Shown here: positions 1 through 64,000 of the stretch, piece after piece
Position numbering within the stretch: the first letter of the stretch is position 1
How the letters are laid out: every line of letters starts with the position of its first letter
From: Nocardioides sp. J54
Lineage (GTDB): Bacteria > Actinomycetota > Actinomycetes > Propionibacteriales > Nocardioidaceae
Reading direction: 5' to 3'
Length of the DNA: 64,000 bases
Assembly (NCBI RefSeq): GCF_000519005.1
Contig: NZ_JAER01000004.1
Span: 143,162 to 207,161, forward strand
Position numbers and translations under genes: made by a program
The notes under the pieces: generated by a model
What the model saw: only the letters and a program-made list of their open reading frames with translations
Database searches by the model: none
Told to the model about the DNA's origin: nothing

Positions 1-5
1 ACTGT

Positions 6-24
6 TAGTTTGGGTACGACCAAA
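6..24 (+). promoter_or_regulatory. Probable promoter and operator of the GntR gene
   Basis: TAGTTT at 6-11 fits a TANNNT -10 box. It runs into TTTGG..CCAAA arms (9-24) enclosing GGT-ACG-ACC (13-21), the GGT-N3-ACC core typical of FadR-family operators. The same core occurs before the genes starting at 4020 and 13543. Autoregulation is inferred; the -35 lies outside the window. Confidence 0.35.
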
Positions 25-57
25 GGTGCGGTTCGAGCCGCGAAGGAACGGGATGAG

Positions 58-837
58 ATGACTGACTCCACCAGTGCGGCGGCCCCGAACGGCAGCGTCC
101 GCCGCCCCGTCCAGCTCACGCCGATGCAGGTCCCGAAGGCATCCGACGTCCTGGCCGACGATCTCCGCGAACGGATCCTGAGAGGCGAGTTCCCCGAAGG
201 GACCGCCCTGCCGCCCGAGCGCGAGCTCGTGGCGCAGACCCGGATGAGCCGGACGACGGTGCGCGAGGCCCTGCGGATCCTCGAGGTGCAGGGGCTCGTG
301 CAGATCCGGACCGGGCGGGCGGGCGGCGCCTTCGTGCAGCGCCCGGGCGAGGAGTCGATCGCGAGCACCGTGAGCCTGCTCATCCGCGGCCGGCAGGTCC
401 GGCTCGCGGCATTGCTCGAGACCCGCGAGGCCGTCGAGCCGGCGTGCGCACAGCTGGCCGCGAAATACCGCACCGATACCGACCTGGAGGCGCTCGACCG
501 TGCCAACGACGCCATCGCGGCCGAGGGCACGCTCGCGGAGTTCCTGCAGGCCAACGTCGACTGGCACGTCGCGGTCGCGGTCGCGTCGCACAACGAGCTG
601 CTGACCGGCTTCATGGGGGCGCTGTCGCGGGCCATCTACGCCGCCACCGACAACCAGGGCTTCATCGACGCCTCGGTACGCAAGACCACGTTGCGCGCGC
701 ACCGCAGCATCACCGACGCGATCCGCAAGCGCGATGCTGCGGCCGCCGTACGACGGATGACGCGGCACGTGCACGAGTACGCCTCCGCGGTCCTGGAGGT
801 AGAGGACCGGACCGAGATCGAGGTCCCGGGCGACTGA
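58..837 (+). CDS. GntR/FadR-family transcriptional regulator
   Basis: A DNA-binding regulator of 259 aa. The N-terminal winged helix contains the GntR signature (LPPERELVAQ, then SRTTVREALRILEVQGLV). It is followed by an all-helical FCD ligand-binding domain with the usual metal-site pattern (an LLETREAVEPACAQLA helix, a WHVAVAVASHN segment and late histidines in RAHRSI and TRHVHEYA). The ATG at 58 is preferred over an upstream TTG at 10 because GAAGGAA lies about 10 nt before it and GntR homology starts shortly after. It stands next to convergent acyl-CoA metabolism genes, so it probably senses an acid or acyl-CoA intermediate and controls the GGT-N3-ACC sites seen at 13-21, 4111-4119 and 13595-13603. 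The ligand is unknown. Confidence 0.88.
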   Translation: MTDSTSAAAPNGSVRRPVQLTPMQVPKASDVLADDLRERILRGEFPEGTALPPERELVAQTRMSRTTVREALRILEVQGLVQIRTGRAGGAFVQRPGEESIASTVSLLIRGRQVRLAALLETREAVEPACAQLAAKYRTDTDLEALDRANDAIAAEGTLAEFLQANVDWHVAVAVASHNELLTGFMGALSRAIYAATDNQGFIDASVRKTTLRAHRSITDAIRKRDAAAAVRRMTRHVHEYASAVLEVEDRTEIEVPGD

Positions 838-846
838 GCCCGGGAC
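823..846. terminator. Hairpin with the GntR stop codon in its loop
   Basis: Perfect 9-bp arms (GTCCCGGGC at 823-831, GCCCGGGAC at 838-846) enclose GACTGA, whose TGA is the regulator's stop. It sits between convergent genes and could terminate both. No U-tract follows, so this is a structural inference. Confidence 0.4.
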
Positions 847-868
847 GCCCGGGGAAGGGCCCGCGAGG

Positions 869-2803
869 TCATCGCAGGCCCTGCACGAGCTCCCGGATCT
901 CGCCGACGGCCTGCGGGTTCTCCGCACCGGACAGGTCCCCCGGATCCTTGTCCAGCACCGCGGCACGGATCGCTCGGCGCAGGATCTTCGCCGAACGGGT
1001 CTTCGGCAGCCTCTGGACGCGGACCACCTGGCTCGGCGAGAACGGCTTGCCGACCCCGTCGGCGACGAGGCGCCGGACCCGGCCGGCCACGGTCGGCTCG
1101 TCGTCGGCGTCGTCGCGGGCGACGTAGAAGACCCACACCGCCTCGCCCTTGGTGTCGTCGGGGATGCCGACGACCGCGGACTCGGCGACGGACTCGTCGA
1201 CGGCGACGACCGACTCGATCTCCGCAGGGGCCACCCGCTTGCCGGCGACGTTCATCACGTCGTCCGAGCGGCCGAGGATGAACCAGTCGCCCGCGTCGTC
1301 CACCAGGGCGAAGTCGCCGTGGCGCCACAGCCCGTCGAAGGTCGACCAGTACGCCTCGTGGTAGCGCGACGCCTCCGCGTCGTCGTTCCAGATGCCTCGC
1401 GTCATCGAGGGCCACGGCTGCCGGCAGACCAGCTCGCCGATCTCGCCTCGCACGGACCGGGCCTGGTCGTCGACGACGTCGACGTCCATGCCCAGCGCGG
1501 GGCCGCCGAGCGAGCAGCTGCGGATCTGCTCGACCGGATAGGGGCACAGGAACGAGCCCCCGACCTCGGTGCCGCCGGAGAAGTTGATGATCGGCACCCG
1601 GCTGCCGAAGACGTCGCGGGCGAGCCACTCGTAGGACTCGGGGTCCCACGGCTCACCGGTCGACCCGAGCACGCGCACGCTGCCGAGGTCCTGCGACGGC
1701 AGGTCGCCGGCGGCCCGCAGGGTGCGGATGAGGGTAGGGCTCACGCCGAGCATCGAGACCCCGTGGCGCTCCACCAGCTGCCACAGCCGACCGGTGTCCG
1801 GGACGTCGGGCGAGCCCTCGTAGAGCAGGAGGGTGCCGCCGTTGGCGTGGGTCCCGAGGATCGACAGCGGGCCCATGATCCAGCCCATGTCGGTGATCCA
1901 GCAGAAGGTACGACCGGGCGCGATCTCGAATCCGTAGGCGACCTCGGACGCCGTCTTGGTGACGAAGCCCGCGTGGGTGTGCACGGCTCCCTTCGGCTTG
2001 CCGGTCGTCCCCGACGTGTAGGCGAGGAGGAGGACGTCGCTCGCCGACGTCGGCTCGACCACGGGGTCGGGGTCGTGCGCCAGCAGGTCGTCCCAGCCGA
2101 CCTCGCCCGCCGAGAGCTCGACCGGCCCGAGGTTGCCGACGACCACGACCGTCTCCACGGTGGGGCAGTCGTCGAGCGCGGTCCGCAGCGCGGGCAGCAT
2201 CGCCGCCTGCTTGCGACGGCGCACCGTGCCGTCGGCCGTGATGACCGCCTTCGCCGCGGCGTCCTGCACACGGCTGGCGATCGCCGGCGCGGCGAAGCCG
2301 GAGAACAGCGGGACGAGCATCGCACCGAGGCTCGCGACGGCGTACGTCGCGACGACCGCCTCGGTCGTCATCGGCAGGTAGATCGCCACGGCGTCGCCCT
2401 TGCCGATGCCACGTGCCCGCAGGCCGGCGCGGAGCCGGGCGACCCGGTCGTCGAGCTCGGCGAAGGTCAGCTGCGCGACGGTGCCGTCCTCGGCCTCGTG
2501 AACGACGGCGACCGCGTCGGGCGTCCTGGCGACCCACGCCCGCAGGCAGGCCTGGGTCGCGTTGAGGCCGCCGCCGACGAACCACTCGGGCCACTTGATG
2601 CCACGGCTCTCGTCCAGCACGGCCTCGAAGGGGCGGTGGAACGGGATGCCCAGGTCCTCGACCACGGCGCCCCAGAAGGCCGCCGTGTCCTTGACCGACG
2701 CCGCGCGGAGCTCGTCGACGTCGTCGACGCCCAGGGTGCGCATCAGGCGCGCCACGTTGGAGTTGTGGAGGTAGTCGGCGTCGGGCTTCCAGACGTAGGC
2801 CAT
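869..2803 (-). CDS. AMP-forming acyl-CoA synthetase (acetyl/acetoacetyl-CoA synthetase-like)
   Basis: Activates a carboxylic acid to its CoA thioester through an acyl-adenylate. The 644-aa length and the N-terminal extension before the AMP-binding core match the acetyl-/acetoacetyl-CoA synthetase branch rather than short fatty-acyl ligases. The P-loop-like motif YTSGTTGKPKG is at residues 262-272. The C-terminal LPKTRSAKILRR supplies the adenylation lysine. AAGGAG lies upstream of the ATG. It is followed upstream on the same strand by an acyl-CoA dehydrogenase only 20 bp away (2824-4020), so both are probably co-transcribed from the promoter at 4101-4129, giving activation and first beta-oxidation step together. 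The substrate acid cannot be read from the sequence. Confidence 0.9.
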   Translation of the reverse strand: MAYVWKPDADYLHNSNVARLMRTLGVDDVDELRAASVKDTAAFWGAVVEDLGIPFHRPFEAVLDESRGIKWPEWFVGGGLNATQACLRAWVARTPDAVAVVHEAEDGTVAQLTFAELDDRVARLRAGLRARGIGKGDAVAIYLPMTTEAVVATYAVASLGAMLVPLFSGFAAPAIASRVQDAAAKAVITADGTVRRRKQAAMLPALRTALDDCPTVETVVVVGNLGPVELSAGEVGWDDLLAHDPDPVVEPTSASDVLLLAYTSGTTGKPKGAVHTHAGFVTKTASEVAYGFEIAPGRTFCWITDMGWIMGPLSILGTHANGGTLLLYEGSPDVPDTGRLWQLVERHGVSMLGVSPTLIRTLRAAGDLPSQDLGSVRVLGSTGEPWDPESYEWLARDVFGSRVPIINFSGGTEVGGSFLCPYPVEQIRSCSLGGPALGMDVDVVDDQARSVRGEIGELVCRQPWPSMTRGIWNDDAEASRYHEAYWSTFDGLWRHGDFALVDDAGDWFILGRSDDVMNVAGKRVAPAEIESVVAVDESVAESAVVGIPDDTKGEAVWVFYVARDDADDEPTVAGRVRRLVADGVGKPFSPSQVVRVQRLPKTRSAKILRRAIRAAVLDKDPGDLSGAENPQAVGEIRELVQGLR

Positions 2804-2823
2804 CTCGATCGGGCTCCTTCGGA

Positions 2824-4020
2824 TCAGGACCGCGGCATGCCGAGGATCCGCTCGGCCGCGATGTTGCGCTGGATGTAGGTGGAGCCGCCGGCGATCGCCG
2901 TGCCGCGGCCCTGGTTGGCGAGGCGGAGCCAGGACCGCGTGGCGGCGATCTCCTCGTCCTCCTCGTCGAGGTCGAACTGGCCGCCGAGCGGGGCCAGCGA
3001 CAGCCGGAAGTCGGCGAGGTCCTCCACCAGCGGGCAGAAGTAGAGCTTGCCGATCGAGGTCACCGGCCCCGGGGGCGCTCCGTTCGCGGCGCCGGTGATC
3101 ACCCGCTGGCTGATCGTCTTGTGGATGAGGGCCCGCGCCCAGAGGTCGGCGACCTCCTGGCGCACGACGGGGTCGGCGCCGAGCGGTCGTCCGTCCGGGC
3201 CCGTCATCCCCCGGATGTCGTCGACGACGTCCGCGACGGCCTTCGTCGTGTTGACGCGGCCGGTCGCGATCGCGACCCGCTCGAACGCGAGCGTGCCCAT
3301 GGTGACCTGCCAGCCGCCGTCGACCTCGCCGACCACGGCCTCGTCAGGCACGAAGACGTCGTCGAGGAAGACCTCGTTGAACTCCGCCTCGCCGAGCATG
3401 TGCTGGAGCGGGCGCACGGTCACCCCCTCGCTGTCCATCGGCAGCAGGAAGAAGGTGATGCCTCGGTGGCGTGCCTTGGCGGGGTCGTTGCCGCCGGTCC
3501 GGGCGAGCAGGATCGCGTGCGCAGCAATCTGCGCCCGGCTGGTCCAGATCTTCTGCCCGCTGACCCGCCAGCCGCCCTCGACCCGGACGGCCCTGGTCCG
3601 CAGGCTGGCGAGATCGGAGCCCGCGCCGGGCTCGGAGAAGAGCTGGCACCAGATCTCCTCGCCCTTGAGGATCGGTTCGAGGAGCTGCTCCTTCTGGGCC
3701 GGCGTGCCGAAGTGGGCGATCGTGGGGCCGCAGAAGTCCTCGCCGATGATGTTGAGCCGCTCCGGCGCACCTGCCAGGTCGCACTCCTCACCGAAGATCG
3801 CGCGCATCCGCTCGTCGAGCCCCTGGCCGCCGTACTCCGTCGGCCAGGTCAGCCCGGCCAGGCCCGCGTCGTAGAGCATCCGCTGCCACTTCTGCCAGAA
3901 GGCGACCTTGTCCTCGAGGCGCGGGGGCTCGGGCCAGTCCAGCTGGGGGAGCGCATCGGCGAGCCACGCGCGCACGCGACTCCGGAAGGCTGCCTCGTCG
4001 GGAGCGTCCGCCAGGTCCAT
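2824..4020 (-). CDS. Acyl-CoA dehydrogenase
   Basis: FAD-dependent alpha,beta-dehydrogenase of acyl-CoA thioesters, 398 aa. It has the family features in order: an N-terminal helical domain, the FAD/substrate strand motif CQLFSEPGAGSDLASL, WTSRAQIA in the middle beta domain, and the C-terminal IQRNIAAERILG helix. The MCAD-type catalytic Glu position (EGT) reads AGG here, while an ERV Glu (in LAFERVAI) occupies the place used by isovaleryl-CoA dehydrogenase, so that residue is the likely base. The start at 4020 gives MDLADAPDEA and avoids a 22-residue proline/glycine extension. It is the first gene of a two-gene unit with the acyl-CoA synthetase. Confidence 0.88.
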   Translation of the reverse strand: MDLADAPDEAAFRSRVRAWLADALPQLDWPEPPRLEDKVAFWQKWQRMLYDAGLAGLTWPTEYGGQGLDERMRAIFGEECDLAGAPERLNIIGEDFCGPTIAHFGTPAQKEQLLEPILKGEEIWCQLFSEPGAGSDLASLRTRAVRVEGGWRVSGQKIWTSRAQIAAHAILLARTGGNDPAKARHRGITFFLLPMDSEGVTVRPLQHMLGEAEFNEVFLDDVFVPDEAVVGEVDGGWQVTMGTLAFERVAIATGRVNTTKAVADVVDDIRGMTGPDGRPLGADPVVRQEVADLWARALIHKTISQRVITGAANGAPPGPVTSIGKLYFCPLVEDLADFRLSLAPLGGQFDLDEEDEEIAATRSWLRLANQGRGTAIAGGSTYIQRNIAAERILGMPRS

Positions 4021-4100
4021 GAAGCCACCCCTGCCTGGGTCCGGGCCGCCCGTGCGGACAGGCGGCGAGGTCGAGTGCCCGTGCACTCACGTCGGTCCCA

Positions 4101-4129
4101 ACGTTACAATGGTCAGACCGAAACGGCAA
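4101..4129 (-). promoter_or_regulatory. Promoter with GGTCAGACC operator in the spacer
   Basis: On the minus strand, -35 TTGCCG (4129-4124) and -10 TAACGT (4106-4101) are separated by exactly 17 nt. The spacer contains GGTCTGACC (4111-4119 on plus as GGTCAGACC), a 4-1-4 dyad like the FadR/FCD consensus. A bound repressor would block polymerase. The same layout recurs at 13585-13613. Confidence 0.6.
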
Positions 4130-4157
4130 TGGACGCGGGCTTCACCGCCCTGCGCCC

Positions 4158-5363
4158 TCAGTCCTCCCGCGCTCCGATGGTCGAGCGGAGGTAGAACGAG
4201 ATCGCCTCGGCCCGGTTCTCGACCCGCAGCTTGCGCAGCACCTGCTTCACGTGCGACTTCACGGTCCCGGTCGCGATCACCAGCTGGTGCGCGATCCGCT
4301 CGTTCGTGGCCCCGGTCGCCATCAGGCCCAGCACCTCGAGCTCGCGGGCGGTGAGCAGGCCCTCGAGCTCGTGGGCCCGGTCGGTCGCGACCGGCCGCAG
4401 GGGTGCTGGCACGCCGACCGACGCCCCCTCGCTTCGGGTGACGAGGTCGATCGTGTTGTTGGCGACGTCGTCCAGCACCCGCTCCACCGTGCGCATCGCG
4501 TCACGGACCTGGTCCCGCTGCTCCCGCAGCCTCTCGAGGAGGACGGCGCGCTCGAAAACCTGGGCGAACCCGATCGCGAAGAGCCACAGGACGTCGCGGT
4601 CGAGCTCGACCATCTCCATCCCGCGGTTGTCCGCGTGCAGCAGGCCGATGACCCGGTCGCCGGAGAGCACGGGGGCAGCGACGTACGAGGTCAGCACCGA
4701 GGCACGGGCCAGGGGCGCATAGACCCGGGGGTCCTGGTCGGCGTGCAGCACCATGGCCGGCTCCTTGCGGCGGACGAGCTCGCTCTCCAGCAGCAGCTCC
4801 GACAGCTCGATCGCGGGAAAGGCGCGGATCCACTCCGCGAAGGCGCGCTCCGCCTCGCCGATCGTGGTGGCGTGGCTGCGCCAGGGCCGCCAGGTCTCAT
4901 CATCGACACGGGAGAGCATCACCCGTTCGAAGCCGCAGGCCTCGACGGCGACCTCGCAGGCGATGTCGAGGAGCTCGTCCTGGTCGGTCACGCTCCGGAG
5001 CCGGCTCAACCCGCGGTCCAGCTGGTCGAGGCGCCGCAGGCGCTCACTGCCGAGGTGGTCGTGCACCGCCAGGCGCACCGCGTGCACGTCGTTCAGCACC
5101 TGGGCGATCTCGGCGGTCTCCTGGGGGCTCGGCGGGCGGCCCTCGTCGACCAGGCACTCCCGGAGGATCCCGCCGAGGATCGCCAGCTGGCCGTCGAGCG
5201 TACGTAGGTCGGTCGAGGGCACCTGGGCCATCTCGTCGGCGTACTCGAGCTCCTCGAGGACGTCGAGCCTCCACAGCAGGTCGACCGCCGCGACGTGCGC
5301 CGCACGTCCCTGCCCGGCGAGCTCGACGCGGCGGCGCGCTGCCGCAGAGCTTCCGTGGTCCAT
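4158..5363 (-). CDS. LuxR-family regulator with GAF-like sensory region
   Basis: A transcription factor of 401 aa. The C-terminal HTH is clear (LTARELEVLGLMATGATNER, then TGTVKSHVKQVLRKLRVENR). The middle (about 120-290) has GAF character, with the LLDIACEVAVEACGFERVML and VLSGDRVIGLLHADNRGMEM blocks, and a coiled stretch (LLERLREQRDQVRDAMRTVE) links it to the HTH. There is no receiver domain, so it is not a two-component regulator. The start at 5363 is preferred over ATGs at 5444 and 5420 because GGGAG precedes it and the longer versions run into the divergent tetR promoter. It probably senses a small molecule linked to the surrounding acyl-CoA genes. Confidence 0.82.
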   Translation of the reverse strand: MDHGSSAAARRRVELAGQGRAAHVAAVDLLWRLDVLEELEYADEMAQVPSTDLRTLDGQLAILGGILRECLVDEGRPPSPQETAEIAQVLNDVHAVRLAVHDHLGSERLRRLDQLDRGLSRLRSVTDQDELLDIACEVAVEACGFERVMLSRVDDETWRPWRSHATTIGEAERAFAEWIRAFPAIELSELLLESELVRRKEPAMVLHADQDPRVYAPLARASVLTSYVAAPVLSGDRVIGLLHADNRGMEMVELDRDVLWLFAIGFAQVFERAVLLERLREQRDQVRDAMRTVERVLDDVANNTIDLVTRSEGASVGVPAPLRPVATDRAHELEGLLTARELEVLGLMATGATNERIAHQLVIATGTVKSHVKQVLRKLRVENRAEAISFYLRSTIGARED

Positions 5364-5424
5364 CTCTCCCACCCCTGTTCGCGCGAGCGGCACGCCCCGG
5401 ACCGCGCCGACCGTCCGCATCAGT

Positions 5425-5436
5425 GAACGATCGTTC
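5425..5436. promoter_or_regulatory. Palindromic operator between luxR and tetR genes
   Basis: GAACGATCGTTC is a perfect 12-bp palindrome. It lies 11 nt upstream of the TAGTCT -10 box (5447-5452) of the TetR gene, in the divergent intergenic region. It is the best candidate autoregulatory TetR site. Confidence 0.5.
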
Positions 5437-5458
5437 CGCTCCATGTTAGTCTCCCGGC

Positions 5459-6016
5459 GTGGGACGCGACCGACGGATCCTGGAAGCCGCGGCGGTGGCG
5501 TTCCAGGAGAAGGGCTTCCACGGCGTCGGCATGGACGAGCTCGGCACCCGTGCCGGTCTGAGCGGGCCGTCGCTCTATCGCTACTTCAGTGGCAAGGACG
5601 AGATCCTCGCGACCCTTCTCAACGAGGCCATGGACGAGCTGCTCGCGGCCACGGCGCCGGTGGAGGAGGACCCGGCCGCCGACCTGCGCCGGGCACTGCG
5701 GCACCACGCGGAGTTCGCCCTGGCGAACCGCGCCCTCGTCACGCTCTACCAGCGCGAGGTCGGCTCGCTGGTCGACCCCTGGTCGCGGAGCTTCACCCGG
5801 CGCCGCGGCCACTACACGCGCCGCTGGGAGGCACTGGTCGCGCGGGCCCGCCCGGACCTCGACGACGCGACCGTGGCGGCGACCAGCCAGGGCTGCCTCG
5901 GGCTCGTCTTCTCGGTGTCGAGCTGGCCCGACCGGACCCTCGTCCGGCCGCGGCTGGCCGAGCTGATCGTCGACCTCGCACTGCGGGGCATCGACGGAGC
6001 TGCTTCAGCGGCCTGA
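5459..6016 (+). CDS. TetR-family transcriptional regulator
   Basis: A repressor of 185 aa. The N-terminal HTH covers about residues 5-50 (ILEAAAVAFQEKGFHGVGMD, then LSGPSLYRYFSGKDEILA). The C-terminal helical ligand domain resembles TetR proteins of fatty-acid degradation in actinobacteria, though the ligand is unknown. The GTG start fits a leaderless transcript: TAGTCT at 5447-5452, then 6 nt, then GTG, with no Shine-Dalgarno. Its 3' end overlaps the convergent acyl-CoA dehydrogenase by 12 nt (6005-6016). Confidence 0.88.
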   Translation: MGRDRRILEAAAVAFQEKGFHGVGMDELGTRAGLSGPSLYRYFSGKDEILATLLNEAMDELLAATAPVEEDPAADLRRALRHHAEFALANRALVTLYQREVGSLVDPWSRSFTRRRGHYTRRWEALVARARPDLDDATVAATSQGCLGLVFSVSSWPDRTLVRPRLAELIVDLALRGIDGAASAA

Positions 6017-7246
6017 GCGGAAGTCCCACATGCCGGCTGCGATCCGGCGGTACTGCAGCTCGTCGGAACCCTCGGTGATCCGGTAGCGGCGGTGGTGCCG
6101 GTAGATGTGCTCGAACGGGTGGTGCCGGCTGTAGCCGACACCGCCGTGGACCTGCATGGCCCGGTCGGCCGCGTCGCAGGCGAGGCGGTTGCCACGCACG
6201 TTGACCATCGAGACCTTGTCACTCACCCCCGTACGCCCGTGCACGTCCATCTCCCACGCCACCTTGAGAATCGTGTTGCGCACCAGCTCCGCCTCGGTCT
6301 GGAGCTCGACGAGCTGCCACTGGACACCCTGGTAGTCCCGCAGCGCCGTCCCGAACAGGCGCCTCTCCTCGGTGTAGGCGACCGACCGGTCGATGCAGAA
6401 CTGCGCAGCACCCAGCGAGCTCGCCGCCTGTCGGATGCGGTTCTCGTGCACGAACAGCTGGGCGCAGTCGAGGCCACGCCCCTCCTCCCCCACCATTGCG
6501 GCGGCCGGCACCCGGACACCGTCCAGGCGGACCTCGGCGTGGTCGGTCGGCATGTTGAACGTCCACCAGTAGAAGGGGACCTCGAAGCCGGGGGCGTCGG
6601 TGGGGACGAGGAACGCGGAGATCCCCTCGGCCTTGCCGTCCTCGCCACTGGTGCGTGCGAACACGAGGTCCACCTCGGCCACGTCGACCACGCTGTTCCA
6701 CCGCTTCGCGCCGGTGATCACCCAGTCGTCGCCGTCCCGCACGGCGCGCGTCTCGAGCCACGTGGCATCGCTGCCGTGGTCCGGTTCGGTCAGCCCGAAC
6801 GCCATCTCCAGGTCCCCACTGACCAGTCGCTCGAGGTACTGCTCCTTCTGCTCGTCGGTCCCGTACTCGTGCAGGACCAGGGCGAGCGGGAGGTTGGCGA
6901 CCACGGAAGCCTCGTGGCTGAGCTCGGCGTGCAGGCCCGGCCCGCGGTGGGCGAGGTGCTCCCGGACGAGCGCCATGGCGACGTTGGTCGCGTCCTGGCC
7001 GCCCAGTGCCTTCGGCAAGGGGTAGCGGTAGAAGCCGGCCCCGTCCGCCAGGCGACGCGCCTCACTCATGATCTCCCGCCACCGCCGGGTCGGGACGCCT
7101 CCCCGCTCGACGTCGGTGCGGGCGAACTCTCGCCGGTGGTCGAAGTACTCGGGGTTGGCTTCCTCGATCGGCTTGATCCGGGTGTCGATGAAGTCGTCGA
7201 GCTCGGCGAGGAAGGTCGTGACGTCCTCGGGGATGGACCAGTCCAT
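6005..7246 (-). CDS. Acyl-CoA dehydrogenase
   Basis: A 413-aa FAD-dependent acyl-CoA dehydrogenase. It shows FGLTEPDHGSDATWLETRAV (FAD/substrate segment), TGAKRWNSVVDVAEVDLVFA in the beta domain, and ITEGSDELQYRRIAAG at the C-terminus, where the Glu of TEGSDE sits at the MCAD catalytic-base position. The start at 7246 (MDWSIPEDV) has AGGAGA 5 nt upstream; longer readings are proline/arginine-rich and lack homology. It is monocistronic and divergent from the MDR oxidoreductase at 7435. It differs from the enzyme at 2824-4020, which lacks the EGx Glu, so the two probably act on different acyl chains or steps. Confidence 0.88.
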   Translation of the reverse strand: MDWSIPEDVTTFLAELDDFIDTRIKPIEEANPEYFDHRREFARTDVERGGVPTRRWREIMSEARRLADGAGFYRYPLPKALGGQDATNVAMALVREHLAHRGPGLHAELSHEASVVANLPLALVLHEYGTDEQKEQYLERLVSGDLEMAFGLTEPDHGSDATWLETRAVRDGDDWVITGAKRWNSVVDVAEVDLVFARTSGEDGKAEGISAFLVPTDAPGFEVPFYWWTFNMPTDHAEVRLDGVRVPAAAMVGEEGRGLDCAQLFVHENRIRQAASSLGAAQFCIDRSVAYTEERRLFGTALRDYQGVQWQLVELQTEAELVRNTILKVAWEMDVHGRTGVSDKVSMVNVRGNRLACDAADRAMQVHGGVGYSRHHPFEHIYRHHRRYRITEGSDELQYRRIAAGMWDFRSGR

Positions 7247-7434
7247 TGTCGTCTCCTGTGGTCGGCCCGGCCGTCGGTCGGGTGGCGCCGACGCTAGGTG
7301 CCGCAGGCCCGGGGCCGGGCGGGCCCAGGTGCTCGGGCTGTGGACTTCTCCACCGCCCCGGCCGGGCGCGGTCGCGGAGTCGCGCAGCCGGGTCGACGAT
7401 GCGGTCAGGACTCGCCGACCACGAGGAGGGTGAC

Positions 7435-8418
7435 GTGCGCGCTGTCGTCGTCGAGGAGCTGGAGGGGCCGCGCTCGGCCACGCTGCAGGACCTCCCACCC
7501 CCGGGCGGGGCCCACCCGCGCGCCGGTGGGCGCCGACTCCTCGTCGACGTGCACGCGGTCGGGTTGTCGTTCATCGACCCGCTGCAGACCTGGGGCCGCT
7601 ACCAGGGCGGCGTCCCGGCGCCGTACGTGTGCGGGTCCGAGGTCGCGGGCATCGTGCGCGAGGCGCCGGCGGACTCCTGGCTCTCGATGGGTGACCGGGT
7701 CGCCGGGATCGTGTGGCAGGGCGCGATGGCCGAGCAGGCGCTCGCGCTCGAGGACTACGTCGTGCGGCTCCCCGACTCGATGTCGTTCGTCGAGGGGGCG
7801 GGGATCTACATGAACTACGCCACGGCCTGGTACGCGCTGGACCGAGCCGGCGCCCGACCCGGCGAGACCGTCCTCGTCACCGGTGCCGCCGGCGGCGTGG
7901 GCACCTGCGTGCTGGACCTCGGCCCCGCCTTCGGCGTCTCCACGATCGCCCTGGTGTCCAGCCGGGACAAGGAGGTGATGGCACGCAACGCGGGCGCGAC
8001 CCACGTCCTGCGCAGCGACGGGGACTGGCTCCCCCAGGTCCGCGAGCTCACCGGGGGTCGAGGGGTCGAGGTGTTCGTCGACATGGTCGGGGGCGACCGC
8101 TTCCTCGACACGGTGCGCTCGCTGCGGATCGGGGGACGCGGCGTCATCGTCGGGTTCGCCGGCGGGTCCATCCCGGAGCTGCGGATGAACCGGCTGCTCC
8201 TGCGCAACCTGACGCTGACCGGCATCACGATGGACGTCATGGAGACCGAGCACCCCGGAACGCTCGAGCGGGTCCGGCACGGAGTCCAGGCACTGCTCGA
8301 CGAGGGCCGTCTCTCCCCCGCCATCGGTGCCGTCTACCCGATGGACCGCGCCGCCGACGCCCTCGCTGCACTCGACGACCGGACCGCGGTGGGCAAGGTG
8401 GTCGTGCGGGTGCGGTGA
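7435..8418 (+). CDS. NADPH:quinone oxidoreductase-like MDR protein
   Basis: A 327-aa medium-chain dehydrogenase/reductase of the quinone reductase branch. The N-terminal GroES-like fold includes LLVDVHAVGLSFIDPLQTWG and PYVCGSEVAGIV. The Rossmann motif is TGAAGGVGTCVLDLGPAFG. The Cys and His zinc ligands of alcohol dehydrogenases are absent, so it is a zinc-free NAD(P)H enzyme acting on an enone, enoyl-CoA or quinone. The GTG start has GAGGAGGG 5 nt upstream. It shares its layout with the gene at 10459-11448 (clear paralogues, both with LLLRNLT/S-type segments). It ends 7 bp from the convergent phosphotransferase gene. Confidence 0.85.
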   Translation: MRAVVVEELEGPRSATLQDLPPPGGAHPRAGGRRLLVDVHAVGLSFIDPLQTWGRYQGGVPAPYVCGSEVAGIVREAPADSWLSMGDRVAGIVWQGAMAEQALALEDYVVRLPDSMSFVEGAGIYMNYATAWYALDRAGARPGETVLVTGAAGGVGTCVLDLGPAFGVSTIALVSSRDKEVMARNAGATHVLRSDGDWLPQVRELTGGRGVEVFVDMVGGDRFLDTVRSLRIGGRGVIVGFAGGSIPELRMNRLLLRNLTLTGITMDVMETEHPGTLERVRHGVQALLDEGRLSPAIGAVYPMDRAADALAALDDRTAVGKVVVRVR

Positions 8419-8432
8419 GACCGGCTCACCGC
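8412..8432. terminator. Small hairpin spanning two convergent stop codons
   Basis: Arms GCGGTGAG (8412-8419) and CTCACCGC (8425-8432) around a 5-nt loop. The left arm contains the TGA of the 7435-8418 gene, and the right arm the TGA (minus) of the 8426-9514 gene. Confidence 0.35.
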
Positions 8433-9514
8433 GCGTCGAGGGCTGCGTGCCCCGCCCGGAGCACGTCGGTCAGGTGCCTGCTCGCCGTCACCAGCTTGGG
8501 ATCGGGGTCCGCCTGCCGCCGTTCCCGCTTCCAGATCACGGCGATCGTCGAGGCCGTCTTGTAGTGGCACACGGCGAGGAACCACGCCAGGTCGCGCCGC
8601 ACGCCCGCCGCGTCCTGCTGTCGCGCTCCCGCAGCGAGCCGCTCGCGTTCGTACACCTCCAGGGCTTCCTCGGCCGTCGGCAGGAGGGAGGCAGCGGCGC
8701 GGTCGGCTGCGGGCCGCGCGGGGTGGAAGACGTGCGCGGGTCGGAGGTGCATGAGCAGCCACGCGAGGTCGGTACGGGGGTCGCCGAGGCTCCAGATCTC
8801 CCAGTCGATGACGGCTGACAACCGGTCCCCCTCGAACAGCATGTTGGCGAGCCGGAAGTCACCGTGCAGCAACCGCGGCGCCACTCCTTCCGGGACCTGG
8901 GCGGCGAGCCTTGCGTAGAGCTCCTCGTGCCCGGGCGCGATGTCGTCGTCCACCGTCCCGAAGAGCCGGCGCCAGCGTTCGAGCTCCTCGCCCGGGCCGG
9001 TGACCGGCTCGGGGCCGAGGGAGAGGCGCTCCGGCTCGATCGACTGCAGGCGGGCCAGTGCGCGCACCGCAGTCCGGTACCGCTCCGCGACGGTCGCGGC
9101 TGCGGGTGGAGCAGGCGCCACGTCCAGCCCCGGCTCGTAGGAGTCGCCGGGGCTCAGCTCCATGACGAACAGCGGCGGCACCTCGGGAGGCTCGCCGCCG
9201 TCCTCGAGCAGGACCTCCGGCACCGGGAGCCCGTCGGTCCCGTGCAGGGCGTGGAGGATCCGCGCCTGGCGCAGGACGTCGCGGTTGCGCACCGGCGCGA
9301 GGCCGGCGGGGGCGACCTTGAGCACCACCCCACGTTCCGGTCCCGCGCCCACGAGCGTCGAGGCATAGGTGAGGCTCGAGACACCACCCTCCAGCCGGCG
9401 CAGCCCGAGCAGCTCTGCACCGGGCCAGCGTCGCCGTGCCACCGCGGTGACGCGGTCGAGGAGGTGTCGGGAGTCGAGGGCGTCGGTGTCGTCCGGGTCG
9501 TCCGTGCCAGCCAT
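8426..9514 (-). CDS. Aminoglycoside-phosphotransferase-family (APH) kinase-like protein
   Basis: A 362-aa protein with an APH/choline-kinase fold. Visible motifs are the N-lobe VSSLTYAS and VVLKVAP (Lys), the catalytic loop LLHGDFRLANMLFEGD and the metal-binding IDWEIWSLGDPRTDLAWLL. Homologous domains are fused to acyl-CoA dehydrogenases in ACAD10/11, where they phosphorylate 4-hydroxyacyl-CoA so that it can be converted to a 3-hydroxy intermediate. Sitting among acyl-CoA dehydrogenases, SDRs and MDR enzymes, the same role in hydroxy-acid catabolism is plausible but inferred. The start is uncertain: ATG at 9514 (MAGTDD, weak GGCAGG upstream) or 9538. An antibiotic-resistance role is unlikely from context. 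Confidence 0.75.
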   Translation of the reverse strand: MAGTDDPDDTDALDSRHLLDRVTAVARRRWPGAELLGLRRLEGGVSSLTYASTLVGAGPERGVVLKVAPAGLAPVRNRDVLRQARILHALHGTDGLPVPEVLLEDGGEPPEVPPLFVMELSPGDSYEPGLDVAPAPPAAATVAERYRTAVRALARLQSIEPERLSLGPEPVTGPGEELERWRRLFGTVDDDIAPGHEELYARLAAQVPEGVAPRLLHGDFRLANMLFEGDRLSAVIDWEIWSLGDPRTDLAWLLMHLRPAHVFHPARPAADRAAASLLPTAEEALEVYERERLAAGARQQDAAGVRRDLAWFLAVCHYKTASTIAVIWKRERRQADPDPKLVTASRHLTDVLRAGHAALDAR

Positions 9515-9640
9515 GCCTGCCAGCGTCGGGCGGGCCATCGACCGGCAGCAACGGAGCGGGGACACGCGTGCTGGAGAGGCCTACACCACTGGGAACGCTG
9601 GCCGTGGGCCCCGGGCCCGCTGCCCGGACACACTCCGCGC

Positions 9641-10438
9641 ATGACGAGCTCACAGGACAGCCCCTACACGTCGTCACCCTGGAACGAACGGTTCCGCCTC
9701 GACGGCAAGGTCGCGGTGGTGACCGGGGCCTCCAGCGGCCTGGGTGTCGCGATCGCCCAGGGGATGGCGGCCGCCGGCGCCGACGTGGCAATCGGTGCGC
9801 GCCGGCGCACGGGGCTCGCCCGGACCCGTGAGCTGGTCGAGTCCCTCGGTCGACGATGCGTGGCCGTGGAGACCGACGTGACGTCGGTAGCGGACTGCGA
9901 CCGCCTCGTGGCAGCGGCCGTCGACGAGCTCGGGGGGTGCGACGTGCTGGTCAACAATGCCGGTGTCGGTGGTGACTACAACGCCGCGACCGAGGACCCG
10001 CCCGAGCACTTCCGGTCCGTGGTCGACGTGAACCTGTTCGGCTCCTACTGGATGGCCCAGGCCGCCGGGCGCGTCATGCCGCCCGGCAGTGCTGTGGTCA
10101 ACATGTCCAGCGTCATGGCGGTGACGACGGCCCGGATGCCCGCAGCCGGCTACAGCGCCGCCAAGGCAGGCGTGCTCGGGATGACGCGGGACCTCGCTGC
10201 CCAGTGGGGTTCGCGGGGGATTCGGGTGAACGCCATCCTCCCCGGCGTCTTCCCGACCGAGGCCACGGCGCACTACAGCCCGCGCTACCAGCAGAAGCTG
10301 ATCGACGCTCGGGTCCCTGCCGGCCGCCTGGGCGATCCCGTCGAGATCGCCGGCACCGCGGTCTTCCTGGCCTCGGACGCGGCCGGTTACATCACCGGGG
10401 TCGGGATCCCCGTCGACGGCGGGGTGCTCCTGCTCTGA
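9641..10438 (+). CDS. SDR-family NAD(P)-dependent oxidoreductase
   Basis: A 265-aa classical short-chain dehydrogenase. The motifs are TGASSGLG (cofactor), VNNAG, NMSS for the catalytic Ser, YSAAK for the Tyr-x3-Lys pair, and a C-terminal ITGVGIPVDGG. It probably oxidises or reduces a hydroxy/keto group of an intermediate of the surrounding pathway. It is divergent from the phosphotransferase and convergent with the quinone reductase-like gene 20 bp away. No clear Shine-Dalgarno precedes the ATG. Confidence 0.87.
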   Translation: MTSSQDSPYTSSPWNERFRLDGKVAVVTGASSGLGVAIAQGMAAAGADVAIGARRRTGLARTRELVESLGRRCVAVETDVTSVADCDRLVAAAVDELGGCDVLVNNAGVGGDYNAATEDPPEHFRSVVDVNLFGSYWMAQAAGRVMPPGSAVVNMSSVMAVTTARMPAAGYSAAKAGVLGMTRDLAAQWGSRGIRVNAILPGVFPTEATAHYSPRYQQKLIDARVPAGRLGDPVEIAGTAVFLASDAAGYITGVGIPVDGGVLLL

Positions 10439-10458
10439 TCAGGCGCGGTTGCTGCGGG

Positions 10459-11448
10459 CTAGCTCGCCGCGACGTCGATGACCACCTTGCCGTGCGCGTC
10501 CCGCCGGTCGAGGATGCCGAGGGCGTCGGTCGACTGGTCGAACGCAAGCCTGTGGCCGACGTACGGGTGCACGCTGCCAGCGGACGCGGCAGCCTCGAGG
10601 CCGGCGACCAGCTCCGACGCATAACCCGGGAAGCGCTGCTCCCAGGGGTCCAGCGCCACGCCGACCACGCTCAGGTTGCGCAGCAGCAGGCGGTTCAGGC
10701 GCACCTCGGGGATCGTGCCCTCCGCGAAGCCGACGACCATGAGCCGGCCGCCGACGTCGAGGGCGCGCAAGGAGTCGGTGACCCGGTCGCCACCGACCGG
10801 GTCGACCACGACGTCCACACCGCCGCCGGTCAGCTCCCGCGCACGCACGGCCCAGCCGTCCCCGGTGCGCAGAACGACGTCCGCACCACACTGCTCGGCC
10901 ACGGCGGCCTTCGCGTCCGACGAGACCACGGCGATCGACGGCTTCGCCCGGCCGCGGAGCAGGTCGAGCGTCGCCGTCCCGACGCCGCCGGCCGCGCCGT
11001 GCACGAGCACCCCCTGGCCGTCCTCGAAGCCGGCCCGCTCCAGGGTGAACCAGGCGGTGGCGTAGTTGAGGAAGAACGCAGCACCGTCGACCCACGACAT
11101 CGAGGGCGGGATCCGGACGGTGTAGCGAGGGATCCCGAGGACGCGCTCGGCCGCCGCCCCCCAGACAGCGAAGCCAGCGACGCGGTCCCCGGGACGGAAC
11201 CGGGACCGCGGCGAGGCCTCGAGCACGACGCCGGCGTACTCGCCGCCGGTGACGTAGGGCGCCGGCGTGCCGTGCTGGTAGGCACCACGGCTCTGCAGCA
11301 GGTCGGGGAAGGCGACGGCCGCGGCGTGGACCTGCACGAGCAGCCGTTCACCGTCCGCCCACGGGTGCGCGCCCTCGGGCTCGGGCAGGTCGTCGCGCAG
11401 CTCGAGCACGTCCGGGCCGGCGGTCCGCGGCACGACCAGGCCGCGCAT
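10459..11448 (-). CDS. NADPH:quinone oxidoreductase-like MDR protein
   Basis: A 329-aa zinc-free MDR enzyme with PYVTGGEYAGVV in the GroES-like domain and HGAAGGVGTATLDLLRG as the nucleotide-binding motif. It resembles the 7435-8418 product along its length. It is the last gene of a three-gene unit: its ATG overlaps the TGA of the SDR gene as TGATG (shared A at 11448), a layout that implies translational coupling. It is expected to reduce an alpha,beta-unsaturated ketone or thioester. Confidence 0.87.
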   Translation of the reverse strand: MRGLVVPRTAGPDVLELRDDLPEPEGAHPWADGERLLVQVHAAAVAFPDLLQSRGAYQHGTPAPYVTGGEYAGVVLEASPRSRFRPGDRVAGFAVWGAAAERVLGIPRYTVRIPPSMSWVDGAAFFLNYATAWFTLERAGFEDGQGVLVHGAAGGVGTATLDLLRGRAKPSIAVVSSDAKAAVAEQCGADVVLRTGDGWAVRARELTGGGVDVVVDPVGGDRVTDSLRALDVGGRLMVVGFAEGTIPEVRLNRLLLRNLSVVGVALDPWEQRFPGYASELVAGLEAAASAGSVHPYVGHRLAFDQSTDALGILDRRDAHGKVVIDVAAS

Positions 11449-12146
11449 CAGCGGCGGACCACCGAGGAGGTGACGGACCTCGTGTTCAGCTCGTCGCCAC
11501 CGTCGACGGTGAGGACCTGGCCGGTCACCATCGCGGAGCGGTCGTCGGCAAAGAAGGAGACGGCATTGGCGATGTCCTCGGGGTCGACGAAGCCGTTCGG
11601 CAGGCTCTCGAGCCACGCGGCCCTGATCTCCTCGGGCATGCCGAGGATGCCGGAGGAGGCCGTCATGCCGGGGAGGACGCAGTTCGCGGTCACGCCGTGG
11701 CGCAGGTTCTCCGCCGCCACGGTCTTGACCATGCCGATCAGACCGGCCTTGGAGGTCGCGTACGACACCTGGGCTGGCATGCCTTGTGTGGCGGACGTGC
11801 TGGAGATGACGACGATCCGGCCACGCCTGCGCTCCCGCATGCCGGCGAGGCACTGCTGCAGGACCCGGAAGGTGCCGGTGAGGTTCACGTCGAGGTCGAG
11901 CTGCCACTTCTCGAGCGAGAACGTGTGGGCAGCACCGAGCAGGGTGGTGATGGCCGCATTGGCAACGTACACGTCGACCTCGCCGAAGTCGGGCAGCTCG
12001 TCGCGCGCGATGTCGAGCTGCCAGGTGCACCCAGGCTCCTTGTCCAGCGTGACGACCTCGAAGCCGTCGTCTGCCAGCCGCCTGGCGATCGCCTGGCCGA
12101 TACCGCCCTCGCGGCCGGCGCCGGTGACCAGGGCACGCCGCGTCAT
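11448..12146 (-). CDS. SDR-family oxidoreductase
   Basis: A 232-aa short-chain dehydrogenase. The cofactor motif is TGAGREGGIG, VANAA replaces the usual NNAG, the catalytic Ser is in VVISSTSA, YATSK gives Tyr-x3-Lys, and TGQVLTVDGG closes the fold. It is the middle gene of the PucR-SDR-MDR operon: its ATG overlaps the PucR stop by 4 nt (ATGA) and its stop overlaps the next start. It probably acts on the same substrate series as the MDR enzyme encoded after it. Confidence 0.88.
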   Translation of the reverse strand: MTRRALVTGAGREGGIGQAIARRLADDGFEVVTLDKEPGCTWQLDIARDELPDFGEVDVYVANAAITTLLGAAHTFSLEKWQLDLDVNLTGTFRVLQQCLAGMRERRRGRIVVISSTSATQGMPAQVSYATSKAGLIGMVKTVAAENLRHGVTANCVLPGMTASSGILGMPEEIRAAWLESLPNGFVDPEDIANAVSFFADDRSAMVTGQVLTVDGGDELNTRSVTSSVVRR

Positions 12147-13543
12147 GCGGTGTCCTTGCCGCGCATGGCGACGTCGACCTGGGCGTCACTGATCGTGGGG
12201 ATGGCCGGGTGACCTTCGAGCCGGAGGACGAGAAGCGCTGTCTGGGCGGCGAGCTGGTCGTTGGCGTTCGCCGCGACGTCCAGGCCGGTGAGGTCGTGCA
12301 CCTTGGCGAGGCGCAGCCGCACCGTGTTCTCGTGGATCCCCAGCCGGGCCGCGGACTCGCGCACGCTCCGCCCGGTGTCGAAGAAGCTCTGCAGGGTGCG
12401 CAGCAGGTCGGCCGTCCCTGGTCGACCGTCGAGCAGTGCCCCGATGACGTCATGGACGTAGCGCCGCACCGCCCCGAGGTCGCCGTTCGCGACGAACAGC
12501 CGGGCCGGGCCGAGGTCGTCGACCGCGATCACCCGCTCGCCCGACCCGTTGAACCGGTCGACGCACAGCACGACCTCGCGCGTCTCGCGGTAGGCGCGGT
12601 GGAGCGCGGACGCCCGGGTCACCCCGGAGACGCCCACGATGCAGGTCCGGTCGGGCAGCGAGCGGGTGAGGTGGCGCAGGACGCGCTTGACCTCCTGCAC
12701 GAAGGCGACGGGTGCGCACCCCTCGGACGCCTCGACGAGCAGGATCATGCCTTCGCGTCCGCGGGTCGCCAGGACTTCGACGCCGAGGTCGGCCGCGACC
12801 CGTGCGGAGACGTCCTCCTCGTCGAGCGGGGCGGTGCCCTCGCACGGGTCTGCGAGGTAGACCAGGACCCGGTCGGCATCGGCCTGGACGCCGAGGTACT
12901 CGGCGGCGTCGGCGATGTCGTCCGGACGCGTGTGGCCACGCACCAGCTGCCGGGCGAGGGTGGCGCGCGCGTTCCAGGACGCCCGGGCGACCCGCCGCTG
13001 GACGTCGTACTCCGCAGCGACGTGGACGGCCGTCCTGCTCAGGAGGGCCGCGTCGTCGCGGCCCATCCGGCCCGACACCTCCGCGATCACCAGCCACGCG
13101 AACAGGCAGTCCTCACGGCACACCGGCATGAGCAGGTGCCGGCGCTCGATGCCCAGCGCCGGTTGCGCGTTGACGACCAGCGGTCCGGGTGCCGCGAGGT
13201 CGACCGGCCCGTGGTGGGCCAGCAGGTGGTCGACGTCCGGCGGTCGGAAGTCCGACCCTCGGGCCCGCTCGGAACGAGAGACGACTCGGCCCTGGGGGTC
13301 GATCAGCCAGAGCGGATTGGCGGTCAGGCCGGCCGCGGTCTGGACCAGGCCGGCGATGCCGCCGCCGGCAGCGGCCGTTGCGGAGAGGCGCATCTCGACG
13401 GCGTAGCGGCGGGCCAGGTCGTCGTACCGGTGGCGGAGCTCCGTGGGCGACAGGGCCGGGACCCCGGCCTCCGCGACACTCACCGCGCCACCGCCCGGCA
13501 ACGACGCACCACGAGGTCCGGTCTGGAGGGGTTCGAAGCACAC
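12143..13543 (-). CDS. PucR-family transcriptional regulator
   Basis: A regulator of 466 aa. The C-terminal PucR HTH is typical (LLRTLQSFFDTGRSVRESAA, then IHENTVRLRLAKVHDLTGLD). A GGDEF-like/CdaR middle region precedes it and the N-terminal half has GAF-like character (LIDPQGRVVSRSERARG). The GTG at 13543 is chosen because AAGGAG lies 8 nt upstream; an ATG one base away is out of frame. It heads a tightly overlapping operon with an SDR and an MDR oxidoreductase. The promoter at 13585-13613 carries the GGTCAGACC dyad, so expression is probably under the GntR regulator encoded at 58-837. Confidence 0.87.
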   Translation of the reverse strand: MCFEPLQTGPRGASLPGGGAVSVAEAGVPALSPTELRHRYDDLARRYAVEMRLSATAAAGGGIAGLVQTAAGLTANPLWLIDPQGRVVSRSERARGSDFRPPDVDHLLAHHGPVDLAAPGPLVVNAQPALGIERRHLLMPVCREDCLFAWLVIAEVSGRMGRDDAALLSRTAVHVAAEYDVQRRVARASWNARATLARQLVRGHTRPDDIADAAEYLGVQADADRVLVYLADPCEGTAPLDEEDVSARVAADLGVEVLATRGREGMILLVEASEGCAPVAFVQEVKRVLRHLTRSLPDRTCIVGVSGVTRASALHRAYRETREVVLCVDRFNGSGERVIAVDDLGPARLFVANGDLGAVRRYVHDVIGALLDGRPGTADLLRTLQSFFDTGRSVRESAARLGIHENTVRLRLAKVHDLTGLDVAANANDQLAAQTALLVLRLEGHPAIPTISDAQVDVAMRGKDTA

Positions 13544-13584
13544 ATCGTCGTCTCCTTGGCGAGCGCGGCGTCGGTATTGCTCCG

Positions 13585-13613
13585 AGATTAGAATGGTCAG
13601 ACCGTTTCGGCAA
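13585..13613 (-). promoter_or_regulatory. Promoter with GGTCAGACC operator in the spacer
   Basis: On the minus strand, -35 TTGCCG (13613-13608), a 17-nt spacer and -10 TAATCT (13590-13585). The spacer holds GGTCTGACC (13595-13603). The -35, operator sequence and spacing match the 4101-4129 promoter almost exactly. Confidence 0.62.
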
Positions 13614-13625
13614 GAGGTGGCGGAC

Positions 13626-14357
13626 TCATCGGACCTCCAGCATGGTCGCCCGGAAGGCCTCGACCTCCTCTGCACGAAGCCCCTGGTCGACCAGCCAGGC
13701 CTCGGCGCCACCCCTGACGCGCAGCCACTCCAGGAGGGACTCCACCTGCCGGGGTGCCGGCGCCTGGTCCTCGAGGCTGCTTCCGGCGAGCATCTCGGCG
13801 TAGAGGGCGTGGCGCCGCAGCCGGGTCAGGACGGGTTCCACGCTCGGTCCTGACAGCAGGTGCTCGGCGACGATGTCCTGCTCCGCGACACCGAGCACGG
13901 AGAGCAGCAGCGTGGCGACGACGCCCGTGCGGTCCTTGCCGGCCGCGCAGTGGAACAGCACGGCGTGCCCGCGCGGGTCCATCACGGCGCGGACGGCGCC
14001 GACGACCGACCCGGGCCGGCTCTCCAGGTAGGCCGCATACCCCGCCCGCCACGAGCTCTCCCGCCCCGCGCTCAGCGGCCAGCGGCACCACCGGACGCCG
14101 TGCGCCGACCAGTCGACGCACTCCACAGCAACCTCCGTGCCCCGGCGCAGGTCGACCACGGTGGCGAGGCGGAGCTCGTCCCACGCGGCGGCATCGGCGT
14201 CAGCGAAGGCGGGGTAGTCACACCGGAAGACGCGACCGGTGCGGACACGACTCCCGTGCTCGGTGACGACTCCGCCCAGGTCGCGGAGGTTGTGGGACCC
14301 CACCACCTGCCGGACACGTTTGGTCGGCGGACGTGCGGGATCGGTCTCGGTACTCAC
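13626..14357 (-). CDS. Tyrosine-protein phosphatase (Y_phosphatase3 type)
   Basis: A 243-aa member of the bacterial tyrosine/serine phosphatase family related to Mycobacterium PtpB. The P-loop HCAAGKDRTG carries the catalytic Cys and Arg. The N-terminal block HNLRDLGG and the DLRR element are family hallmarks. The GTG start at 14357 (VSTETDP) has AAGG about 8 nt upstream; an in-frame GTG at 14393 is an alternative. It is separated from the PucR operon by the promoter at 13585-13613. The substrate could be a phosphoprotein or phosphoinositide. Confidence 0.85.
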   Translation of the reverse strand: MSTETDPARPPTKRVRQVVGSHNLRDLGGVVTEHGSRVRTGRVFRCDYPAFADADAAAWDELRLATVVDLRRGTEVAVECVDWSAHGVRWCRWPLSAGRESSWRAGYAAYLESRPGSVVGAVRAVMDPRGHAVLFHCAAGKDRTGVVATLLLSVLGVAEQDIVAEHLLSGPSVEPVLTRLRRHALYAEMLAGSSLEDQAPAPRQVESLLEWLRVRGGAEAWLVDQGLRAEEVEAFRATMLEVR

Positions 14358-14456
14358 CCCTCGACCTTGCAGCGGTGGCGCGCCGTCGACCACCGAGCCG
14401 CTGCGCGGGGGTGTGGACCTCCCCAGCGATGCTCGCTTCCGGCACCGAAAAGCCGA

Positions 14457-14487
14457 TCGGACCGGGCCCTCGCGGGACCCGGTCCGA
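14457..14487 (-). terminator. Terminator of the tRNA-Ser gene
   Basis: A perfect 10-bp stem (TCGGACCGGG at 14457-14466 with CCCGGTCCGA at 14478-14487). Read on the minus strand it is followed by TCGGCTTTT, a short T-run, immediately downstream of the tRNA. Confidence 0.7.
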
Positions 14488-14491
14488 CCTG

Positions 14492-14581
14492 TGGCGGTGA
14501 CGGAGGGATTTGAACCCTCGGTGGACTTGCGCCCACAAACGCTTTCGAGGCGTTCTCCTTAGGCCGCTCGGACACGTCACC
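14492..14581 (-). tRNA. tRNA-Ser(CGA)
   Basis: A 90-nt class II tRNA read on the minus strand. The acceptor arms GGTGACG and CGTCACC pair and are followed by discriminator G and an encoded CCA. The anticodon stem-loop AACGC-CTCGAAA-GCGTT gives anticodon CGA (codon UCG). A long variable arm follows and the T loop reads GGTTCAAATCC. The acceptor ends match the start and end positions exactly. Confidence 0.95.
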
Positions 14582-14688
14582 GCGGGAGACATTACCGGAG
14601 CGGCGCGGGAGGCCCGAAATCCGGCCCCCGCCCCGGACGTGGGGGCGCCGGGAGACCGGCGGCCCCACGGGACCAGGCGGGCTGGTGG

Positions 14689-15318
14689 TCAGCGGTTGGC
14701 CCGCGGGACCACGGTCTTGCTCAGGGACACGCCCGTGGCGCCGCCGGTCGGCGTGTAGACGATCGACAGGCTCGAGTTGGTGATGAACGAGCCGGTTCCG
14801 ATCTCGCGGGCGACGAGGGCGACGCTGTGCGAACCCTTCTGCACCGGCACGACGATCGTGACGGCGCCGTTCTCACCAGCGCCGGAGCCCTTGTAGTGGA
14901 GCTGCCGGTAGCCGGCCAGGACCTTGCCGTCGATCCGCAGCGAGTACTGCAGGCGGCCGTCGCCCGCGAGGCTGACGTCGTCCTCGGCGTACACCGTGGC
15001 GGTGATCGCGAGGAAGCCCTTCGCGGCCGTGTTGAACGACCGCGACACGATCGGCTGGTAGGTGGCGGTGACGAAGTCGTCGATGTACGTCGTGTACGCC
15101 GCACCCCACGCCCGCGGCTCGTCGCGGACGTCCTTGGCCGTGAGGCTCTCGTTCTTGATGTCGGCGCCGGTGACCGTGCCGTCCTTGATCTTCGCGCCGG
15201 TGATGATGCCGTGCGCGACGGCTCCGCCGGTGCTGCCCAGCAGCAGGGCGACGACGAGGACGGCGAGAGCGAGGGGCGAGAGGCGTCCGCCGGGCCGGCG
15301 GTCTGCGGTGGTGGTCAT
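14689..15318 (-). CDS. Secreted hypothetical protein with IKDG-type repeats
   Basis: A 209-aa exported protein. A signal peptide (hydrophobic LALAVLVVALLLGSTGGAVA, about 16-36) is followed by ITGAKIKDGTVTGADIKNES, the short G-x-(D/K)IK(D/N)G-type repeat common at the N-terminus of actinobacterial surface proteins. A probable beta-sandwich region of about 140 residues then follows, ending GGATGVSLSKTVVPRANR. AAGGAG lies 6 nt before the ATG. There is no catalytic motif; a cell-surface structural or binding role is likely. Confidence 0.75.
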   Translation of the reverse strand: MTTTADRRPGGRLSPLALAVLVVALLLGSTGGAVAHGIITGAKIKDGTVTGADIKNESLTAKDVRDEPRAWGAAYTTYIDDFVTATYQPIVSRSFNTAAKGFLAITATVYAEDDVSLAGDGRLQYSLRIDGKVLAGYRQLHYKGSGAGENGAVTIVVPVQKGSHSVALVAREIGTGSFITNSSLSIVYTPTGGATGVSLSKTVVPRANR

Positions 15319-15404
15319 GGGGGGCTCCTTCGATGAGGTGAGGGATTCATGCCTCTCCTCAGAGCGCGCCCGGACCGTCGCTGATACCGCGACTTCTCAC
15401 GCCT

Positions 15405-15492
15405 CCACACGAGGTGCGTGACTTTCCACCGCGACGTGCGCGAGCTCGCACCACGAAGTGCGCCAGTTCGCGCCACGAGGTGCGCGGGAGCT
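15405..15492. repeat. Tandem array of 22-nt units (array A)
   Basis: Four units start at 15405, 15427, 15449 and 15471, each exactly 22 nt. They share the core CACGAGGTGCGC (variants GACGTGCGC, GAAGTGCGC). The array is intergenic, between the secreted-protein gene and the aldo/keto reductase, and lies 33 bp from array B, which has the same period. A 22-nt unit cannot encode a repeated peptide in one frame. Confidence 0.75.
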
Positions 15493-15525
15493 CCTGCGGG
15501 CGACCGATCGCGCCGGACCACTACC

Positions 15526-15613
15526 GCCAGAAGTGACCATTCGACGCGCCGGAAGTGACCACTCAACGGGCCGGAAGTGACCACTCAACGGGCCAGAAGT
15601 GACGCCTCGACGG
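15526..15613. repeat. Tandem array of 22-nt units (array B)
   Basis: Four 22-nt units start at 15526, 15548, 15570 and 15592. The middle two are identical (GCCGGAAGTGACCACTCAAC plus GG); the outer two differ at 3-5 positions. The array ends 11 nt before the aldo/keto reductase stop, so it would form that gene's 3' UTR. In reverse complement the unit matches a unit of the 44893-45075 array at 21 of 22 positions. Confidence 0.85.
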
Positions 15614-15624
15614 GCCCCGGGCGC

Positions 15625-16632
15625 TCACCAGCGCGGGTGGATGGCCTCGCGCAGGTCGCGGTCGTAGATCGCGCGGACGCCGTCGAGCAGCTCGGCGGGG
15701 AGCGGGTCGAGCAGGCCGGCGGCGGCGTTGGCGCGGGCCTGCTCGGGGTTGCGGGCGCCGGGGATGACGGTGGTGACGCCGGGCTGCTGCCAGCACCACG
15801 CGATCGCGGCCTGGGCCGGGGTGACCTCGTCGCCGAGGGCGGAGCGGACGAGGCCGGTGAACTCCGCGGCCGCGGCGACGCCGGTGCGGTAGTCGACGCC
15901 GGAGAAGGTCTCGCCGACGTCGAAGGCGCTGCCGTCGCGGTTGTAGGTGCGGTGGTCGTCGGGCGCGAAGGTGGTCGACTCGTCGTACCGGCCCGACAGC
16001 AGGCCGGAGGCCAGGGGCACGCGGGCGATGATCGCGACGCCGGCCTCGGCCGCGGCGGGCAGCACCTCGTCGAGCGGCTTGAGCCGGAAGGCGTTGAGGA
16101 TGATCTGCACCGACTGCACGCCGGGGCGGGTGATCGCGGACAGGGCCTGGGCGCAGGTCTCGACGCTGACGCCGTAGCCGGCGATGACGCCGTCGGCGAC
16201 GAGCTGGTCGAGGGCGTCGTAGGTCGCGTCGTCGTCGATGACCTCCGACGGCGGGCAGTGCAGCTGGACGAGGTCGATGGTGTCGACGCCGAGCTTGCGC
16301 CGCGAGCGGTCGAGCCAGTCGCGGAAGCTGGCGAGCACGTAGTTGTCCGGCACCTGGTCGACGCGGCGGCCCATCTTGGTGACGACGGTGAAGCCGTCGT
16401 CGGCGTGGTCGGCGAGGAAGCGGCCGACGATCTGCTCGCTGCGGCCGTCGCCGTAGACGTCGGCGGTGTCAAAGAAGGTGACGCCCGCCTCCGCGGACGC
16501 CTCGAGGACGGCACGGGCGTCCGCCTCGCTGACGTCGCCCCAGTCGGCGCCGAGCTGCCAGGTGCCGAGGCCGACGACGGAGACCTCGCGGGCCAGGGCG
16601 CTGCCGGGCCGGCCGAAGGGTCGCTGTTCCAT
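15625..16632 (-). CDS. Aldo/keto reductase
   Basis: A 335-aa TIM-barrel NADPH-dependent reductase. The catalytic tetrad is visible: Asp and Tyr in FFDTADVYGDGRSE, Lys in TVVTKMG, His in LVQLHCPP. C-terminal NADPH-binding residues lie around VIPGARNPEQARAN. An AAGGAGG Shine-Dalgarno precedes the ATG. It is 21 bp downstream of the ROK regulator on the same strand, so the two are probably co-transcribed and a sugar- or aldehyde-linked role is possible. Confidence 0.9.
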   Translation of the reverse strand: MEQRPFGRPGSALAREVSVVGLGTWQLGADWGDVSEADARAVLEASAEAGVTFFDTADVYGDGRSEQIVGRFLADHADDGFTVVTKMGRRVDQVPDNYVLASFRDWLDRSRRKLGVDTIDLVQLHCPPSEVIDDDATYDALDQLVADGVIAGYGVSVETCAQALSAITRPGVQSVQIILNAFRLKPLDEVLPAAAEAGVAIIARVPLASGLLSGRYDESTTFAPDDHRTYNRDGSAFDVGETFSGVDYRTGVAAAAEFTGLVRSALGDEVTPAQAAIAWCWQQPGVTTVIPGARNPEQARANAAAGLLDPLPAELLDGVRAIYDRDLREAIHPRW

Positions 16633-16653
16633 GGAAGTCCTCCTTGCGAGGGG

Positions 16654-17829
16654 TCAGGAGCGGGCACGGGCGAGCCGCGCGTCGACGGCGGCAGGGCTGA
16701 GGACGGCGTCGAGCGCGAGCGCGGCGCAGCCGACGAGCCCCGCCCGATCACCGTACGTCGCGGGCAGGAACTGCAGCTCGCGGGTCGCGAGCGCCGAGGC
16801 CTTCGCGTAGACGGCCTCGCGCACGCCGGCGGCGTACACGTCGTAGGCGCCGGCCATGTCGCCGCCGAGGACGATGGCGCGCGGGTTCAGCAGGTTGATG
16901 GCGACCGCGAGCAGCTCGCCGACCTGGCGGCCGCTCTCGCGCAGCAGCTGCTTGGCCTCCGCGTCGCCGGCCAGCGCCTGCGCGACCAGGTCGCGGACGT
17001 GGTCGACGGTGCGGCCCTCCTCGCGCAGCCGGGCGACGAGCGCCCAGCCGGAGGCGACGGTCTCGAGGCAGCCGACGTCGCCGCAGCGGCACGGCCGTCC
17101 GGCGGCCTCCGCGACCTTGGTGTGCCCGAGGTCGCCGGCGCCACCGCGGGCGCCGGTGACGATGCGACCGCCGGCGAGGACGCCGAGCCCGATCCCGGTC
17201 GACGCCTTGACGACGAGCAGGTCGTCGGTGGGCGTGGCGTGGCCGAGGAACTCCGAGCGGGCCATGGTGTCGGCGTCGTTGGCGAGCAGGATCGGGGCGT
17301 CCGCCACGTCGGCGAGGTACGGCGCCAGCGGGACGCCGTCCCAGCCGGCCATGACCGGGGTGTCGACGCTGACGCCGCGCTCGGTGTCGACGACGCCGGG
17401 CAGGGAGACCCCGATCCCGAGCACGCCCAGCGCCGGGGCCGGGCCGGCGGCGAGCAGCGTGCGCAGCTGGTCGGCGACGACGGGCATCACGTCGTCGGGG
17501 CCCGCGCCGACCTCGTGGTCGACGGCGGAGGCGGCGAGCTCGGTGCCGCCGAGGTCGAAGACCGCGACCTGGGAACGGGAGCGGCCGATGGCGGCGGCGA
17601 GCACCACGCCGGCGCCGGTGTCGAAGACCAGGCTCCCGGGCGGGCGCCCGCCGGTGGAGGCGAGTTCGGCGCCGGGACGGAGCAGGCCGGCGTCGGTCAG
17701 CGCGGCGACCCGGGCGACGACCGCGGTGCGGGACAGCCCGGTGAGCCCGCGCAGGTCGGCGCGGGTGCTCGCCCGGCCGCTGCGCAGCAGTGCGAGGAGC
17801 TCACCGGCGGTGGCGGACTCGCGCGCCAT
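16654..17829 (-). CDS. ROK-family transcriptional regulator
   Basis: A 391-aa repressor with an N-terminal winged HTH (STRADLRGLTGLSRTAVVAR) and a C-terminal ROK sugar-kinase-like domain. The latter includes VAVFDLGGTELAA and the ROK zinc motif CRCGDVGCLETVASG. It is divergent from zwf-edd-eda with a 137-bp intergenic region holding a dyad at 17899-17927. The likely role is sugar-responsive repression of the Entner-Doudoroff genes and of itself. The effector (glucose, gluconate or a phosphorylated sugar) is not deducible. Confidence 0.87.
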   Translation of the reverse strand: MARESATAGELLALLRSGRASTRADLRGLTGLSRTAVVARVAALTDAGLLRPGAELASTGGRPPGSLVFDTGAGVVLAAAIGRSRSQVAVFDLGGTELAASAVDHEVGAGPDDVMPVVADQLRTLLAAGPAPALGVLGIGVSLPGVVDTERGVSVDTPVMAGWDGVPLAPYLADVADAPILLANDADTMARSEFLGHATPTDDLLVVKASTGIGLGVLAGGRIVTGARGGAGDLGHTKVAEAAGRPCRCGDVGCLETVASGWALVARLREEGRTVDHVRDLVAQALAGDAEAKQLLRESGRQVGELLAVAINLLNPRAIVLGGDMAGAYDVYAAGVREAVYAKASALATRELQFLPATYGDRAGLVGCAALALDAVLSPAAVDARLARARS

Positions 17830-17898
17830 CAGCCCTCACCCCGGCGGGTGGTGGCGCAGCGCAGTCGGGCGCGGGACATGCCCGGAGTCTAAGCGCGA

Positions 17899-17927
17899 CC
17901 ACTTTGATCTCAAAAAGACCTAAGTGG
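17899..17927. promoter_or_regulatory. Dyad operator between ROK regulator and zwf
   Basis: CCACTT (17899-17904) pairs with AAGTGG (17922-17927). An inner TCT/AGA pair flanks a CAAAA loop, giving 10 of 12 symmetric positions. It lies upstream of the zwf -10 box (TACCGT at 17954-17959). It is the probable ROK binding site. Confidence 0.5.
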
Positions 17928-17966
17928 GGTTTCCATCGTGCACTCTTTGGCTCTACCGTGGTGGGT

Positions 17967-19430
17967 GTGAGTGCGACTCCCGACCTCGAGGTCCCTGCCT
18001 GCGACTTCACCGTCTTCGGTGGCACCGGCGACCTCGCCCTCCGCAAGCTGCTCCCCGGGCTCTACGAGCGCGAGCGCCAGCGCAACCTCCACCCCGACAC
18101 CCGGATCATCGGAGTGTCCCGGCACGCCCTCGACGACGCCGGCTACCGCGACCTGGTCACCCAGGCCCTCTTCGAGCACGTGCCCGAGGACCACCTCGAG
18201 GCCGGCGCGGTGCACCGGCTGACCAGCCGCCTGCACCACCTCGCCATCGACGCCCACGCCCCCGACGGGTGGCACCAGCTGCACGGCCTGCTCAAGGACC
18301 ACCCGCGCCGCACCGTCCGCGGCGAGGCCCCGGCGACGCGCGTGTTCTACCTCGCCGTCGGCTCCGACCTGTTCGGCCCGATCTGCGACCGCCTCGACGA
18401 CCTCGGCCTCGTCGAGGCCGACAGCCGCGTCGTCCTCGAGAAGCCGATCGGCTCCGACCTGGCGTCCTCGCGCGTCGTCAACGACGCCGTCGGGCGGGTG
18501 TTCGAGGAGGGGCAGGTCTACCGGATCGACCACTACCTCGGGAAGGAGAGCGTGCAGAACCTGCTGGTCACGCGCTTCGCCAACACCTTCCTCGAGCCGG
18601 TGTGGAACTCCCGCTGGGTCGACCACGTGCAGATCACCGTGTCCGAGACGCTCGGCGTCGGCGGCCGCGGCGGCTACTACGACCGCGCCGGCGCGCTGCG
18701 CGACATGGTGCAGAACCACCTGCTGCAGATGCTCTGCCTCGTGGCGATGGAGCCCCCGACGTACGTCGGCGGCGACCCGGTGCGCGACGAGAAGCTCAAG
18801 GTGCTGCGCGCCCTCAAGCCGCTGGCCGGCGCCGACGTGCACCGGCACACCGTGCGCGGGCAGTACACGACGTACGCCGAGGAGATCGGCCGGCAGAGCA
18901 CGACCGAGACCTTCGTGGCACTGCGCGCGGAGGTGCAGAACTGGCGGTGGGCGGGCGTGCCGTTCTACCTGCGCACGGGCAAGCGGCTGGCCCGCAAGGA
19001 GTCGACCATCGAGGTCGTCTTCAAGGAGCCGCCGCACGCGATGTTCCCGCACAGCGAGGGCGTCACGACGCCGAACCGGCTGACCATCCGGATGCAGCCC
19101 GACGAGGGCATGCAGCTGCACCTGACCGCCAAGCACCCCGGCCCGGGCGGCATCCGCATGCACCCGGCCTCGCTCGACCTCAGCTACGACGACACCTTCG
19201 ACGAGCGCAGCCCCGACGCCTACGAGCGGCTGCTGCTCGACGTGATGCGCGGCATCCCGACCCTGTTCATGCGCCGCGACGAGGTCGAGGCGGCGTGGGC
19301 GTGGGTCGAGCCGATCCTCGACCAGTGGCAGCGCGTCGGCATCGAGCCGGTCCGCTACCACCCCGGCACCACCGGCCCGGCCGCGGCGGCGACGCTCCTG
19401 GCCCGCGAGGGCCGCACCTGGCAGGAGTGA
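17967..19430 (+). CDS. zwf: Glucose-6-phosphate 1-dehydrogenase
   Basis: Oxidises glucose 6-phosphate to 6-phosphogluconolactone with NAD(P)+. The 487-aa length is normal. The N-terminal [17 protein letters not shown] is the nucleotide-binding Rossmann motif and [14 protein letters not shown] contains the substrate-binding and catalytic His/Lys. The GTG at 17967 is chosen because TACCGT lies 7 nt upstream (leaderless geometry) and the protein begins VSATPDLEV directly before the conserved core. It is the first gene of zwf-edd-eda, with only 1 bp before edd, so its product is committed to the Entner-Doudoroff shunt. Confidence 0.95.
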
Positions 19431-19431
19431 G

Positions 19432-21300
19432 ATGACCCAGCACCTTCACCCCGTCCTGGCCGACGTGACCCGTCGGCTCACCGAGCGCAGCGCCGCCACC
19501 CGCACGGCGTACCTCGCTCGCGTGCGCGAGGCGGCCCTGCGCGGACCTGCGCGGGGTCGCCTCGCGTGCGCCAACCTCGCGCACGGCTTCGCGGCCGCCG
19601 AGGGCCCGGCGAAGGCGGAGCTCGCGCGCGGGCAGAAGCCGAACCTGGCGATCGTCACGAGCTACAACGACATGCTCTCGGCGCACCAGCCGTACGGCGA
19701 CTACCCGCCCGTCCTCAAGGACGCGGTCGTCCGCGCAGGTGGTCTCGCGCAGGTCGCCGGCGGCGTGCCGGCGATGTGCGACGGCGTCACCCAGGGCCGC
19801 GACGGCATGCAGCTCTCGCTCTACAGCCGCGACGTGATCGCGATGTCGACCGCGATCGCGCTCTCCCACGACATGTTCGACGCCGCCCTGCTGCTCGGCG
19901 TCTGCGACAAGATCGTGCCCGGCCTACTGATCGGCGCGCTGTCCTTCGGGCACCTGCCCGCCGTGTGGGTGCCCGCCGGGCCGATGGCCTCGGGCCTGCC
20001 CAACAAGGAGAAGGCGAGGGTGCGGCAGCTCTTCGCCGAGGGCAAGGTCGGCCGTGAGGAGCTGCTCGAGGCCGAGTCGGCGTCGTACCACTCGCGCGGG
20101 ACGTGCACCTTCTACGGCACCGCCAACTCCAACCAGCTGCTGATGGAGGTGATGGGCCTGCACCTGCCGGGCTCCTCCTTCGTCAACCCCGACAACCCGC
20201 TGCGCGACGCGCTCACCCGCGAGGCGGCGGCGGTGGCGGTGCGCCGCACCCAGCAGCACGATGCGGCGCCGGCCCTCGGCGAGATGGTTGACGAGAAGGT
20301 CGTGCTCAACGCGTGCGTGGCCCTGCTCGCGAGCGGTGGGTCGACCAACCACACGCTGCACCTGGTCGCGATCGCGCGTGCTGCCGGGATCCTGCTGACG
20401 TGGGACGACCTCGCCGACCTGTCGGCCGTCGTACCGCTGCTGGCGCGGGTCTACCCCAACGGTGCCGCGGACGTGAACCACTTCCACGCCGCCGGCGGGA
20501 TCGGCTTCCTGGTGAGCACCCTGCTCGACGCGGGACTGCTGCACGAGGACGTCGAGACGATCGTCGGCCACGGCCTGCGCCGCTACACCGAGGAGCCGGT
20601 GCTCATCGACGGCGAGCTGTCGTGGCGTCCCGGCCCGGCCGAGAGCCTCGACCTCGACGTGCTCCGTCCAGCCACCGACCCGTTCTCCGCCGACGGCGGG
20701 CTGAAGGTGCTGCGCGGACCGCTCGGCACCGGGGTCATCAAGACTTCCGCCGTGGCGGTCGAGCACCGCACGGTCACCGCGCCGGCGCGGGTCTTCGACG
20801 ACCAGCAGGACTTCCTGCAGGCCTTCGCCGACGGCGACCTCGACGGCCAGGACCTCGTCGCGGTCATCCGCTACCAGGGCCCCGCCGCCAACGGCATGCC
20901 CGAGCTGCACAAGCTGACCCCCGCGCTCGGCGTGCTGCAGGACCGTGGGCAACGGGTCGCGATCGTCACCGACGGCCGGATGTCCGGTGCCTCCGGAAAG
21001 GTCCCCGCCGCCATCCACGTCACCCCCGAGGCCGCCGTCGGCGGGCCGCTCGCCCGGGTGCGTGACGGCGACGTCATCACCCTCGACGCCGGCGCCGGCG
21101 TGCTGCACGTCGAGGCCGACCTCGCGCATCGCGAGCCGACCGGCGCTGCGCCCTCGGGCGCGGCGTGGGCCGGCACCGGGCGCGAGCTCTTCGCCGCGTT
21201 CCGTGCGACCGTGGGACCAGCCGACGAGGGAGCATCGGTGTTCCCCTCGCCCGCCGCCGACCCGACCACCGCCCCGGAGGCTCCCCTTGTCCGCTCCTGA
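19432..21300 (+). CDS. edd: Phosphogluconate dehydratase
   Basis: Dehydrates 6-phosphogluconate to KDPG, the committed Entner-Doudoroff step. It is 622 aa, typical for Edd in the IlvD/Edd family. The three Fe-S-ligand cysteines fall in [21 protein letters not shown] and [15 protein letters not shown]. The C-terminal segment [19 protein letters not shown] is diagnostic. CAGGAG lies just before the ATG. No separate 6-phosphogluconolactonase is encoded here; it must be elsewhere or the lactone hydrolyses spontaneously. Confidence 0.95.
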
Positions 21301-21937
21301 GTCCGTGCTCGACGTCGTCCCCGTCATGCCGGTGGTCGTCGTGCACGACCTCGCGGCCGCCGTACCCATCGCGCAGGCGCTGGTCGACGGCGGGCTGCCG
21401 GCGATCGAGCTGACCCTGCGCACCCCGGTCGCCCTGGACGCGCTGCGCGCCATCGCGGCCGAGGTGCCGGACATCCTGCTCGGCGCGGGCACCATCACCA
21501 CCCCGCCCCAGGCCGAGGCGGCCGTCGAGGCGGGGGCCCGTTTCCTGGTCTCCCCGGGCTCCACGCCCGCGCTGCTCGCGGCGATGCAGGCGACCGGCGT
21601 GCCGTTCCTACCCGGGACGTCGACCGTCTCGGAGGTGCTCGCGGTGCTCGAGGCCGGGCAGCGCGAGATGAAGTTCTTCCCGGCTGAGGCGTCCGGTGGT
21701 GTGCGCTACCTCAGGTCTGTCGGCGACCCGGTGCCGCAGGCCCGTTTCTGCCCCACCGGCGGCATCACCCCCGCCTCCGCCCCCGACTACCTCGCCCTGC
21801 CGAACGTCGGCTGCGTCGGCGGCTCCTGGATCACCCCCGCCGACGCCGTCGCCGCGGGCGACTGGGACCGGATCCGCACCCTCGCCGCCGAGGCCGCCGC
21901 CCTCCGCTCACCCGCCTCACCCCACCCCAGCCCATAA
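21287..21937 (+). CDS. eda: KDPG aldolase
   Basis: Cleaves KDPG to pyruvate and glyceraldehyde 3-phosphate; 216 aa. Family motifs are [40 protein letters not shown] (Schiff-base Lys) and FCPTGGI. The TTG start at 21287 overlaps the 3' end of edd by 14 nt and is preceded by GGAGG 6 nt away, implying translational coupling. An in-frame GTG at 21305 is the alternative. It completes the pathway in this operon. Confidence 0.93.
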
Positions 21938-21970
21938 CACGGGGCGGTCGGTTCGTCCAGACCTTCGCGA

Positions 21971-22029
21971 TAGTCCCGGGTCAAAAGCACCTTCCGGCGG
22001 CGTGTCGCGGTGCTTTTGACCCGGGACTA
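21971..22029. repeat. Long perfect hairpin, copy 1 of a pair
   Basis: 21-bp perfect arms (21971-21991 and 22009-22029) around a 17-nt loop ending CGGCGTGTCGC. It starts TAGTCCC and carries AAAAGCACC next to the loop. It lies 33 bp after the eda stop and could act as its terminator. Copy 2 starts 110 bp further on. Confidence 0.85.
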
Positions 22030-22080
22030 CCGCCGTTGGCGAGCCTGGTGACCGGACGAGGTGGGGCGGTCGGGCTGGGG

Positions 22081-22139
22081 TAGTCCCTGACGAAAAGCAC
22101 CGTCGTACGGCGTGTCGCGGTGCTTTTCGTCAGGGACTA
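22081..22139. repeat. Long perfect hairpin, copy 2 of a pair
   Basis: 21-bp perfect arms (22081-22101 and 22119-22139) with a 17-nt loop sharing CGGCGTGTCGC in the same orientation as copy 1. The stem differs from copy 1 at four positions (GGGTC versus TGACG in the left arm), and all four are compensated in the right arm. It ends 6 bp from the stop of the convergent 22146-22718 gene. Confidence 0.85.
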
Positions 22140-22145
22140 CCGCGC

Positions 22146-22718
22146 TCAGGCGCGGCGGCCGAGGAGGGCGAGCAGCTCGAGCAGGGGCGGGGCGCCGGGC
22201 GGGACCGGGAGGGGCGGGCCGAAGGCGGCGCCGCGCTCGGAGAGGGTCTCCGGGGTGGAGAACGGGCGGGCGAAGGACAGGCAGGCCGCGACGTCGGCGT
22301 CGGTGACCTCGAAGGGGCGGCCGAGGGCGGTCGCGAGGTCCCAGCCGTGCACGACGACCTCGTTGAGGGCGACGGCCGCGGCGACGTCACCGGGCAGGTC
22401 GATGCCGCCGGCGGCGGTCATGCCGTCGTACGTCGCCGGGTCGCGCCACGCCGCCGCCAGCGCGCCGAGGTCGGCGCCGATCCGGTCCCGGAAGCCCGGC
22501 TCGAGGCGGGAGCCGTCGCCGACGGCGCCCTGCTCGGTGCCCGGCACCGGCTCCTTGCGGGCTGCGCCGGTGAAGGCGACGGCGAGGCCGCCGACGTGGT
22601 CGACGAGGTCGGCGACGGAGTACTCCGTGCACGGGGTCGGTCGGGCGAGGTCCTCGTCGCGCACGGCGGCGACGAGGGTGGCGAGGGTCGTGGTGGCCGG
22701 TCCGAGGTCGAGGGTCAT
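22146..22718 (-). CDS. TIGR03086-type metal-binding protein (DinB/mycothiol maleylpyruvate isomerase fold)
   Basis: A 190-aa four-helix protein of the actinobacterial DinB/MDMPI superfamily. Diagnostic segments are the N-terminal PTPCTEYSVADLVDHVGGLA and, later, ALNEVVVHGWDLATALGRPF. These segments supply the His residues expected to bind a divalent metal. The physiological reaction is unknown; members are usually linked to mycothiol chemistry. Only a weak AGGGG precedes the ATG. It stands alone on the minus strand after tadA, separated from eda by the paired hairpins. Confidence 0.8.
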   Translation of the reverse strand: MTLDLGPATTTLATLVAAVRDEDLARPTPCTEYSVADLVDHVGGLAVAFTGAARKEPVPGTEQGAVGDGSRLEPGFRDRIGADLGALAAAWRDPATYDGMTAAGGIDLPGDVAAAVALNEVVVHGWDLATALGRPFEVTDADVAACLSFARPFSTPETLSERGAAFGPPLPVPPGAPPLLELLALLGRRA

Positions 22719-22772
22719 GCCCCTACCGACCGGCGGGCGCCCGCGGAATCATCGGTGGTCCAGCTCGGTGGC

Positions 22773-23243
22773 TCAACCGCGCTGCGCGGAGAAGAACCGC
22801 TCGAGGAGCGCCGCGGACTCCGCGGCCAGCACGCCGGACACCACCTCGGGGCGGTGGTTGAGACGCCGGTCGCGCACGACGTCCCACAACGACCCCACGG
22901 CGCCCGCCTTGTCGTCCCAGGCACCGAAGACGACCCGGTCCACCCGGGACAGGACGGCGGCGCCGGCGCACATCGTGCACGGCTCGAGGGTCACCACGAG
23001 GGTGCAGCCGGAGAGCCGCCACTCCCCGCGGGCGGCGGCCGCGGCGCGGAGCGCGACCACCTCGGCGTGGCCGGTGGGGTCGCCATCGCGCTCGCGGACG
23101 TTGTGGCCGACGCCCACCACCTCACCGGCGGCGTCGACGACGACCGCGCCGATGGGTACGTCGCCGCTCGTCAGCGCGGCCTCCGCCTCGGCGAGGGCGC
23201 GCTGCATCGGCGCGGCCCAGGCCGCCTCGACCGGTCCTGTCAC
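22773..23243 (-). CDS. tadA: tRNA-specific adenosine deaminase
   Basis: Deaminates A34 to inosine in the tRNA-Arg(ACG) wobble position. It is 156 aa with the cytidine-deaminase-fold zinc site HAEV (catalytic Glu) and EPCTMCAGA (two Cys ligands). DDKAGAVGSLWD and LNHRPEV are typical for TadA. It has a GTG start without a strong Shine-Dalgarno. It lies 16 bp downstream of its associated-protein gene, an arrangement conserved in actinobacteria. Confidence 0.92.
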   Translation of the reverse strand: MTGPVEAAWAAPMQRALAEAEAALTSGDVPIGAVVVDAAGEVVGVGHNVRERDGDPTGHAEVVALRAAAAARGEWRLSGCTLVVTLEPCTMCAGAAVLSRVDRVVFGAWDDKAGAVGSLWDVVRDRRLNHRPEVVSGVLAAESAALLERFFSAQRG

Positions 23244-23259
23244 GCTGTCACGCCGAGGG

Positions 23260-23754
23260 TCACGCGGAGGTCAGGCCGACGACGTCGTCGAAGAGCTGGC
23301 CGAAACCCATGCCGCGGGCGATCTCCGAGAGCATCTCGTCGGGGTAGAGCTCGTCGTCGTCCAGCACCTCGGCGAGGAACATCGCGTCCACGCCCAGGTC
23401 GCTGAGCAGCTCGAGGTCGCCGGCGGGCTCGGGGTCGTCCTCGTCGTCCACCGGTGGCAGGCCGAGGTGCTCGACCACGTCGGCAGCCAGCTCCCACTCC
23501 GAGGCGGCGGTGATGTCGGAGAGCATCACCCGCACCTGCTGGCCGGTCACGCGGACGACGAAGAAGAAGTCCTCCTCCACCGCGACCAGCCCGACGACGC
23601 CGCCGTCACCGGGGAACCTGCGCAGCGCGGACACGAGGGTGTCGACGTCGGTCGCGTGGTCGGGCGTGAGCTCGGCGACCTGCCACACCCCCTCCTGGCG
23701 GTAGGCGGCGAGCGCGAAGTCGACCGATTCGGTGGACGGGCCGGCTGCGGTCAT
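23260..23754 (-). CDS. tRNA adenosine deaminase-associated protein
   Basis: A 164-aa acidic protein of the family regularly encoded beside tadA in actinobacteria. It begins MTAAGPSTESVDFALAAYRQ and contains a strongly acidic loop (PPVDDEDDPEPAGDLE). Its molecular role is not established. The ATG at 23754 excludes an upstream extension lacking similarity. Confidence 0.8.
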   Translation of the reverse strand: MTAAGPSTESVDFALAAYRQEGVWQVAELTPDHATDVDTLVSALRRFPGDGGVVGLVAVEEDFFFVVRVTGQQVRVMLSDITAASEWELAADVVEHLGLPPVDDEDDPEPAGDLELLSDLGVDAMFLAEVLDDDELYPDEMLSEIARGMGFGQLFDDVVGLTSA

Positions 23755-23884
23755 GCGCCAAGCGTGACACGGGAATCGGGACAGGGCCAGAGGTTTGGCC
23801 CCCTCGCGCAGGACGGTCCCCACCGCCCGCGCCCGCGGGCCGCGGGGTGGCGGCAGCGCCGGGGAGTCCGACTAGGGTTGGCCC

Positions 23885-24529
23885 ATGCGCACCCTGGTCG
23901 TGGACCACCCCCTCGTCGCCCACAAGCTGACCGTGCTCCGCGACCAGCAGACCGACTCGCCGACCTTCCGCTCGCTCGCCGACGAGCTGGTCACCCTGCT
24001 GGCCTACGAGGCCACCCGCGACGTGCGGGTCGAGACCACGGACATCGTCACGCCGGTCGCGCCCACGACGGGGGTCCGGCTCGCGACGCCCCGACCCCTC
24101 GTCGTACCGATCCTGCGGGCGGGCCTGGGCATGCTCGACGGGATGATGCGGCTGCTGCCGACGGCCGAGGTCGGCTTCCTGGGCATGGTCCGCAACGAGG
24201 AGACGCTCGAGGCGGTGACGTACGCCGAGCGGCTGCCCGACGACCTGACCGGCCGGCAGTGCTACGTGCTGGACCCGATGCTGGCGACCGGCGGCACGCT
24301 CGCCGCCGCGATCCGCTTCCTCGTCGACCGCGGCGCCGACCACATCACGGCGGTCTGCCTGCTGGCGGCGCCGGAGGGCTGCGACCGCGTGGAGCAGGAG
24401 CTCGCCGACCTCGACATCCCGGTCACCGTGGTGACGGCGGCGGTCGACGAGCGGCTCAACGAGAAGGGCTACATCGTCCCCGGCCTGGGCGACGCCGGCG
24501 ACCGGCTCTACGGCATCGCCGGGGGCTGA
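23885..24529 (+). CDS. upp: Uracil phosphoribosyltransferase
   Basis: Salvages uracil with PRPP to UMP; 214 aa, standard length. The PRPP-binding loop is [15 protein letters not shown], and [15 protein letters not shown] and the C-terminal [14 protein letters not shown] are characteristic. TAGGGT at 23873-23878 lies 6 nt before the ATG with no Shine-Dalgarno, so the transcript is probably leaderless. It is divergent from the TadA-associated gene. Confidence 0.95.
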
Positions 24530-24587
24530 CCCACTCCCGCCACACCCTCTCCGGAGCCTGCGAACAGGGTCCAGGGCAAGACATAGA

Positions 24588-24609
24588 TCAAATCATTATC
24601 ATGATTTGA
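24588..24609. promoter_or_regulatory. AT-rich palindrome upstream of pntA
   Basis: Perfect 9-bp arms TCAAATCAT (24588-24596) and ATGATTTGA (24601-24609) around TATC. It stands out in a GC-rich region 125 bp before pntA. It is either an operator for pntAB or an end-of-upp hairpin (58 bp after the upp stop). Confidence 0.5.
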
Positions 24610-24734
24610 GCGCAAGCGACGTAGGTCACACGTAAGACGCCCCCTGTGAACCCGTGAGGGCTGTGTAGTTTGCTGACCGCTGCGCCCACACCCGGGTGCT
24701 GCCGTTTGTTGTGTCCCTCAACGCTGGAGGCTCG

Positions 24735-26273
24735 ATGCTGATCGGCATCCCGCGCGAGTCGAAACCGGGCGAAACCCTGGTAGCGGCAACCGCCAAGACC
24801 GTTTCCCAACTGACCAACCTCGGCTACGACGTGATCGTCGAGACGGGCGCCGGCGAGTCCGCCGACCAGCCCGACAGCGCGTTCGCCGCCGTCGACGGGG
24901 TGCGCGTCGGTACGCCGGAGGAGGTGTGGGCCGCCGACGTCGTCGTCAAGGTCAACGCCCCCACCGACGAGGAGATCGGCCGGCTCCGGCGTGGCGCCAC
25001 GATCATCTCCATGATGGCCCCGGCCCGCAGCCCCGAGCTGCTGGAGCGGCTGCAGGCGCAGGGCGTCACCGCGCTGGCCATGGACGCCGTCCCGCGCATC
25101 TCGCGCGCGCAGTCGATGGACGTGCTGTCCTCGATGGCGAACGTCGCGGGCTACCGCGCCGTGGTCGAGGCCGCGCACGAGTTCGGCCGCATGTTCACCG
25201 GCCAGGTCACTGCCGCGGGCAAGATCCCGCCGGCCCGCGTGTTCGTCGTGGGCGCCGGCGTGGCCGGCCTCGCCGCGATCGGTGCCGCGTCGGCGATGGG
25301 CGCCGTCGTGCGCGCCTTCGACGTGCGCCCCGAGGTCGCCGAGCAGGTCGAGTCGATGGGCGCGGAGTTCGTGCACGTCGAGTTCGAGGCCGAGGTGTCC
25401 TCCGACGGCTACGCCAAGGAGATGACGGCCGAGCAGGTCGCCGCGACCGCCGCGATGTACGACGAGGAGGCGCGTGCCGCCGACATCGTCATCACCACCG
25501 CGCTGATCCCGGGCCGCCCCGCCCCGTCGCTGATCACCGCCGAGACCGTCGCCGGCATGCGCAACGGCTCGGTCATCGTCGACATGGCTGCGGCCAACGG
25601 CGGCAACGCCGCGGGCACGGTCGCCGACCAGAAGGTCGTCACCGAGAACGGCGTGACGATCCTCGGCTACACCGACCTCGCCGGTCGCCTGGCCGCGCAG
25701 ACGTCGCAGCTCTACGGCACCAACATCGTCAACCTGCTCAAGCTGCTGACCCCGGAGAAGGACGGCAACCTGGCGCTGGACTTCGACGACGTCGTCCAGC
25801 GCGGCATCACCGTCGTCAAGGACGGGGAGTCGACCTGGCCGCCCCCGGCCGTCCAGGTCTCGGCCGCCCCGGCGGCCGCTGCCGCCGCGCCGGTCGAGCC
25901 GAAGCCCGAGAAGAAGCCGATGTCGCCGCAGGCGAAGGTCGGCGCCGTGCTCGGCGCGATCGCGCTCTTCTGGCTGGTCAACGCCCTCGCCCCGACCGAC
26001 GAGCTGCGTCGCCACTTCACGGTGCTGATGCTGTCCGTGGTCGTCGGCTACTACGTGATCGGCAAGGTCGCGCACGCCCTGCACACGCCGCTGATGTCGG
26101 TCACGAACGCCATCTCCGGCGTCGTGGTCGTCGGTGCGCTGGTGCAGGTCGCCAGTGACGACAAGCTGATCGTCGGGCTGTCCGCGGTCGCGATCCTGCT
26201 CGCGTCGATCAACGTCTTCGGTGGGTTCGCGGTCACGCGCCGCATGCTCTCGATGTTCAGCAAGGGAGCCTGA
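24735..26273 (+). CDS. pntA: NAD(P) transhydrogenase subunit alpha
   Basis: Proton-translocating hydride transfer between NADH and NADP+. It is 512 aa and contains both the NAD-binding domain I ([20 protein letters not shown] and the Rossmann motif [15 protein letters not shown]) and, after an Ala/Pro-rich linker at about 380-400, a membrane domain with four hydrophobic segments. This is therefore the fused E. coli-type alpha subunit rather than the split PntAA/PntAB form. CTGGAGG precedes the ATG. pntB starts 2 bp later. Together with G6PDH just upstream, it lets the cell rebalance NADPH. Confidence 0.95.
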
Positions 26274-26275
26274 CC

Positions 26276-27703
26276 ATGGACATCTTCTCCATCACCGGTG
26301 CGGCGTACCTCGTCGCTGCCCTGCTGTTCATCCTCTCCCTCGCCGGCCTGTCCCGGCACGAGTCGGCCAAGAGCGGCCTGACCTACGGCATGGTCGGCAT
26401 GGCCGTCGCCCTGGTCGCGACCATCGCCACCGTCATCGACGTCAGCGAGTACGTCGACGACCGGGGCCTGGTCATCGCCCTGATGCTCGCCGCGGTCGCG
26501 ATCGGTGCGGTCATCGGCCTGTGGCGCGCCCGCATCGTCGAGATGACCGGGATGCCCGAGCTGATCGCGCTGCTCCACTCGTTCGTCGGCCTCGCGGCCG
26601 TCGCGATCGGCTGGAACGGCCACATCCTCGGCTCCCACGAGGGCATGCCCAGCCTCGTCAACATCCACGAGGCCGAGGTCGCCATCGGCATCTTCATCGG
26701 TGCGGTCACCTTCACCGGCTCGATCGTCGCCAACCTGAAGCTGTCGGCGAAGATGAAGTCCGCGCCGCTCATGCTGCCGGGCAAGAACCTCATCAACATC
26801 GGCTCCCTCGTGCTGTTCGCGGTCCTGACCGCGGTCTACGTCTCGCTCGACACCCACGACAACGCCACTGCCGACGTCCTGCTGGGCGTCCTCACCCTGC
26901 TGGCGCTGGCGCTGGGCTGGCACCTGGTCGCCTCCATCGGCGGCGGTGACATGCCGGTCGTCGTGTCGATGCTGAACAGCTACTCCGGCTGGGCCGCGGC
27001 GGCGTCGGGCTTCCTGCTCGGCAACGACCTGCTGATCGTGACCGGTGCGCTCGTCGGCTCCTCCGGTGCCTACCTGTCCTACATCATGTGCAAGGCGATG
27101 AACCGCTCGTTCATCTCCGTCATCGCCGGCGGCTTCGGCATCGAGGCCCCCAGCGGCGACGACAAGGACTACGGCGAGCACCGCGAGATCCAGGCCGACG
27201 CGGCAGCCGAGCTGCTGGCCGGGGCGAAGTCGGTCGTGATCACGCCGGGCTACGGCATGGCGGTCGCGCAGGCGCAGTACCCCGTCGCCGACCTGACCGC
27301 GAAGCTGCGGGCCCGGGGCGTCGAGGTCCGCTTCGGCATCCACCCGGTCGCGGGCCGCCTGCCCGGGCACATGAACGTGCTGCTGGCCGAGGCCAAGCTG
27401 CCCTACGACATCGTGCTCGAGATGGACGAGATCAACGACGACTTCCCGGAGACCGACGTCGTGCTGGTCATCGGCGCCAACGACACGGTCAACCCGGCCG
27501 CGTCGGAGGACCCGTCCTCGCCGATCGCCGGCATGCCGGTGCTCGAGGTCTGGAACGCCCGCGACGTCATCGTGTTCAAGCGCTCCATGGCCGCGGGCTA
27601 CGCCGGCGTGCAGAACCCGCTGTTCTTCCGCGAGAACACGCAGATGCTGTTCGGTGACGCCAAGGACAAGGTCGAGGAGATCGTCCGGCACCTGGACGAC
27701 TGA
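26276..27703 (+). CDS. pntB: NAD(P) transhydrogenase subunit beta
   Basis: A 475-aa integral membrane beta subunit. About nine transmembrane segments cover residues 1-260 and include domain-II signatures ([38 protein letters not shown]). The C-terminal domain III binds NADP(H), with [13 protein letters not shown] and the [22 protein letters not shown] motif. AAGGGAGCC precedes the ATG. It is the last gene of the operon, followed by a strong hairpin. Confidence 0.95.
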
Positions 27704-27711
27704 CCTCGCTG

Positions 27712-27762
27712 GGTACGACGAGGGGCCGGTCCCGCTGCGGCGGGCCGGCCCTTCGTCGTACC
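27712..27762. terminator. Bidirectional terminator after pntB
   Basis: An 18-bp stem with one G.T wobble position (GGTACGACGAGGGGCCGG, right arm CCGGCCCTTCGTCGTACC) and a 15-nt loop, between pntB and the convergent DUF4287 gene. Confidence 0.8.
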
Positions 27763-27767
27763 GGGGG

Positions 27768-28055
27768 TCAGGTGGTGCGGTTCGCGATCCCGTCGAGGCG
27801 CAGCATGTCCGACGGGTCGCTGTGCGTGCCGCCCGAGCCGACGTGCTTGTCGCTGATCTGCGGACCGTTCCTGACCACGTGCACGAGCGCCATGGCGTGC
27901 CCGCGCCCGAGCCCGTAGTCCTCGGCGAGCCAGGCGACGATCTCGCCGGCCTTGGTGTCGGGGCCGTAGCCGCGGGCGTGCGCCTCGTCGACGAGCTCCT
28001 GCGGGATGCGGCCGGTCTTCTTCTCGATCGCGTCGATGTAGGCCTGGAACGACAT
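27768..28055 (-). CDS. DUF4287 domain protein
   Basis: A 95-aa small cytoplasmic protein that begins MSFQAYIDAIEKKTGRIPQE and includes DTKAGEIVAWLAEDYGLGRG, the hallmark of DUF4287. AAGGAGG precedes the ATG. Function is unknown; it resembles an N-terminal helical DNA/protein-binding module. A longer reading from 28217 is not supported. Confidence 0.85.
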   Translation of the reverse strand: MSFQAYIDAIEKKTGRIPQELVDEAHARGYGPDTKAGEIVAWLAEDYGLGRGHAMALVHVVRNGPQISDKHVGSGGTHSDPSDMLRLDGIANRTT

Positions 28056-28120
28056 GGCTCCTCCTTGGTCCATCGGGGGGTGTGCCCGGACAGCCCGGCG
28101 CTGCCCCCGGGACTCATCGC

Positions 28121-28675
28121 TCAGAGCAGGACCTGGGCCAGGCTCTCGTAGCGCGGCGTGCGGCGCGGTCCCTCCCCCAGGTGCGAGGCGACGACCTCGA
28201 CGGACGCGAGCGGCCACGCGGGGCCGCTGTAGGACTCCAGCAGCCGCACCCAGCTGGTCATCCCCGTGGGCCGACCGCCGGTGCGGGCGATCGTGACGTG
28301 CGGGCGGAAGCGGGTGCCGTCGACCTCGATGCCGCAGGCGACGGCGGCGTTGCGGGCGCGGACCGCGAGCCGCTCGACGAGGTCGGTGGCGCCGGTGACG
28401 CCGGTGGCGAGGACGCGGGCCTGGTCGACGTTCGGGAAGACCACCGGCCCGGCCAGGGCGACGTCGGCCGGCTCGAGGTCGTCGAGGGACTCGACCAGCC
28501 GGTCGACGTACTCGTCGACGCGGTGCTCCGCGGCGTCCGGCATGAACGCCAGGGTGAGGTGCAGGTGCTCCGGACGCGTCCAGCGGAAGCCGGCGGCGGC
28601 GCGCCGCGGCTCGAGGAACCCGTCGAGGTGCTCGACGGCGTGCGCCGGCGGGACGATCGCGGTGAAGACACGCAC
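28121..28675 (-). CDS. thpR: RNA 2',3'-cyclic phosphodiesterase
   Basis: A 184-aa 2H phosphoesterase that hydrolyses RNA 2',3'-cyclic phosphates to 2'-phosphates. The two HxTx motifs are HLTLAFM and HVTIART; FTAIVPPAHAVEHLDGFL and FRWTRPEHLHLT match the ThpR/LigT family. The GTG start at 28675 lies 5 bp after the stop of the VIT-type gene, so the two are probably co-transcribed. Confidence 0.87.
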   Translation of the reverse strand: MRVFTAIVPPAHAVEHLDGFLEPRRAAAGFRWTRPEHLHLTLAFMPDAAEHRVDEYVDRLVESLDDLEPADVALAGPVVFPNVDQARVLATGVTGATDLVERLAVRARNAAVACGIEVDGTRFRPHVTIARTGGRPTGMTSWVRLLESYSGPAWPLASVEVVASHLGEGPRRTPRYESLAQVLL

Positions 28676-28680
28676 CGGCG

Positions 28681-29418
28681 CTAGACCTGGGTGCCGAGCA
28701 GCTGGCCGATCCCGTGCGTGACAGCCATGGCGAGCAGGCCCCCGAGGACGTTGCGGATGACGGCCGGCCGGACGGCGCCGTACCCGAAGCGGGCGCTGGC
28801 CCAGCCGGTCAGGGCGAGCGCTGCGGCGACGGCCGCGACGGTCACCCAGACGCGGTGGTCCTGGGTGACGAGCAGGATGGTCAGCAGCGGCAGCAGCGCG
28901 CCGAGGGTGAAGGAGACCATCGACGCCCATGCCGCTGTCCACGGGCTGGTGAGGTCGTCAGGGTCGATGCCGAGCTCGACCTCGGCGTGTGCCGCGAGCG
29001 CGTCCTTCTCCGTCAGCTGCTTCGCGACCTCGAGCGCGAGGTCCGGCTCGAGCCCCTTGTCGACGTACAGCCCCGCCAGCTCGGCGAGCTCGTCCTCCGG
29101 GTCCTCGCGCAGCTCGCGCCGCTCCTTGGCCAGCAGCGCCTCCTCGGAGTCCCGCTGGGTGCTGACCGAGACGTACTCGCCCGCCGCCATGCTCATCGCG
29201 CCGGCCACCACGCCCGCGACACCGGCGATGAGGATGGCCGTGCGGTCGGTGGTCGCGCCGGCGACACCGAGGACGATGCCGGCGGTCGAGACGATGCCGT
29301 CGTTGGCGCCGAGGACTCCGGCGCGCAGCCAGTTGAGGCGGTCGTTGAGGCCCTGCTCGTGGGGTTCGTCCTCGTGCGGACCGATCTCGCCGTCCGCCGC
29401 CTGGGTCTCCGTGGTCAC
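28681..29418 (-). CDS. VIT1/CCC1-family transporter
   Basis: A 245-aa membrane protein of the Ccc1/VIT1 iron/manganese transporter family. NWLRAGVLGANDGIVSTAGI begins the first transmembrane pair, GAMSMAAGEYVSVSTQRDSE is the signature metal-site loop, and an acidic cytoplasmic domain (ALLAKERRELREDPEDELAE) follows. Three more helices close the protein, giving about five. It should export or store Fe2+/Mn2+. The GTG at 29418 is likely, although GGAGGG abuts it closely; the ORF extension to 29490 would run into a terminator. Confidence 0.82.
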   Translation of the reverse strand: MTTETQAADGEIGPHEDEPHEQGLNDRLNWLRAGVLGANDGIVSTAGIVLGVAGATTDRTAILIAGVAGVVAGAMSMAAGEYVSVSTQRDSEEALLAKERRELREDPEDELAELAGLYVDKGLEPDLALEVAKQLTEKDALAAHAEVELGIDPDDLTSPWTAAWASMVSFTLGALLPLLTILLVTQDHRVWVTVAAVAAALALTGWASARFGYGAVRPAVIRNVLGGLLAMAVTHGIGQLLGTQV

Positions 29419-29475
29419 CCCTCCATGATCCCCGATCGGGCCGGACTCATGCGAGCGCCTTCCGGCCGGTACGAC

Positions 29476-29512
29476 GAGAGCCCCTCCCACGACGGGCGCG
29501 GGAGGGGCTCTC
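29476..29512 (-). terminator. Terminator of the acyl-CoA dehydrogenase gene
   Basis: Perfect 13-bp arms GAGAGCCCCTCCC (29476-29488) and GGGAGGGGCTCTC (29500-29512) with an 11-nt loop, 12 nt beyond the dehydrogenase stop. Confidence 0.8.
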
Positions 29513-29523
29513 GGGGTGGATCG

Positions 29524-30669
29524 TCAGAGGCCGAGCTCGCGGCCGATGAGCTCCTTCATGATCTCGTTGGAGCCCGCCCAGATCTTCGTGACGCGGGCGT
29601 CGCGCCACGCGCGGGCGACGCGGTACTCGTTCATGAAGCCGTAGCCGCCGTGCAACTGGACGCAGTGGTCGAGGACCTCGGACTGCACCTGGCTGGAGAA
29701 CCACTTGGCCTTGGCGGCGTCGATGGCGGTGAGCGTGCCCTGCGAGTGGTTGAGCACGCACTTGTCGATGTACGCCTCCGCAGCCTCGATCCGGGTGACC
29801 AGCTCGGCCAGCAGGAACTTGTTGTGCTGGAAGGTGCCGATCGGGGCGCCGAACGCCTTGCGCTCCTTGGCGTAGTCGATCGTCTCGAGCAGGATCTGCT
29901 TGGCGTGCGCGATGTTGGCGACCGCGCAGCCGAGGCGCTCCTGCGGCAGCTTCTGCATCATGTGGATGAAGCCCATGTTGAGCTCGCCGATGATCTCGGC
30001 GTCGGTGACCCGCACGTTCTCGAAGAACAGCTCGGCCGTGTCGGACTCCTCCATGCCGACCTTGTCGAGCTTGCGCCCGCGCGAGAAGCCCTCCATGGTC
30101 GCCTCGATGCCGAAGAGGGTGATGCCCTTGGGGCCCTTCTCCGGGTCGGTGCGCACGGCGGTGACGAACAGGTCGCCGGAGTAGCCGTTGGTGATGAAGG
30201 TCTTGGACCCGTTGATGACCCACGAGTCGCCGTCGCGCACGGCCGTGGTCTTCAGCGCCGCGAGGTCGGAGCCGCCCGACGGCTCGGTCATGCCGATGCC
30301 GGTGAGGATCTCGCCCGACGCGCAGCCCGGGAGCCAGCGCTGCTTCTGCTCCTCGGTGCCCAGGTCGACGATGTAGGGCACCGTGATGTCGGCGTGGATG
30401 CCATGGCAGGTCGGGTACGCCGCGCCGACCTTGGCGAGCTCCTCCTGCAGGACGGCGTTGAACCGGAAGTCGCCGGCGTCCGCGCCGCCGTACTCCTCGG
30501 GGATGCTCAGGCCGAGGAGGCCCTGCTTGCCCGCCTCGAGCCAGAACTCGCGAGGGAGCGCCTTGTTGGCGATGTGCTCCTCGACGTTCGGCAGGACCGA
30601 CCGGTCCACGAACTCCTTGACGGATGCGCGGAAGGCCTCGTGGTCGTCGTCGTAGATCTCACGCTTCAT
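29524..30669 (-). CDS. Acyl-CoA dehydrogenase
   Basis: A 381-aa FAD-dependent dehydrogenase similar to the long-chain type. IGMTEPSGGSDLAALKTTAV is the FAD/substrate strand, NGSKTFITNGYSGD the beta domain, and QLHGGYGFMNEYRVARAWRD the C-terminal FAD helix. The Glu of LPQERLG is at the position of the LCAD/IVD catalytic base; the MCAD position reads AGSNE. TAGAGT lies 7 nt before the ATG, so the message is probably leaderless. It is monocistronic and terminated by the hairpin at 29476-29512. Confidence 0.92.
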   Translation of the reverse strand: MKREIYDDDHEAFRASVKEFVDRSVLPNVEEHIANKALPREFWLEAGKQGLLGLSIPEEYGGADAGDFRFNAVLQEELAKVGAAYPTCHGIHADITVPYIVDLGTEEQKQRWLPGCASGEILTGIGMTEPSGGSDLAALKTTAVRDGDSWVINGSKTFITNGYSGDLFVTAVRTDPEKGPKGITLFGIEATMEGFSRGRKLDKVGMEESDTAELFFENVRVTDAEIIGELNMGFIHMMQKLPQERLGCAVANIAHAKQILLETIDYAKERKAFGAPIGTFQHNKFLLAELVTRIEAAEAYIDKCVLNHSQGTLTAIDAAKAKWFSSQVQSEVLDHCVQLHGGYGFMNEYRVARAWRDARVTKIWAGSNEIMKELIGRELGL

Positions 30670-30793
30670 GCCGGCGACTCTACTCGCGAGTCACATACGC
30701 GGTCGTTGTCGTCGCGCACAACGCCGGGCGGGTCCGGGGTGGGCGCGGGACCGGTGGCGGCACCACCACGACCGGCACCTCGGACGGCCATGA

Positions 30794-30903
30794 GGCGCAC
30801 CTCGCGCAGCCACGACGCGCACCTCGCGCAACCACAAGGCGCACCCCGCGCAACCACAAGGCGCACCCCGCGCAACCACAAGGCGCACCTCGTCGGGCGC
30901 AGG
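30794..30903. repeat. Tandem array of 22-nt units (array C)
   Basis: Units start at 30794, 30816, 30838, 30860 and (degenerate) 30882, all 22 nt apart. The third and fourth are identical (GGCGCACCCCGCGCAACCAC plus AA). In reverse complement the core GAGGTGCGC matches array A. It fills the gap between the dehydrogenase start and the stop of the DHA2 exporter at 30908. The rest of the gap (30670-30793) shows only the leaderless promoter at 30677-30682. Confidence 0.82.
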
Positions 30904-30907
30904 ACGG

Positions 30908-32416
30908 TCAGTCGGCGGCGGGCTCGACGCGCTTGGGCATGAGCAGGCCGGAGACGACGAGGAGCAGGGAGGTGGCCAGGACGGCGAGGAAGACGGCGTG
31001 CAGGGCGGGGTCGAGGACGTCGACGGGGAGGCTCTCCAGGTCGATGTCGCCGGCGACCTGGCCGCCACCGAGGCGGGAGGCGACGACGCCGTTGGCGATG
31101 GCACCGAAGACGGCGACGCCGACCGCGCTGCCGACCGAGCGGGCGAACATGTTGGTGCCGGTCGCGACGCCACGGTTGCGCCACGACACCGCCGACTGGG
31201 CCGCGACGATGCCGGGGCTGGCGACGTACCCGAGGCCCAGGCCGAGGACCAGGCAGCCGAGGGCGAGCAGCCACACCGGGCTGTCCGGGCCGACCGACGC
31301 CACCACGGCGGTGCCGGCGAGGCCGAAGAGGGCACCGGCGAGCAGGCAGGGCCGGAAGCCCCAGCGCACGTAGAAGCGGCCGGCGGAGCTGGCGGCGATC
31401 GGCCAGCCGATCGCGAGCGCGGCCACGGCGAGGCCGGACACGACGGCGCCGGCGCCGAGCACGCGCTGGGCGTAGACGGGGACGTAGGAGGTGACGCCGA
31501 GCATCAGCACGCCGACCACGAGCGCGCCGACGGTCGAGGAGTTGAGCACCCGGTCGCGGAACACCCACAGCGGCAGCACCGGGTCGGGGACCCGGCGCTC
31601 GACGGCGACGAAGGCGGCGAGCAGGACGGCGGCACCGGCGAAGATCCCGACACCGGCAGGCGACCACCACGCCCAGCGGATGCCGCCCTCGAGCAAGCCC
31701 ATCAGGACGAGCAGCGCGGCCAGCGCCAGGAGCACCGCGCCGCCGACGTCCAGCGAGCGCCGCTCCTTGCGGGCCTCGGCGGCCGCACCCTCGTGGAAGC
31801 GGCGGGCCAGCACGAGCGCGGCGACCAGGCCGAGGGGCAGGTTGATCCAGAAGATCCAGCGCCACGACAGGTGCTCGGAGAACAGCCCGCCCAGGGTGGG
31901 GCCGACGACGGCGGCGGTCGCCCACACGCCGGCGACGTAGCTCTGCGCGACGGCGCGCTCGGCGACCGAGTAGATGTCGCCCATGATCGTGATGCCCGCG
32001 GGCTGGATCGCACCGGCACCGAGCCCCTGCACCGCGCGGAAGACGATCAGCGCGGTCATGCTCCACGCCACGGCGCACAGCACCGAGCCGAGCACGAAGA
32101 GCCCGATGCCCAGCAGCATCAGCGGCTTGCGGCCGAAGACGTCGGCGAGCTTGCCGTAGATCGGGGTGGTGACCGCCTGGGCGAGCAGGTAGGTCGAGAA
32201 CAGCCACGGGAACTGGGTGAACCCGCCGAGGTCCTCGACCACGGCGGGCACCGCGGTCGCGAGGATCGTCGTGTCGATCGCGACCAGCGCGGTGCTCAGC
32301 ATGACCGAGGCGAGGATCGGTCCGCGCTCGCTGCGCAGCCCGACACTCGCACGCGTCACGGGGGCAGCGGCGGGAGCGGTCACGACCAGCCGCAACCACC
32401 AGCGGTCGGCGGCCAT
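30908..32416 (-). CDS. MFS transporter, DHA2 (drug:H+ antiporter) type
   Basis: A 502-aa exporter with about 14 predicted transmembrane segments. The MFS motif A reads GKLADVFGRKPLM after TM2. The antiporter motif C reads GPTLGGLFSEHLSWRWIFWI, typical of DHA2 proteins. It is divergent from a PadR regulator with only 27 bp between starts, so their -10 regions overlap and the regulator probably controls it. The substrate is likely a toxic organic compound. The 3' end abuts repeat array C. Confidence 0.9.
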   Translation of the reverse strand: MAADRWWLRLVVTAPAAAPVTRASVGLRSERGPILASVMLSTALVAIDTTILATAVPAVVEDLGGFTQFPWLFSTYLLAQAVTTPIYGKLADVFGRKPLMLLGIGLFVLGSVLCAVAWSMTALIVFRAVQGLGAGAIQPAGITIMGDIYSVAERAVAQSYVAGVWATAAVVGPTLGGLFSEHLSWRWIFWINLPLGLVAALVLARRFHEGAAAEARKERRSLDVGGAVLLALAALLVLMGLLEGGIRWAWWSPAGVGIFAGAAVLLAAFVAVERRVPDPVLPLWVFRDRVLNSSTVGALVVGVLMLGVTSYVPVYAQRVLGAGAVVSGLAVAALAIGWPIAASSAGRFYVRWGFRPCLLAGALFGLAGTAVVASVGPDSPVWLLALGCLVLGLGLGYVASPGIVAAQSAVSWRNRGVATGTNMFARSVGSAVGVAVFGAIANGVVASRLGGGQVAGDIDLESLPVDVLDPALHAVFLAVLATSLLLVVSGLLMPKRVEPAAD

Positions 32417-32443
32417 TCCCGCCGACGCTCATAGACTCCGGCC

Positions 32444-33085
32444 ATGGCCGCCCACGACACCCGGATGCTGCTGCTCGGGGCGGTCGCGCTGTTCGAGCCG
32501 GTCAACGGCTACCAGATCCGCCGCGAGCTGATGTCGTGGCAGGTCGACGAGTGGGCGCACGTGAACCCCGGGTCGATCTACAACGGCCTCACCACGCTGA
32601 CCAAGCAGGGCCACCTGGTCCGCCACGACCTGGTCGACGGCGGGCGACCGGTGGCGGTCTACGAGCTCACCGGCTCCGGGCGCCACGAGCTCGAGCGGCT
32701 GCTCGAGGTCTCGCTGACCACCGTCGACCTGTACGACGGCGTCGGGTTCCACGCCGCGCTGGGCCTGCTGCCGCTGGTCGACCGGCCCACCGCCGTACGC
32801 CACCTGGCGCAGCGGCTCCGGGCGCTGGAGGACCTGCTCCCCCACCTCGAGGGGGTCACCGCGCCGGGCCGGACGGACGTGCCGCCGCACGCCCTGCGCT
32901 CGATGGAGCTCCAGCTGCTGCGCGGCCGGGCCGAGCGGGCCTGGCTGGTCGAGCTGCTCGACGACGTGCGCAGTGGGCAGCTCTCGTTCCGCGACGAGCC
33001 GATGGCCTGGGCACCCGCGGACGACGACCCGGGCTGGCAGATGAACGCCGACCGGGAGCGCTACCGCGCGCTGCTCGGCCGCTGA
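32444..33085 (+). CDS. PadR-family transcriptional regulator
   Basis: A 213-aa winged-helix repressor. The N-terminal PadR domain has MLLLGAVALFEPVNGYQIRR and NPGSIYNGLTTLTKQGHLVR, followed by the VYELTGSGRHELERLL wing. The C-terminal helical part is of the Vir_act_alpha_C type for dimerisation. TAGACT (32432-32437) lies 6 nt before the ATG, so it is leaderless. It sits between a DHA2 exporter (divergent) and a DrrAB-like ABC exporter (downstream), and probably represses both. Confidence 0.9.
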   Translation: MAAHDTRMLLLGAVALFEPVNGYQIRRELMSWQVDEWAHVNPGSIYNGLTTLTKQGHLVRHDLVDGGRPVAVYELTGSGRHELERLLEVSLTTVDLYDGVGFHAALGLLPLVDRPTAVRHLAQRLRALEDLLPHLEGVTAPGRTDVPPHALRSMELQLLRGRAERAWLVELLDDVRSGQLSFRDEPMAWAPADDDPGWQMNADRERYRALLGR

Positions 33086-33173
33086 GGCGCACACCCGCCG
33101 GCCCGATATCCGGTTGCGATGAGTCCGCGCCGGTGGTGCGGTCGGTCCCGTGGGGCGCGCTCCGCGCTCCGGG

Positions 33174-33223
33174 TTGACAGCGCCGTGTTCAACCTTGAAC
33201 ATGGTGTTTGTTCAAGGTTGACC
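33174..33223 (+). promoter_or_regulatory. Promoter with two tandem dyads before the DrrA-like gene
   Basis: TTGACA (33174-33179) is a consensus -35. Two dyads follow: GTTCAA-CC-TTGAAC (33187-33200), perfect, and GTTCAA-GG-TTGACC (33210-33223), five of six pairs. Centres are 23 bp apart, about two helical turns, and together they form a 13-bp inverted repeat (33189-33201 with 33209-33221). They overlap the expected -10, a repression layout; PadR is the prime candidate. Confidence 0.7.
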
Positions 33224-33240
33224 ACGAGGGGACACGAACG

Positions 33241-34263
33241 ATGATCCGAGCACGAGGACTCGTGCAGACCTTCCACACCGGCAAGGGCAGGCAGAAGCGC
33301 GAGGTGCACGCCGTGCGCGGCGTCGACCTCGACGTCGCCGAGGGCGAGGTGGTCGGCTTCCTGGGCCCCAACGGCGCCGGGAAGACCACCACGCTGCGGA
33401 TGCTGACCACGCTGCTCAGGCCGACGGCGGGCACCGCGACGGTGGCGGGCTACGACGTCGCGACCCAGTCGGTCGACGTGCGGCGCAGCATCGGCTACTG
33501 CTCGCAGGTCGGCTCGACCTTCTCCGGCGCCTACGCCGGTGACGAGGTCGTCGACCACGGCATGCTCTACGGGATGTCACGCTCGGCGGCCGTCGCCAAG
33601 GGCCAGGAGCTCTTCGACAAGCTCCAGCTGGACGGGCTGTGGCGCCGGATGCCGAAGAACATGTCCGGCGGCCAGAAGCGCCGCCTCGACATCGCGATGG
33701 CGCTCATCCACTCACCGTCGCTGGTGTTCCTCGACGAGCCCACGACCGGCCTCGACCCGCAGGCCCGGATCAACCTGTGGCAGCACATCTCCGACCTGCG
33801 TGACCGCGAGGGCGCGACGGTCTTCCTCACCACCCACTACCTCGACGAGGCCGACGCGCTGGCCGACCGTATCGTCATCATCGACCAGGGCCGGATCGTC
33901 GCGAGCGACACCGCCGACAGCCTCAAGGCCTCGGTGGCCGGCGACCTCGTCGACCTCGAGGTCGGGGGCGCCGAGCAGGTCGCCGTCGCCCGCGACCGGC
34001 TCGCCTCGATCAGCAGCGACCTCGAGGTGGACGGCCGCCACGTCCGCGGCCGGGTCAGTCGCGCCGGCAAGGCGGTGCCCGGCCTGCTGCGCGACCTCGA
34101 GGCGTCGGGCGTCACCCTCGAGTCGATCGAGGTCGTCCGGCCCACCCTGGACGACGTCTTCCTCACCCTCACCGGCCGCTCGCTGCGCGACGCCGAGGCG
34201 GCGGCCGAGGCCGAGCCGGGCGCCACCACCGCCGTACCCGCGGCCACCGCCGAAGGAGCCTGA
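33241..34263 (+). CDS. ABC transporter ATP-binding protein (DrrA family)
   Basis: A 340-aa nucleotide-binding subunit of a drug/lipid exporter. It has Walker A GPNGAGKTT, signature MSGGQKRRLD, Walker B LVFLDEPTTGLDP and the H-loop TTHYLDEAD. The C-terminal 90 residues (with VVRPTLDDVFLTLTGRSLRD) are the DrrA-type extension. The ATG at 33241 has GAGGGG upstream; an upstream ATG at 33208 would start inside the operator. The permease follows after 3 bp. Confidence 0.93.
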   Translation: MIRARGLVQTFHTGKGRQKREVHAVRGVDLDVAEGEVVGFLGPNGAGKTTTLRMLTTLLRPTAGTATVAGYDVATQSVDVRRSIGYCSQVGSTFSGAYAGDEVVDHGMLYGMSRSAAVAKGQELFDKLQLDGLWRRMPKNMSGGQKRRLDIAMALIHSPSLVFLDEPTTGLDPQARINLWQHISDLRDREGATVFLTTHYLDEADALADRIVIIDQGRIVASDTADSLKASVAGDLVDLEVGGAEQVAVARDRLASISSDLEVDGRHVRGRVSRAGKAVPGLLRDLEASGVTLESIEVVRPTLDDVFLTLTGRSLRDAEAAAEAEPGATTAVPAATAEGA

Positions 34264-34266
34264 CCG

Positions 34267-35019
34267 ATGACCACCCTGCTCCGCGAGTCGTGGATCGTCT
34301 TCAACCGCCAGCTGCGGATGAACCTGCGCAACCCCGCGTGGGTGATCATCGGCATGCTGCAGCCGGTCCTCTACCTGCTGCTCTTCGGCCCGCTGCTCAA
34401 GCCGGTCATCGAGCAGCTCGGCGGCAACCACTACACGTGGTTCGTGCCCGGCATGCTCGTCCAGCTCGGCATCTTCGGGGCGTTCTTCGCCGGCTTCTCC
34501 CTCATCGGCGAGTGGCGCGAGGGCGTCATCGAGGCCGAGCGGGTCACCCCCGCGCACCGCTCCGCGCTGCTCCTCGGCCGGCTCTACCGCGACCTGGCGC
34601 AGCTGTTCGTGCAGGCGGTGATCCTGGTCGGGCTCGGCCTGGTCATGGGCATGGAGACCTCGTTCGGCGGCATCGTCGTCGGCGTGGTGCTGACCCTGAT
34701 GCTCGGCGGCGCCTGCGCAGCGGCGTCCAACGCCCTCGCGCTCACCACCAAGAGCGAGGACGTGATGGCGCCCATCATCAACGTCGTGATGATGCCGGTC
34801 CTGCTGCTCAGCGGGATCCTGCTGCCGATGAGCTTCGGCGCCGACTGGCTCGAGCGGCTCAGCGACTTCATGCCGATCAAGCACGTGGTCGACGCGGTCC
34901 GCGCGTCCTTCTTCGGCGACTTCGACGGCTCGATGCTGTGGGGCGTCGGCTGGACCGTGGCGCTGTTCGCCCTCGCCGTGTGGTGGGGCACCGCGGTCTT
35001 CCGCCGCGAGAACGCCTGA
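34267..35019 (+). CDS. ABC-2 type permease (DrrB family)
   Basis: A 250-aa membrane subunit with six predicted helices. It begins with the cytoplasmic helix LRESWIVFNRQLRMNLRNPA, then VIIGMLQPVLYLLLFGPLL. The conserved loop GEWREGVIEAERVTPAHRSA and PVLLLSGILLPM are typical of DrrB-like exporters. It pairs with the ATPase encoded 3 bp upstream. Export of a hydrophobic toxic compound is the likely role. Confidence 0.92.
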   Translation: MTTLLRESWIVFNRQLRMNLRNPAWVIIGMLQPVLYLLLFGPLLKPVIEQLGGNHYTWFVPGMLVQLGIFGAFFAGFSLIGEWREGVIEAERVTPAHRSALLLGRLYRDLAQLFVQAVILVGLGLVMGMETSFGGIVVGVVLTLMLGGACAAASNALALTTKSEDVMAPIINVVMMPVLLLSGILLPMSFGADWLERLSDFMPIKHVVDAVRASFFGDFDGSMLWGVGWTVALFALAVWWGTAVFRRENA

Positions 35020-35055
35020 CGTCGACGGCCCGGCCGGGGCCCGCTGCCCGAGCGG

Positions 35056-36996
35056 CTACTCGGAGGACCCGTCCGACGGGTCGTCGCTCGGGTCGGCTCC
35101 CGGCAGGGACCCGAGGCCCTTCTCGATCTTGTCGAGGTACTCCTGCAGCGCGAACACCTCGTCGGTGGCGGGCTTCGTGATCTCCACGTCCTCGTCGAAC
35201 TCGGAGAACTCGAAGGAGTCGACCTCGCTCTCCTCGACCCGCATCAGGTAGTGCGGCTCGGCGACGCGCACGTCGAGGACCTCACGGTTCGGGCCCTCCG
35301 TCTGCTCGATGCGCACGGTCGACTCACCGTTGACCGTGCCCGTGCCGACCCGGGTCGCCGTGGCCCCCTCACGGCCGTCGCGCTCGAGGAACTCGTCGAG
35401 GTCGCAGAAGGACTCGGTGCTCTCGACGAGGGACTCCTCCTCCACCCAGCGGTCGCCGATCACCGTCAGCAGCAGGGTGGTCGTGGCCGGGTCGTCGCTG
35501 CTGGCGTTCCAGAACGCGCGGTCGGCGCGGATGTAGACGGTCCCCCCGACGCGCAGCAGCTCCGCGGTGCCCCCAGCGGCCGCGGACGTCATCGTGCCCT
35601 GGCAGTCGCCGCGGGTGGTGGCGACGACGTCGACGGTGAGGGTGTCGGTGCCGTCGCCGAAGGTGCCGCGGATCCGGGCGGTGCGCACCACGGCCATGTC
35701 CTTCTCGGCGGCCTGCAGGATCGCGGTCGGCTCCAGGGACAGGAAGTCGTCCTCGGGGTCGTCCGGGTCGTCTCCGCCGGTGAGCAGCGCCGCGCCGATG
35801 CCGCCGGCGAGGGCGAGCGCCGCGGCCACCCCTCCGGCGACCCACCACCGCCGGCTGCCGCGCCGCTGCCCGGACGGCCCCTGCGTCGGCGTGCCGAGGA
35901 GGTACGACGGCGGCGGGGTCGGGCTGCGGCCGGGGCCTGGGCTGGCGGCCGGTGCCGGGGCCGGACTCGGGGCCGGACTCGGGGCCGGCACGGGGCTGGG
36001 CGACCCGGGCACCGCGGGCGGCGCCGCCGGGGTCGGCCGCTGGCCGGTCGGCCGCTGGCCGGTGGGCCGCTGGCCGGTCGCACGCGCCACGGGCCGCAGG
36101 GCGGTCGTGCCCGGGCCCTGCGGGACGGCGGCGCCGGGGGTGGCCGGCAGTCGCAGCGCGGCCTGCAGGTCGGCTCCCATCTCGGCGGCGGACTGGTAGC
36201 GGTCCGCGGGGTCCTTGGCCATCGCCGTGCGCAGGATCCGGTTGGTCGCGTGCACCATCGCGCTGTCGCCGCCGAGCTGCGGCACCGGTTCGCGCACGTG
36301 CGCCGCGACCAGCTGGTACTCCGACATCCCGCGGTAGGGAGGCGCACCGGTGAGCGCCACCCAGAGCACGCACCCGAGCGCGTAGATGTCGCTCGAGGGA
36401 CCTGCCATCGCACCGCCGTGGAGCTCCGGCGCCATGTAGGACGGGGTGCCGGCCGCGGTGGTGCTGAACCGGGTGGCGTCGGCGTTCATCCGCCGGGCGA
36501 TGCCGAAGTCGGCCAGGTAGGCGCGCATCGCACCGGCCCGGCGTCGTACCAGCACGTTGCCGGGCTTGATGTCGCGGTGCACCAGGCCGGCGTCGTGGGC
36601 GTCGGAGAGCCCGCTGGCGACCTGCTCGATCAGCTCGAGCGCCTCGACCAGGCTGGGCGGCCCCTGGCTGCGGATCAGCTCGCCGAGGTCACCACCGGGG
36701 ATCAGCTGCGTGGCGATGTAGAGGTAGCCGTCCTCCTCGCCGTGCGCGTAGACCGCGACGACGTGCGCGGACTCCAGCGACGCCTGCGCACGGGCTTCCC
36801 GGGTGAACCGCTCCCGGAACTCCGGGTCGTGGGCGAAGAGCGGTGCGATGACCTTGAGGGCGACCTCGCGGCCCAGGTTCTCCTCGCGGGCCCGGAAGAC
36901 GACGCCCATCCCGCCCTGGCCCAGCTGCTCGAGCAGCAGGAACCGACCGATCCGCGTCCCGGGCGCGGGTTCGGACGGCAGGGACGGTGGGGGCAC
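35056..36996 (-). CDS. Membrane Ser/Thr protein kinase with lipoprotein-like ectodomain
   Basis: A 646-aa PknB-like kinase. The kinase domain (about 16-285) has the Gly loop LGQGGMGVVF, Lys48 in VALKVI, HRDIKPGNV (140-148), DFGIA and MAPEL. A Pro/Ala-rich linker with three TGQRP repeats precedes one transmembrane helix (about 385-406). The extracellular part (410-646) ends in an acidic tail. This ectodomain is clearly homologous to the lipoprotein encoded at 43309-44055: shared segments include RADRAFW versus KADDAFW, CDLDEFL versus CDLDELL, and PHYLMRV versus PHYLLRM. It may sense the same cell-envelope ligand. It has a GTG start with TAGAAA 6 nt upstream. Confidence 0.93.
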   Translation of the reverse strand: MPPPSLPSEPAPGTRIGRFLLLEQLGQGGMGVVFRAREENLGREVALKVIAPLFAHDPEFRERFTREARAQASLESAHVVAVYAHGEEDGYLYIATQLIPGGDLGELIRSQGPPSLVEALELIEQVASGLSDAHDAGLVHRDIKPGNVLVRRRAGAMRAYLADFGIARRMNADATRFSTTAAGTPSYMAPELHGGAMAGPSSDIYALGCVLWVALTGAPPYRGMSEYQLVAAHVREPVPQLGGDSAMVHATNRILRTAMAKDPADRYQSAAEMGADLQAALRLPATPGAAVPQGPGTTALRPVARATGQRPTGQRPTGQRPTPAAPPAVPGSPSPVPAPSPAPSPAPAPAASPGPGRSPTPPPSYLLGTPTQGPSGQRRGSRRWWVAGGVAAALALAGGIGAALLTGGDDPDDPEDDFLSLEPTAILQAAEKDMAVVRTARIRGTFGDGTDTLTVDVVATTRGDCQGTMTSAAAGGTAELLRVGGTVYIRADRAFWNASSDDPATTTLLLTVIGDRWVEEESLVESTESFCDLDEFLERDGREGATATRVGTGTVNGESTVRIEQTEGPNREVLDVRVAEPHYLMRVEESEVDSFEFSEFDEDVEITKPATDEVFALQEYLDKIEKGLGSLPGADPSDDPSDGSSE

Positions 36997-37315
36997 AGGA
37001 CGTTTCTACCCGACGCCCGTGGCCGAAACCCGACCGGAGCACCGGGGACCCGGCGCACGGGGACGCCCTGCGGCGTCGGGGAGGAGAGGGCGCCGCCCCG
37101 CCGGACCGCTCCGAGACCCCCCAGACCGGTCCCCGGTCGGTCGTCACGTCCACGGCGGCGGCGCGGCGCGCCTCTCGCAACGGACCACTCCCCCACGGCG
37201 CGGTCCAGCCGGACATCCTCCCGCGCGGCACCGGGCGCGCGGAACCCGCGGATCGGAGGACACCAGTCGCGCGGAACCCCGGCGCGGGGACGCAAATCGT
37301 CCTAACCTCGATCAG
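36997..37315. other. Intergenic region, no gene seen
   Basis: 319 bp between the divergent kinases. Open frames here are GC-bias artefacts without motifs. The only recognisable element is TAACCT (37303-37308), the -10 of the leaderless histidine kinase gene. Confidence 0.6.
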
Positions 37316-39523
37316 GTGGGGGACCTCCGTGGCGTGGGCGCGCACCGCCTGTCCGGGCGCTCTTTCGGCGCCTCGGTCGAGCGCGGCCTGCACCTGTCGA
37401 TCGGCCTGGTCATCCTCTGCAAGACGCTGGTGTTCGGCGCGCAGCTCGCCACCCAGGAGAGCTGGGACGCGGTGGAGCTCGCGTCGGCCGCGCTGATCAT
37501 CCTGTGCGTCGGTACGGCGGCGCTGCGCTGCCTCGGGCCGGGCCCGTCGAACCTCGACGTGCTCTCCTGCACCCTCGCCATGGTCGTCGGCGCCACGATG
37601 CCGCACGAGACGGTCCCGCTCTCCGGCGCGGCCGACTCCCCGGTCGTCCACCTGGTCGAGCCGATGCTGCTCGTGATCGCCGTGCACCACCGGCGCCCGG
37701 TGCTCCCGATCCTGCTCCTCGGCGGGCTGTTCGTCGCGCTGCGCTGGGACGCGGGCGGCTCGGACGGCCTGCACTACGGCCTCCAGGAGGCGGTGCTGGT
37801 CTGCGGCACCGCGTTCGGCGCGCTCTACCTGGTCACGCAGATGCGCCGGGCGTCCGCCCGCGCCGAGGCGCTGATCGCCAGCCACCGCGAGGCGCACCGC
37901 GCCCACCTCTCCGCAGCCGAGGTCGAGACCACGGCCTTCCTCCACGACGACCTGGTGCCGACGCTGCTCGCGGTCGGCAGCCTGCCGCACGCCCCGGAGA
38001 CCCGGACGGCGGCGGGCGCAGCGCTGTCGCGGCTCGCGGGCCCGGCGCACGGCGAGGACGCCGGCGACGTGGTCACGGCGCTGCGCAACGCCGCTGCCCG
38101 CGAACTGGTCGACGTCGAGCTCGTGGTCCGCGGCCCGCGGACCCACCTGCCCGAGGCCGTGCGCGAGGCGGTCGTCGGTGCCGCGGTCGAGGCGATGCGC
38201 AACGTGCTGCGCCACAGCGGGCAGCGCCGGGCGACGGTCACGGTGGTGCGCCGCCCGACCGCGATCCGGGTCCGGATCGAGGACGAGGGCAAGGGCTTCT
38301 CCGGACGGCAGGGCGTGGGGATCCGGGTCGCGATCACCGGCCGCCTCGAGTCCGTCGGCGGCACCGCGACCGTCTCCGCGCGGGAGGGCGGCGGTACCGT
38401 CGTCGAGCTGGCCTGGCGTGGGCGCCTGCTGTCGCGCCTGCTCGGCCTCGCACCCGACCACGACCGGCTCATCCGCGCGGCCGTCAGCGACCCCGGTCGC
38501 GTCGCCCGGCAGGCCTGCCTGGTCCTCGCCTGTGGCTACCTCGCGACGGCCGCCCTGCTCACCCTCGACACCCCGCTCCAGCCGTGGTCGTACGGCGGCG
38601 CGGCGGTCATCGCCGCGACGACGTTGCTCCTGACCCAGGCGATCAGCCGTGGCCCGCTGCACCCCCTGGTGCTGCTCGCGGTCGCCGCCCTGCCCGCCGG
38701 CGTGCTCGCCGTGGTGCTGCCGACCGTCTCCCCGGAGGGGATCGGCGGCGCCGAGTCGTGGATGATCGAGTTCTCCGCGCTGCCCGTGCTCGCCGCCGCG
38801 TGGGTCGTGTCGGTGCGCACCGTGGTGGCCCTGCTCGTGCCGAACGGCGTGGTGGTCGCGCTCCTGGCGACCGAGGCCGGCGTGCCGCTGGCGGACCTGC
38901 CGCACCTGCTCTTCGTGCAGCCGCTCAGCGCGCTCTTCGTCGCCGTGATCGTCGCGGTCTGCCGCCGTGCCGGTCGCGTGCTCACGCAGCCCGCGGCGAG
39001 CGAGTCCGTCGCCTGGGCGAAGGCGGTCCGCGTCGCGCTCGGGCCGACCCTGCGCCCGGTCGTCCAGGCCCTGCGCAGCGTCGCCGACGGCACCGCCGAG
39101 CCGGGCCCGGGACCCGCCCTGCTCGCGCAGGCGGTGCGCGACTGCCTCTACCTCCCCGGTCCCGAGCACGAGGCCATGCGCGCCGAGCTGGACGCCCTTC
39201 GTCGTACCGGCGCACAGGTCGACACGATCATGCCGGAGCCGCCTCCGGCGACCCGCACGCTCGCCACGGCGCTCGGGACGGTGCGCCGCTTCGGGCCCGA
39301 CCACGTGACGGTGTCCGGCACCGGGGACGAGGCCATGGTCGTGGTCATGCCGGGGCCGCCGGCCGAGGTGGTCGAACGCCTCCCCCGCCAGCTGCCCGTG
39401 GCGTGGTCGGTCGACGCGGACGAGGAGGTCTGCCTGATCACCGGTCCGCCGGACCTGGCCACGCTGATCCGGCGCGGGCCGCTGGCCGCCGCGGGCGTCG
39501 GGGCGGGTTACTCCTCGAGGTGA
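37316..39523 (+). CDS. Sensor histidine kinase with a second membrane module after the kinase core
   Basis: A 735-aa NarX/DesK-like sensor. N-terminal hydrophobic segments (about 25-170) are followed by the H-box FLHDDLVPTLLAV (His210), the N-box VEAMRNVLRHSG and the ATP-lid glycines EDEGKGFSG and GVGIRVAITGRL (about 270-365). Unusually, the protein then continues with five or six more hydrophobic helices (about 390-565) and a cytoplasmic region of about 170 residues with helical, DHp-like character (TLRPVVQALRSVADGT) but no N- or G-box. The GTG start is supported by TAACCT 7 nt upstream (leaderless). It is convergent with its likely partner response regulator, overlapping by 16 nt. Confidence 0.87.
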   Translation: MGDLRGVGAHRLSGRSFGASVERGLHLSIGLVILCKTLVFGAQLATQESWDAVELASAALIILCVGTAALRCLGPGPSNLDVLSCTLAMVVGATMPHETVPLSGAADSPVVHLVEPMLLVIAVHHRRPVLPILLLGGLFVALRWDAGGSDGLHYGLQEAVLVCGTAFGALYLVTQMRRASARAEALIASHREAHRAHLSAAEVETTAFLHDDLVPTLLAVGSLPHAPETRTAAGAALSRLAGPAHGEDAGDVVTALRNAAARELVDVELVVRGPRTHLPEAVREAVVGAAVEAMRNVLRHSGQRRATVTVVRRPTAIRVRIEDEGKGFSGRQGVGIRVAITGRLESVGGTATVSAREGGGTVVELAWRGRLLSRLLGLAPDHDRLIRAAVSDPGRVARQACLVLACGYLATAALLTLDTPLQPWSYGGAAVIAATTLLLTQAISRGPLHPLVLLAVAALPAGVLAVVLPTVSPEGIGGAESWMIEFSALPVLAAAWVVSVRTVVALLVPNGVVVALLATEAGVPLADLPHLLFVQPLSALFVAVIVAVCRRAGRVLTQPAASESVAWAKAVRVALGPTLRPVVQALRSVADGTAEPGPGPALLAQAVRDCLYLPGPEHEAMRAELDALRRTGAQVDTIMPEPPPATRTLATALGTVRRFGPDHVTVSGTGDEAMVVVMPGPPAEVVERLPRQLPVAWSVDADEEVCLITGPPDLATLIRRGPLAAAGVGAGYSSR

Positions 39524-40146
39524 CCGTCGGCGCGGGCGCGGCTGATCAGCCCGTGCACGTTGCCGATGTCGACGCCACCCTCGCGGTAGGCGCGCGCAGC
39601 GCGCGAGAGGTGCTCGCGGACGGTGACCTCGCTGATGCCGAGCTGGCGCGCGACCAGCCGGTAGGGCAGGCCGGTGCTCACGGCCTTCAGGATCTCGATC
39701 TGGCGCTCCGAGAGCCGGGTCGCCAGCGAGGCGTCGGTGAGCAGCGCCGCCGCGACCTGGCCGGAGCAGGCGAGCTCCCCGGCGAGGGCGTCGCGGATCG
39801 ACTGCGCGATCCGCTCGGCGGGGTCGACCTTGAGGACCAGTCCTGCCGCGCCAGCGGCGATCGCGCGGCGCACCGGGACCGGCTTCTCCTCGGCGGTGAA
39901 GAGCAGCACGGTGATGCCGAGCGCGACGAGCCGGGCGACGGTCTCCTCGGCCGGCGGCTGCTCGGGCATGTGCAGGTCGAGCAGCACGACGTCGAGCCCG
40001 TCAGGGGCCGCGGCGAGCAGGTCGTCGAGCGAGTCGGCGATGGCGACCAGCTCGAGGTCCGGCGCCGTCTGGGCAAGCGCCGCCCCCACCCCGGCCAGCA
40101 CGACCGGGTGGTTGTCGAGCGCTCCGACACGGATCAGGGACCCCAC
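39508..40146 (-). CDS. NarL/FixJ-family response regulator
   Basis: A 212-aa regulator. The receiver domain has the phospho-acceptor Asp in VVLLDLHMPEQ, the conserved Thr in LLFTAEE and Lys in GLVLKVD; the acidic pair is DN rather than DD. The C-terminal LuxR HTH reads LSERQIEILKAVSTGLPYRL, then ISEVTVREHLSRAARAY. The GTG start has CATACT 6 nt upstream, near leaderless geometry. It most likely receives phosphate from the convergent histidine kinase. Confidence 0.9.
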   Translation of the reverse strand: MGSLIRVGALDNHPVVLAGVGAALAQTAPDLELVAIADSLDDLLAAAPDGLDVVLLDLHMPEQPPAEETVARLVALGITVLLFTAEEKPVPVRRAIAAGAAGLVLKVDPAERIAQSIRDALAGELACSGQVAAALLTDASLATRLSERQIEILKAVSTGLPYRLVARQLGISEVTVREHLSRAARAYREGGVDIGNVHGLISRARADGHLEE

Positions 40147-40234
40147 AGGAGAAGTATGGGGACTCCGGCGGGCCCCGCAGTGCGGAATTCGCGGATTGCA
40201 CGGTTCCGTGGGTTGCGGGGCCGCCGGGCGTCAC

Positions 40235-42391
40235 TCAGGCGCCGGCCGGGACCCGCTCCGGCTCGGCGGGCCGCTCGGCCTCCTCCTCGCGGAAGCCGTG
40301 GCGCTCCCACCAGCGGGCCATCGGTGCGGGCGCCCACCAGTTCCAGCGGCCCAGCAGCTTCATCGTCGCGGGCACCAGCAGGGCCCGCACGACGGTGGCG
40401 TCGACCAGGAGGGCGACCAGCATCCCGAGGCCGAGCATCTTCATGAACACCACGCCGCTGAGGCTGAACGCGCCGATCACGACGCCCAGGAGCAGGGCGG
40501 CACTCGTGATGATCCGGCCGGTCTTCTGCACCCCGGTCTGCACGGCGAGGTCGTTGTCGCCGGTGGCGTCCCACTGCTCGCGCACCCGCGAGAGCAGGAA
40601 GACCTCGTAGTCCATCGACAGGCCGAAGAGCACGGCCAGCATCACGATCGGGTTCGTCAGGTCGAGGAAGCCCTGGGGCGTGAAGCCGAGCAGGTCGGCG
40701 AGGTGGCCGTCGCTGAAGATCCAGGTGACCACGCCGAAGGACGCGGTGATCGACAGGGCGTTCATCGCGACCGCCTTGAGCGGGAGCACCACCGAGCCGA
40801 AGGCCAGGAACAGCAGGACCAGCATCACGCCGACGACGATCAGGCCCATCAGCGGCAGGTGGTCGCCGACCGACCCGGCGAGGTCGACGGTCTCCGCCGT
40901 CAGGCCGCCGACGAACGCCTCGGCGCCCGCCGGGCCGTCGACGGCACGCAGGTCACGGACGACCTGCTGGGACTCGCCGGTCTGGCTGTTGCCCTCCCAG
41001 GACGCACGCAGCAGCGTGGTGTCGCCGGCCTGCTCGACGGGCCGGACGTCCACGACGCCGGGCACCGCCTGCAGGTCCTGCGTGTACGACGCCAGGGCGG
41101 CCTCGTCGGCGCCGCGGACCAGCACGTTCGCGGTCGAGCGCTCCGGGCCGAACTCGGTGTTGAGCCGCTCGGACGCCTGGTGCGACGGGGTGTCGGCCGG
41201 CAGCACCCGGTAGTCGACGCTGCCCCACTTCACGCCGAGGAAGGGGGCCGCGACCACGAGCAGCACGACCACCACGCCACCGGCGACCAGCACCGGCCGG
41301 CGCATCACGGCGGCGGCGAGGCGGGCCCAGGCACCGTGGTCGGTCTCGACCGCGCGGCTGCGCTGCAGGAACGGGATCCGCACCGAGTCGATGCGGGTGC
41401 CCAGCAGCGCGAGCGTGGCGGGCAGGACCGTGAGCGCCGCGACCATCGCCACGAGCACGGCCGCGATGCCGCCGTACCCGATCGACTTGAGGAAGGTCTG
41501 CGGGAAGACGAGCAGCGAGCTCATGGCCGCCGCGACGGTCAGCGCCGAGAACGCGACGGTGCGCCCGGCGGTCGCCATGGTGCGGACCAGCGCCCGGCGG
41601 GTGTCCTCGGGCGAGCGGGCGATCTCCTCGCGGAAGCGGGAGACGACGAAGAGTGCGTAGTCGATCGCCAGGCCCAGGCCGAGGAGGGTGATGATGTTCG
41701 GCGCGAAGATCGAGACCTCGGTCAGCTGGTTGAGCCCGGCGATCGCGGCGCGGGCACCGAGCACGGCCACCACCCCGACGAGCAGCGGCATCAGCGCGGC
41801 GACGACGCTGCGGAAGATGATGAGCGAGAGCAGCAGCACGATCGGCGCGGAGACGAGCTCGGCGCGCAGCAGGTCGGACTTGGTCTCCTCGTTGACGTCG
41901 CTGTAGACGGCGTAGGGACCGGCGAGGTCCACGCCGAGCGAGCTCTCCTCGACCACCGGGCGCAGGTCGGCGAACGCCTCGTTGAAGTCGTTCTGGCTCA
42001 CGCCGACGAGGGACACGTAGACCGCGGTCGCGTGCCGGTCGCGGCTGACCATGGCGGGGTCCTGCACGTCGTACCAGGTCGCGACGGAGGTGACCGCCTC
42101 CTCGGGGACGTCGGCGAGGGTGCGCTGGACCTCCGCCCGGAAGGCCGCGTCGTCGACGGTGCGGTCCTCGTCGCTGAAGATCACGATCACGTCGATCGAC
42201 CGGTTGCCGAAGGCCTCCCGCTCGAGCGCGAGCTCGCGGGCCGACTCGCTGGCCGGGTCCTCGAACCCGCCGGCGGAGAGGTCGTCCTCGAGGCCGATGC
42301 CGGCGACCATCGCCGCCGCGGCGAGGCCGAGGCCGACCAGCAGCACGACGATCGCCCGCCGCACGACCACGGCGCCCCATCGCTCGATCAT
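40235..42391 (-). CDS. MMPL-family RND transporter
   Basis: A 718-aa membrane exporter of the MMPL/RND class with twelve predicted helices in two halves (TM1 plus a periplasmic domain, then five TMs; the pattern repeats). Typical residues are IDYALFVVSRFREEIA and LSMDYEVFLLSRVREQWDAT, the paired Asp/Tyr proton-relay motifs. AAGGAC precedes the ATG. It is divergent from a TetR regulator with a dyad at 42442-42458 between them, so export of a lipid or drug under TetR control is likely. Confidence 0.92.
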   Translation of the reverse strand: MIERWGAVVVRRAIVVLLVGLGLAAAAMVAGIGLEDDLSAGGFEDPASESARELALEREAFGNRSIDVIVIFSDEDRTVDDAAFRAEVQRTLADVPEEAVTSVATWYDVQDPAMVSRDRHATAVYVSLVGVSQNDFNEAFADLRPVVEESSLGVDLAGPYAVYSDVNEETKSDLLRAELVSAPIVLLLSLIIFRSVVAALMPLLVGVVAVLGARAAIAGLNQLTEVSIFAPNIITLLGLGLAIDYALFVVSRFREEIARSPEDTRRALVRTMATAGRTVAFSALTVAAAMSSLLVFPQTFLKSIGYGGIAAVLVAMVAALTVLPATLALLGTRIDSVRIPFLQRSRAVETDHGAWARLAAAVMRRPVLVAGGVVVVLLVVAAPFLGVKWGSVDYRVLPADTPSHQASERLNTEFGPERSTANVLVRGADEAALASYTQDLQAVPGVVDVRPVEQAGDTTLLRASWEGNSQTGESQQVVRDLRAVDGPAGAEAFVGGLTAETVDLAGSVGDHLPLMGLIVVGVMLVLLFLAFGSVVLPLKAVAMNALSITASFGVVTWIFSDGHLADLLGFTPQGFLDLTNPIVMLAVLFGLSMDYEVFLLSRVREQWDATGDNDLAVQTGVQKTGRIITSAALLLGVVIGAFSLSGVVFMKMLGLGMLVALLVDATVVRALLVPATMKLLGRWNWWAPAPMARWWERHGFREEEAERPAEPERVPAGA

Positions 42392-42441
42392 GGCGTGTCC
42401 TTCCGTCAGGGGCGGACGGCTTGGTGAAAGGCCGTCAGTTT

Positions 42442-42474
42442 CGTTAACAGCGTTAACGGTAAACGGTGTAAACT
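42442..42474. promoter_or_regulatory. TetR operator and promoter between MMPL and tetR genes
   Basis: CGTTAAC-AGC-GTTAACG (42442-42458) is a perfect 7-3-7 dyad. It is followed by GTAAAC and GTGTAAAC, further half-site-like copies. TAAACT (42469-42474) fits the -10 of the TetR gene. Confidence 0.6.
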
Positions 42475-42514
42475 CCAGCCGTCAAGAGCTTTCCTCCCCG
42501 TCGAAGGAGTCCCG

Positions 42515-43276
42515 TTGGGCCACCTGCGCGCGCCCGTCACCCGTCGCGAGAAGCAGCGGGAGGCGACGTACGACGAGATCGTCACCGTGTCGGCCCAGCT
42601 GCTCGAGGAGGGTGCCGACCTGTCGCTGCGTGCGGTCGCCGCCCGGATGGGGATGACCGCACCGGCGCTCTACCGCTACGTGGCCAGCTACCAGCAGCTC
42701 GTCGACCTGGTCGCCTTCGAGCTCGACAAGGCCGCGACGGCACAGTGGGCGCACGCGGCGGAGCGCTTCCCGGAGGACGACCCGGCGGCCCGGCTGACGG
42801 TCGCCTGCGTGCACTTCCGCCGGTGGGCGCTGCGCAAGCCGCGCGAGTTCGCGCTGGTCTTCGCCAACCCCATCGCCGAGGCGGACTCCCAGCGCCGCGA
42901 GCTGCTCACGCTCTCGACATCGGGGCACTACTTCACCGACCTGCTCTGGGCGATCTGGGAGCAGCGCCGGTTCCCCTTCCCGGCGCTCGACGAGCTCGAC
43001 CCCGTCGTCCGCGAGGCGGTCCTCGACCCGCTCATCCCGGCGAAGGCCGACCACATCCCGACCGGGGACCGCGGCCTGTTGTGGATCTACATGCGCGCCT
43101 GGTCCGCGCTGTACGGCGTCGTCACGCTCGAGTCGAGCGGGCACTGCGACCCGCGGGTCATCCAGTCCGGCCAGCTCTTCCGCGCGACCGTGCTCGACTG
43201 GCTCGGGCCGCTCGGCCTCGCCGAGGACCGCGAGCGGCTGCTGGCGATCCTGGACGAGGAGCTCGCGCGGGGCTGA
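42515..43276 (+). CDS. TetR-family regulator
   Basis: A 253-aa repressor with HTH LSLRAVAARMGMTAPALYRY (about 35-55) and a long C-terminal WHG-type ligand domain (RRWALRKPREFALVFANPIA and late RATVLDWLGPLGL). The TTG start has GAAGGAG 5 nt upstream. It is divergent from the MMPL exporter, which is its probable target through the dyad at 42442-42458. Confidence 0.88.
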   Translation: MGHLRAPVTRREKQREATYDEIVTVSAQLLEEGADLSLRAVAARMGMTAPALYRYVASYQQLVDLVAFELDKAATAQWAHAAERFPEDDPAARLTVACVHFRRWALRKPREFALVFANPIAEADSQRRELLTLSTSGHYFTDLLWAIWEQRRFPFPALDELDPVVREAVLDPLIPAKADHIPTGDRGLLWIYMRAWSALYGVVTLESSGHCDPRVIQSGQLFRATVLDWLGPLGLAEDRERLLAILDEELARG

Positions 43277-43308
43277 GGGTCAGCCCAGGGAGGCTCGGCC
43301 GGGGAGGC

Positions 43309-44055
43309 TCAGCCCAGGGAGGCGAGGTCGAAGATCTCGGCGTCGGCGGGCTTCTGCACGTCGAGCGGCTCGTCGAAGCGGCTGAAGCCCATCGCACCCT
43401 CCTCGCGGACGTCCATGCGCAGCAGGTAGTGCGGGTCGTCGGCCGCGACGTAGGCGGTGCCGGCGTTGCCGTCGTCGGAGGTGAACGACACGGTGACGGT
43501 CTCCTTGCCGCCGACGTCCTGCGTGCCGGTGACCTTCGAGCCGTCGCCCGCGACGTCGTCGGAGCTGAGCTCGGAGAGCAGCTCGTCGAGGTCGCACAGC
43601 TCCGCGAAGCCCTCGGGGTCGGTGGAGTCGGTGGTCCACTTGTCCCCGATCAGGCCGGTGATCACCGAGGCCTGGTCGCCGCCCTGGCTCTGCCAGAACG
43701 CGTCGTCGGCCTTGAAGTAGGACGCACCGCCGACGGAGATGATCTCCATCGACCCGACGCCCTCGATCGTCATGGAGCCCTCGCAGTCGCCGGACCGGCT
43801 CACCGTGACGTCCATGAGGATCTTCTGGCCCTCGTCGTCGATGAAGTTGCCGGCGAGGTGGACGGTCTCGAGGCTGTCCATCGCCTCCTCGACGTCCTCA
43901 CCGATCTCGTCGATCGGGGTGTCGCGGTAGTCGCGCGTGCTGCTCGAGCCGGTGCCCGAGCCACCACCGTCCGAGCCGCTGTCGTCGTCACCGCAGGCGG
44001 CGAGGCCGAGGGCGAGCAGCGGCAGGACGGCGAGCGAGAGTGCAGGACGGCGCAT
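43309..44055 (-). CDS. Lipoprotein homologous to the Ser/Thr kinase ectodomain
   Basis: A 248-aa lipoprotein with signal peptide and lipobox LGLAAC (Cys21), then a Gly/Ser/Asp-rich spacer and a domain of about 200 residues. The fold resembles LppX/LprG-type lipid-binding lipoproteins (my inference). It aligns through the whole domain with residues 430-630 of the kinase at 35056-36996, including conserved CEGSMT/CQGTMT, GDKW/GDRW and DLDELL/DLDEFL. TACCTT 7 nt before the ATG indicates a leaderless transcript. A duplication of the last codons follows the stop. Confidence 0.82.
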   Translation of the reverse strand: MRRPALSLAVLPLLALGLAACGDDDSGSDGGGSGTGSSSTRDYRDTPIDEIGEDVEEAMDSLETVHLAGNFIDDEGQKILMDVTVSRSGDCEGSMTIEGVGSMEIISVGGASYFKADDAFWQSQGGDQASVITGLIGDKWTTDSTDPEGFAELCDLDELLSELSSDDVAGDGSKVTGTQDVGGKETVTVSFTSDDGNAGTAYVAADDPHYLLRMDVREEGAMGFSRFDEPLDVQKPADAEIFDLASLG

Positions 44056-44130
44056 GACCAGAAAGGTAGCGGCCGAGCACCCGTCGTACGGGCGTTTTGG
44101 CGGCAGACGACCGGGGCCCGGCCCCCGGGC

Positions 44131-44823
44131 TCAGTGCCAGAGCACCTCGCGGGCCCACACGGGCACCAGGTCGCCGGCGCGGCCGTGCCGCGCCTCGTGG
44201 AAGAAGTGCGAGCCCTCGCTGGGCTCGAGGTTGAGCTCCAGGGTGCGCGCGCCGTGGCGGCGGGCGTGCTGGACGAAGCCGGCGGCCGGGTAGACCGCAC
44301 CCGAGGTGCCGATCGAGACGAACAGCGTCGCCTCCGACAGCGCGTCGGCGATCCGGTCCATCTCGTAGGGCACCTCGCCGAACCACACCACGTCCGGTCG
44401 CAGGTCGGCGACGCCGCAGCCGGGGCACGGCGGCTCGTCGGACAGCGGGCCCTGCCACGGGACCGACTGCTGGCACGCGCGGCACAGCGCCCTGAGCAGC
44501 TCGCCGTGCATGTGCACCACGCGCTTCGAGCCGGCCCGCTCGTGCAGGTCGTCGATGTTCTGGGTCACCACGAGCAGGGCGTCACCGAGGGTCTCCTCGA
44601 GCTCGGCCAGCGCGACGTGCGCCGGGTTGGGCTCGACGCGCGCCAGCGCGGCCCGTCGCTCGTCGTAGAACCGCTGCACCGTGGCGCGGTCCCGGTCGAA
44701 GCCCTCGGGCGTCGCGACGTCCTCGATGCTGTGCCCCTCCCAGAGACCGTCCTCGTCGCGGAACGTCGGCACCCCGCTTTCGGCGGAGATGCCGGCACCG
44801 GTGAGGACGACGATCTGGGGCAC
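44131..44823 (-). CDS. cobB: NAD-dependent protein deacylase (sirtuin)
   Basis: A 230-aa class III sirtuin that removes acyl groups from lysines using NAD+. GAGISAESGVPTFRD binds NAD+, TQNIDDLHERAG contains the adenosine-contacting motif, HMHGE holds the catalytic His, and CRAC...CPGC is the zinc site. The GTG start has TAGCCT 6 nt upstream (leaderless). In a region rich in acyl-CoA synthetase and dehydrogenase genes, deacylation of such enzymes is a plausible function. Confidence 0.92.
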   Translation of the reverse strand: MPQIVVLTGAGISAESGVPTFRDEDGLWEGHSIEDVATPEGFDRDRATVQRFYDERRAALARVEPNPAHVALAELEETLGDALLVVTQNIDDLHERAGSKRVVHMHGELLRALCRACQQSVPWQGPLSDEPPCPGCGVADLRPDVVWFGEVPYEMDRIADALSEATLFVSIGTSGAVYPAAGFVQHARRHGARTLELNLEPSEGSHFFHEARHGRAGDLVPVWAREVLWH

Positions 44824-44892
44824 GTCGCGAGGCTACCCGCCGTACCCGTGACCGCCGTCACCGTCCCACCCCTCGCACCCCTCCCTCCCCGC

Positions 44893-45075
44893 TCGTCGAG
44901 ACGTCACCTGTGGCCTGTCGAGACGTCAGTTCGGCCCGTCGAGTGGTCACTTCCGGCCCGTCGAGACGTCACTTCCGGCCTGGCCAGCCACAAGTGACCA
45001 GTCAACGAGCCACAGGTGACGACTCGACAGGCCACAGGTGACGTCTCGACCAGCCACAGGTGACGTCTCAACGAG
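44893..45075. repeat. Inverted double array of 22-nt units (array D)
   Basis: Four units run in one orientation (starts 44893, 44915, 44937, 44959). After a 7-nt TGGCCAG spacer, four units follow in the opposite orientation (starts 44988, 45010, 45032, 45054), all 22 nt. The core is GTCGAGACGTCAC..GGCC in the first half and CCACAGGTGACGTCTCGAC in the second. The last unit overlaps the stop codon of the thioesterase gene (45068-45070). It is the same family as array B. Confidence 0.88.
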
Positions 45076-45526
45076 GGGCGGGGCGGTGGAAGATCCGGCT
45101 GGTGACCGACGCGCTGGCGACGAGGCGGTCGTCGGCGTCGTGGACGGTGACCTCGCTGTGGGTGCCGGAGCGGGTGCGGTGCACGACCGTGGCTGTGGCG
45201 ACCAGGTCGGAGGACGCCGCAGCGAGGTAGGCGAGCGAGAGGTGGGTGGTGGCGCCGCCGCTGGCGCCGTCCTCGGCGTCGGCGGAGGTGAGGCCGGAGG
45301 CCGAGGCGGCCGCTCCGGCGACGTCGACGAGGGTGGCGACCACGCCGCCGTGCAGGACGCCGGGGACCGTGGTCAGGTCGTCGCGGAAGGCCAGCCCGAG
45401 GCGCACCCGCTCGGGGGCGGCGTCGAGCACGGTGACGCCGAGGTGGCGGGCGATGGGCGACGCGGCGAGGACGTCCTCGATCCAGTGGCGGGCGACGGGG
45501 TCGAGGGTGGCGGCGGGTGCGGTCAT
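45068..45526 (-). CDS. PaaI-family thioesterase
   Basis: A 152-aa hotdog-fold acyl-CoA thioesterase. GVLHGGVVATLVDVAGAAAS is the catalytic helix region with the conserved HGG and Asp, and LSLAYLAAASSDLVATATVV the following strands. GAGGAGG precedes the ATG. It could release free acids from CoA esters made by the neighbouring acyl-CoA genes. The stop codon lies inside a 22-nt repeat unit, so the array probably defined or replaced the original 3' end. Confidence 0.87.
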   Translation of the reverse strand: MTAPAATLDPVARHWIEDVLAASPIARHLGVTVLDAAPERVRLGLAFRDDLTTVPGVLHGGVVATLVDVAGAAASASGLTSADAEDGASGGATTHLSLAYLAAASSDLVATATVVHRTRSGTHSEVTVHDADDRLVASASVTSRIFHRPAPR

Positions 45527-45627
45527 GGCTCCTCCTCGGGGACGGCTGTCCCACGAGGGTGAGTCACCCGGGGTCGTCGCGTCGATGACCCCGGAGGTCA
45601 TGGCGGCTGCCATGCCACCGGGGCGGA

Positions 45628-45667
45628 CCGGCCCGGACGGCGCCCCACTCACCGCCGTCCGGGCCGG
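45628..45667 (-). terminator. Terminator of the acyl-CoA dehydrogenase gene
   Basis: Perfect 14-bp arms CCGGCCCGGACGGC (45628-45641) and GCCGTCCGGGCCGG (45654-45667), 3 nt beyond the dehydrogenase stop. Confidence 0.75.
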
Positions 45668-45670
45668 GGC

Positions 45671-46822
45671 TCAGTACCCGAGCAGCTTCGCGGCGAGGTC
45701 GGTCAGCACCTCGGTGGCGCCGCCGCCGATGCCGATGATCCGGGCGTCGCGGTAGTGGCGGTCGATCTCCGACTCGCGCATGTAGCCCATGCCGCCGTGG
45801 ATCTGCATCGACTCGCTGACGACGAACTCGACGGCCTCGACCGCGGTGTTCTTGGCCATCAGCGCGTCGAGGATGACCTCCGGGTCGGTGACCGACTTCT
45901 CGAGCGACTTCTCCAGCGCGGCGCGCGTCACCTTCCGCGCCGCGTCGGTACGACGGTGCATCTCCACCAGCTTGTGGCGGATGACCTGGCGGCTGGCCAG
46001 CGGCTTGCCGAAGGTCTCGCGCTCCTTGGCGTAGCGCACCGCGAGGTCCAGCGCCCGCTGGGCGGTGGCGTAACCCTGCAGGGCGAGGCCGAGGCGCTCG
46101 TTGACGAACTGGTTCATCAGCAGGAAGAAGCCGCCGTTCTCCTCGCCGACCAGGTTCGCCACCGGCACGCGGACGTCGGTGAAGCTGAGCTCCGCGGTGT
46201 CCGAGCAGTGCCAGCCGGTCTTGCGCAGCGGGCGGGCGACCTCGAAGCCGGGCGTGCCCTTCTCGATGACCAGCAGGCTGATGCCTCCGAAGCCCGGGTC
46301 GCCGGTGCGGACGGCGGTGGTGACGAAGTCACCGCGCACGCCGGAGGTGATGAAGGTCTTCGCTCCGTTGACGACGTAGTGGTCGCCGTCGCGCACCGCG
46401 CGGGTGGTGATGTTGGCGACGTCGCTGCCGCCGCCGGGCTCGGTGACGCCCAGCGAGCCGATCTTCTCGCCGGCCAGGGCCGGGCGCACGAAGCGGTCGA
46501 TGAGGTCGGGGTTGCCGGCGTCGACGATGTGCGGGACGGCGATGCCGTGCGTGAACAGCGACGCGATGACGCCGGAGCTGCCGCCGGCCTGGATGATCGA
46601 CTCGGTGACGATGGCGGTGTCGATGGAGTCACCACCGACGCCGCCCACCTCCTCGGAGAAGCCGACGCCGAGGAAGCCGGCCTTGGCCGCGGCGAGGCTC
46701 AGCTCGCGGGGCAGCTCGCCGTCGTCCTCCCACTGCGCGAGGTTCGGGACGATCTCCTTCTCGGTGAACTTCGTGACGGCCTCGCGCAGCGCGACGCGCT
46801 CCGGGGTGTTCCACAGGTCCAT
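45671..46822 (-). CDS. Acyl-CoA dehydrogenase
   Basis: A 383-aa FAD-dependent dehydrogenase. LGVTEPGGGSDVANITTRAV, NGAKTFITSGVRGD and QIHGGMGYMRESEIDRHYRD mark the FAD and substrate regions. The probable base is the Glu of FVNERLGLA (IVD/LCAD position), as the MCAD position reads GGG. It lies 48 bp downstream of the SRPBCC/thiolase-like/crotonase fusion on the same strand. Together they could carry out dehydrogenation, hydration and a thiolase-type step for one substrate. Confidence 0.92.
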   Translation of the reverse strand: MDLWNTPERVALREAVTKFTEKEIVPNLAQWEDDGELPRELSLAAAKAGFLGVGFSEEVGGVGGDSIDTAIVTESIIQAGGSSGVIASLFTHGIAVPHIVDAGNPDLIDRFVRPALAGEKIGSLGVTEPGGGSDVANITTRAVRDGDHYVVNGAKTFITSGVRGDFVTTAVRTGDPGFGGISLLVIEKGTPGFEVARPLRKTGWHCSDTAELSFTDVRVPVANLVGEENGGFFLLMNQFVNERLGLALQGYATAQRALDLAVRYAKERETFGKPLASRQVIRHKLVEMHRRTDAARKVTRAALEKSLEKSVTDPEVILDALMAKNTAVEAVEFVVSESMQIHGGMGYMRESEIDRHYRDARIIGIGGGATEVLTDLAAKLLGY

Positions 46823-46870
46823 GGGGGTTCCTTCGTGGTGGGTGCGTGGTGGGTACGACGTGGTCCGGGC

Positions 46871-49798
46871 TCAGCGCCCGGTCCAGCGGGGCGCGCGCTT
46901 CTCGGCGAACGCGGCGACACCCTCGCGGGCGTCGTCGGAGAGCACGACGGGGCTGGCCATCTCGGACTGCTTCTGGAAGCCCTCCTCCGGGCCCCACGTC
47001 GGCGCGGCGTCGATGATCTGCTTGCCGACGCTGACCGACAGCGGCGCGTTGGCGGCGATCCGCCGGGCCAGGTCGAGCGCCTCGTCCAAAGCCGTGCCCG
47101 GCGCGACGACGCGGTTGACCAGGCCGAGCTCGGCCAGGCGGGTGGCGGGGACGGCGTCCGCGACGAGCGCGAGCTCGAGCGCGACGGCGCGCGGCAGTCG
47201 CACCGCCGTACGCCACAGGCCACCGGCGGCGGCGAGCAGGCCGCGCTTGGCCTCGGGCAACCCGAACTCCGAGTTCTCCGCGGCGACGACGAGGTCGGCG
47301 CACAGCGCGAGCTCGAAGCCTCCGGCGAGGGCGTGGCCCTCGACCGCCGCGATGGTCGGCTTGACCGGCGGCTCGGCGGTGAGCCCGAGCGGGCCGCGGC
47401 GGTCGGTCACGGGGACCTCGCCGCGGTTCGCACCCGCCAGGTCCATGCCCGCGCAGAAGGTGTTGTCAGCGCCGGTCAGCACGATGACGCGCACGGTGTC
47501 GTCGGCCTCGGCGTCGTCGACCGCACGCTCGAGGGCGAGCGCCATGTCCCGGTCGATCGCGTTCTTGACCTTGGGCCGGTCGAGGGTGACCACGAGGATC
47601 GAGTCGTCGACGCGCTCGGTGCGGACCTTGGCCGGGGGCGGGGGCGGCAGCTCGAGGCGGTCCTCCGCGCCGAGGACGACCCGGTCGGCCTCGATGCGGA
47701 TCTCGCGGCGCAGCGGGTCGGTCGAGGTGAGCAGCTCGATGTCGGCCGGGTCCTCGCGGCGCAGCAGCACCCGCTCGCCGGTCGGCTTGATGGCCGAGAC
47801 GACGACGGCCTCGGGCTCGCCGGAGCGCTGGTACGGCACGGTGACGGCCTCGACGACCGCGGTGCCCTCGAGCTCGGTCAGCGCAGGGCGGGCCGGCGGG
47901 CGGTCGAAGACCGGCTTGAGGTGGGCGAAGCGCTGGGCCGGCGGACGGCCGGAGTAGACGCCGAGGGCGTGCTTGGTGGCGTACCAGCCGAGCGAGCTCG
48001 ACAGGCCGTACTCGTCGGGGTTCTCGCGCAGCTGCGGCACCATCGTCGCGACGGCGTGCAGGCCGTAGCTGTTGCCGGGGCCGCCGGCGAAGGTGAGGCC
48101 ACCGGTGACGCTGAGCGGTCGCGACGGGTCGTCCCAGGGCAGGCCGACCGCGGCGGCACCGAGCTGCACGGCGGCCGGGAAGCACGAGTAGAGGTCGACC
48201 GGGCCGAGGTCGGCCGGGGTGATCCCGGCGTGGCCCAGGGCCGCGCCGGCCGCGGCCTTGATCGCCGGCGACGACGCGAGGTCGGCGCGCTCGGAGACGA
48301 ACCACTCGTCGGTGGCGGACGCACCGGCGTGCAGGAAGACCCACTTGTCCTGGTCGACGCCCGCAGCCTGGGCCGCCGCCGCGCTCATGACGATGACACC
48401 GGCGGCGAGGTCGACCTGGAGGTTGGCGCACATCAGCTTCGTGTACGGGTCGCTCACCCGGCGGTTGTCGGGCGAGGGGTTGCCGATCTCGTCGGCAGAG
48501 CGAGCGGTCGGGTCCCACGCGTAGGGGTTGCCCGCGGCAACCTCGCTGGCCCGGGCCCACAGCTCGGCGATCCGCTTCTGGTGCTCGTCGGCGTCGGCGC
48601 CGGCAGCACCGCGCAGCGCGGACTCGAGCAGGGCGTAGACGAAGATCGGCGCACCGATGCCCGCGCTGGTCTCCGCCGAGTTGTTGGCGGGCCGGTCGAT
48701 GCCGATCACCCGGTCGGGGGCGGCGCCCTCCTCCTGGCGCTGCCACTGGGGCTCGCGGCCCTTCGACTGCAGTGCGGCGACGGTGGCGCCGGCCTCGGCA
48801 CCGCTGACGAGCACGACCTGGGCGTGGCCGTCGACGACCTGCTGCGCGGCGTCGTTGACGGCGAGCTGGGCGCCGTCGCCGCCGTACGGCGAGGTCTGGA
48901 CCGTGCGCGCCTCGGTGGCACCGACGAGCTCGGCGACCCGGCCGGCCTGGCTGCCGTAGGTCCACGACGCGCTCGGCACGGCGTAGACCATGTCGGCGCT
49001 GGCGAGCAGGTCGATCCGGGCGCCCGCGTCCTCGGCCGCGGAGCGCAGCGCGGCGACCGACAGCTCAACGGGCTCGCGCGGTGACTCGAGGTCGGGCGTG
49101 CGCTGGACGAGCTGGCCGACACCGACGAGCACCGGGGTGGTCGGGTCGAGCAGGGTGCCGGTCCGCTCGTGGAGGACCGGCTCGTCCGGGACGCGCAGCG
49201 TCGCGCTGCCGCCGACGATGGCGTCGATCGCAGCCAGCGACTCGGACAGGGCGACCTCGACGCTGCGGACGGCGGTGAGGCCGACCGGGCCGCGGACCGG
49301 CGAGCCGTCGAGGGCTCCGTCCAGGCGGACGGCGGCGCCGGTGCCGTCGGGCACGACGGTGCACCACAGGCCGACGGTGATGCCCATCGGGCCGGTGCCG
49401 CGCAGCTCGAAGCCGTCCTCACCGGCACGGGCGACCGTCCAGCGGGCCTGGGCCGGGATGTCCATCAGCTTGATCTGCTGGGTGAACTCGGCGCCCGTCT
49501 CGATCCGCGCCGGGCGCTCGCCGCGCCAGGACAGGTGCAGGGTGAGCCACTCGTGGGCGCGGTCGAGGTCCGTGACGAGCTCGACGACGTCGGCCACGCT
49601 GGCCGGGATCGCGCGCTGGGCGTGCACGTGGCGCGCGTACTCGTCGACGCCCGTGGGTGCGGGGACGTCCACCGAGGACTCCGGGGCCGCAGCGCCGGGG
49701 CGCACGCGGGCGACCAGGTCGGCGGCCACGGCGCGGGCGGTGCTCCCCAGCACGGGCGCGAGGGTGCGGGCGTTGTCGAGGAAACGAGAGCGGGGCAT
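46871..49798 (-). CDS. SRPBCC / thiolase-like (TLP1) / enoyl-CoA hydratase fusion protein
   Basis: A 975-aa multidomain protein. Residues about 50-195 form an SRPBCC (polyketide cyclase-like) domain. About 220-640 is a thiolase-like protein type 1, with the typical DLYSCFPAAVQ and GPGNSYGLHAVATM but no nucleophilic Cys where thiolases have it (SPYGGDGAQ). About 640-705 matches the TLP1 additional C-terminal domain. About 715-975 is a crotonase with the oxyanion motif TFCAGMDLAG and both hydratase glutamates (GGFELALC and GLPEAKRG). The crotonase should be active; the thiolase-like part may bind or transfer CoA esters without classical thiolysis. The start at 49798 (MPRSRFLDNA) has GGAAAG upstream. 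It is divergent from a TetR gene. Confidence 0.87.
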   Translation of the reverse strand: MPRSRFLDNARTLAPVLGSTARAVAADLVARVRPGAAAPESSVDVPAPTGVDEYARHVHAQRAIPASVADVVELVTDLDRAHEWLTLHLSWRGERPARIETGAEFTQQIKLMDIPAQARWTVARAGEDGFELRGTGPMGITVGLWCTVVPDGTGAAVRLDGALDGSPVRGPVGLTAVRSVEVALSESLAAIDAIVGGSATLRVPDEPVLHERTGTLLDPTTPVLVGVGQLVQRTPDLESPREPVELSVAALRSAAEDAGARIDLLASADMVYAVPSASWTYGSQAGRVAELVGATEARTVQTSPYGGDGAQLAVNDAAQQVVDGHAQVVLVSGAEAGATVAALQSKGREPQWQRQEEGAAPDRVIGIDRPANNSAETSAGIGAPIFVYALLESALRGAAGADADEHQKRIAELWARASEVAAGNPYAWDPTARSADEIGNPSPDNRRVSDPYTKLMCANLQVDLAAGVIVMSAAAAQAAGVDQDKWVFLHAGASATDEWFVSERADLASSPAIKAAAGAALGHAGITPADLGPVDLYSCFPAAVQLGAAAVGLPWDDPSRPLSVTGGLTFAGGPGNSYGLHAVATMVPQLRENPDEYGLSSSLGWYATKHALGVYSGRPPAQRFAHLKPVFDRPPARPALTELEGTAVVEAVTVPYQRSGEPEAVVVSAIKPTGERVLLRREDPADIELLTSTDPLRREIRIEADRVVLGAEDRLELPPPPPAKVRTERVDDSILVVTLDRPKVKNAIDRDMALALERAVDDAEADDTVRVIVLTGADNTFCAGMDLAGANRGEVPVTDRRGPLGLTAEPPVKPTIAAVEGHALAGGFELALCADLVVAAENSEFGLPEAKRGLLAAAGGLWRTAVRLPRAVALELALVADAVPATRLAELGLVNRVVAPGTALDEALDLARRIAANAPLSVSVGKQIIDAAPTWGPEEGFQKQSEMASPVVLSDDAREGVAAFAEKRAPRWTGR

Positions 49799-49813
49799 GC
49801 GGCGCAACTTTCC

Positions 49814-49825
49814 GTCTGATCGGAC
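49814..49825. promoter_or_regulatory. Operator copy 1, GTCTGATCGGAC
   Basis: Near-palindromic 12-mer 16 bp upstream of the fusion-gene start. It matches copy 2 at 10 of 12 positions (GTCYGRTCGGAC). Confidence 0.5.
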
Positions 49826-49896
49826 TGTTTCTTGAAGCATGCTCGGTCCGGGCCGTTCGCGCAAGGTCCCGCGGGCGTGCCGCACGCCACGTTCCG

Positions 49897-49908
49897 GTCC
49901 GGTCGGAC
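49897..49908. promoter_or_regulatory. Operator copy 2, GTCCGGTCGGAC
   Basis: Near-palindromic 12-mer directly upstream of the TetR -10 box TAGTGT (49911-49916). With copy 1 it would let the TetR protein control both divergent genes. Confidence 0.5.
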
Positions 49909-49923
49909 GGTAGTGTCCGGGCC

Positions 49924-50526
49924 ATGGCGACCCCCCGGCGTACCCAGCAGGAGCGCTCGGCCGCCACCCGGGCCCGGCTGCTCGAGGCGGCCTACGAGAC
50001 CCTGCTCGAGGGCGGCTACAGCGCGACGACCGTCGGCCACGTGCAGCAGCGCGCCGGGGTCGCGCGTGGCACGCTCCTCCACCACTTCCCGACCCGCAGC
50101 GCGCTCATGGCCGGCGTCGTCGAGGACATCATCGAGCGGCGGCTCAGCGTGCTGACCGCGGCCGAGGGCCTCAGCGAGGCACCCATCGCCAGCTGGGACG
50201 ACGTCGTCGACCTGATCTGGCAGGAGCTGCAGTCGCCGCCCTTCTCCGCAGCGCTCGACCTGTGGGTCGCCGCGCGCACCGACCCCGACCTGCGCGAGGC
50301 CCTGCTTCCCCTGCAGGAGCGGATCTTCGGCACCGTGCACCGCAGCGTCACCCGCCTCGCCGGCGCCGACCACCCCCGGGCGCCGATGCTCGTGCAGTTC
50401 ACCATCGACCTGCTCACGGGCTCGCGGCTCGGCGGCATCCTGTCGCCGCGCGCCGGCACGTCCGCCGTCGTGGAGGCATGGAAGGGCGCGCTCCGCCAGC
50501 TGGCCGGCGAGTCCGTCCAGGCCTGA
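49924..50526 (+). CDS. TetR-family regulator
   Basis: A 200-aa repressor. The HTH covers residues 15-60 (RLLEAAYETLLEGGYSATTV, then VARGTLLHHFPTRSALMAGV). The C-terminal part is of the TetR_C type common in fatty-acid-linked regulators. TAGTGT at 49911-49916 lies 7 nt before the ATG, a leaderless arrangement. It is divergent from the fusion gene and shares two dyads with it, so control of the 45-50 kb acyl-CoA genes is likely. Confidence 0.9.
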   Translation: MATPRRTQQERSAATRARLLEAAYETLLEGGYSATTVGHVQQRAGVARGTLLHHFPTRSALMAGVVEDIIERRLSVLTAAEGLSEAPIASWDDVVDLIWQELQSPPFSAALDLWVAARTDPDLREALLPLQERIFGTVHRSVTRLAGADHPRAPMLVQFTIDLLTGSRLGGILSPRAGTSAVVEAWKGALRQLAGESVQA

Positions 50527-50639
50527 GTCGCCCGGGCCCGAGGCGCCCGACCGGCCGGTCGTCGTACCGCGAGAGCAGGGCCGTGTGGCGAAGGGAACTC
50601 GACTCGCCGGGCGGATCCCGACATGATGAAGGCCACACC

Positions 50640-50670
50640 AAGGCAGAATGGTGTGAATCATTATTGCCTT
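50640..50670. promoter_or_regulatory. Operator region before the second GntR gene
   Basis: AAGGCA (50640-50645) and TGCCTT (50665-50670) are perfect inverted arms around an AT-rich core with GAATCATTA (50655-50663). AATCATTA-like sites recur before dctP, dctQM and the monooxygenase gene. Autoregulation is inferred. Confidence 0.5.
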
Positions 50671-50684
50671 CGAGGAGCCTGACC

Positions 50685-51446
50685 ATGAGCCCGACCGTGG
50701 GATCACCCACCCGCCGGACCGCCCGCAAGGACAAGCTCGCCAACAGCGTCGCCCAGTCCGTCCTCCAGGACATCAGGCGGCAAGGCCTCTCCTTCGGGGA
50801 CCAGCTCCCCAAGGAGGCCGACATGCTCGAGGAGTACGGCGTCGGGCGCGGCACGCTGCGCGAGGCGATGCGCGTGCTCGAGACCTGCGGGCTGATCGCG
50901 CTCAAGCCCGGCCCCGGCGGCGGACCGGTCGTCCAGAGCGTCACCCCGGAGGACTTCGGCCGGGTCGCGTCGCTGTTCTTCCAGTTCGCCGGCGTGACCT
51001 ACCGCGAGGTCAACGAGGCCCGCCAGATCCTCGAGCCGATGGCCGCCCGCCTCGCCGCCGAGCGCCAGATGGGCTCCGACGCCGCGCGCGAGCTCCTCGA
51101 CCTGGCGCAGTCCGGCCCGGACGCCGCGGACGTGGAGACCTACCTGCACATCACCGGCGACTTCCACGCCTCGGTCATCGCGATGGGCGAGAACACCCTG
51201 GTCAGCGTCGTGTGCCAGTCGCTGGCCGAGATCTTCCGCGACCGGATCCAGGCCGTGCACTTCCCGAAGAACAAGCAGCGCGACGTGCACGCCTCCCACG
51301 TCGGTGTCGCCGAGGCGATCCTCGCCGGCGACAGCGTGCGCGCCGAGAGCCTGATGACCGAGCACATGCAGGACTACCTGAAGTACGTCGCGAAGCAGCA
51401 CCCGACGCTCCTCGACGAGGTCGTCACCTGGCGCAACCGGTCCTGA
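50685..51446 (+). CDS. GntR/FadR-family regulator of the second catabolic island
   Basis: A 253-aa regulator with winged helix (LPKEADMLEEYGVGRGTLRE, then AMRVLETCGLIALKPGPGGG) and an FCD domain (EARQILEPMAARLAAERQMG; metal-type histidines in GDFHASVIAMGENTL and ASHVGVAEAI). CGAGGAG precedes the ATG. Upstream reading frames to 50262 overlap the TetR gene and are rejected. It is convergent with the aldehyde dehydrogenase gene and is the best candidate to bind the TAATCAT-type sites in the TRAP/monooxygenase promoters. Confidence 0.88.
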   Translation: MSPTVGSPTRRTARKDKLANSVAQSVLQDIRRQGLSFGDQLPKEADMLEEYGVGRGTLREAMRVLETCGLIALKPGPGGGPVVQSVTPEDFGRVASLFFQFAGVTYREVNEARQILEPMAARLAAERQMGSDAARELLDLAQSGPDAADVETYLHITGDFHASVIAMGENTLVSVVCQSLAEIFRDRIQAVHFPKNKQRDVHASHVGVAEAILAGDSVRAESLMTEHMQDYLKYVAKQHPTLLDEVVTWRNRS

Positions 51447-51463
51447 CCAGACCCGCACGAACG

Positions 51464-51502
51464 ACAGGAGCCGCAGCGCGGGACTCGCGCTGCGGCTCCT
51501 GT
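51464..51502. terminator. Strong bidirectional terminator
   Basis: Perfect 17-bp arms (51464-51480 and 51486-51502; ACAGGAGCCGCAGCGCG and its complement) with a GGACT loop, between convergent GntR and aldehyde dehydrogenase genes. Confidence 0.85.
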
Positions 51503-51549
51503 GCGTCGGGGACCGCACCGGGGCGACAGGCGCCCCTCCACCGGAAGGC

Positions 51550-53001
51550 TCAGGCGCCCAGGGCAACCGACTTGACCTCGAGGTAGGAGCGCAGGCCCTC
51601 GGGGCCCATCTCGCGGCCGAGGCCGGACTCCTTGAAGCCGCCGAACGGCGACCCGTAGGCCTGCGGCGAGCCGTTGACGCTCACCATGCCGGTGCGGATG
51701 CGCCGGGCGATCGCCAGACCGCGGTCCGCGTCGGCGGTCCACACCGAGCCGGAGAGGCCGTACGGCGAGTCGTTGGCGATCGCGACGGCCTCCTCCTCCG
51801 AGCCGTAGGGGATCACCGCGAGCACGGGCCCGAAGATCTCCTCGCGGGCCACACGCATCGCGTTGTTGACGTCGGCGAGCAGCGTCGGCGGGACGAACCA
51901 GCCGTTCGCGAGCTCGGAGGGCATCGTGATCCGCTCGCCACCGGTGACGACCCGGGCACCCTCCTCGCGGGCGAGGGAGATGTAGCCGCGGACCCGCTCC
52001 TGCTGGCGCTGGCTGATCAGCGGGCCGATCGTCGTGGACGGGTCGAGCGGGTTGCCGACGACCTGGCTCTCGAGTGCGGCGGAGAGGGCGTCGAGCACCT
52101 CCTTCTCGCGCGAGGCGGGCACGAGGACGCGGGTCTGCGCGATGCACATCTGGCCGTTGACGTTGAGCGCCATCGGCAGCAGCTTCGCGATGGTCGCGTC
52201 GAGGTCGGCGTCGTCGAGGACGATCGCGGCGGACTTGCCGCCCAGTTCGAGGGTGACCCGCGCGACGCGGGCAGCGGCGGAGGCGGCGATCTGCTTGCCC
52301 GCCGCCGTGCTGCCGGTGAAGGCGATCTTGTCCACGCCGGGGTTGTCGACGAGCGACTGGCCGGCCTCGCGCCCGGCGGGCACGATGCTGAGGACGCCCT
52401 TGGGCAGGCCGGCCTCGGTCATCACGTCCGCGAAGGCGTACGCCGAGAACGGCGTCTCCGGGGCGGGCTTGAGCACGATCGAGCAGCCGGCGGCCAGGGC
52501 CGGGGCGATCTTGAGGCTCGGCCCGGACAGCGGCCCGTTCCACGGCACGATGCCGGCGGCGACGCCGACCGGCTCCTGCACGACGAGGCTGCGGTTGGTG
52601 CCGTCGGTGCGCACCTCCTCGAACTCGTAGGAGGACGCCAGGTCGCCGTAGTAGGCGGTGTGTCGGATCGGGTTCGGCACGTGCGCGGCCTGGCTGAACC
52701 AGATCGGGCAGCCGAGCTCGGAGGTGATGCCGACGGCGAGCTCGTCGGCGCGCTCCTGCAGCAGCTCGGAGGCCCGGCGCAGCACCTCCCCGCGCTCCTT
52801 GGGGTCGGTGTCGCGCCACACGCCCTGGTCGAAGGTCCGCCGCGCGGCGTCCACGGCCTTCGCCAGGTCGCGGGAGTCGCCCAGGGCGGCCCGGCCGACG
52901 ACCTCGCCGGTCGCGGGGTTGTTGACCACGACCTCCTCGGTCGACTCGGGTTCCACCCACTCGCCGCCGATGAACAGCTGCGGCCGGTCGTACGTCGTCA
53001 C
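51550..53001 (-). CDS. Aldehyde dehydrogenase
   Basis: A 483-aa NAD(P)+-dependent enzyme oxidising an aldehyde to its acid. The cofactor fold is at FTGSTAAGKQIAASAA, the general-base Glu in LELGGKSAAIV, and the catalytic Cys in NGQMCIAQTRV. EIFGPVLAVIPYGSEEEA and PFGGFKESGLGREMG are family signatures. It is 43 bp downstream of dctM, the last gene of the TRAP unit, and is probably co-transcribed with it. It would oxidise an aldehyde formed later in the alcohol/lactone route. Confidence 0.95.
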   Translation of the reverse strand: MTTYDRPQLFIGGEWVEPESTEEVVVNNPATGEVVGRAALGDSRDLAKAVDAARRTFDQGVWRDTDPKERGEVLRRASELLQERADELAVGITSELGCPIWFSQAAHVPNPIRHTAYYGDLASSYEFEEVRTDGTNRSLVVQEPVGVAAGIVPWNGPLSGPSLKIAPALAAGCSIVLKPAPETPFSAYAFADVMTEAGLPKGVLSIVPAGREAGQSLVDNPGVDKIAFTGSTAAGKQIAASAAARVARVTLELGGKSAAIVLDDADLDATIAKLLPMALNVNGQMCIAQTRVLVPASREKEVLDALSAALESQVVGNPLDPSTTIGPLISQRQQERVRGYISLAREEGARVVTGGERITMPSELANGWFVPPTLLADVNNAMRVAREEIFGPVLAVIPYGSEEEAVAIANDSPYGLSGSVWTADADRGLAIARRIRTGMVSVNGSPQAYGSPFGGFKESGLGREMGPEGLRSYLEVKSVALGA

Positions 53002-53044
53002 GTGCTTCTCTCCTCGTCTCGGAAACTCAGTCTGGACCCGGGCG

Positions 53045-54577
53045 CTACTTCATCGACATCTCGGGGATGGTGGTGGCGATCTGCGGGAAGAAGATCAGGA
53101 TCAGGACCGTGACGATGGCCATCGGCATGAAGTACCAGATGGCGTTGAAGACGTCGCCCATCGAGATCTTCTGGCCCTGGTTGACCTCCTTGTCCTTCAC
53201 GATCGAGTGGATGATGAAGGCCAGAATCCCCACCGGGGGCGTGACCACCGCCAGCTCGCCCATGAAGACCGCGAAGACGCCGAACCACATGAGGTCGATA
53301 TCGAGCGCGTTGAGGGTCGGGATCAGGATCGGGACGGTCAGCAGGAGCATCGGGATCGGGTCCATGAAGGTGCCGAGCACGATGTAGACGACCGTCATCA
53401 GGAGCAGGAACTCGACGCGGTTCAGGCCCATCGAGTCGATCATGTCCGCGAACGCACCGGTCAGGCCGGTCAGGGCGAGCATCCGGGAAAGCGCCTCGAC
53501 ACCGATCAGCATGAGGAAGATCGCGCCGACGCTGCTGACGGTCGCGATGGCGGCTTCCCTGATGGCGGAGAAGCTGGACCGGCGCTTCCACAGGATCGTC
53601 ACGACCACCGCACAGAGCGCGGCGACGGCACCGACCTCGGTCGCGGTGAACGTGCCGGAGAACGTCCCACCCAGGATGATCAGCATGATGAGCGGGATCG
53701 GCCACACCTTGGCGAGGCCGAGGAAGCGCTCGCCCCAGGTCACCCGCGGGCGCAGCGCCGCGGCGGCTTCGGCGGAGCCGGCCCAGCGCGGCGCCATCAG
53801 CATGATCATGATGCTGAACAGGACCGCGACGAGGATGCCCGGGCCGATGCCGGCGAGCAGCTGCGGACCGATCGGGACCTCGGCGACACCGGCGTAGATC
53901 ACCAGCATCAGGCTCGGCGGGATCAGCTGGCCGGGCAGGCCGGCGACGATGACCGCACCGATGGCGAGGCGCTTGTCGTAGCCCGCCTTGAGCATCTCGG
54001 GGATGCCGATCCGGGCGAGCGCGTACGTCGTACCGACGCTCGAGCCGCTGACGGCCGCCAGCCCGGCGCCGGCGATGTTGGTGCCGACGGCCAGGCCACC
54101 GGGCATCCAGCCCAGCCACTGGTTGCCCACCCGGTAGAGGCTCTCGGTCAGCCCGGCCTTCCACAGCAGGAGGCCCATCAGGATGAACATCGGCACGACG
54201 CTGAGGGTCCAGCTCGCGACCGTGAGGTAGGGCAGGGTGGCCAGCTGGCTCTCGACGACCATCTCGCCACGCAGGGCGTACAGGCCGAGCAGGCTCGGCC
54301 CGAGCATCGCGAGGGCGACGGGCATGCGCAGGAACAGCAGCGCGAGCATGAGCACGCAGGCGGTTCCGCCGAGCACCATCGGCTTGAGCGGCAGGAGCAG
54401 CATCACCACGGCGCTGACCACGACGACGGCGATCGCGATCGCAAGGACCCAGGCCTTGCGGGACGACCGCCCCGGTGCGATCACGGCGGCGTCGGTCGAG
54501 CCGGCGCCACCACCCGTCGGCGAGGTGGGCTCCTCGGCGTGGTCGAGGGTGGCGGTGGAGTCGTTGCTGACAGTCAT
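53045..54577 (-). CDS. dctM: TRAP transporter large permease
   Basis: A 510-aa membrane subunit with 12 or more hydrophobic segments. LRMPVALAMLGPSLLGLYAL, AGLAAVSGSSVGTTYALARI, PGQLIPPSLMLVIYAGVAEV and TPPVGILAFIIHSIVKDKEV match the DctM signature, in a Na+-coupled secondary transporter using an extracellular binding protein. The ATG overlaps the dctQ stop by 4 nt (ATGA) with GAGGAGG upstream. It works with DctQ (54574-55143) and DctP (56355-57638). Confidence 0.93.
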   Translation of the reverse strand: MTVSNDSTATLDHAEEPTSPTGGGAGSTDAAVIAPGRSSRKAWVLAIAIAVVVVSAVVMLLLPLKPMVLGGTACVLMLALLFLRMPVALAMLGPSLLGLYALRGEMVVESQLATLPYLTVASWTLSVVPMFILMGLLLWKAGLTESLYRVGNQWLGWMPGGLAVGTNIAGAGLAAVSGSSVGTTYALARIGIPEMLKAGYDKRLAIGAVIVAGLPGQLIPPSLMLVIYAGVAEVPIGPQLLAGIGPGILVAVLFSIMIMLMAPRWAGSAEAAAALRPRVTWGERFLGLAKVWPIPLIMLIILGGTFSGTFTATEVGAVAALCAVVVTILWKRRSSFSAIREAAIATVSSVGAIFLMLIGVEALSRMLALTGLTGAFADMIDSMGLNRVEFLLLMTVVYIVLGTFMDPIPMLLLTVPILIPTLNALDIDLMWFGVFAVFMGELAVVTPPVGILAFIIHSIVKDKEVNQGQKISMGDVFNAIWYFMPMAIVTVLILIFFPQIATTIPEMSMK

Positions 54578-55143
54578 CGGGTCGCCTCCTCGGCGTGGTC
54601 GCGCTCGAGGTCGGCGAGGACGATGGCGTCCTCGGGCTCGACCTCCTCCATCTCCAGCCCGTGACCGGCCAGGCCACGGATCGCGGCGAACGCCAGCTGG
54701 ACGGCGAGGATCCCGAAGACGACCGGGACCAGGTAGTAGACCTGCCACGACGGCACCGTGCTCACGCCGGCGTGCAGGTTCAGCCGCTGGGCCTCCTGCG
54801 CCTCGCCCCAGCCGAACCAGGCGCAGCCGGCGATGATGACCGCGCTGACGCCGAAGACGACGAAGAGCACGATCCGCTGGAAGGGTCGCGGGAGCCGCGC
54901 GTACACGAGGTCGGTCGCGATGTGCTGGCCGCGGGCCTGGGCGGCGACGAAGCCGAGCAGGGCGAGGATCGGCAGGTACCAGTACTGGACGATCTCCAGC
55001 GTGTACTTGAGCGGGTGGTCGAGGTAGGTGCGCATCAGGGCGTTCGCCGTGACGTGCACCATCATCACGAAGATGACGATGACGGCCGGGATCTCGACCA
55101 CGGCCGTGAAGACGCGGGTCGCGAGCGACGCGTTGGGCTTCAT
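54574..55143 (-). CDS. dctQ: TRAP transporter small permease
   Basis: A 189-aa subunit with four predicted transmembrane helices. LEIVQYWYLPILALLGFVAA and ARGQHIATDLVYARLP carry the DctQ pattern. The ATG at 55143 has GAGAGAGG upstream. It is the first gene of dctQ-dctM-aldehyde dehydrogenase. Its promoter region (55144-55279) contains CCATGATTAGC at 55246-55256, a TAATCAT site shared with neighbouring promoters. Confidence 0.9.
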   Translation of the reverse strand: MKPNASLATRVFTAVVEIPAVIVIFVMMVHVTANALMRTYLDHPLKYTLEIVQYWYLPILALLGFVAAQARGQHIATDLVYARLPRPFQRIVLFVVFGVSAVIIAGCAWFGWGEAQEAQRLNLHAGVSTVPSWQVYYLVPVVFGILAVQLAFAAIRGLAGHGLEMEEVEPEDAIVLADLERDHAEEATR

Positions 55144-55247
55144 GGGGACCTCTCTCGTCTCAGGCGCTGCGCCCGGGCACGAGGCTCCCGGCAGCGGTGA
55201 GCAGGGCCTTCGGGTGAGCGCGCTCACACACGCTAACAAGGATAACC

Positions 55248-55254
55248 ATGATTA
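55248..55254. promoter_or_regulatory. TAATCAT site before dctQM
   Basis: ATGATTA on plus (TAATCAT on minus), flanked by GCTAA (55232-55236) and TTAGC (55252-55256) arms. It lies in the short gap between dctQ and the alcohol dehydrogenase gene. Confidence 0.35.
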
Positions 55255-55279
55255 GCAATAGCCTGTAGGGGCTGGCTGA

Positions 55280-56227
55280 TCAGCTGCCGTAGACGGCGAC
55301 CAGGCGGCCGACGACCTCACCGCGGCGCAGCCGGTCGAGGCCATCCGGGATGTCGTCGAAGCCGATGGTGGGGAGGATCGGGTCGAGGTCGCCGGTGGCC
55401 ATCAGGCCGTAGACGTCGGCGATGTCGGCGGTGCTGCCGCCGCTGGAGCCGAGCAGGTCGACCTGCTTGACGATCAGGTCGCGCGTGGAGATGGTCGCCT
55501 CGAGGCGGGCCATGCCGACCTGGACCACGCGACCGCCCTTGCGGACAGCAGAGATGGCCTGGTTCGTGGTGACACCGACCCCGGCGAGGTCGATGACCGT
55601 GTCGAGGCTGGACTCCTCGACCTCGGCGAGCGAGCCCACCACCCGCGCAGCACCGAGCTCCTTCGCGATCGGCCAGAGGTCCTCGCGCGGCTCGGCGACC
55701 ACGACGTCGGCGCCTCGCAGCACGGCGAGCCGGGTCGCGACCTGGCCGATTCCGCCGAGTCCGATGACCGCCACCTTCTGCCCTGCCTCGACCTGACCGC
55801 GGCAGCCGACGGCGTGGCGGGCGGTCTTGCCGGCGTCCGTACCGGCGGCGGCCTGGGCGAAGCCCACGCCGTCGGGGATCGGGATGAGGTCCTCGGGGAA
55901 GGCCAGGCAGTGCGACGCGTAGCCGCCGCCCTGCCCCAGGCCGGGACGGGTCCGCCCGGCGGGCGAGATGCCGACCCGCGCGCCGAGGGCGACGTCCTCG
56001 ACGCCCTCGCCCAGCGCCACCACGACACCCGCGACCTCGTGGCCGAGGGTGAGCGGCCGCGGGGCGAGCTGGGAGAGCCAGCCCGGGTCGTCGAGGATCC
56101 CGACGTCGGTGTGGCACAGCCCGGCCGCACGGATCTCGACCAGCACCTCGCCGGCGCCGGGCTCCGGGACAGGAACCTCTGCCAGGACCAGCGGCTCCCC
56201 CGGTCCCGTGAACTGCCACGCCTTCAT
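55280..56227 (-). CDS. Zinc-dependent alcohol dehydrogenase-like MDR enzyme lacking the structural zinc loop
   Basis: A 315-aa MDR enzyme. The catalytic-zinc residues are recognisable (AGLCHTDVG and LGHEVAGVVV) and the Rossmann motif is IGLGGIGQVATRLA. The four-cysteine structural-zinc lobe that normally follows is missing; the sequence there is ISPAGRTRPGLGQGGGYASH. GGAGGG precedes the ATG at 56227. It is 127 bp downstream of dctP and upstream of dctQM on the same strand. In context it would oxidise an alcohol to the ketone used by the monooxygenase. Confidence 0.87.
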   Translation of the reverse strand: MKAWQFTGPGEPLVLAEVPVPEPGAGEVLVEIRAAGLCHTDVGILDDPGWLSQLAPRPLTLGHEVAGVVVALGEGVEDVALGARVGISPAGRTRPGLGQGGGYASHCLAFPEDLIPIPDGVGFAQAAAGTDAGKTARHAVGCRGQVEAGQKVAVIGLGGIGQVATRLAVLRGADVVVAEPREDLWPIAKELGAARVVGSLAEVEESSLDTVIDLAGVGVTTNQAISAVRKGGRVVQVGMARLEATISTRDLIVKQVDLLGSSGGSTADIADVYGLMATGDLDPILPTIGFDDIPDGLDRLRRGEVVGRLVAVYGS

Positions 56228-56306
56228 CTCAAGCCCTCCCCGGCCATCGTCGTCCATGATCTCCTGACCGAGTCCCGGGAGATCCGGGACCCTGTTCCAC
56301 GCCAGC

Positions 56307-56338
56307 GGCCGGCACGCCCCCGCAGGGGCGCGCCGGCC
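56307..56338 (-). terminator. Terminator after dctP
   Basis: Arms GGCCGGCACGCCCC and GGGGCGCGCCGGCC with one mismatch and a CGCA loop, 16 nt beyond the dctP stop. It separates dctP from the alcohol dehydrogenase gene. Confidence 0.65.
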
Positions 56339-56354
56339 ACGGCGTCGTTCAGCC

Positions 56355-57638
56355 TCAGGCGGGCCGGTGGGAGAGGAAGACCTTCTCCCACAGCAGCTCC
56401 ATGTAGGGCTTCAGGTCGAAGTCCGCAGGGTTGAAGTCGGTCAGGAAGTTGTCGTAGGTGATGTCGGTCGTCTGCTCGAGCCCGTCCACGTAGGGGCCCC
56501 ACGCCTCGACGTCCTCCTGCAGGCCCTTCACGAACGCCTCGCCGTCCTCGAGCGACTTGCTGCTCGCGACGTCGGACAGCTCCTCATCATTGATCTTCTT
56601 GATCGCGGCGACCGAGGCCTCGTCGAGGCCGACGATCGAGCCCTTCGCCTTCTCGATCTCGCCGAGCGCGGCGGTCATGTTGTCCCAGATGCCGCGGATG
56701 TTGGCCTCGAGCAGGACGTCGACGCGGTCGAAGAGCAGCTGCTGGGCAGCCAGCGGGAGCTCGTCCCAGCGGGCCTTGCTGATCGAGATGGCGCCTCCGG
56801 CGTTGCCGAAGCCGGTCTCCATGTCGATGGCGAAGTACGGCGCGGCCGGGATGAAGCCGCTCAGGTGCGAGGTCGCGAGCGTCGAGAACACGCAGTCGAC
56901 GACGCCGCGCTCGAGGGCCTCGAACAGCTCGGTGTAGTTGGCGGTGGCCGTCGACATGCCGAGCGCCTCGGCCTGCTCGACCTGGAGGCGGCTCGAGGTC
57001 GCCGCGATGCGGCCCTTGAGCGAGTCCTTGCCGGTGATCGGCTCGGTGCAGGCCACGATCGCCGGACCGCTGGAGAAGATCGGGAGCAGGAGCTTGATGC
57101 CGTTGTCGGCGTACTCCTTGGTGATCTCCTCGGAGTTGAGCGCGGCCTCCTCCATGGCACCGTGGAACTGCAGGACGCCGTCCACGGGGCCCTGGCGACC
57201 GAGGAAGGTGAGGTTCATGAGGTCGTTCATGGCCGCGAACTTGTCGGGCTCGAGCGAGGCCATGACCGAGCCGACGTCGATGCGGCTGTCGGCGATGGCG
57301 TCGTCGACCTGGTCCTGCGGGGCGATCGAGTTGGAGAACGCGATGTCCATCGTGATCTTGCCGCCGGACCAGTCCTCGACAGCGGCGGCGTACTCCTCGA
57401 AGCGGCGGCCGGTCGGCGCGCCCTTCGGGGCGGTGCTCTGCATGACGAGGGTCACCGGCGACATGTCCTCGAGGGCCGCCTGGAACTCCTCCTTGGTGGC
57501 GCCGTACGCCACGGACTCGCCGCCACCGCTGGCGGCGCCGCCCTCCTCGGCGCAGGCGGCGAGCGTCGCCGTGAGCGACAGCAGCGAGGCCGCCGCGATG
57601 AGCTTGGCCGGCTTGGGCCGGCGGATCGAAACGCGCAT
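56355..57638 (-). CDS. dctP: TRAP transporter substrate-binding lipoprotein
   Basis: A 427-aa extracellular binding protein. The signal peptide ends in lipobox LAAC (Cys29) for anchoring to the membrane, as expected in a Gram-positive. DctP-family features are FEEYAAAVEDWSGGKITMDI, GRIAATSSRLQVEQAEALGM and TLATSHLSGFIPAAPYFAID. GGAGAC precedes the ATG. It is separated from dctQM by the alcohol dehydrogenase gene and transcribed from the 57639-57975 region. The ligand is unknown, probably an organic acid or neutral terpenoid-like compound used by the island. Confidence 0.92.
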   Translation of the reverse strand: MRVSIRRPKPAKLIAAASLLSLTATLAACAEEGGAASGGGESVAYGATKEEFQAALEDMSPVTLVMQSTAPKGAPTGRRFEEYAAAVEDWSGGKITMDIAFSNSIAPQDQVDDAIADSRIDVGSVMASLEPDKFAAMNDLMNLTFLGRQGPVDGVLQFHGAMEEAALNSEEITKEYADNGIKLLLPIFSSGPAIVACTEPITGKDSLKGRIAATSSRLQVEQAEALGMSTATANYTELFEALERGVVDCVFSTLATSHLSGFIPAAPYFAIDMETGFGNAGGAISISKARWDELPLAAQQLLFDRVDVLLEANIRGIWDNMTAALGEIEKAKGSIVGLDEASVAAIKKINDEELSDVASSKSLEDGEAFVKGLQEDVEAWGPYVDGLEQTTDITYDNFLTDFNPADFDLKPYMELLWEKVFLSHRPA

Positions 57639-57975
57639 GGTTGTCTCCAGGTTCAGGTGGGGAAGCCGGGGCCTGGTCGAGCACCGTCGTGGCGCCGACA
57701 TCCCCGGACGTCCTGTTCACTCCCGGCCGGTACCGACCACTCCCCGGGACGACCCCGCGAACGGGGTCCGTGGTCGGCGTCACACCGGAACTGCGGGTAA
57801 TCATTACTATGAATTTCTCTGGTGTCAATCGTCACGCGAGGTCGAAGTCCAGAACACCCCCCTTCGAGGCTCGGGATGCACGGGCCCATCCGGCAGGGTG
57901 GGCCGAAGGTCTCTTGATCTATGCGGATGATTTGCCTTAATGTCCGGAGCAAGACTCACCGAGGAGACAGGCACC
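57639..57975. other. Divergent control region between dctP and the ene-reductase gene
   Basis: 337 bp without a supportable gene. It contains the palindrome GTAAT-C-ATTAC (57797-57807) with an AT-rich tail. It also has a probable plus-strand promoter, TTGATC (57914-57919), 17-nt spacer, TTAATG (57937-57942), whose spacer includes ATGATTTGCC. Confidence 0.6.
57797..57807. promoter_or_regulatory. GTAATCATTAC palindrome
   Basis: A perfect 5-1-5 palindrome in the dctP/ene-reductase divergent region. It contains the AATCATTA core also found at 50656-50663 before the GntR gene. Confidence 0.5.
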
Positions 57976-60006
57976 ATGACCGAGCTCGCACCCCAGGCCG
58001 ACGGCCGCTTCCAGCACCTGTTCACGCCGTTCCGGATCGGGTCCATCGAGCTGCGCAACCGCGTCATCATGCCGCCGCACTCCTCGGCCATCGGGAGCCT
58101 GTGGGGCTCCGACGCCGACGCCGAGAAGGCGATCGCCTACCTGCGCTCGCGCGCCGAGGCCGGCGTGTCGTGGACGACCATGCCCGGCCGGCTCGCCAAC
58201 GTGCTGCACACCGGCTTCGAGCCGACCGGCATGAGCGCCGAGACCAAGGGCTGGTTCCGCCTGCCGGTCTACCACGAGCGGGTCAGCGCGTACGTCGACG
58301 CGATCCACTCCGTCGGCGCCTATGCGGCCCAGCAGCTCACGATGATCGGCGGCCACCCGCACGGCCCGTCGGCGCGCTACAGCTCGCCGGTCAGCAACAT
58401 CGCCCCGCACGTGCTGAACCTCGACGAGATCCGCCAGTTCGTCGACGAGTACGCCTGGTCGGCCGACAAGGCCGCCACCGCAGGCATCGACATCATCGAG
58501 CTGCACGCCAACCACGACGACCTGCACGAGTGGTTCCTGTCCCCGCTCACCAACGCCCGCGAGGACCAGTACGGCGGCAGCCTGGAGAACCGCACCCGCT
58601 TCCTGGTCGAGGTCCTCACCGCCGTCCGCGGCGCCATCGGCAAGGAGAAGGTGTTCGGGGTCCGGATTAACATGCTCCAGGAGGACCCGCACGGCCTCGA
58701 CGCCGCGGCTGCGCTGGAGATCGCCAAGGTCATCGAGGGCACCGGCCTCGTCGACTACCTGCACCTGGTCGCCGGCAGCCCGTGGGGCAACCCCAGCTAC
58801 ATCCAGCCGATGTGGTTCCCCGCCGGCGGGTTCGCGGACATCTCCGCGCAGTTCCGCAGCGAGCTCAGCCTGCCGATCGTGCACACCGGACGGATCAACA
58901 CCCCCGAGGTGGCCGAGCGCCTCATCGCCGAAGGTGCCGCCGACGTCGTCGGCATGGCCCGCGCGCACGTCGCCGACGGCGAGCTGCTGGTGAAGGCCCG
59001 CGAGGGCCGCACCGCCGACATCCGCCCGTGCATCGGCGGCAACGACTGCATCAACCGCCGTTACGTCGACGGCCTGCCGTTCGGCTGTGCGGTCAACCCG
59101 CACACCAGCCGTGAGACCGAGGGACCGTGGAGCGCCCGCCGGATGAGCGCCCCGCTGACCGTGGTCGGCGGCGGCCCCGCCGGCATGGAGCTCGCCGCGC
59201 TCTGCGCCGAGGCCGGCGCCCCGGTCACCCTGATCGAGAGGTCGTCGACGCTCGGCGGGCAGCTCCGCCTGGCCCTCGGCGCTCCCGACCAGGACCAGAT
59301 GGCGGCCTACCTCGACTGGCAGGTGCGCCGCCTCGAGCAGCTCGGCGTCGACGTCCGCCTCGAGACCGAGGTCTCCGCCGCCGACGTGCTGGCCCTGCCC
59401 GAGGACACCGTCGTCGCAATCGCCACCGGCGCCGACAGCCGGCTCCCCGATGTCCCCGGCATCGACCTCCCCGTGGTGCTCGACTCGCGCGAGGTGATGA
59501 GCGGCGCCGCCGAGCCGGGCAAGCGCGTGCTCGTCGTGGTCGAGGACGACCACCTCGCCCCCCTGCTGCTCGCCGACCGGCTCGCCTCCCGCGGCCACGA
59601 GGTGACGATGGCGTACTCCACGCCGAACGCCGCCGTGCAGCTCGGCCGCTACATCGTCGGCTCGATCCTGGGCCGGCTCGACGAGGCGGGCGTGGAGTTC
59701 CGCTTCCTCGAGAAGCTCGAGGAGGTCACCCCCGACGGCGCCGTGCTGCGTCACATCTACTCGCAGAGGTTGCGCACCGTCGGCGGCTACGACTCCGTCG
59801 TGATCGCCTGCGGCGGCGTCTCCGACAGCGCCCTGTACGACGAGGTGCGCACCGCTCGGCCGAACGTGCACGTCCTCGGTGACGCCTACGCGCCGCGCCG
59901 CCTCGTGTTCGCGACCCGCCAGGCCTACGCCCTCGCCGAGGAGCTCACCACCGTGGACGAGGCGGCCCTGCCCACCCTCCAGCTCATCCCCGCCGGCACC
60001 CGCTGA
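57976..60006 (+). CDS. NADH:flavin oxidoreductase (2,4-dienoyl-CoA reductase/ene-reductase type)
   Basis: A 676-aa enzyme with an N-terminal Old Yellow Enzyme FMN barrel (about 10-345; LFTPFRIGSIELRNRVIMPP, HANHDDLHEWFLSPLTNARE) and C-terminal FAD/NAD domains (VVGGGPAGMELAALCAEAGA). The linker that normally carries a CxxCxxC..C [4Fe-4S] motif reads C352-IG-G355-ND-C358..C371: the second Cys is Gly. CGAGGAGAC precedes the ATG. It would reduce an enone or dienoyl-CoA, or dealkylate an amine, depending on substrate. It is followed by a universal stress protein gene after 23 bp. Confidence 0.9.
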   Translation: MTELAPQADGRFQHLFTPFRIGSIELRNRVIMPPHSSAIGSLWGSDADAEKAIAYLRSRAEAGVSWTTMPGRLANVLHTGFEPTGMSAETKGWFRLPVYHERVSAYVDAIHSVGAYAAQQLTMIGGHPHGPSARYSSPVSNIAPHVLNLDEIRQFVDEYAWSADKAATAGIDIIELHANHDDLHEWFLSPLTNAREDQYGGSLENRTRFLVEVLTAVRGAIGKEKVFGVRINMLQEDPHGLDAAAALEIAKVIEGTGLVDYLHLVAGSPWGNPSYIQPMWFPAGGFADISAQFRSELSLPIVHTGRINTPEVAERLIAEGAADVVGMARAHVADGELLVKAREGRTADIRPCIGGNDCINRRYVDGLPFGCAVNPHTSRETEGPWSARRMSAPLTVVGGGPAGMELAALCAEAGAPVTLIERSSTLGGQLRLALGAPDQDQMAAYLDWQVRRLEQLGVDVRLETEVSAADVLALPEDTVVAIATGADSRLPDVPGIDLPVVLDSREVMSGAAEPGKRVLVVVEDDHLAPLLLADRLASRGHEVTMAYSTPNAAVQLGRYIVGSILGRLDEAGVEFRFLEKLEEVTPDGAVLRHIYSQRLRTVGGYDSVVIACGGVSDSALYDEVRTARPNVHVLGDAYAPRRLVFATRQAYALAEELTTVDEAALPTLQLIPAGTR

Positions 60007-60029
60007 CCGGCCCACCGAAGGAGCCCGCC

Positions 60030-60452
60030 ATGACCACCACCATCATCGTCGGAGTCGACGGCAACCCGCGCTCGGAGCAGGCTGCGACGAAGGCCGCCCG
60101 GCTGGCCGCCGCGACGGACGCGACGCTGCACGTGGTGTGCGCCTACGTCCGCGAGCAGTCGGCCGAGGTCGACGCGGACGGGGAGACGCGGCAGATCGCG
60201 ATCTCCCAGGAGTCCGCCGCGATCGCCGAGCAGGTCGCCGAGTCGCTGCGCCCGATCGCCCCGAGCGTCACCTCCGCCGCCGTGCTCGGCCGCCCCGCGG
60301 ACGCGCTGCTGTCGGAGGCCGAGCGCCTCTCCGCCGACCTGATCGTCGTCGGCAACGCGCGCATGCAGGGCATCGCCCGGGTCCTCGGCAGCGTCGCCGC
60401 GGCGGTGGCCCACCACGCCGAGTGCGACGTCTACATCGCGAACACCAACTGA
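60030..60452 (+). CDS. Universal stress protein (UspA family)
   Basis: A 140-aa single-domain Usp. The start IIVGVDGNPRSEQAATKAAR and the nucleotide-binding stretch LIVVGNARMQGIARVLGSVA are typical of ATP-binding Usps. It is probably co-transcribed with the flavin oxidoreductase. Its role in the island is not evident; Usp genes often accompany catabolic or stress-linked operons. Confidence 0.87.
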   Translation: MTTTIIVGVDGNPRSEQAATKAARLAAATDATLHVVCAYVREQSAEVDADGETRQIAISQESAAIAEQVAESLRPIAPSVTSAAVLGRPADALLSEAERLSADLIVVGNARMQGIARVLGSVAAAVAHHAECDVYIANTN

Positions 60453-60483
60453 CCCCTCGAGACCCCTTGTGACCCACGCCACC

Positions 60484-62134
<1,651 letters not shown>

Positions 62135-62172
62135 CCCTGCCTGTCCCAGGCTGACTCCCAAGGACCAACAAG

Positions 62173-63375
62173 ATGACGAACTCCCACGGCCCCCTCGCCG
62201 GCGTCCGCGTGATCGAGGCCGGCTCGATGTACGCCGCTCCGACCGCCGGACGCATGCTCCGCGACTTCGGCGCCGAGGTGATCAAGGTCGAGGACCCGAC
62301 CAGCGGTGACTTCGCGCGGCAGTGGCAGCCGGCCCACGAGGGCATGGCGATCGGTTTTGCCCGCCTCAACAGCGGCAAGCGCTCCGTGGGGCTCGACCTG
62401 CGCCGTACCGAGGGCCGGGACATCCTCAAGCGCCTGGTCGCCGGCGCCGACGTGTTCATCGAGAACTTCCGCCCCGGTCGCATGGAGGCCTGGGGGATGT
62501 CGTACGACGAGCTCAAGGCCACCAACCCCGGCCTGGTCATGACCCGGGTCAGCGGCTTCGGCCAGACCGGCCCGTACCGCGAGCGTCCCGGCTTCGGCAC
62601 CGTCGCGGAGACGGCAAGCGGCTACGCCTTCCTCAACGGCTGGCCGCACACGCCGCCGACCGCTCCCCCGTTCGGCTTCGCCGACTCCATCGCGGGCATC
62701 TCCGCGGCGTACGGCACCGCGATGGCGCTGTTCAACCGCGGCCGCACCGGCGTCGGCAGCGAGGTCGACATCGCGCTCTACGAGCCGCTGATGTTCATCC
62801 TCGGCGACGCGGTGCTCAACTACACCTCGTCCGGCGAGATCATGCAGCGCCACGGCAACGCCTCGGGCGCCGCCTCGCCGCGCGGCATCTACGAGGCCGC
62901 CGACGGCGGCTGGCTCTCGATCGCCGGCTCCAACCAGGCCATCGCCATGCGCCTTTTCGAGGCGATGGGTCGCCTCGACCTGCAGACCGACGAGCGCTAC
63001 GCCACCAACGAGGCGCGGATGGCGAACAACGAGTCGCTGCAGAAGATCGTCTCCGAGTGGGTGGCCGAGCGTCCGCGCGACGAGGTGCTCGAGATCCTCG
63101 AGAAGTTCGAGGTCGTGGCCGCCGCCGTCAACGACTCCAGTGACGTCGTCCGCGACCCGCACTTCGCCGAGCGCACCCTGAAGGCGCTCACCGGCACCGC
63201 CCTGGGCAACGAGGCCCTGGTCCCCGGCCCGATCCTGCACGTCAACGACTACGACGGCCCCGCCTACGAGGGCGTCCCGACCGTCGGTGAGCACACCGCA
63301 GAGGTGCTCGGCGACCTCGGCGTCACCGGCGACGAGCTCGCGCGGCTCGTGGCCGACGGGGTGGTCAGTGGCTGA
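62173..63375 (+). CDS. CaiB/BaiF family CoA-transferase
   Basis: A 400-aa class III CoA-transferase that moves CoA from a donor thioester to an acid. It begins GPLAGVRVIEAGSMYAAPTA and contains FGAEVIKVEDPTSGDFARQW, NSGKRSVGLDLRRTEGRDIL and GFGQTGPYRERPGFG, all family blocks. It would activate the acid from lactone opening without ATP. The esterase gene overlaps its last 8 nt. Confidence 0.93.
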   Translation: MTNSHGPLAGVRVIEAGSMYAAPTAGRMLRDFGAEVIKVEDPTSGDFARQWQPAHEGMAIGFARLNSGKRSVGLDLRRTEGRDILKRLVAGADVFIENFRPGRMEAWGMSYDELKATNPGLVMTRVSGFGQTGPYRERPGFGTVAETASGYAFLNGWPHTPPTAPPFGFADSIAGISAAYGTAMALFNRGRTGVGSEVDIALYEPLMFILGDAVLNYTSSGEIMQRHGNASGAASPRGIYEAADGGWLSIAGSNQAIAMRLFEAMGRLDLQTDERYATNEARMANNESLQKIVSEWVAERPRDEVLEILEKFEVVAAAVNDSSDVVRDPHFAERTLKALTGTALGNEALVPGPILHVNDYDGPAYEGVPTVGEHTAEVLGDLGVTGDELARLVADGVVSG

Positions 63376-64000
63376 CCTGGAGCCCGCCCTCGCGGCGCTC
63401 CGCGACGGTGCGGCAGGCGGCACCCCGATGATCGAGATGTCCCCCGCGCAGGCGCGCGAGCGGGTCGCTGCGGGCCACCACCTCTGCGCGGACGGGCCTG
63501 CGGTCGACGTGCGCGACCTCGGCCCGGACGAGGGCCCGGGACCGACGGTCCGGGTCTACCTGCCCGTCGCCCCGGCCACCCCGGTGGCGACCCTCGTCTA
63601 CGCCCACGGCGGCGGCTGGGTCACCGGAGACCTCGACTACGCCGACGAGCTGTGCCGCTTCGTGGCCGACGCCGGCGTCCGCGTCGTCAGCGTCGACTAC
63701 CGCCTCGCCCCCGAGCACCCCTATCCCGCCGGCCTCGACGACGTCGCCGCCGCCTGGGCCTGGGCCCGCCAGCGGTACGACGGTCCCGTCGGCCTCGGCG
63801 GCGACAGTGCCGGTGGCAACCTCGCCGCCGCGGTCGCCCTGCGCGCCGCAGCGGACGCGCCCGCCGACTTCCTGCTGCTCCTCTACCCCGTCCTCGCCGC
63901 GCCGGGCTCCACGCCGTCGTACACGACGCAGGGCACGGCGTTCCCGATCGGCGAGGCCGAGATGCGCTGGTTCCTCGAGCACTACAGCGGCTCACCCGAG
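63368..64000 (+). CDS. Alpha/beta hydrolase (HSL-type esterase), cut by the window end
   Basis: At least 211 aa; the reading frame is open to 64000. It starts at a GTG overlapping the CoA-transferase gene by 8 nt, indicating coupling. Visible features are the oxyanion HGGGW, the DYRLAPEHPYPAGLDD segment and the nucleophile elbow GDSAGGN of the hormone-sensitive-lipase family; the Asp and His of the triad lie beyond the window. In this operon it is a good candidate for hydrolysing the lactone or ester made by the Baeyer-Villiger enzyme. Confidence 0.85.
   Translation, partial: MADLEPALAALRDGAAGGTPMIEMSPAQARERVAAGHHLCADGPAVDVRDLGPDEGPGPTVRVYLPVAPATPVATLVYAHGGGWVTGDLDYADELCRFVADAGVRVVSVDYRLAPEHPYPAGLDDVAAAWAWARQRYDGPVGLGGDSAGGNLAAAVALRAAADAPADFLLLLYPVLAAPGSTPSYTTQGTAFPIGEAEMRWFLEHYSGSPE

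Follow-up and report, generated by a model that had tools for sequence, protein, structure and literature searches.

The inverted array at positions 44893-45074 of the window (the whole 64,000-nt stretch of Nocardioides sp. J54 DNA that was analyzed) belongs to a family that extends throughout the genome from which it comes, with at least 53 arrays in that genome (the own genome, below). The reading we favor, at roughly even confidence, is that the arrays are DNA-level platforms for a putative sequence-specific binding protein. A dispersed repeat that spreads by copying is a serious rival, and both can hold. The element itself has four minus-strand and four plus-strand units flanking CTGGCCA (Table 1), so that the inverted double array of four plus four units in the original prediction is real, with its coordinates now resolved. 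The units had been described as exactly 22 nt long. This is correct for seven of them and wrong for 44915-44935, which has 21 nt. Read on the minus strand, the unit at 44936 is GCCGGAAGTGACCACTCGACGG, which, as predicted, equals the units at 15548/15570 at 21 of 22 positions. The thioesterase stop codon (TCA at 45068-45070, gene on the minus strand) does fall inside the last unit.

Table 1. Positions of the element, its neighbors and the other arrays in the window.
Feature	Position	Strand	Remarks
Degenerate 22-nt units, second type (CGARGTGYG core)	15408..15486	+	
Single-arm array, unit type as in 44893-45074	15526..15613	+	4 units; stop codon 10 nt away
Array of second unit type	30766..30897	-	6 units; stop codon 10 nt away
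Sir2-family deacetylase gene	44131..44823	-	start 69 nt from array
C-rich outer border, left arm	44861..44892		by inspection; G-rich stretch right of 45074
Left arm, outermost unit	44893..44914	-	22 nt
Left arm, unit 2	44915..44935	-	21 nt, 1 base shorter; spacing 43 = 22+21
Left arm, unit 3	44936..44957	-	22 nt; 21/22 identity with 15548/15570 units
Left arm, innermost unit	44958..44979	-	22 nt
Center CTGGCCA	44980..44986		without the CGTACG of 14/22 two-arm type A centers (own genome)
Right arm, innermost unit	44987..45008	+	
Right arm, unit 3	45009..45030	+	
Right arm, unit 2	45031..45052	+	
Right arm, outermost unit	45053..45074	+	contains thioesterase stop codon 45068-45070
Hotdog-fold thioesterase gene	45068..45526	-	end within array

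Chance periodicity can be rejected as the origin of these repeats, given the excess in the window at lag 22 and at its harmonic, lag 44. Among lags 13-45 there are four periodic stretches at lag 22, three at lag 44, one each at lags 15, 27, 30, 36, and 43, and none at the remaining lags. The other arrays of the window are placed at 15526-15613, 15427-15486, and 30766-30897. For comparison, 20-kb stretches of other genomes, 19 in all, yielded two matches at lag 22 (one of them in G003, at an identity of 0.76) and two at lag 21, with more matches at lags divisible by three, which is the pattern of coding repeats. G003 also has a 22-nt array with another core (GTTCGCGCGTCAAGAATC, L088:3151-3298), possibly a further family. 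The only Rfam match above the gathering score in the window is a tRNA. At 36031-36080 the window has a tandem repeat of 15 nt, GGTCGGCCGCTGGCC, which is probably coding.

The family is genome-wide. When 44893-45074 is used as a BLAST query against the own genome there are 88 matches, with the best 40 of 77 candidates scored. Clustering the matches of three queries gives at least 30 loci of the kind found at 44893-45074 (type A) and at least 23 of a kind related to that at window 30766-30897 (type B). The number of arrays depends on the method, being 30 + 23 loci by clustering, 54 in the set used for gene context and 53 in the set used for unit matrices, and all of these are lower bounds because the best 40 candidates were scored per query. 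Read in one direction, the two types have a common core, CGAG-NN-G, and similar ends. They are therefore probably related. Arms, where both are present, are inverted toward each other. Two arms are found in 22 of 31 type A arrays of the own genome, 12 of 14 arrays in the relative G077 and nine of 11 in the relative G001; 10 of 23 type B entries are two-armed at a plausible distance, one of which is a mis-assigned type A array. Arm length, the number of units per arm and the spacing of the center vary between arrays. A CRISPR array can be rejected, as the units abut with no spacers between them. The own genome also has an array of 21-nt units, CCGAGTTGTCGGTTGTCGTGG, at G000:C56:7747-7841, with a similar pair at G033:C1:20389.

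One clue to what the arrays might do is how their units vary. Type A has 252 units in the own genome, and the unit matrix had missed only one of its interior units. Among 141 interior units (a tally that leaves out the degenerate units beside the center), 13 of the 22 positions are conserved at 87-100% and nine at 40-68%. Five of those nine are almost exclusively purine or exclusively C/G. The unit score declines from 29.6 bits in the outermost units to 22.6 bits beside the center. Units in opposite arms of a locus agree at 15.7 of 22 positions, which is no closer than units from different loci (15.9); mirror-paired units agree at 15.9. Adjacent units within an arm are alike at 17.2 of 22, and this higher likeness looks like a sign of local duplication. 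The original prediction that the period, near two turns of the helix, stays constant as the sequence drifts has held up.

A second clue is the spacing between the arms. Innermost units of type A arrays are 26-29, 39-41, 49-51, 60-61, 73, 116, or 149 nt apart, and all 22 two-arm arrays lie within 2 nt of 28+11n (p about 3e-8, with arrays assumed independent and a rule drawn from the same data). In other words, the spacing of type A centers follows the DNA helix. The distance is 29 nt in eight of 12 G077 arrays, the others having 19, 20, 81, and 137 nt, and in G001 it is 28 nt once and otherwise 48-53 nt. For type B, the distance deviates by no more than 2 nt from 35+11n in seven of nine arrays, the offset being picked post hoc. 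The centers are often palindromic. GTAC occurs in 15 of 22 type A centers (shuffled mean 3.1, maximum 9), 14 of which contain CGTACG, and GTAC occurs in five of 10 type B centers (shuffled mean 1.5, maximum 6). The centers of L126, L131, and L118 form perfect stems of 14-19 bp, with a tetraloop or none, and their sequences differ from one another. At the other end of the arms, the outermost units are distinct in both relatives: they start with GCC at 20 of 26 ends in G077 (inner units, 23 of 81) and at 16 of 20 in G001 (inner units, 12 of 67). The outermost-unit signature in the own genome is not significant (38 of 53 vs. 124 of 196, p 0.33).

What if the two arms act as RNA? The original prediction included a terminator or insulator, and inverted arms, once transcribed, would form a long hairpin that stops transcription from either side. 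We consider this bidirectional terminator improbable. The fold energies of real arrays were compared with those of chimeras that join arms of different loci. For type A (20 arrays) the energies are -147.0 kcal/mol for real arrays and -146.7 for chimeras, and for G001 (nine arrays) -143.1 and -143.2. Since these folds equal those of chimeras, pairing there follows from the consensus that the units share and is not specific to the locus. This is not universal. Real type B arrays (n = 9) fold better than chimeras (-151.4 vs. -143.3 kcal/mol), and G077 (11 arrays) has a small excess (-106.6 vs. -103.0). In a minority of tips the stability exceeds that of every chimera: L126, L128, and L129 in G001, L113, L118, and L119 in G077 and, in the own genome, L043 and L056 (type A) and L073 (type B). 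The arms do pair through their consensus, and type B and the G001 and G077 tips speak for a terminator. Nevertheless, an RNA hairpin with compensating arms is not supported for type A and G001 by the unit comparison and the chimera folds, and a stem selected at each locus, which is what defines an intrinsic terminator, was not found in type A and G001; type B and some tips fold better.

The position of the arrays relative to genes also bears on the terminator. Of 54 arrays of the own genome, 27 have convergent neighbors, 26 co-directional neighbors and one divergent neighbors. The baseline for 54 neighboring gene pairs of the window is 10, 34, and 10. Arrays inside genes were tallied as co-directional in the own genome and in G077, and genes were called with a home-made codon model that was trained on the own genome and applied to the other species too. 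Convergent or co-directional locations thus account for 53 of 54 own arrays and 14 of 14 in G077 (seven of each, none divergent). The counts are six convergent, three co-directional, and no divergent for the nine G001 arrays with genes on both sides, and 29, 24, and three for 56 arrays of named public genomes. A stop codon lies within 20 nt of the array end in 33 of 53 own arrays, at 21-100 nt in 12 and further away in four, with none within reach in the last four. This stop-codon proximity and the 27 convergent locations are what a terminator would predict. So is the presence in G077, by inspection, of a hairpin at four sites that are occupied by an array in the own genome (L224/L040, L227/L057, L230/L075, L247/window 30765). 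Against this, at L040 and L049 of the own genome the stop codon is followed by a separate hairpin ahead of the array, also by inspection.

Other features of the surroundings are less uniform. Among stop-adjacent ends, the first unit begins exactly 9 nt past the stop codon at six of 18 in G077 and five of 13 in G001, and the own genome has no such 9-nt peak. In G077 and G001 the outermost unit is bordered on its outer side by about 8 nt rich in pyrimidines. A recurrent gene beside the arrays finds no support among the 40 own-vs-own matches listed, which are distant paralogues (26-56% identity). On the chromosome, five of 40 scored G001 arrays lie at 1.5-3.0 Mb and all 14 G077 loci at 1.2-4.0 Mb. 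Tn7 and Mu transposases bind tandem sites of about 22 bp at both inverted ends of the element. Could the arrays be paired ends of a cargo-less transposon of that kind? Arms that are inverted and made of tandem units about two turns long would fit, as would the distinct outermost unit in the two relatives. However, unit number and spacing are variable, the array flanks look like inverted C-rich/G-rich borders and not like direct duplications (by inspection), and some addresses are common to different species (see below). This origin is very unlikely.

The strongest departure from an intergenic element is that some arrays lie inside genes. Arrays with a 21-nt period traverse open reading frames in frame, and we infer their translation from the open frames. 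A gene for a copper-type P-ATPase (copA) has an array at the same place in G001 and Nocardioides luteus, and a CydD-CydC fusion has arrays at the same two places in both. CobB, a putative cobaltochelatase, a BenC-BenD fusion, DnaX, CarB, and a histidine kinase have an array in a single genome each. In the fusion (L182:5238-7940, N. luteus), BenC and BenD form one open frame with the array in the linker. For the named set, 11 of 43 arrays with a 21-nt period lie within called genes as opposed to none of 23 with a 22-nt period; three of the 11 are doubtful (L178, L188, and the second L219 array, which has a single arm and could be an ordinary coding repeat). In-gene arrays number one of 14 in G077, three of 11 in G001 and one of 53 in the own genome. 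The last is in fliK, and it alone among the own-genome arrays retrieved keeps a period of 21 nt from end to end. The fliK orthologue of G077 bears an array too, and the center palindrome CGTCGTACGAC, read as Arg-Arg-Thr-Thr, is kept in both. None of 75 arrays examined with a 22-nt period is within a gene, as expected from frame-keeping. The argument that a 22-nt period rules out a coding repeat is sound for 44893-45074, but the family also has 21-nt arrays that do occur as coding repeats. Two-arm arrays within the frames of copA, cydDC, cobB, the histidine kinase gene, and fliK argue against termination as the common function. Together with type A arms that pair without regard to locus, they make the predicted terminator unlikely as a common role, although individual arrays may act as terminators.

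How far does the family extend? As a query, 44893-45074 finds matches in eight of 58 genomes, the own genome included. The core pattern at 20/21-nt spacing has any match in 58 of 215 genomes of the genus, and 44 to 416 core sites occur in ten of them (G083, G060, G011, G001, G073, G180, G157, G015, G219, and G190), where the reversed pattern as a control has 0-1 sites. The type B core at 21/22-nt spacing, sought in 391 genomes of the order, has 111 sites in the own genome, 64 in G033, 53 in G178, 42 in G153, 23 in G091, 18 in G162, 13 in G227, eight in G075, and five in G063, and the matches listed for those eight relatives have a period of 22 nt. A pattern scan of public genomes yielded 72 loci, 54 of them titled Nocardioides. 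Similar inverted or tandem arrays occur in Marmoricola endophyticus and in metagenome assemblies of Nocardioidaceae and Propionibacteriales. Thirteen loci of other taxa were left out of the named-genome counts; seven of these were inspected and are coding-type or other repeats, and six (L190, L196, L199, L208, L213, and L218) were left out by taxon alone. Two doubtful loci, L188 (Brevibacterium) and L195 (Serinicoccus), were retained. A 22-nt tandem repeat in a Brevinematales metagenome assembly (L155, about 1210-1450, GGATGACACCTCGACAAGCTCG) fits the pattern and looks unrelated.

One relative shows that an address can be shared when the sequence is not. The thioesterase of G077 is 81% identical, and the same gene pair there flanks an inverted double array with a period of 21 nt, the units of which (GTCGACTTGCCACTT...) differ from those of the own genome. 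The original prediction had staked its case on further copies in the genome and on arrays at homologous loci of relatives, and both exist: at least 53 arrays, and this one. The next best thioesterase matches (G033, G063, and G014) have no periodic stretch and, by inspection, another following gene. Searching G077 by similarity to its thioesterase-locus array gave 14 loci, and eight of these are orthologous to array loci of the own genome, with arrays unlike the own ones in sequence and period. About 0.2 would be expected to be shared (53 of an assumed 4,500 junctions have arrays), a chance of about 1e-12 for eight of 14. In the reverse check, pieces of 42 array-adjoining genes of the own genome were sought in G077. 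Six of the 30 loci inspected, with orthology taken as best match, have arrays, of which L229, L242, and L249 had been missed by the similarity search. This brings the shared places to 11 among 53 own arrays. At L249, about 0-110 nt past the stop codon, G077 has an inverted array of AAACTC units, and the own genome has type A there (L060). No array was detected at the other 24 of the 30 G077 counterparts, and four have a hairpin (by inspection).

These comparisons bring in the serious rival, a selfish or neutral dispersed repeat resembling REP/BIME or RPE elements, the units of which would be copied by a putative enzyme, tolerated and homogenized in each genome. We regard it as possible, if less than probable. 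The arrays are patchy across the genus, and linkers between the conserved cores tend to be typical of the genome, although GGTTTCT is common to G091, G162, and G178. Both leave room for spreading by copying. Several own array sites with a hairpin or no array in G077 point the same way. So does CarB, where the array of one metagenome assembly lengthens a variable loop by about 26 residues: none of 30 genus loci listed has an array there, and 57 of 59 genus genomes have a carB match. However, element length, unit number per arm, and center spacing vary, so that the arrays are not copies of one element. In addition, core positions are almost unmutated while others spread over several letters, and some addresses are common to species with different units. 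The predicted small mobile repeat thus stays as a rival, one whose best-known machinery was not found in the own genome: a search for the Y1 transposase of the RAYT family (PF01797) found none there or in G001 and G077, and one among 215 genus genomes, with the control positive in five of 14 known genomes. An REP driven by RAYT is rejected on these grounds.

Comparison with known systems sharpens the point. REPs prefer convergent and co-directional 3' ends and often lie within 20 bp of flanking genes, according to one account (PMC3733652). The present arrays share with REP/BIME elements, as described there, their high copy number, inverted orientations, and 3'-end preference, and this likeness favors the spreading repeat. 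They differ in their tandem 21/22-nt period and in that some lie in genes. In REP/BIME elements each unit forms a short hairpin whose end is tagged; here the units are tandem 22-mers that by inspection have no stem-loop of their own, and pairing arises between arms. Rickettsia palindromic elements (RPEs) are inserted in frame into unrelated metabolic genes (PMC10969869), and in-frame presence within genes, found here too, likewise favors a spreading repeat. However, RPEs measure about 150 bp, and here there are seven-codon units in variable number, mostly outside genes, with some addresses held across species. Nor is there a homogeneous element with fixed ends as in MITEs or RPEs, since arm lengths, unit numbers, and centers vary. 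Another parallel is the operator of KfrA on plasmid RA3, where direct repeats switch direction and one filament-capable protein binds (PMC7783346). The likeness is in direct repeats that run one way and then the other; the KfrA repeats are 9 nt long and belong to one plasmid operator, whereas here 21/22-nt repeats occur in tens of chromosomal places and the protein is putative.

SARP regulators act at promoters, where they recognize TCGAG-type heptamers repeated at intervals of 11 or 22 bp. The arrays resemble these in having a TCGAG-like core every two helical turns and differ in avoiding divergent intergenic regions (one of 54). No description of such arrays was found among the titles and abstract openings listed from the openly licensed PubMed Central literature.

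We favor a protein platform. Variation limited to certain positions, helical phasing, specialized outer units, and tolerance of passage in frame suggest that a protein recognizes double-stranded DNA unit by unit. In the proposed mechanism, 44893-45074 would be one of a dispersed set of inverted, iteron-like arrays in which each 21- or 22-bp unit is one site for a putative sequence-specific DNA-binding protein. Neighboring copies of the protein would line up along a single helical face, presumably binding cooperatively. The two arms would be directed toward each other, with a phased and often palindromic center between them. The units would work at the level of duplex DNA, not through an RNA hairpin. 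Arrays would be kept where occupancy is harmless, that is, directly past stop codons, and also in frame in linkers and loops if the period is divisible by three. A shift in the specificity of the protein, or copying of units between arrays, might respell the units throughout a genome, with some of the addresses retained. The arrays would probably serve as a chromosome-scale scaffold, perhaps a loop anchor or a boundary between transcription units. The protein-binding scaffold of the original prediction is thus retained as the best reading, its protein being putative.

Some observations do not fit the platform. Recent copying of units would also explain why linkers tend to be shared within a genome. 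Adjacent units of an arm bear signs of local duplication, the distribution in the genus is patchy, no array was detected at 24 of 30 inspected G077 counterparts, and the own genome has no significant outermost-unit signature. The evidence is also weaker in type B, with its post hoc spacing offset, GTAC counts near the shuffle maximum and folds better than those of chimeras.

If arrays are platforms, they could be part of something larger. Perhaps they form a chromosomal addressing system, in which a fast-evolving DNA-binding protein, with paralogues for each unit type, acts on tens to hundreds of arrays, and specificity and sites change together between species while partly inherited addresses stay. 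This is akin to eukaryotic centromere proteins and satellites, and we advance it tentatively. In any case, the arrays would be genome-wide bacterial DNA sites, some of whose places outlive their sequences. Their frame-keeping passage through the open frames of core enzymes makes selection on them readable, and gene callers can be misled, since stop codons may fall within units. If bound by a protein, they would offer a natural experiment on how a protein and hundreds of its sites evolve together, and perhaps on bacterial chromosome domains too. If instead they spread by themselves, they would constitute mobile or satellite DNA of a new kind.
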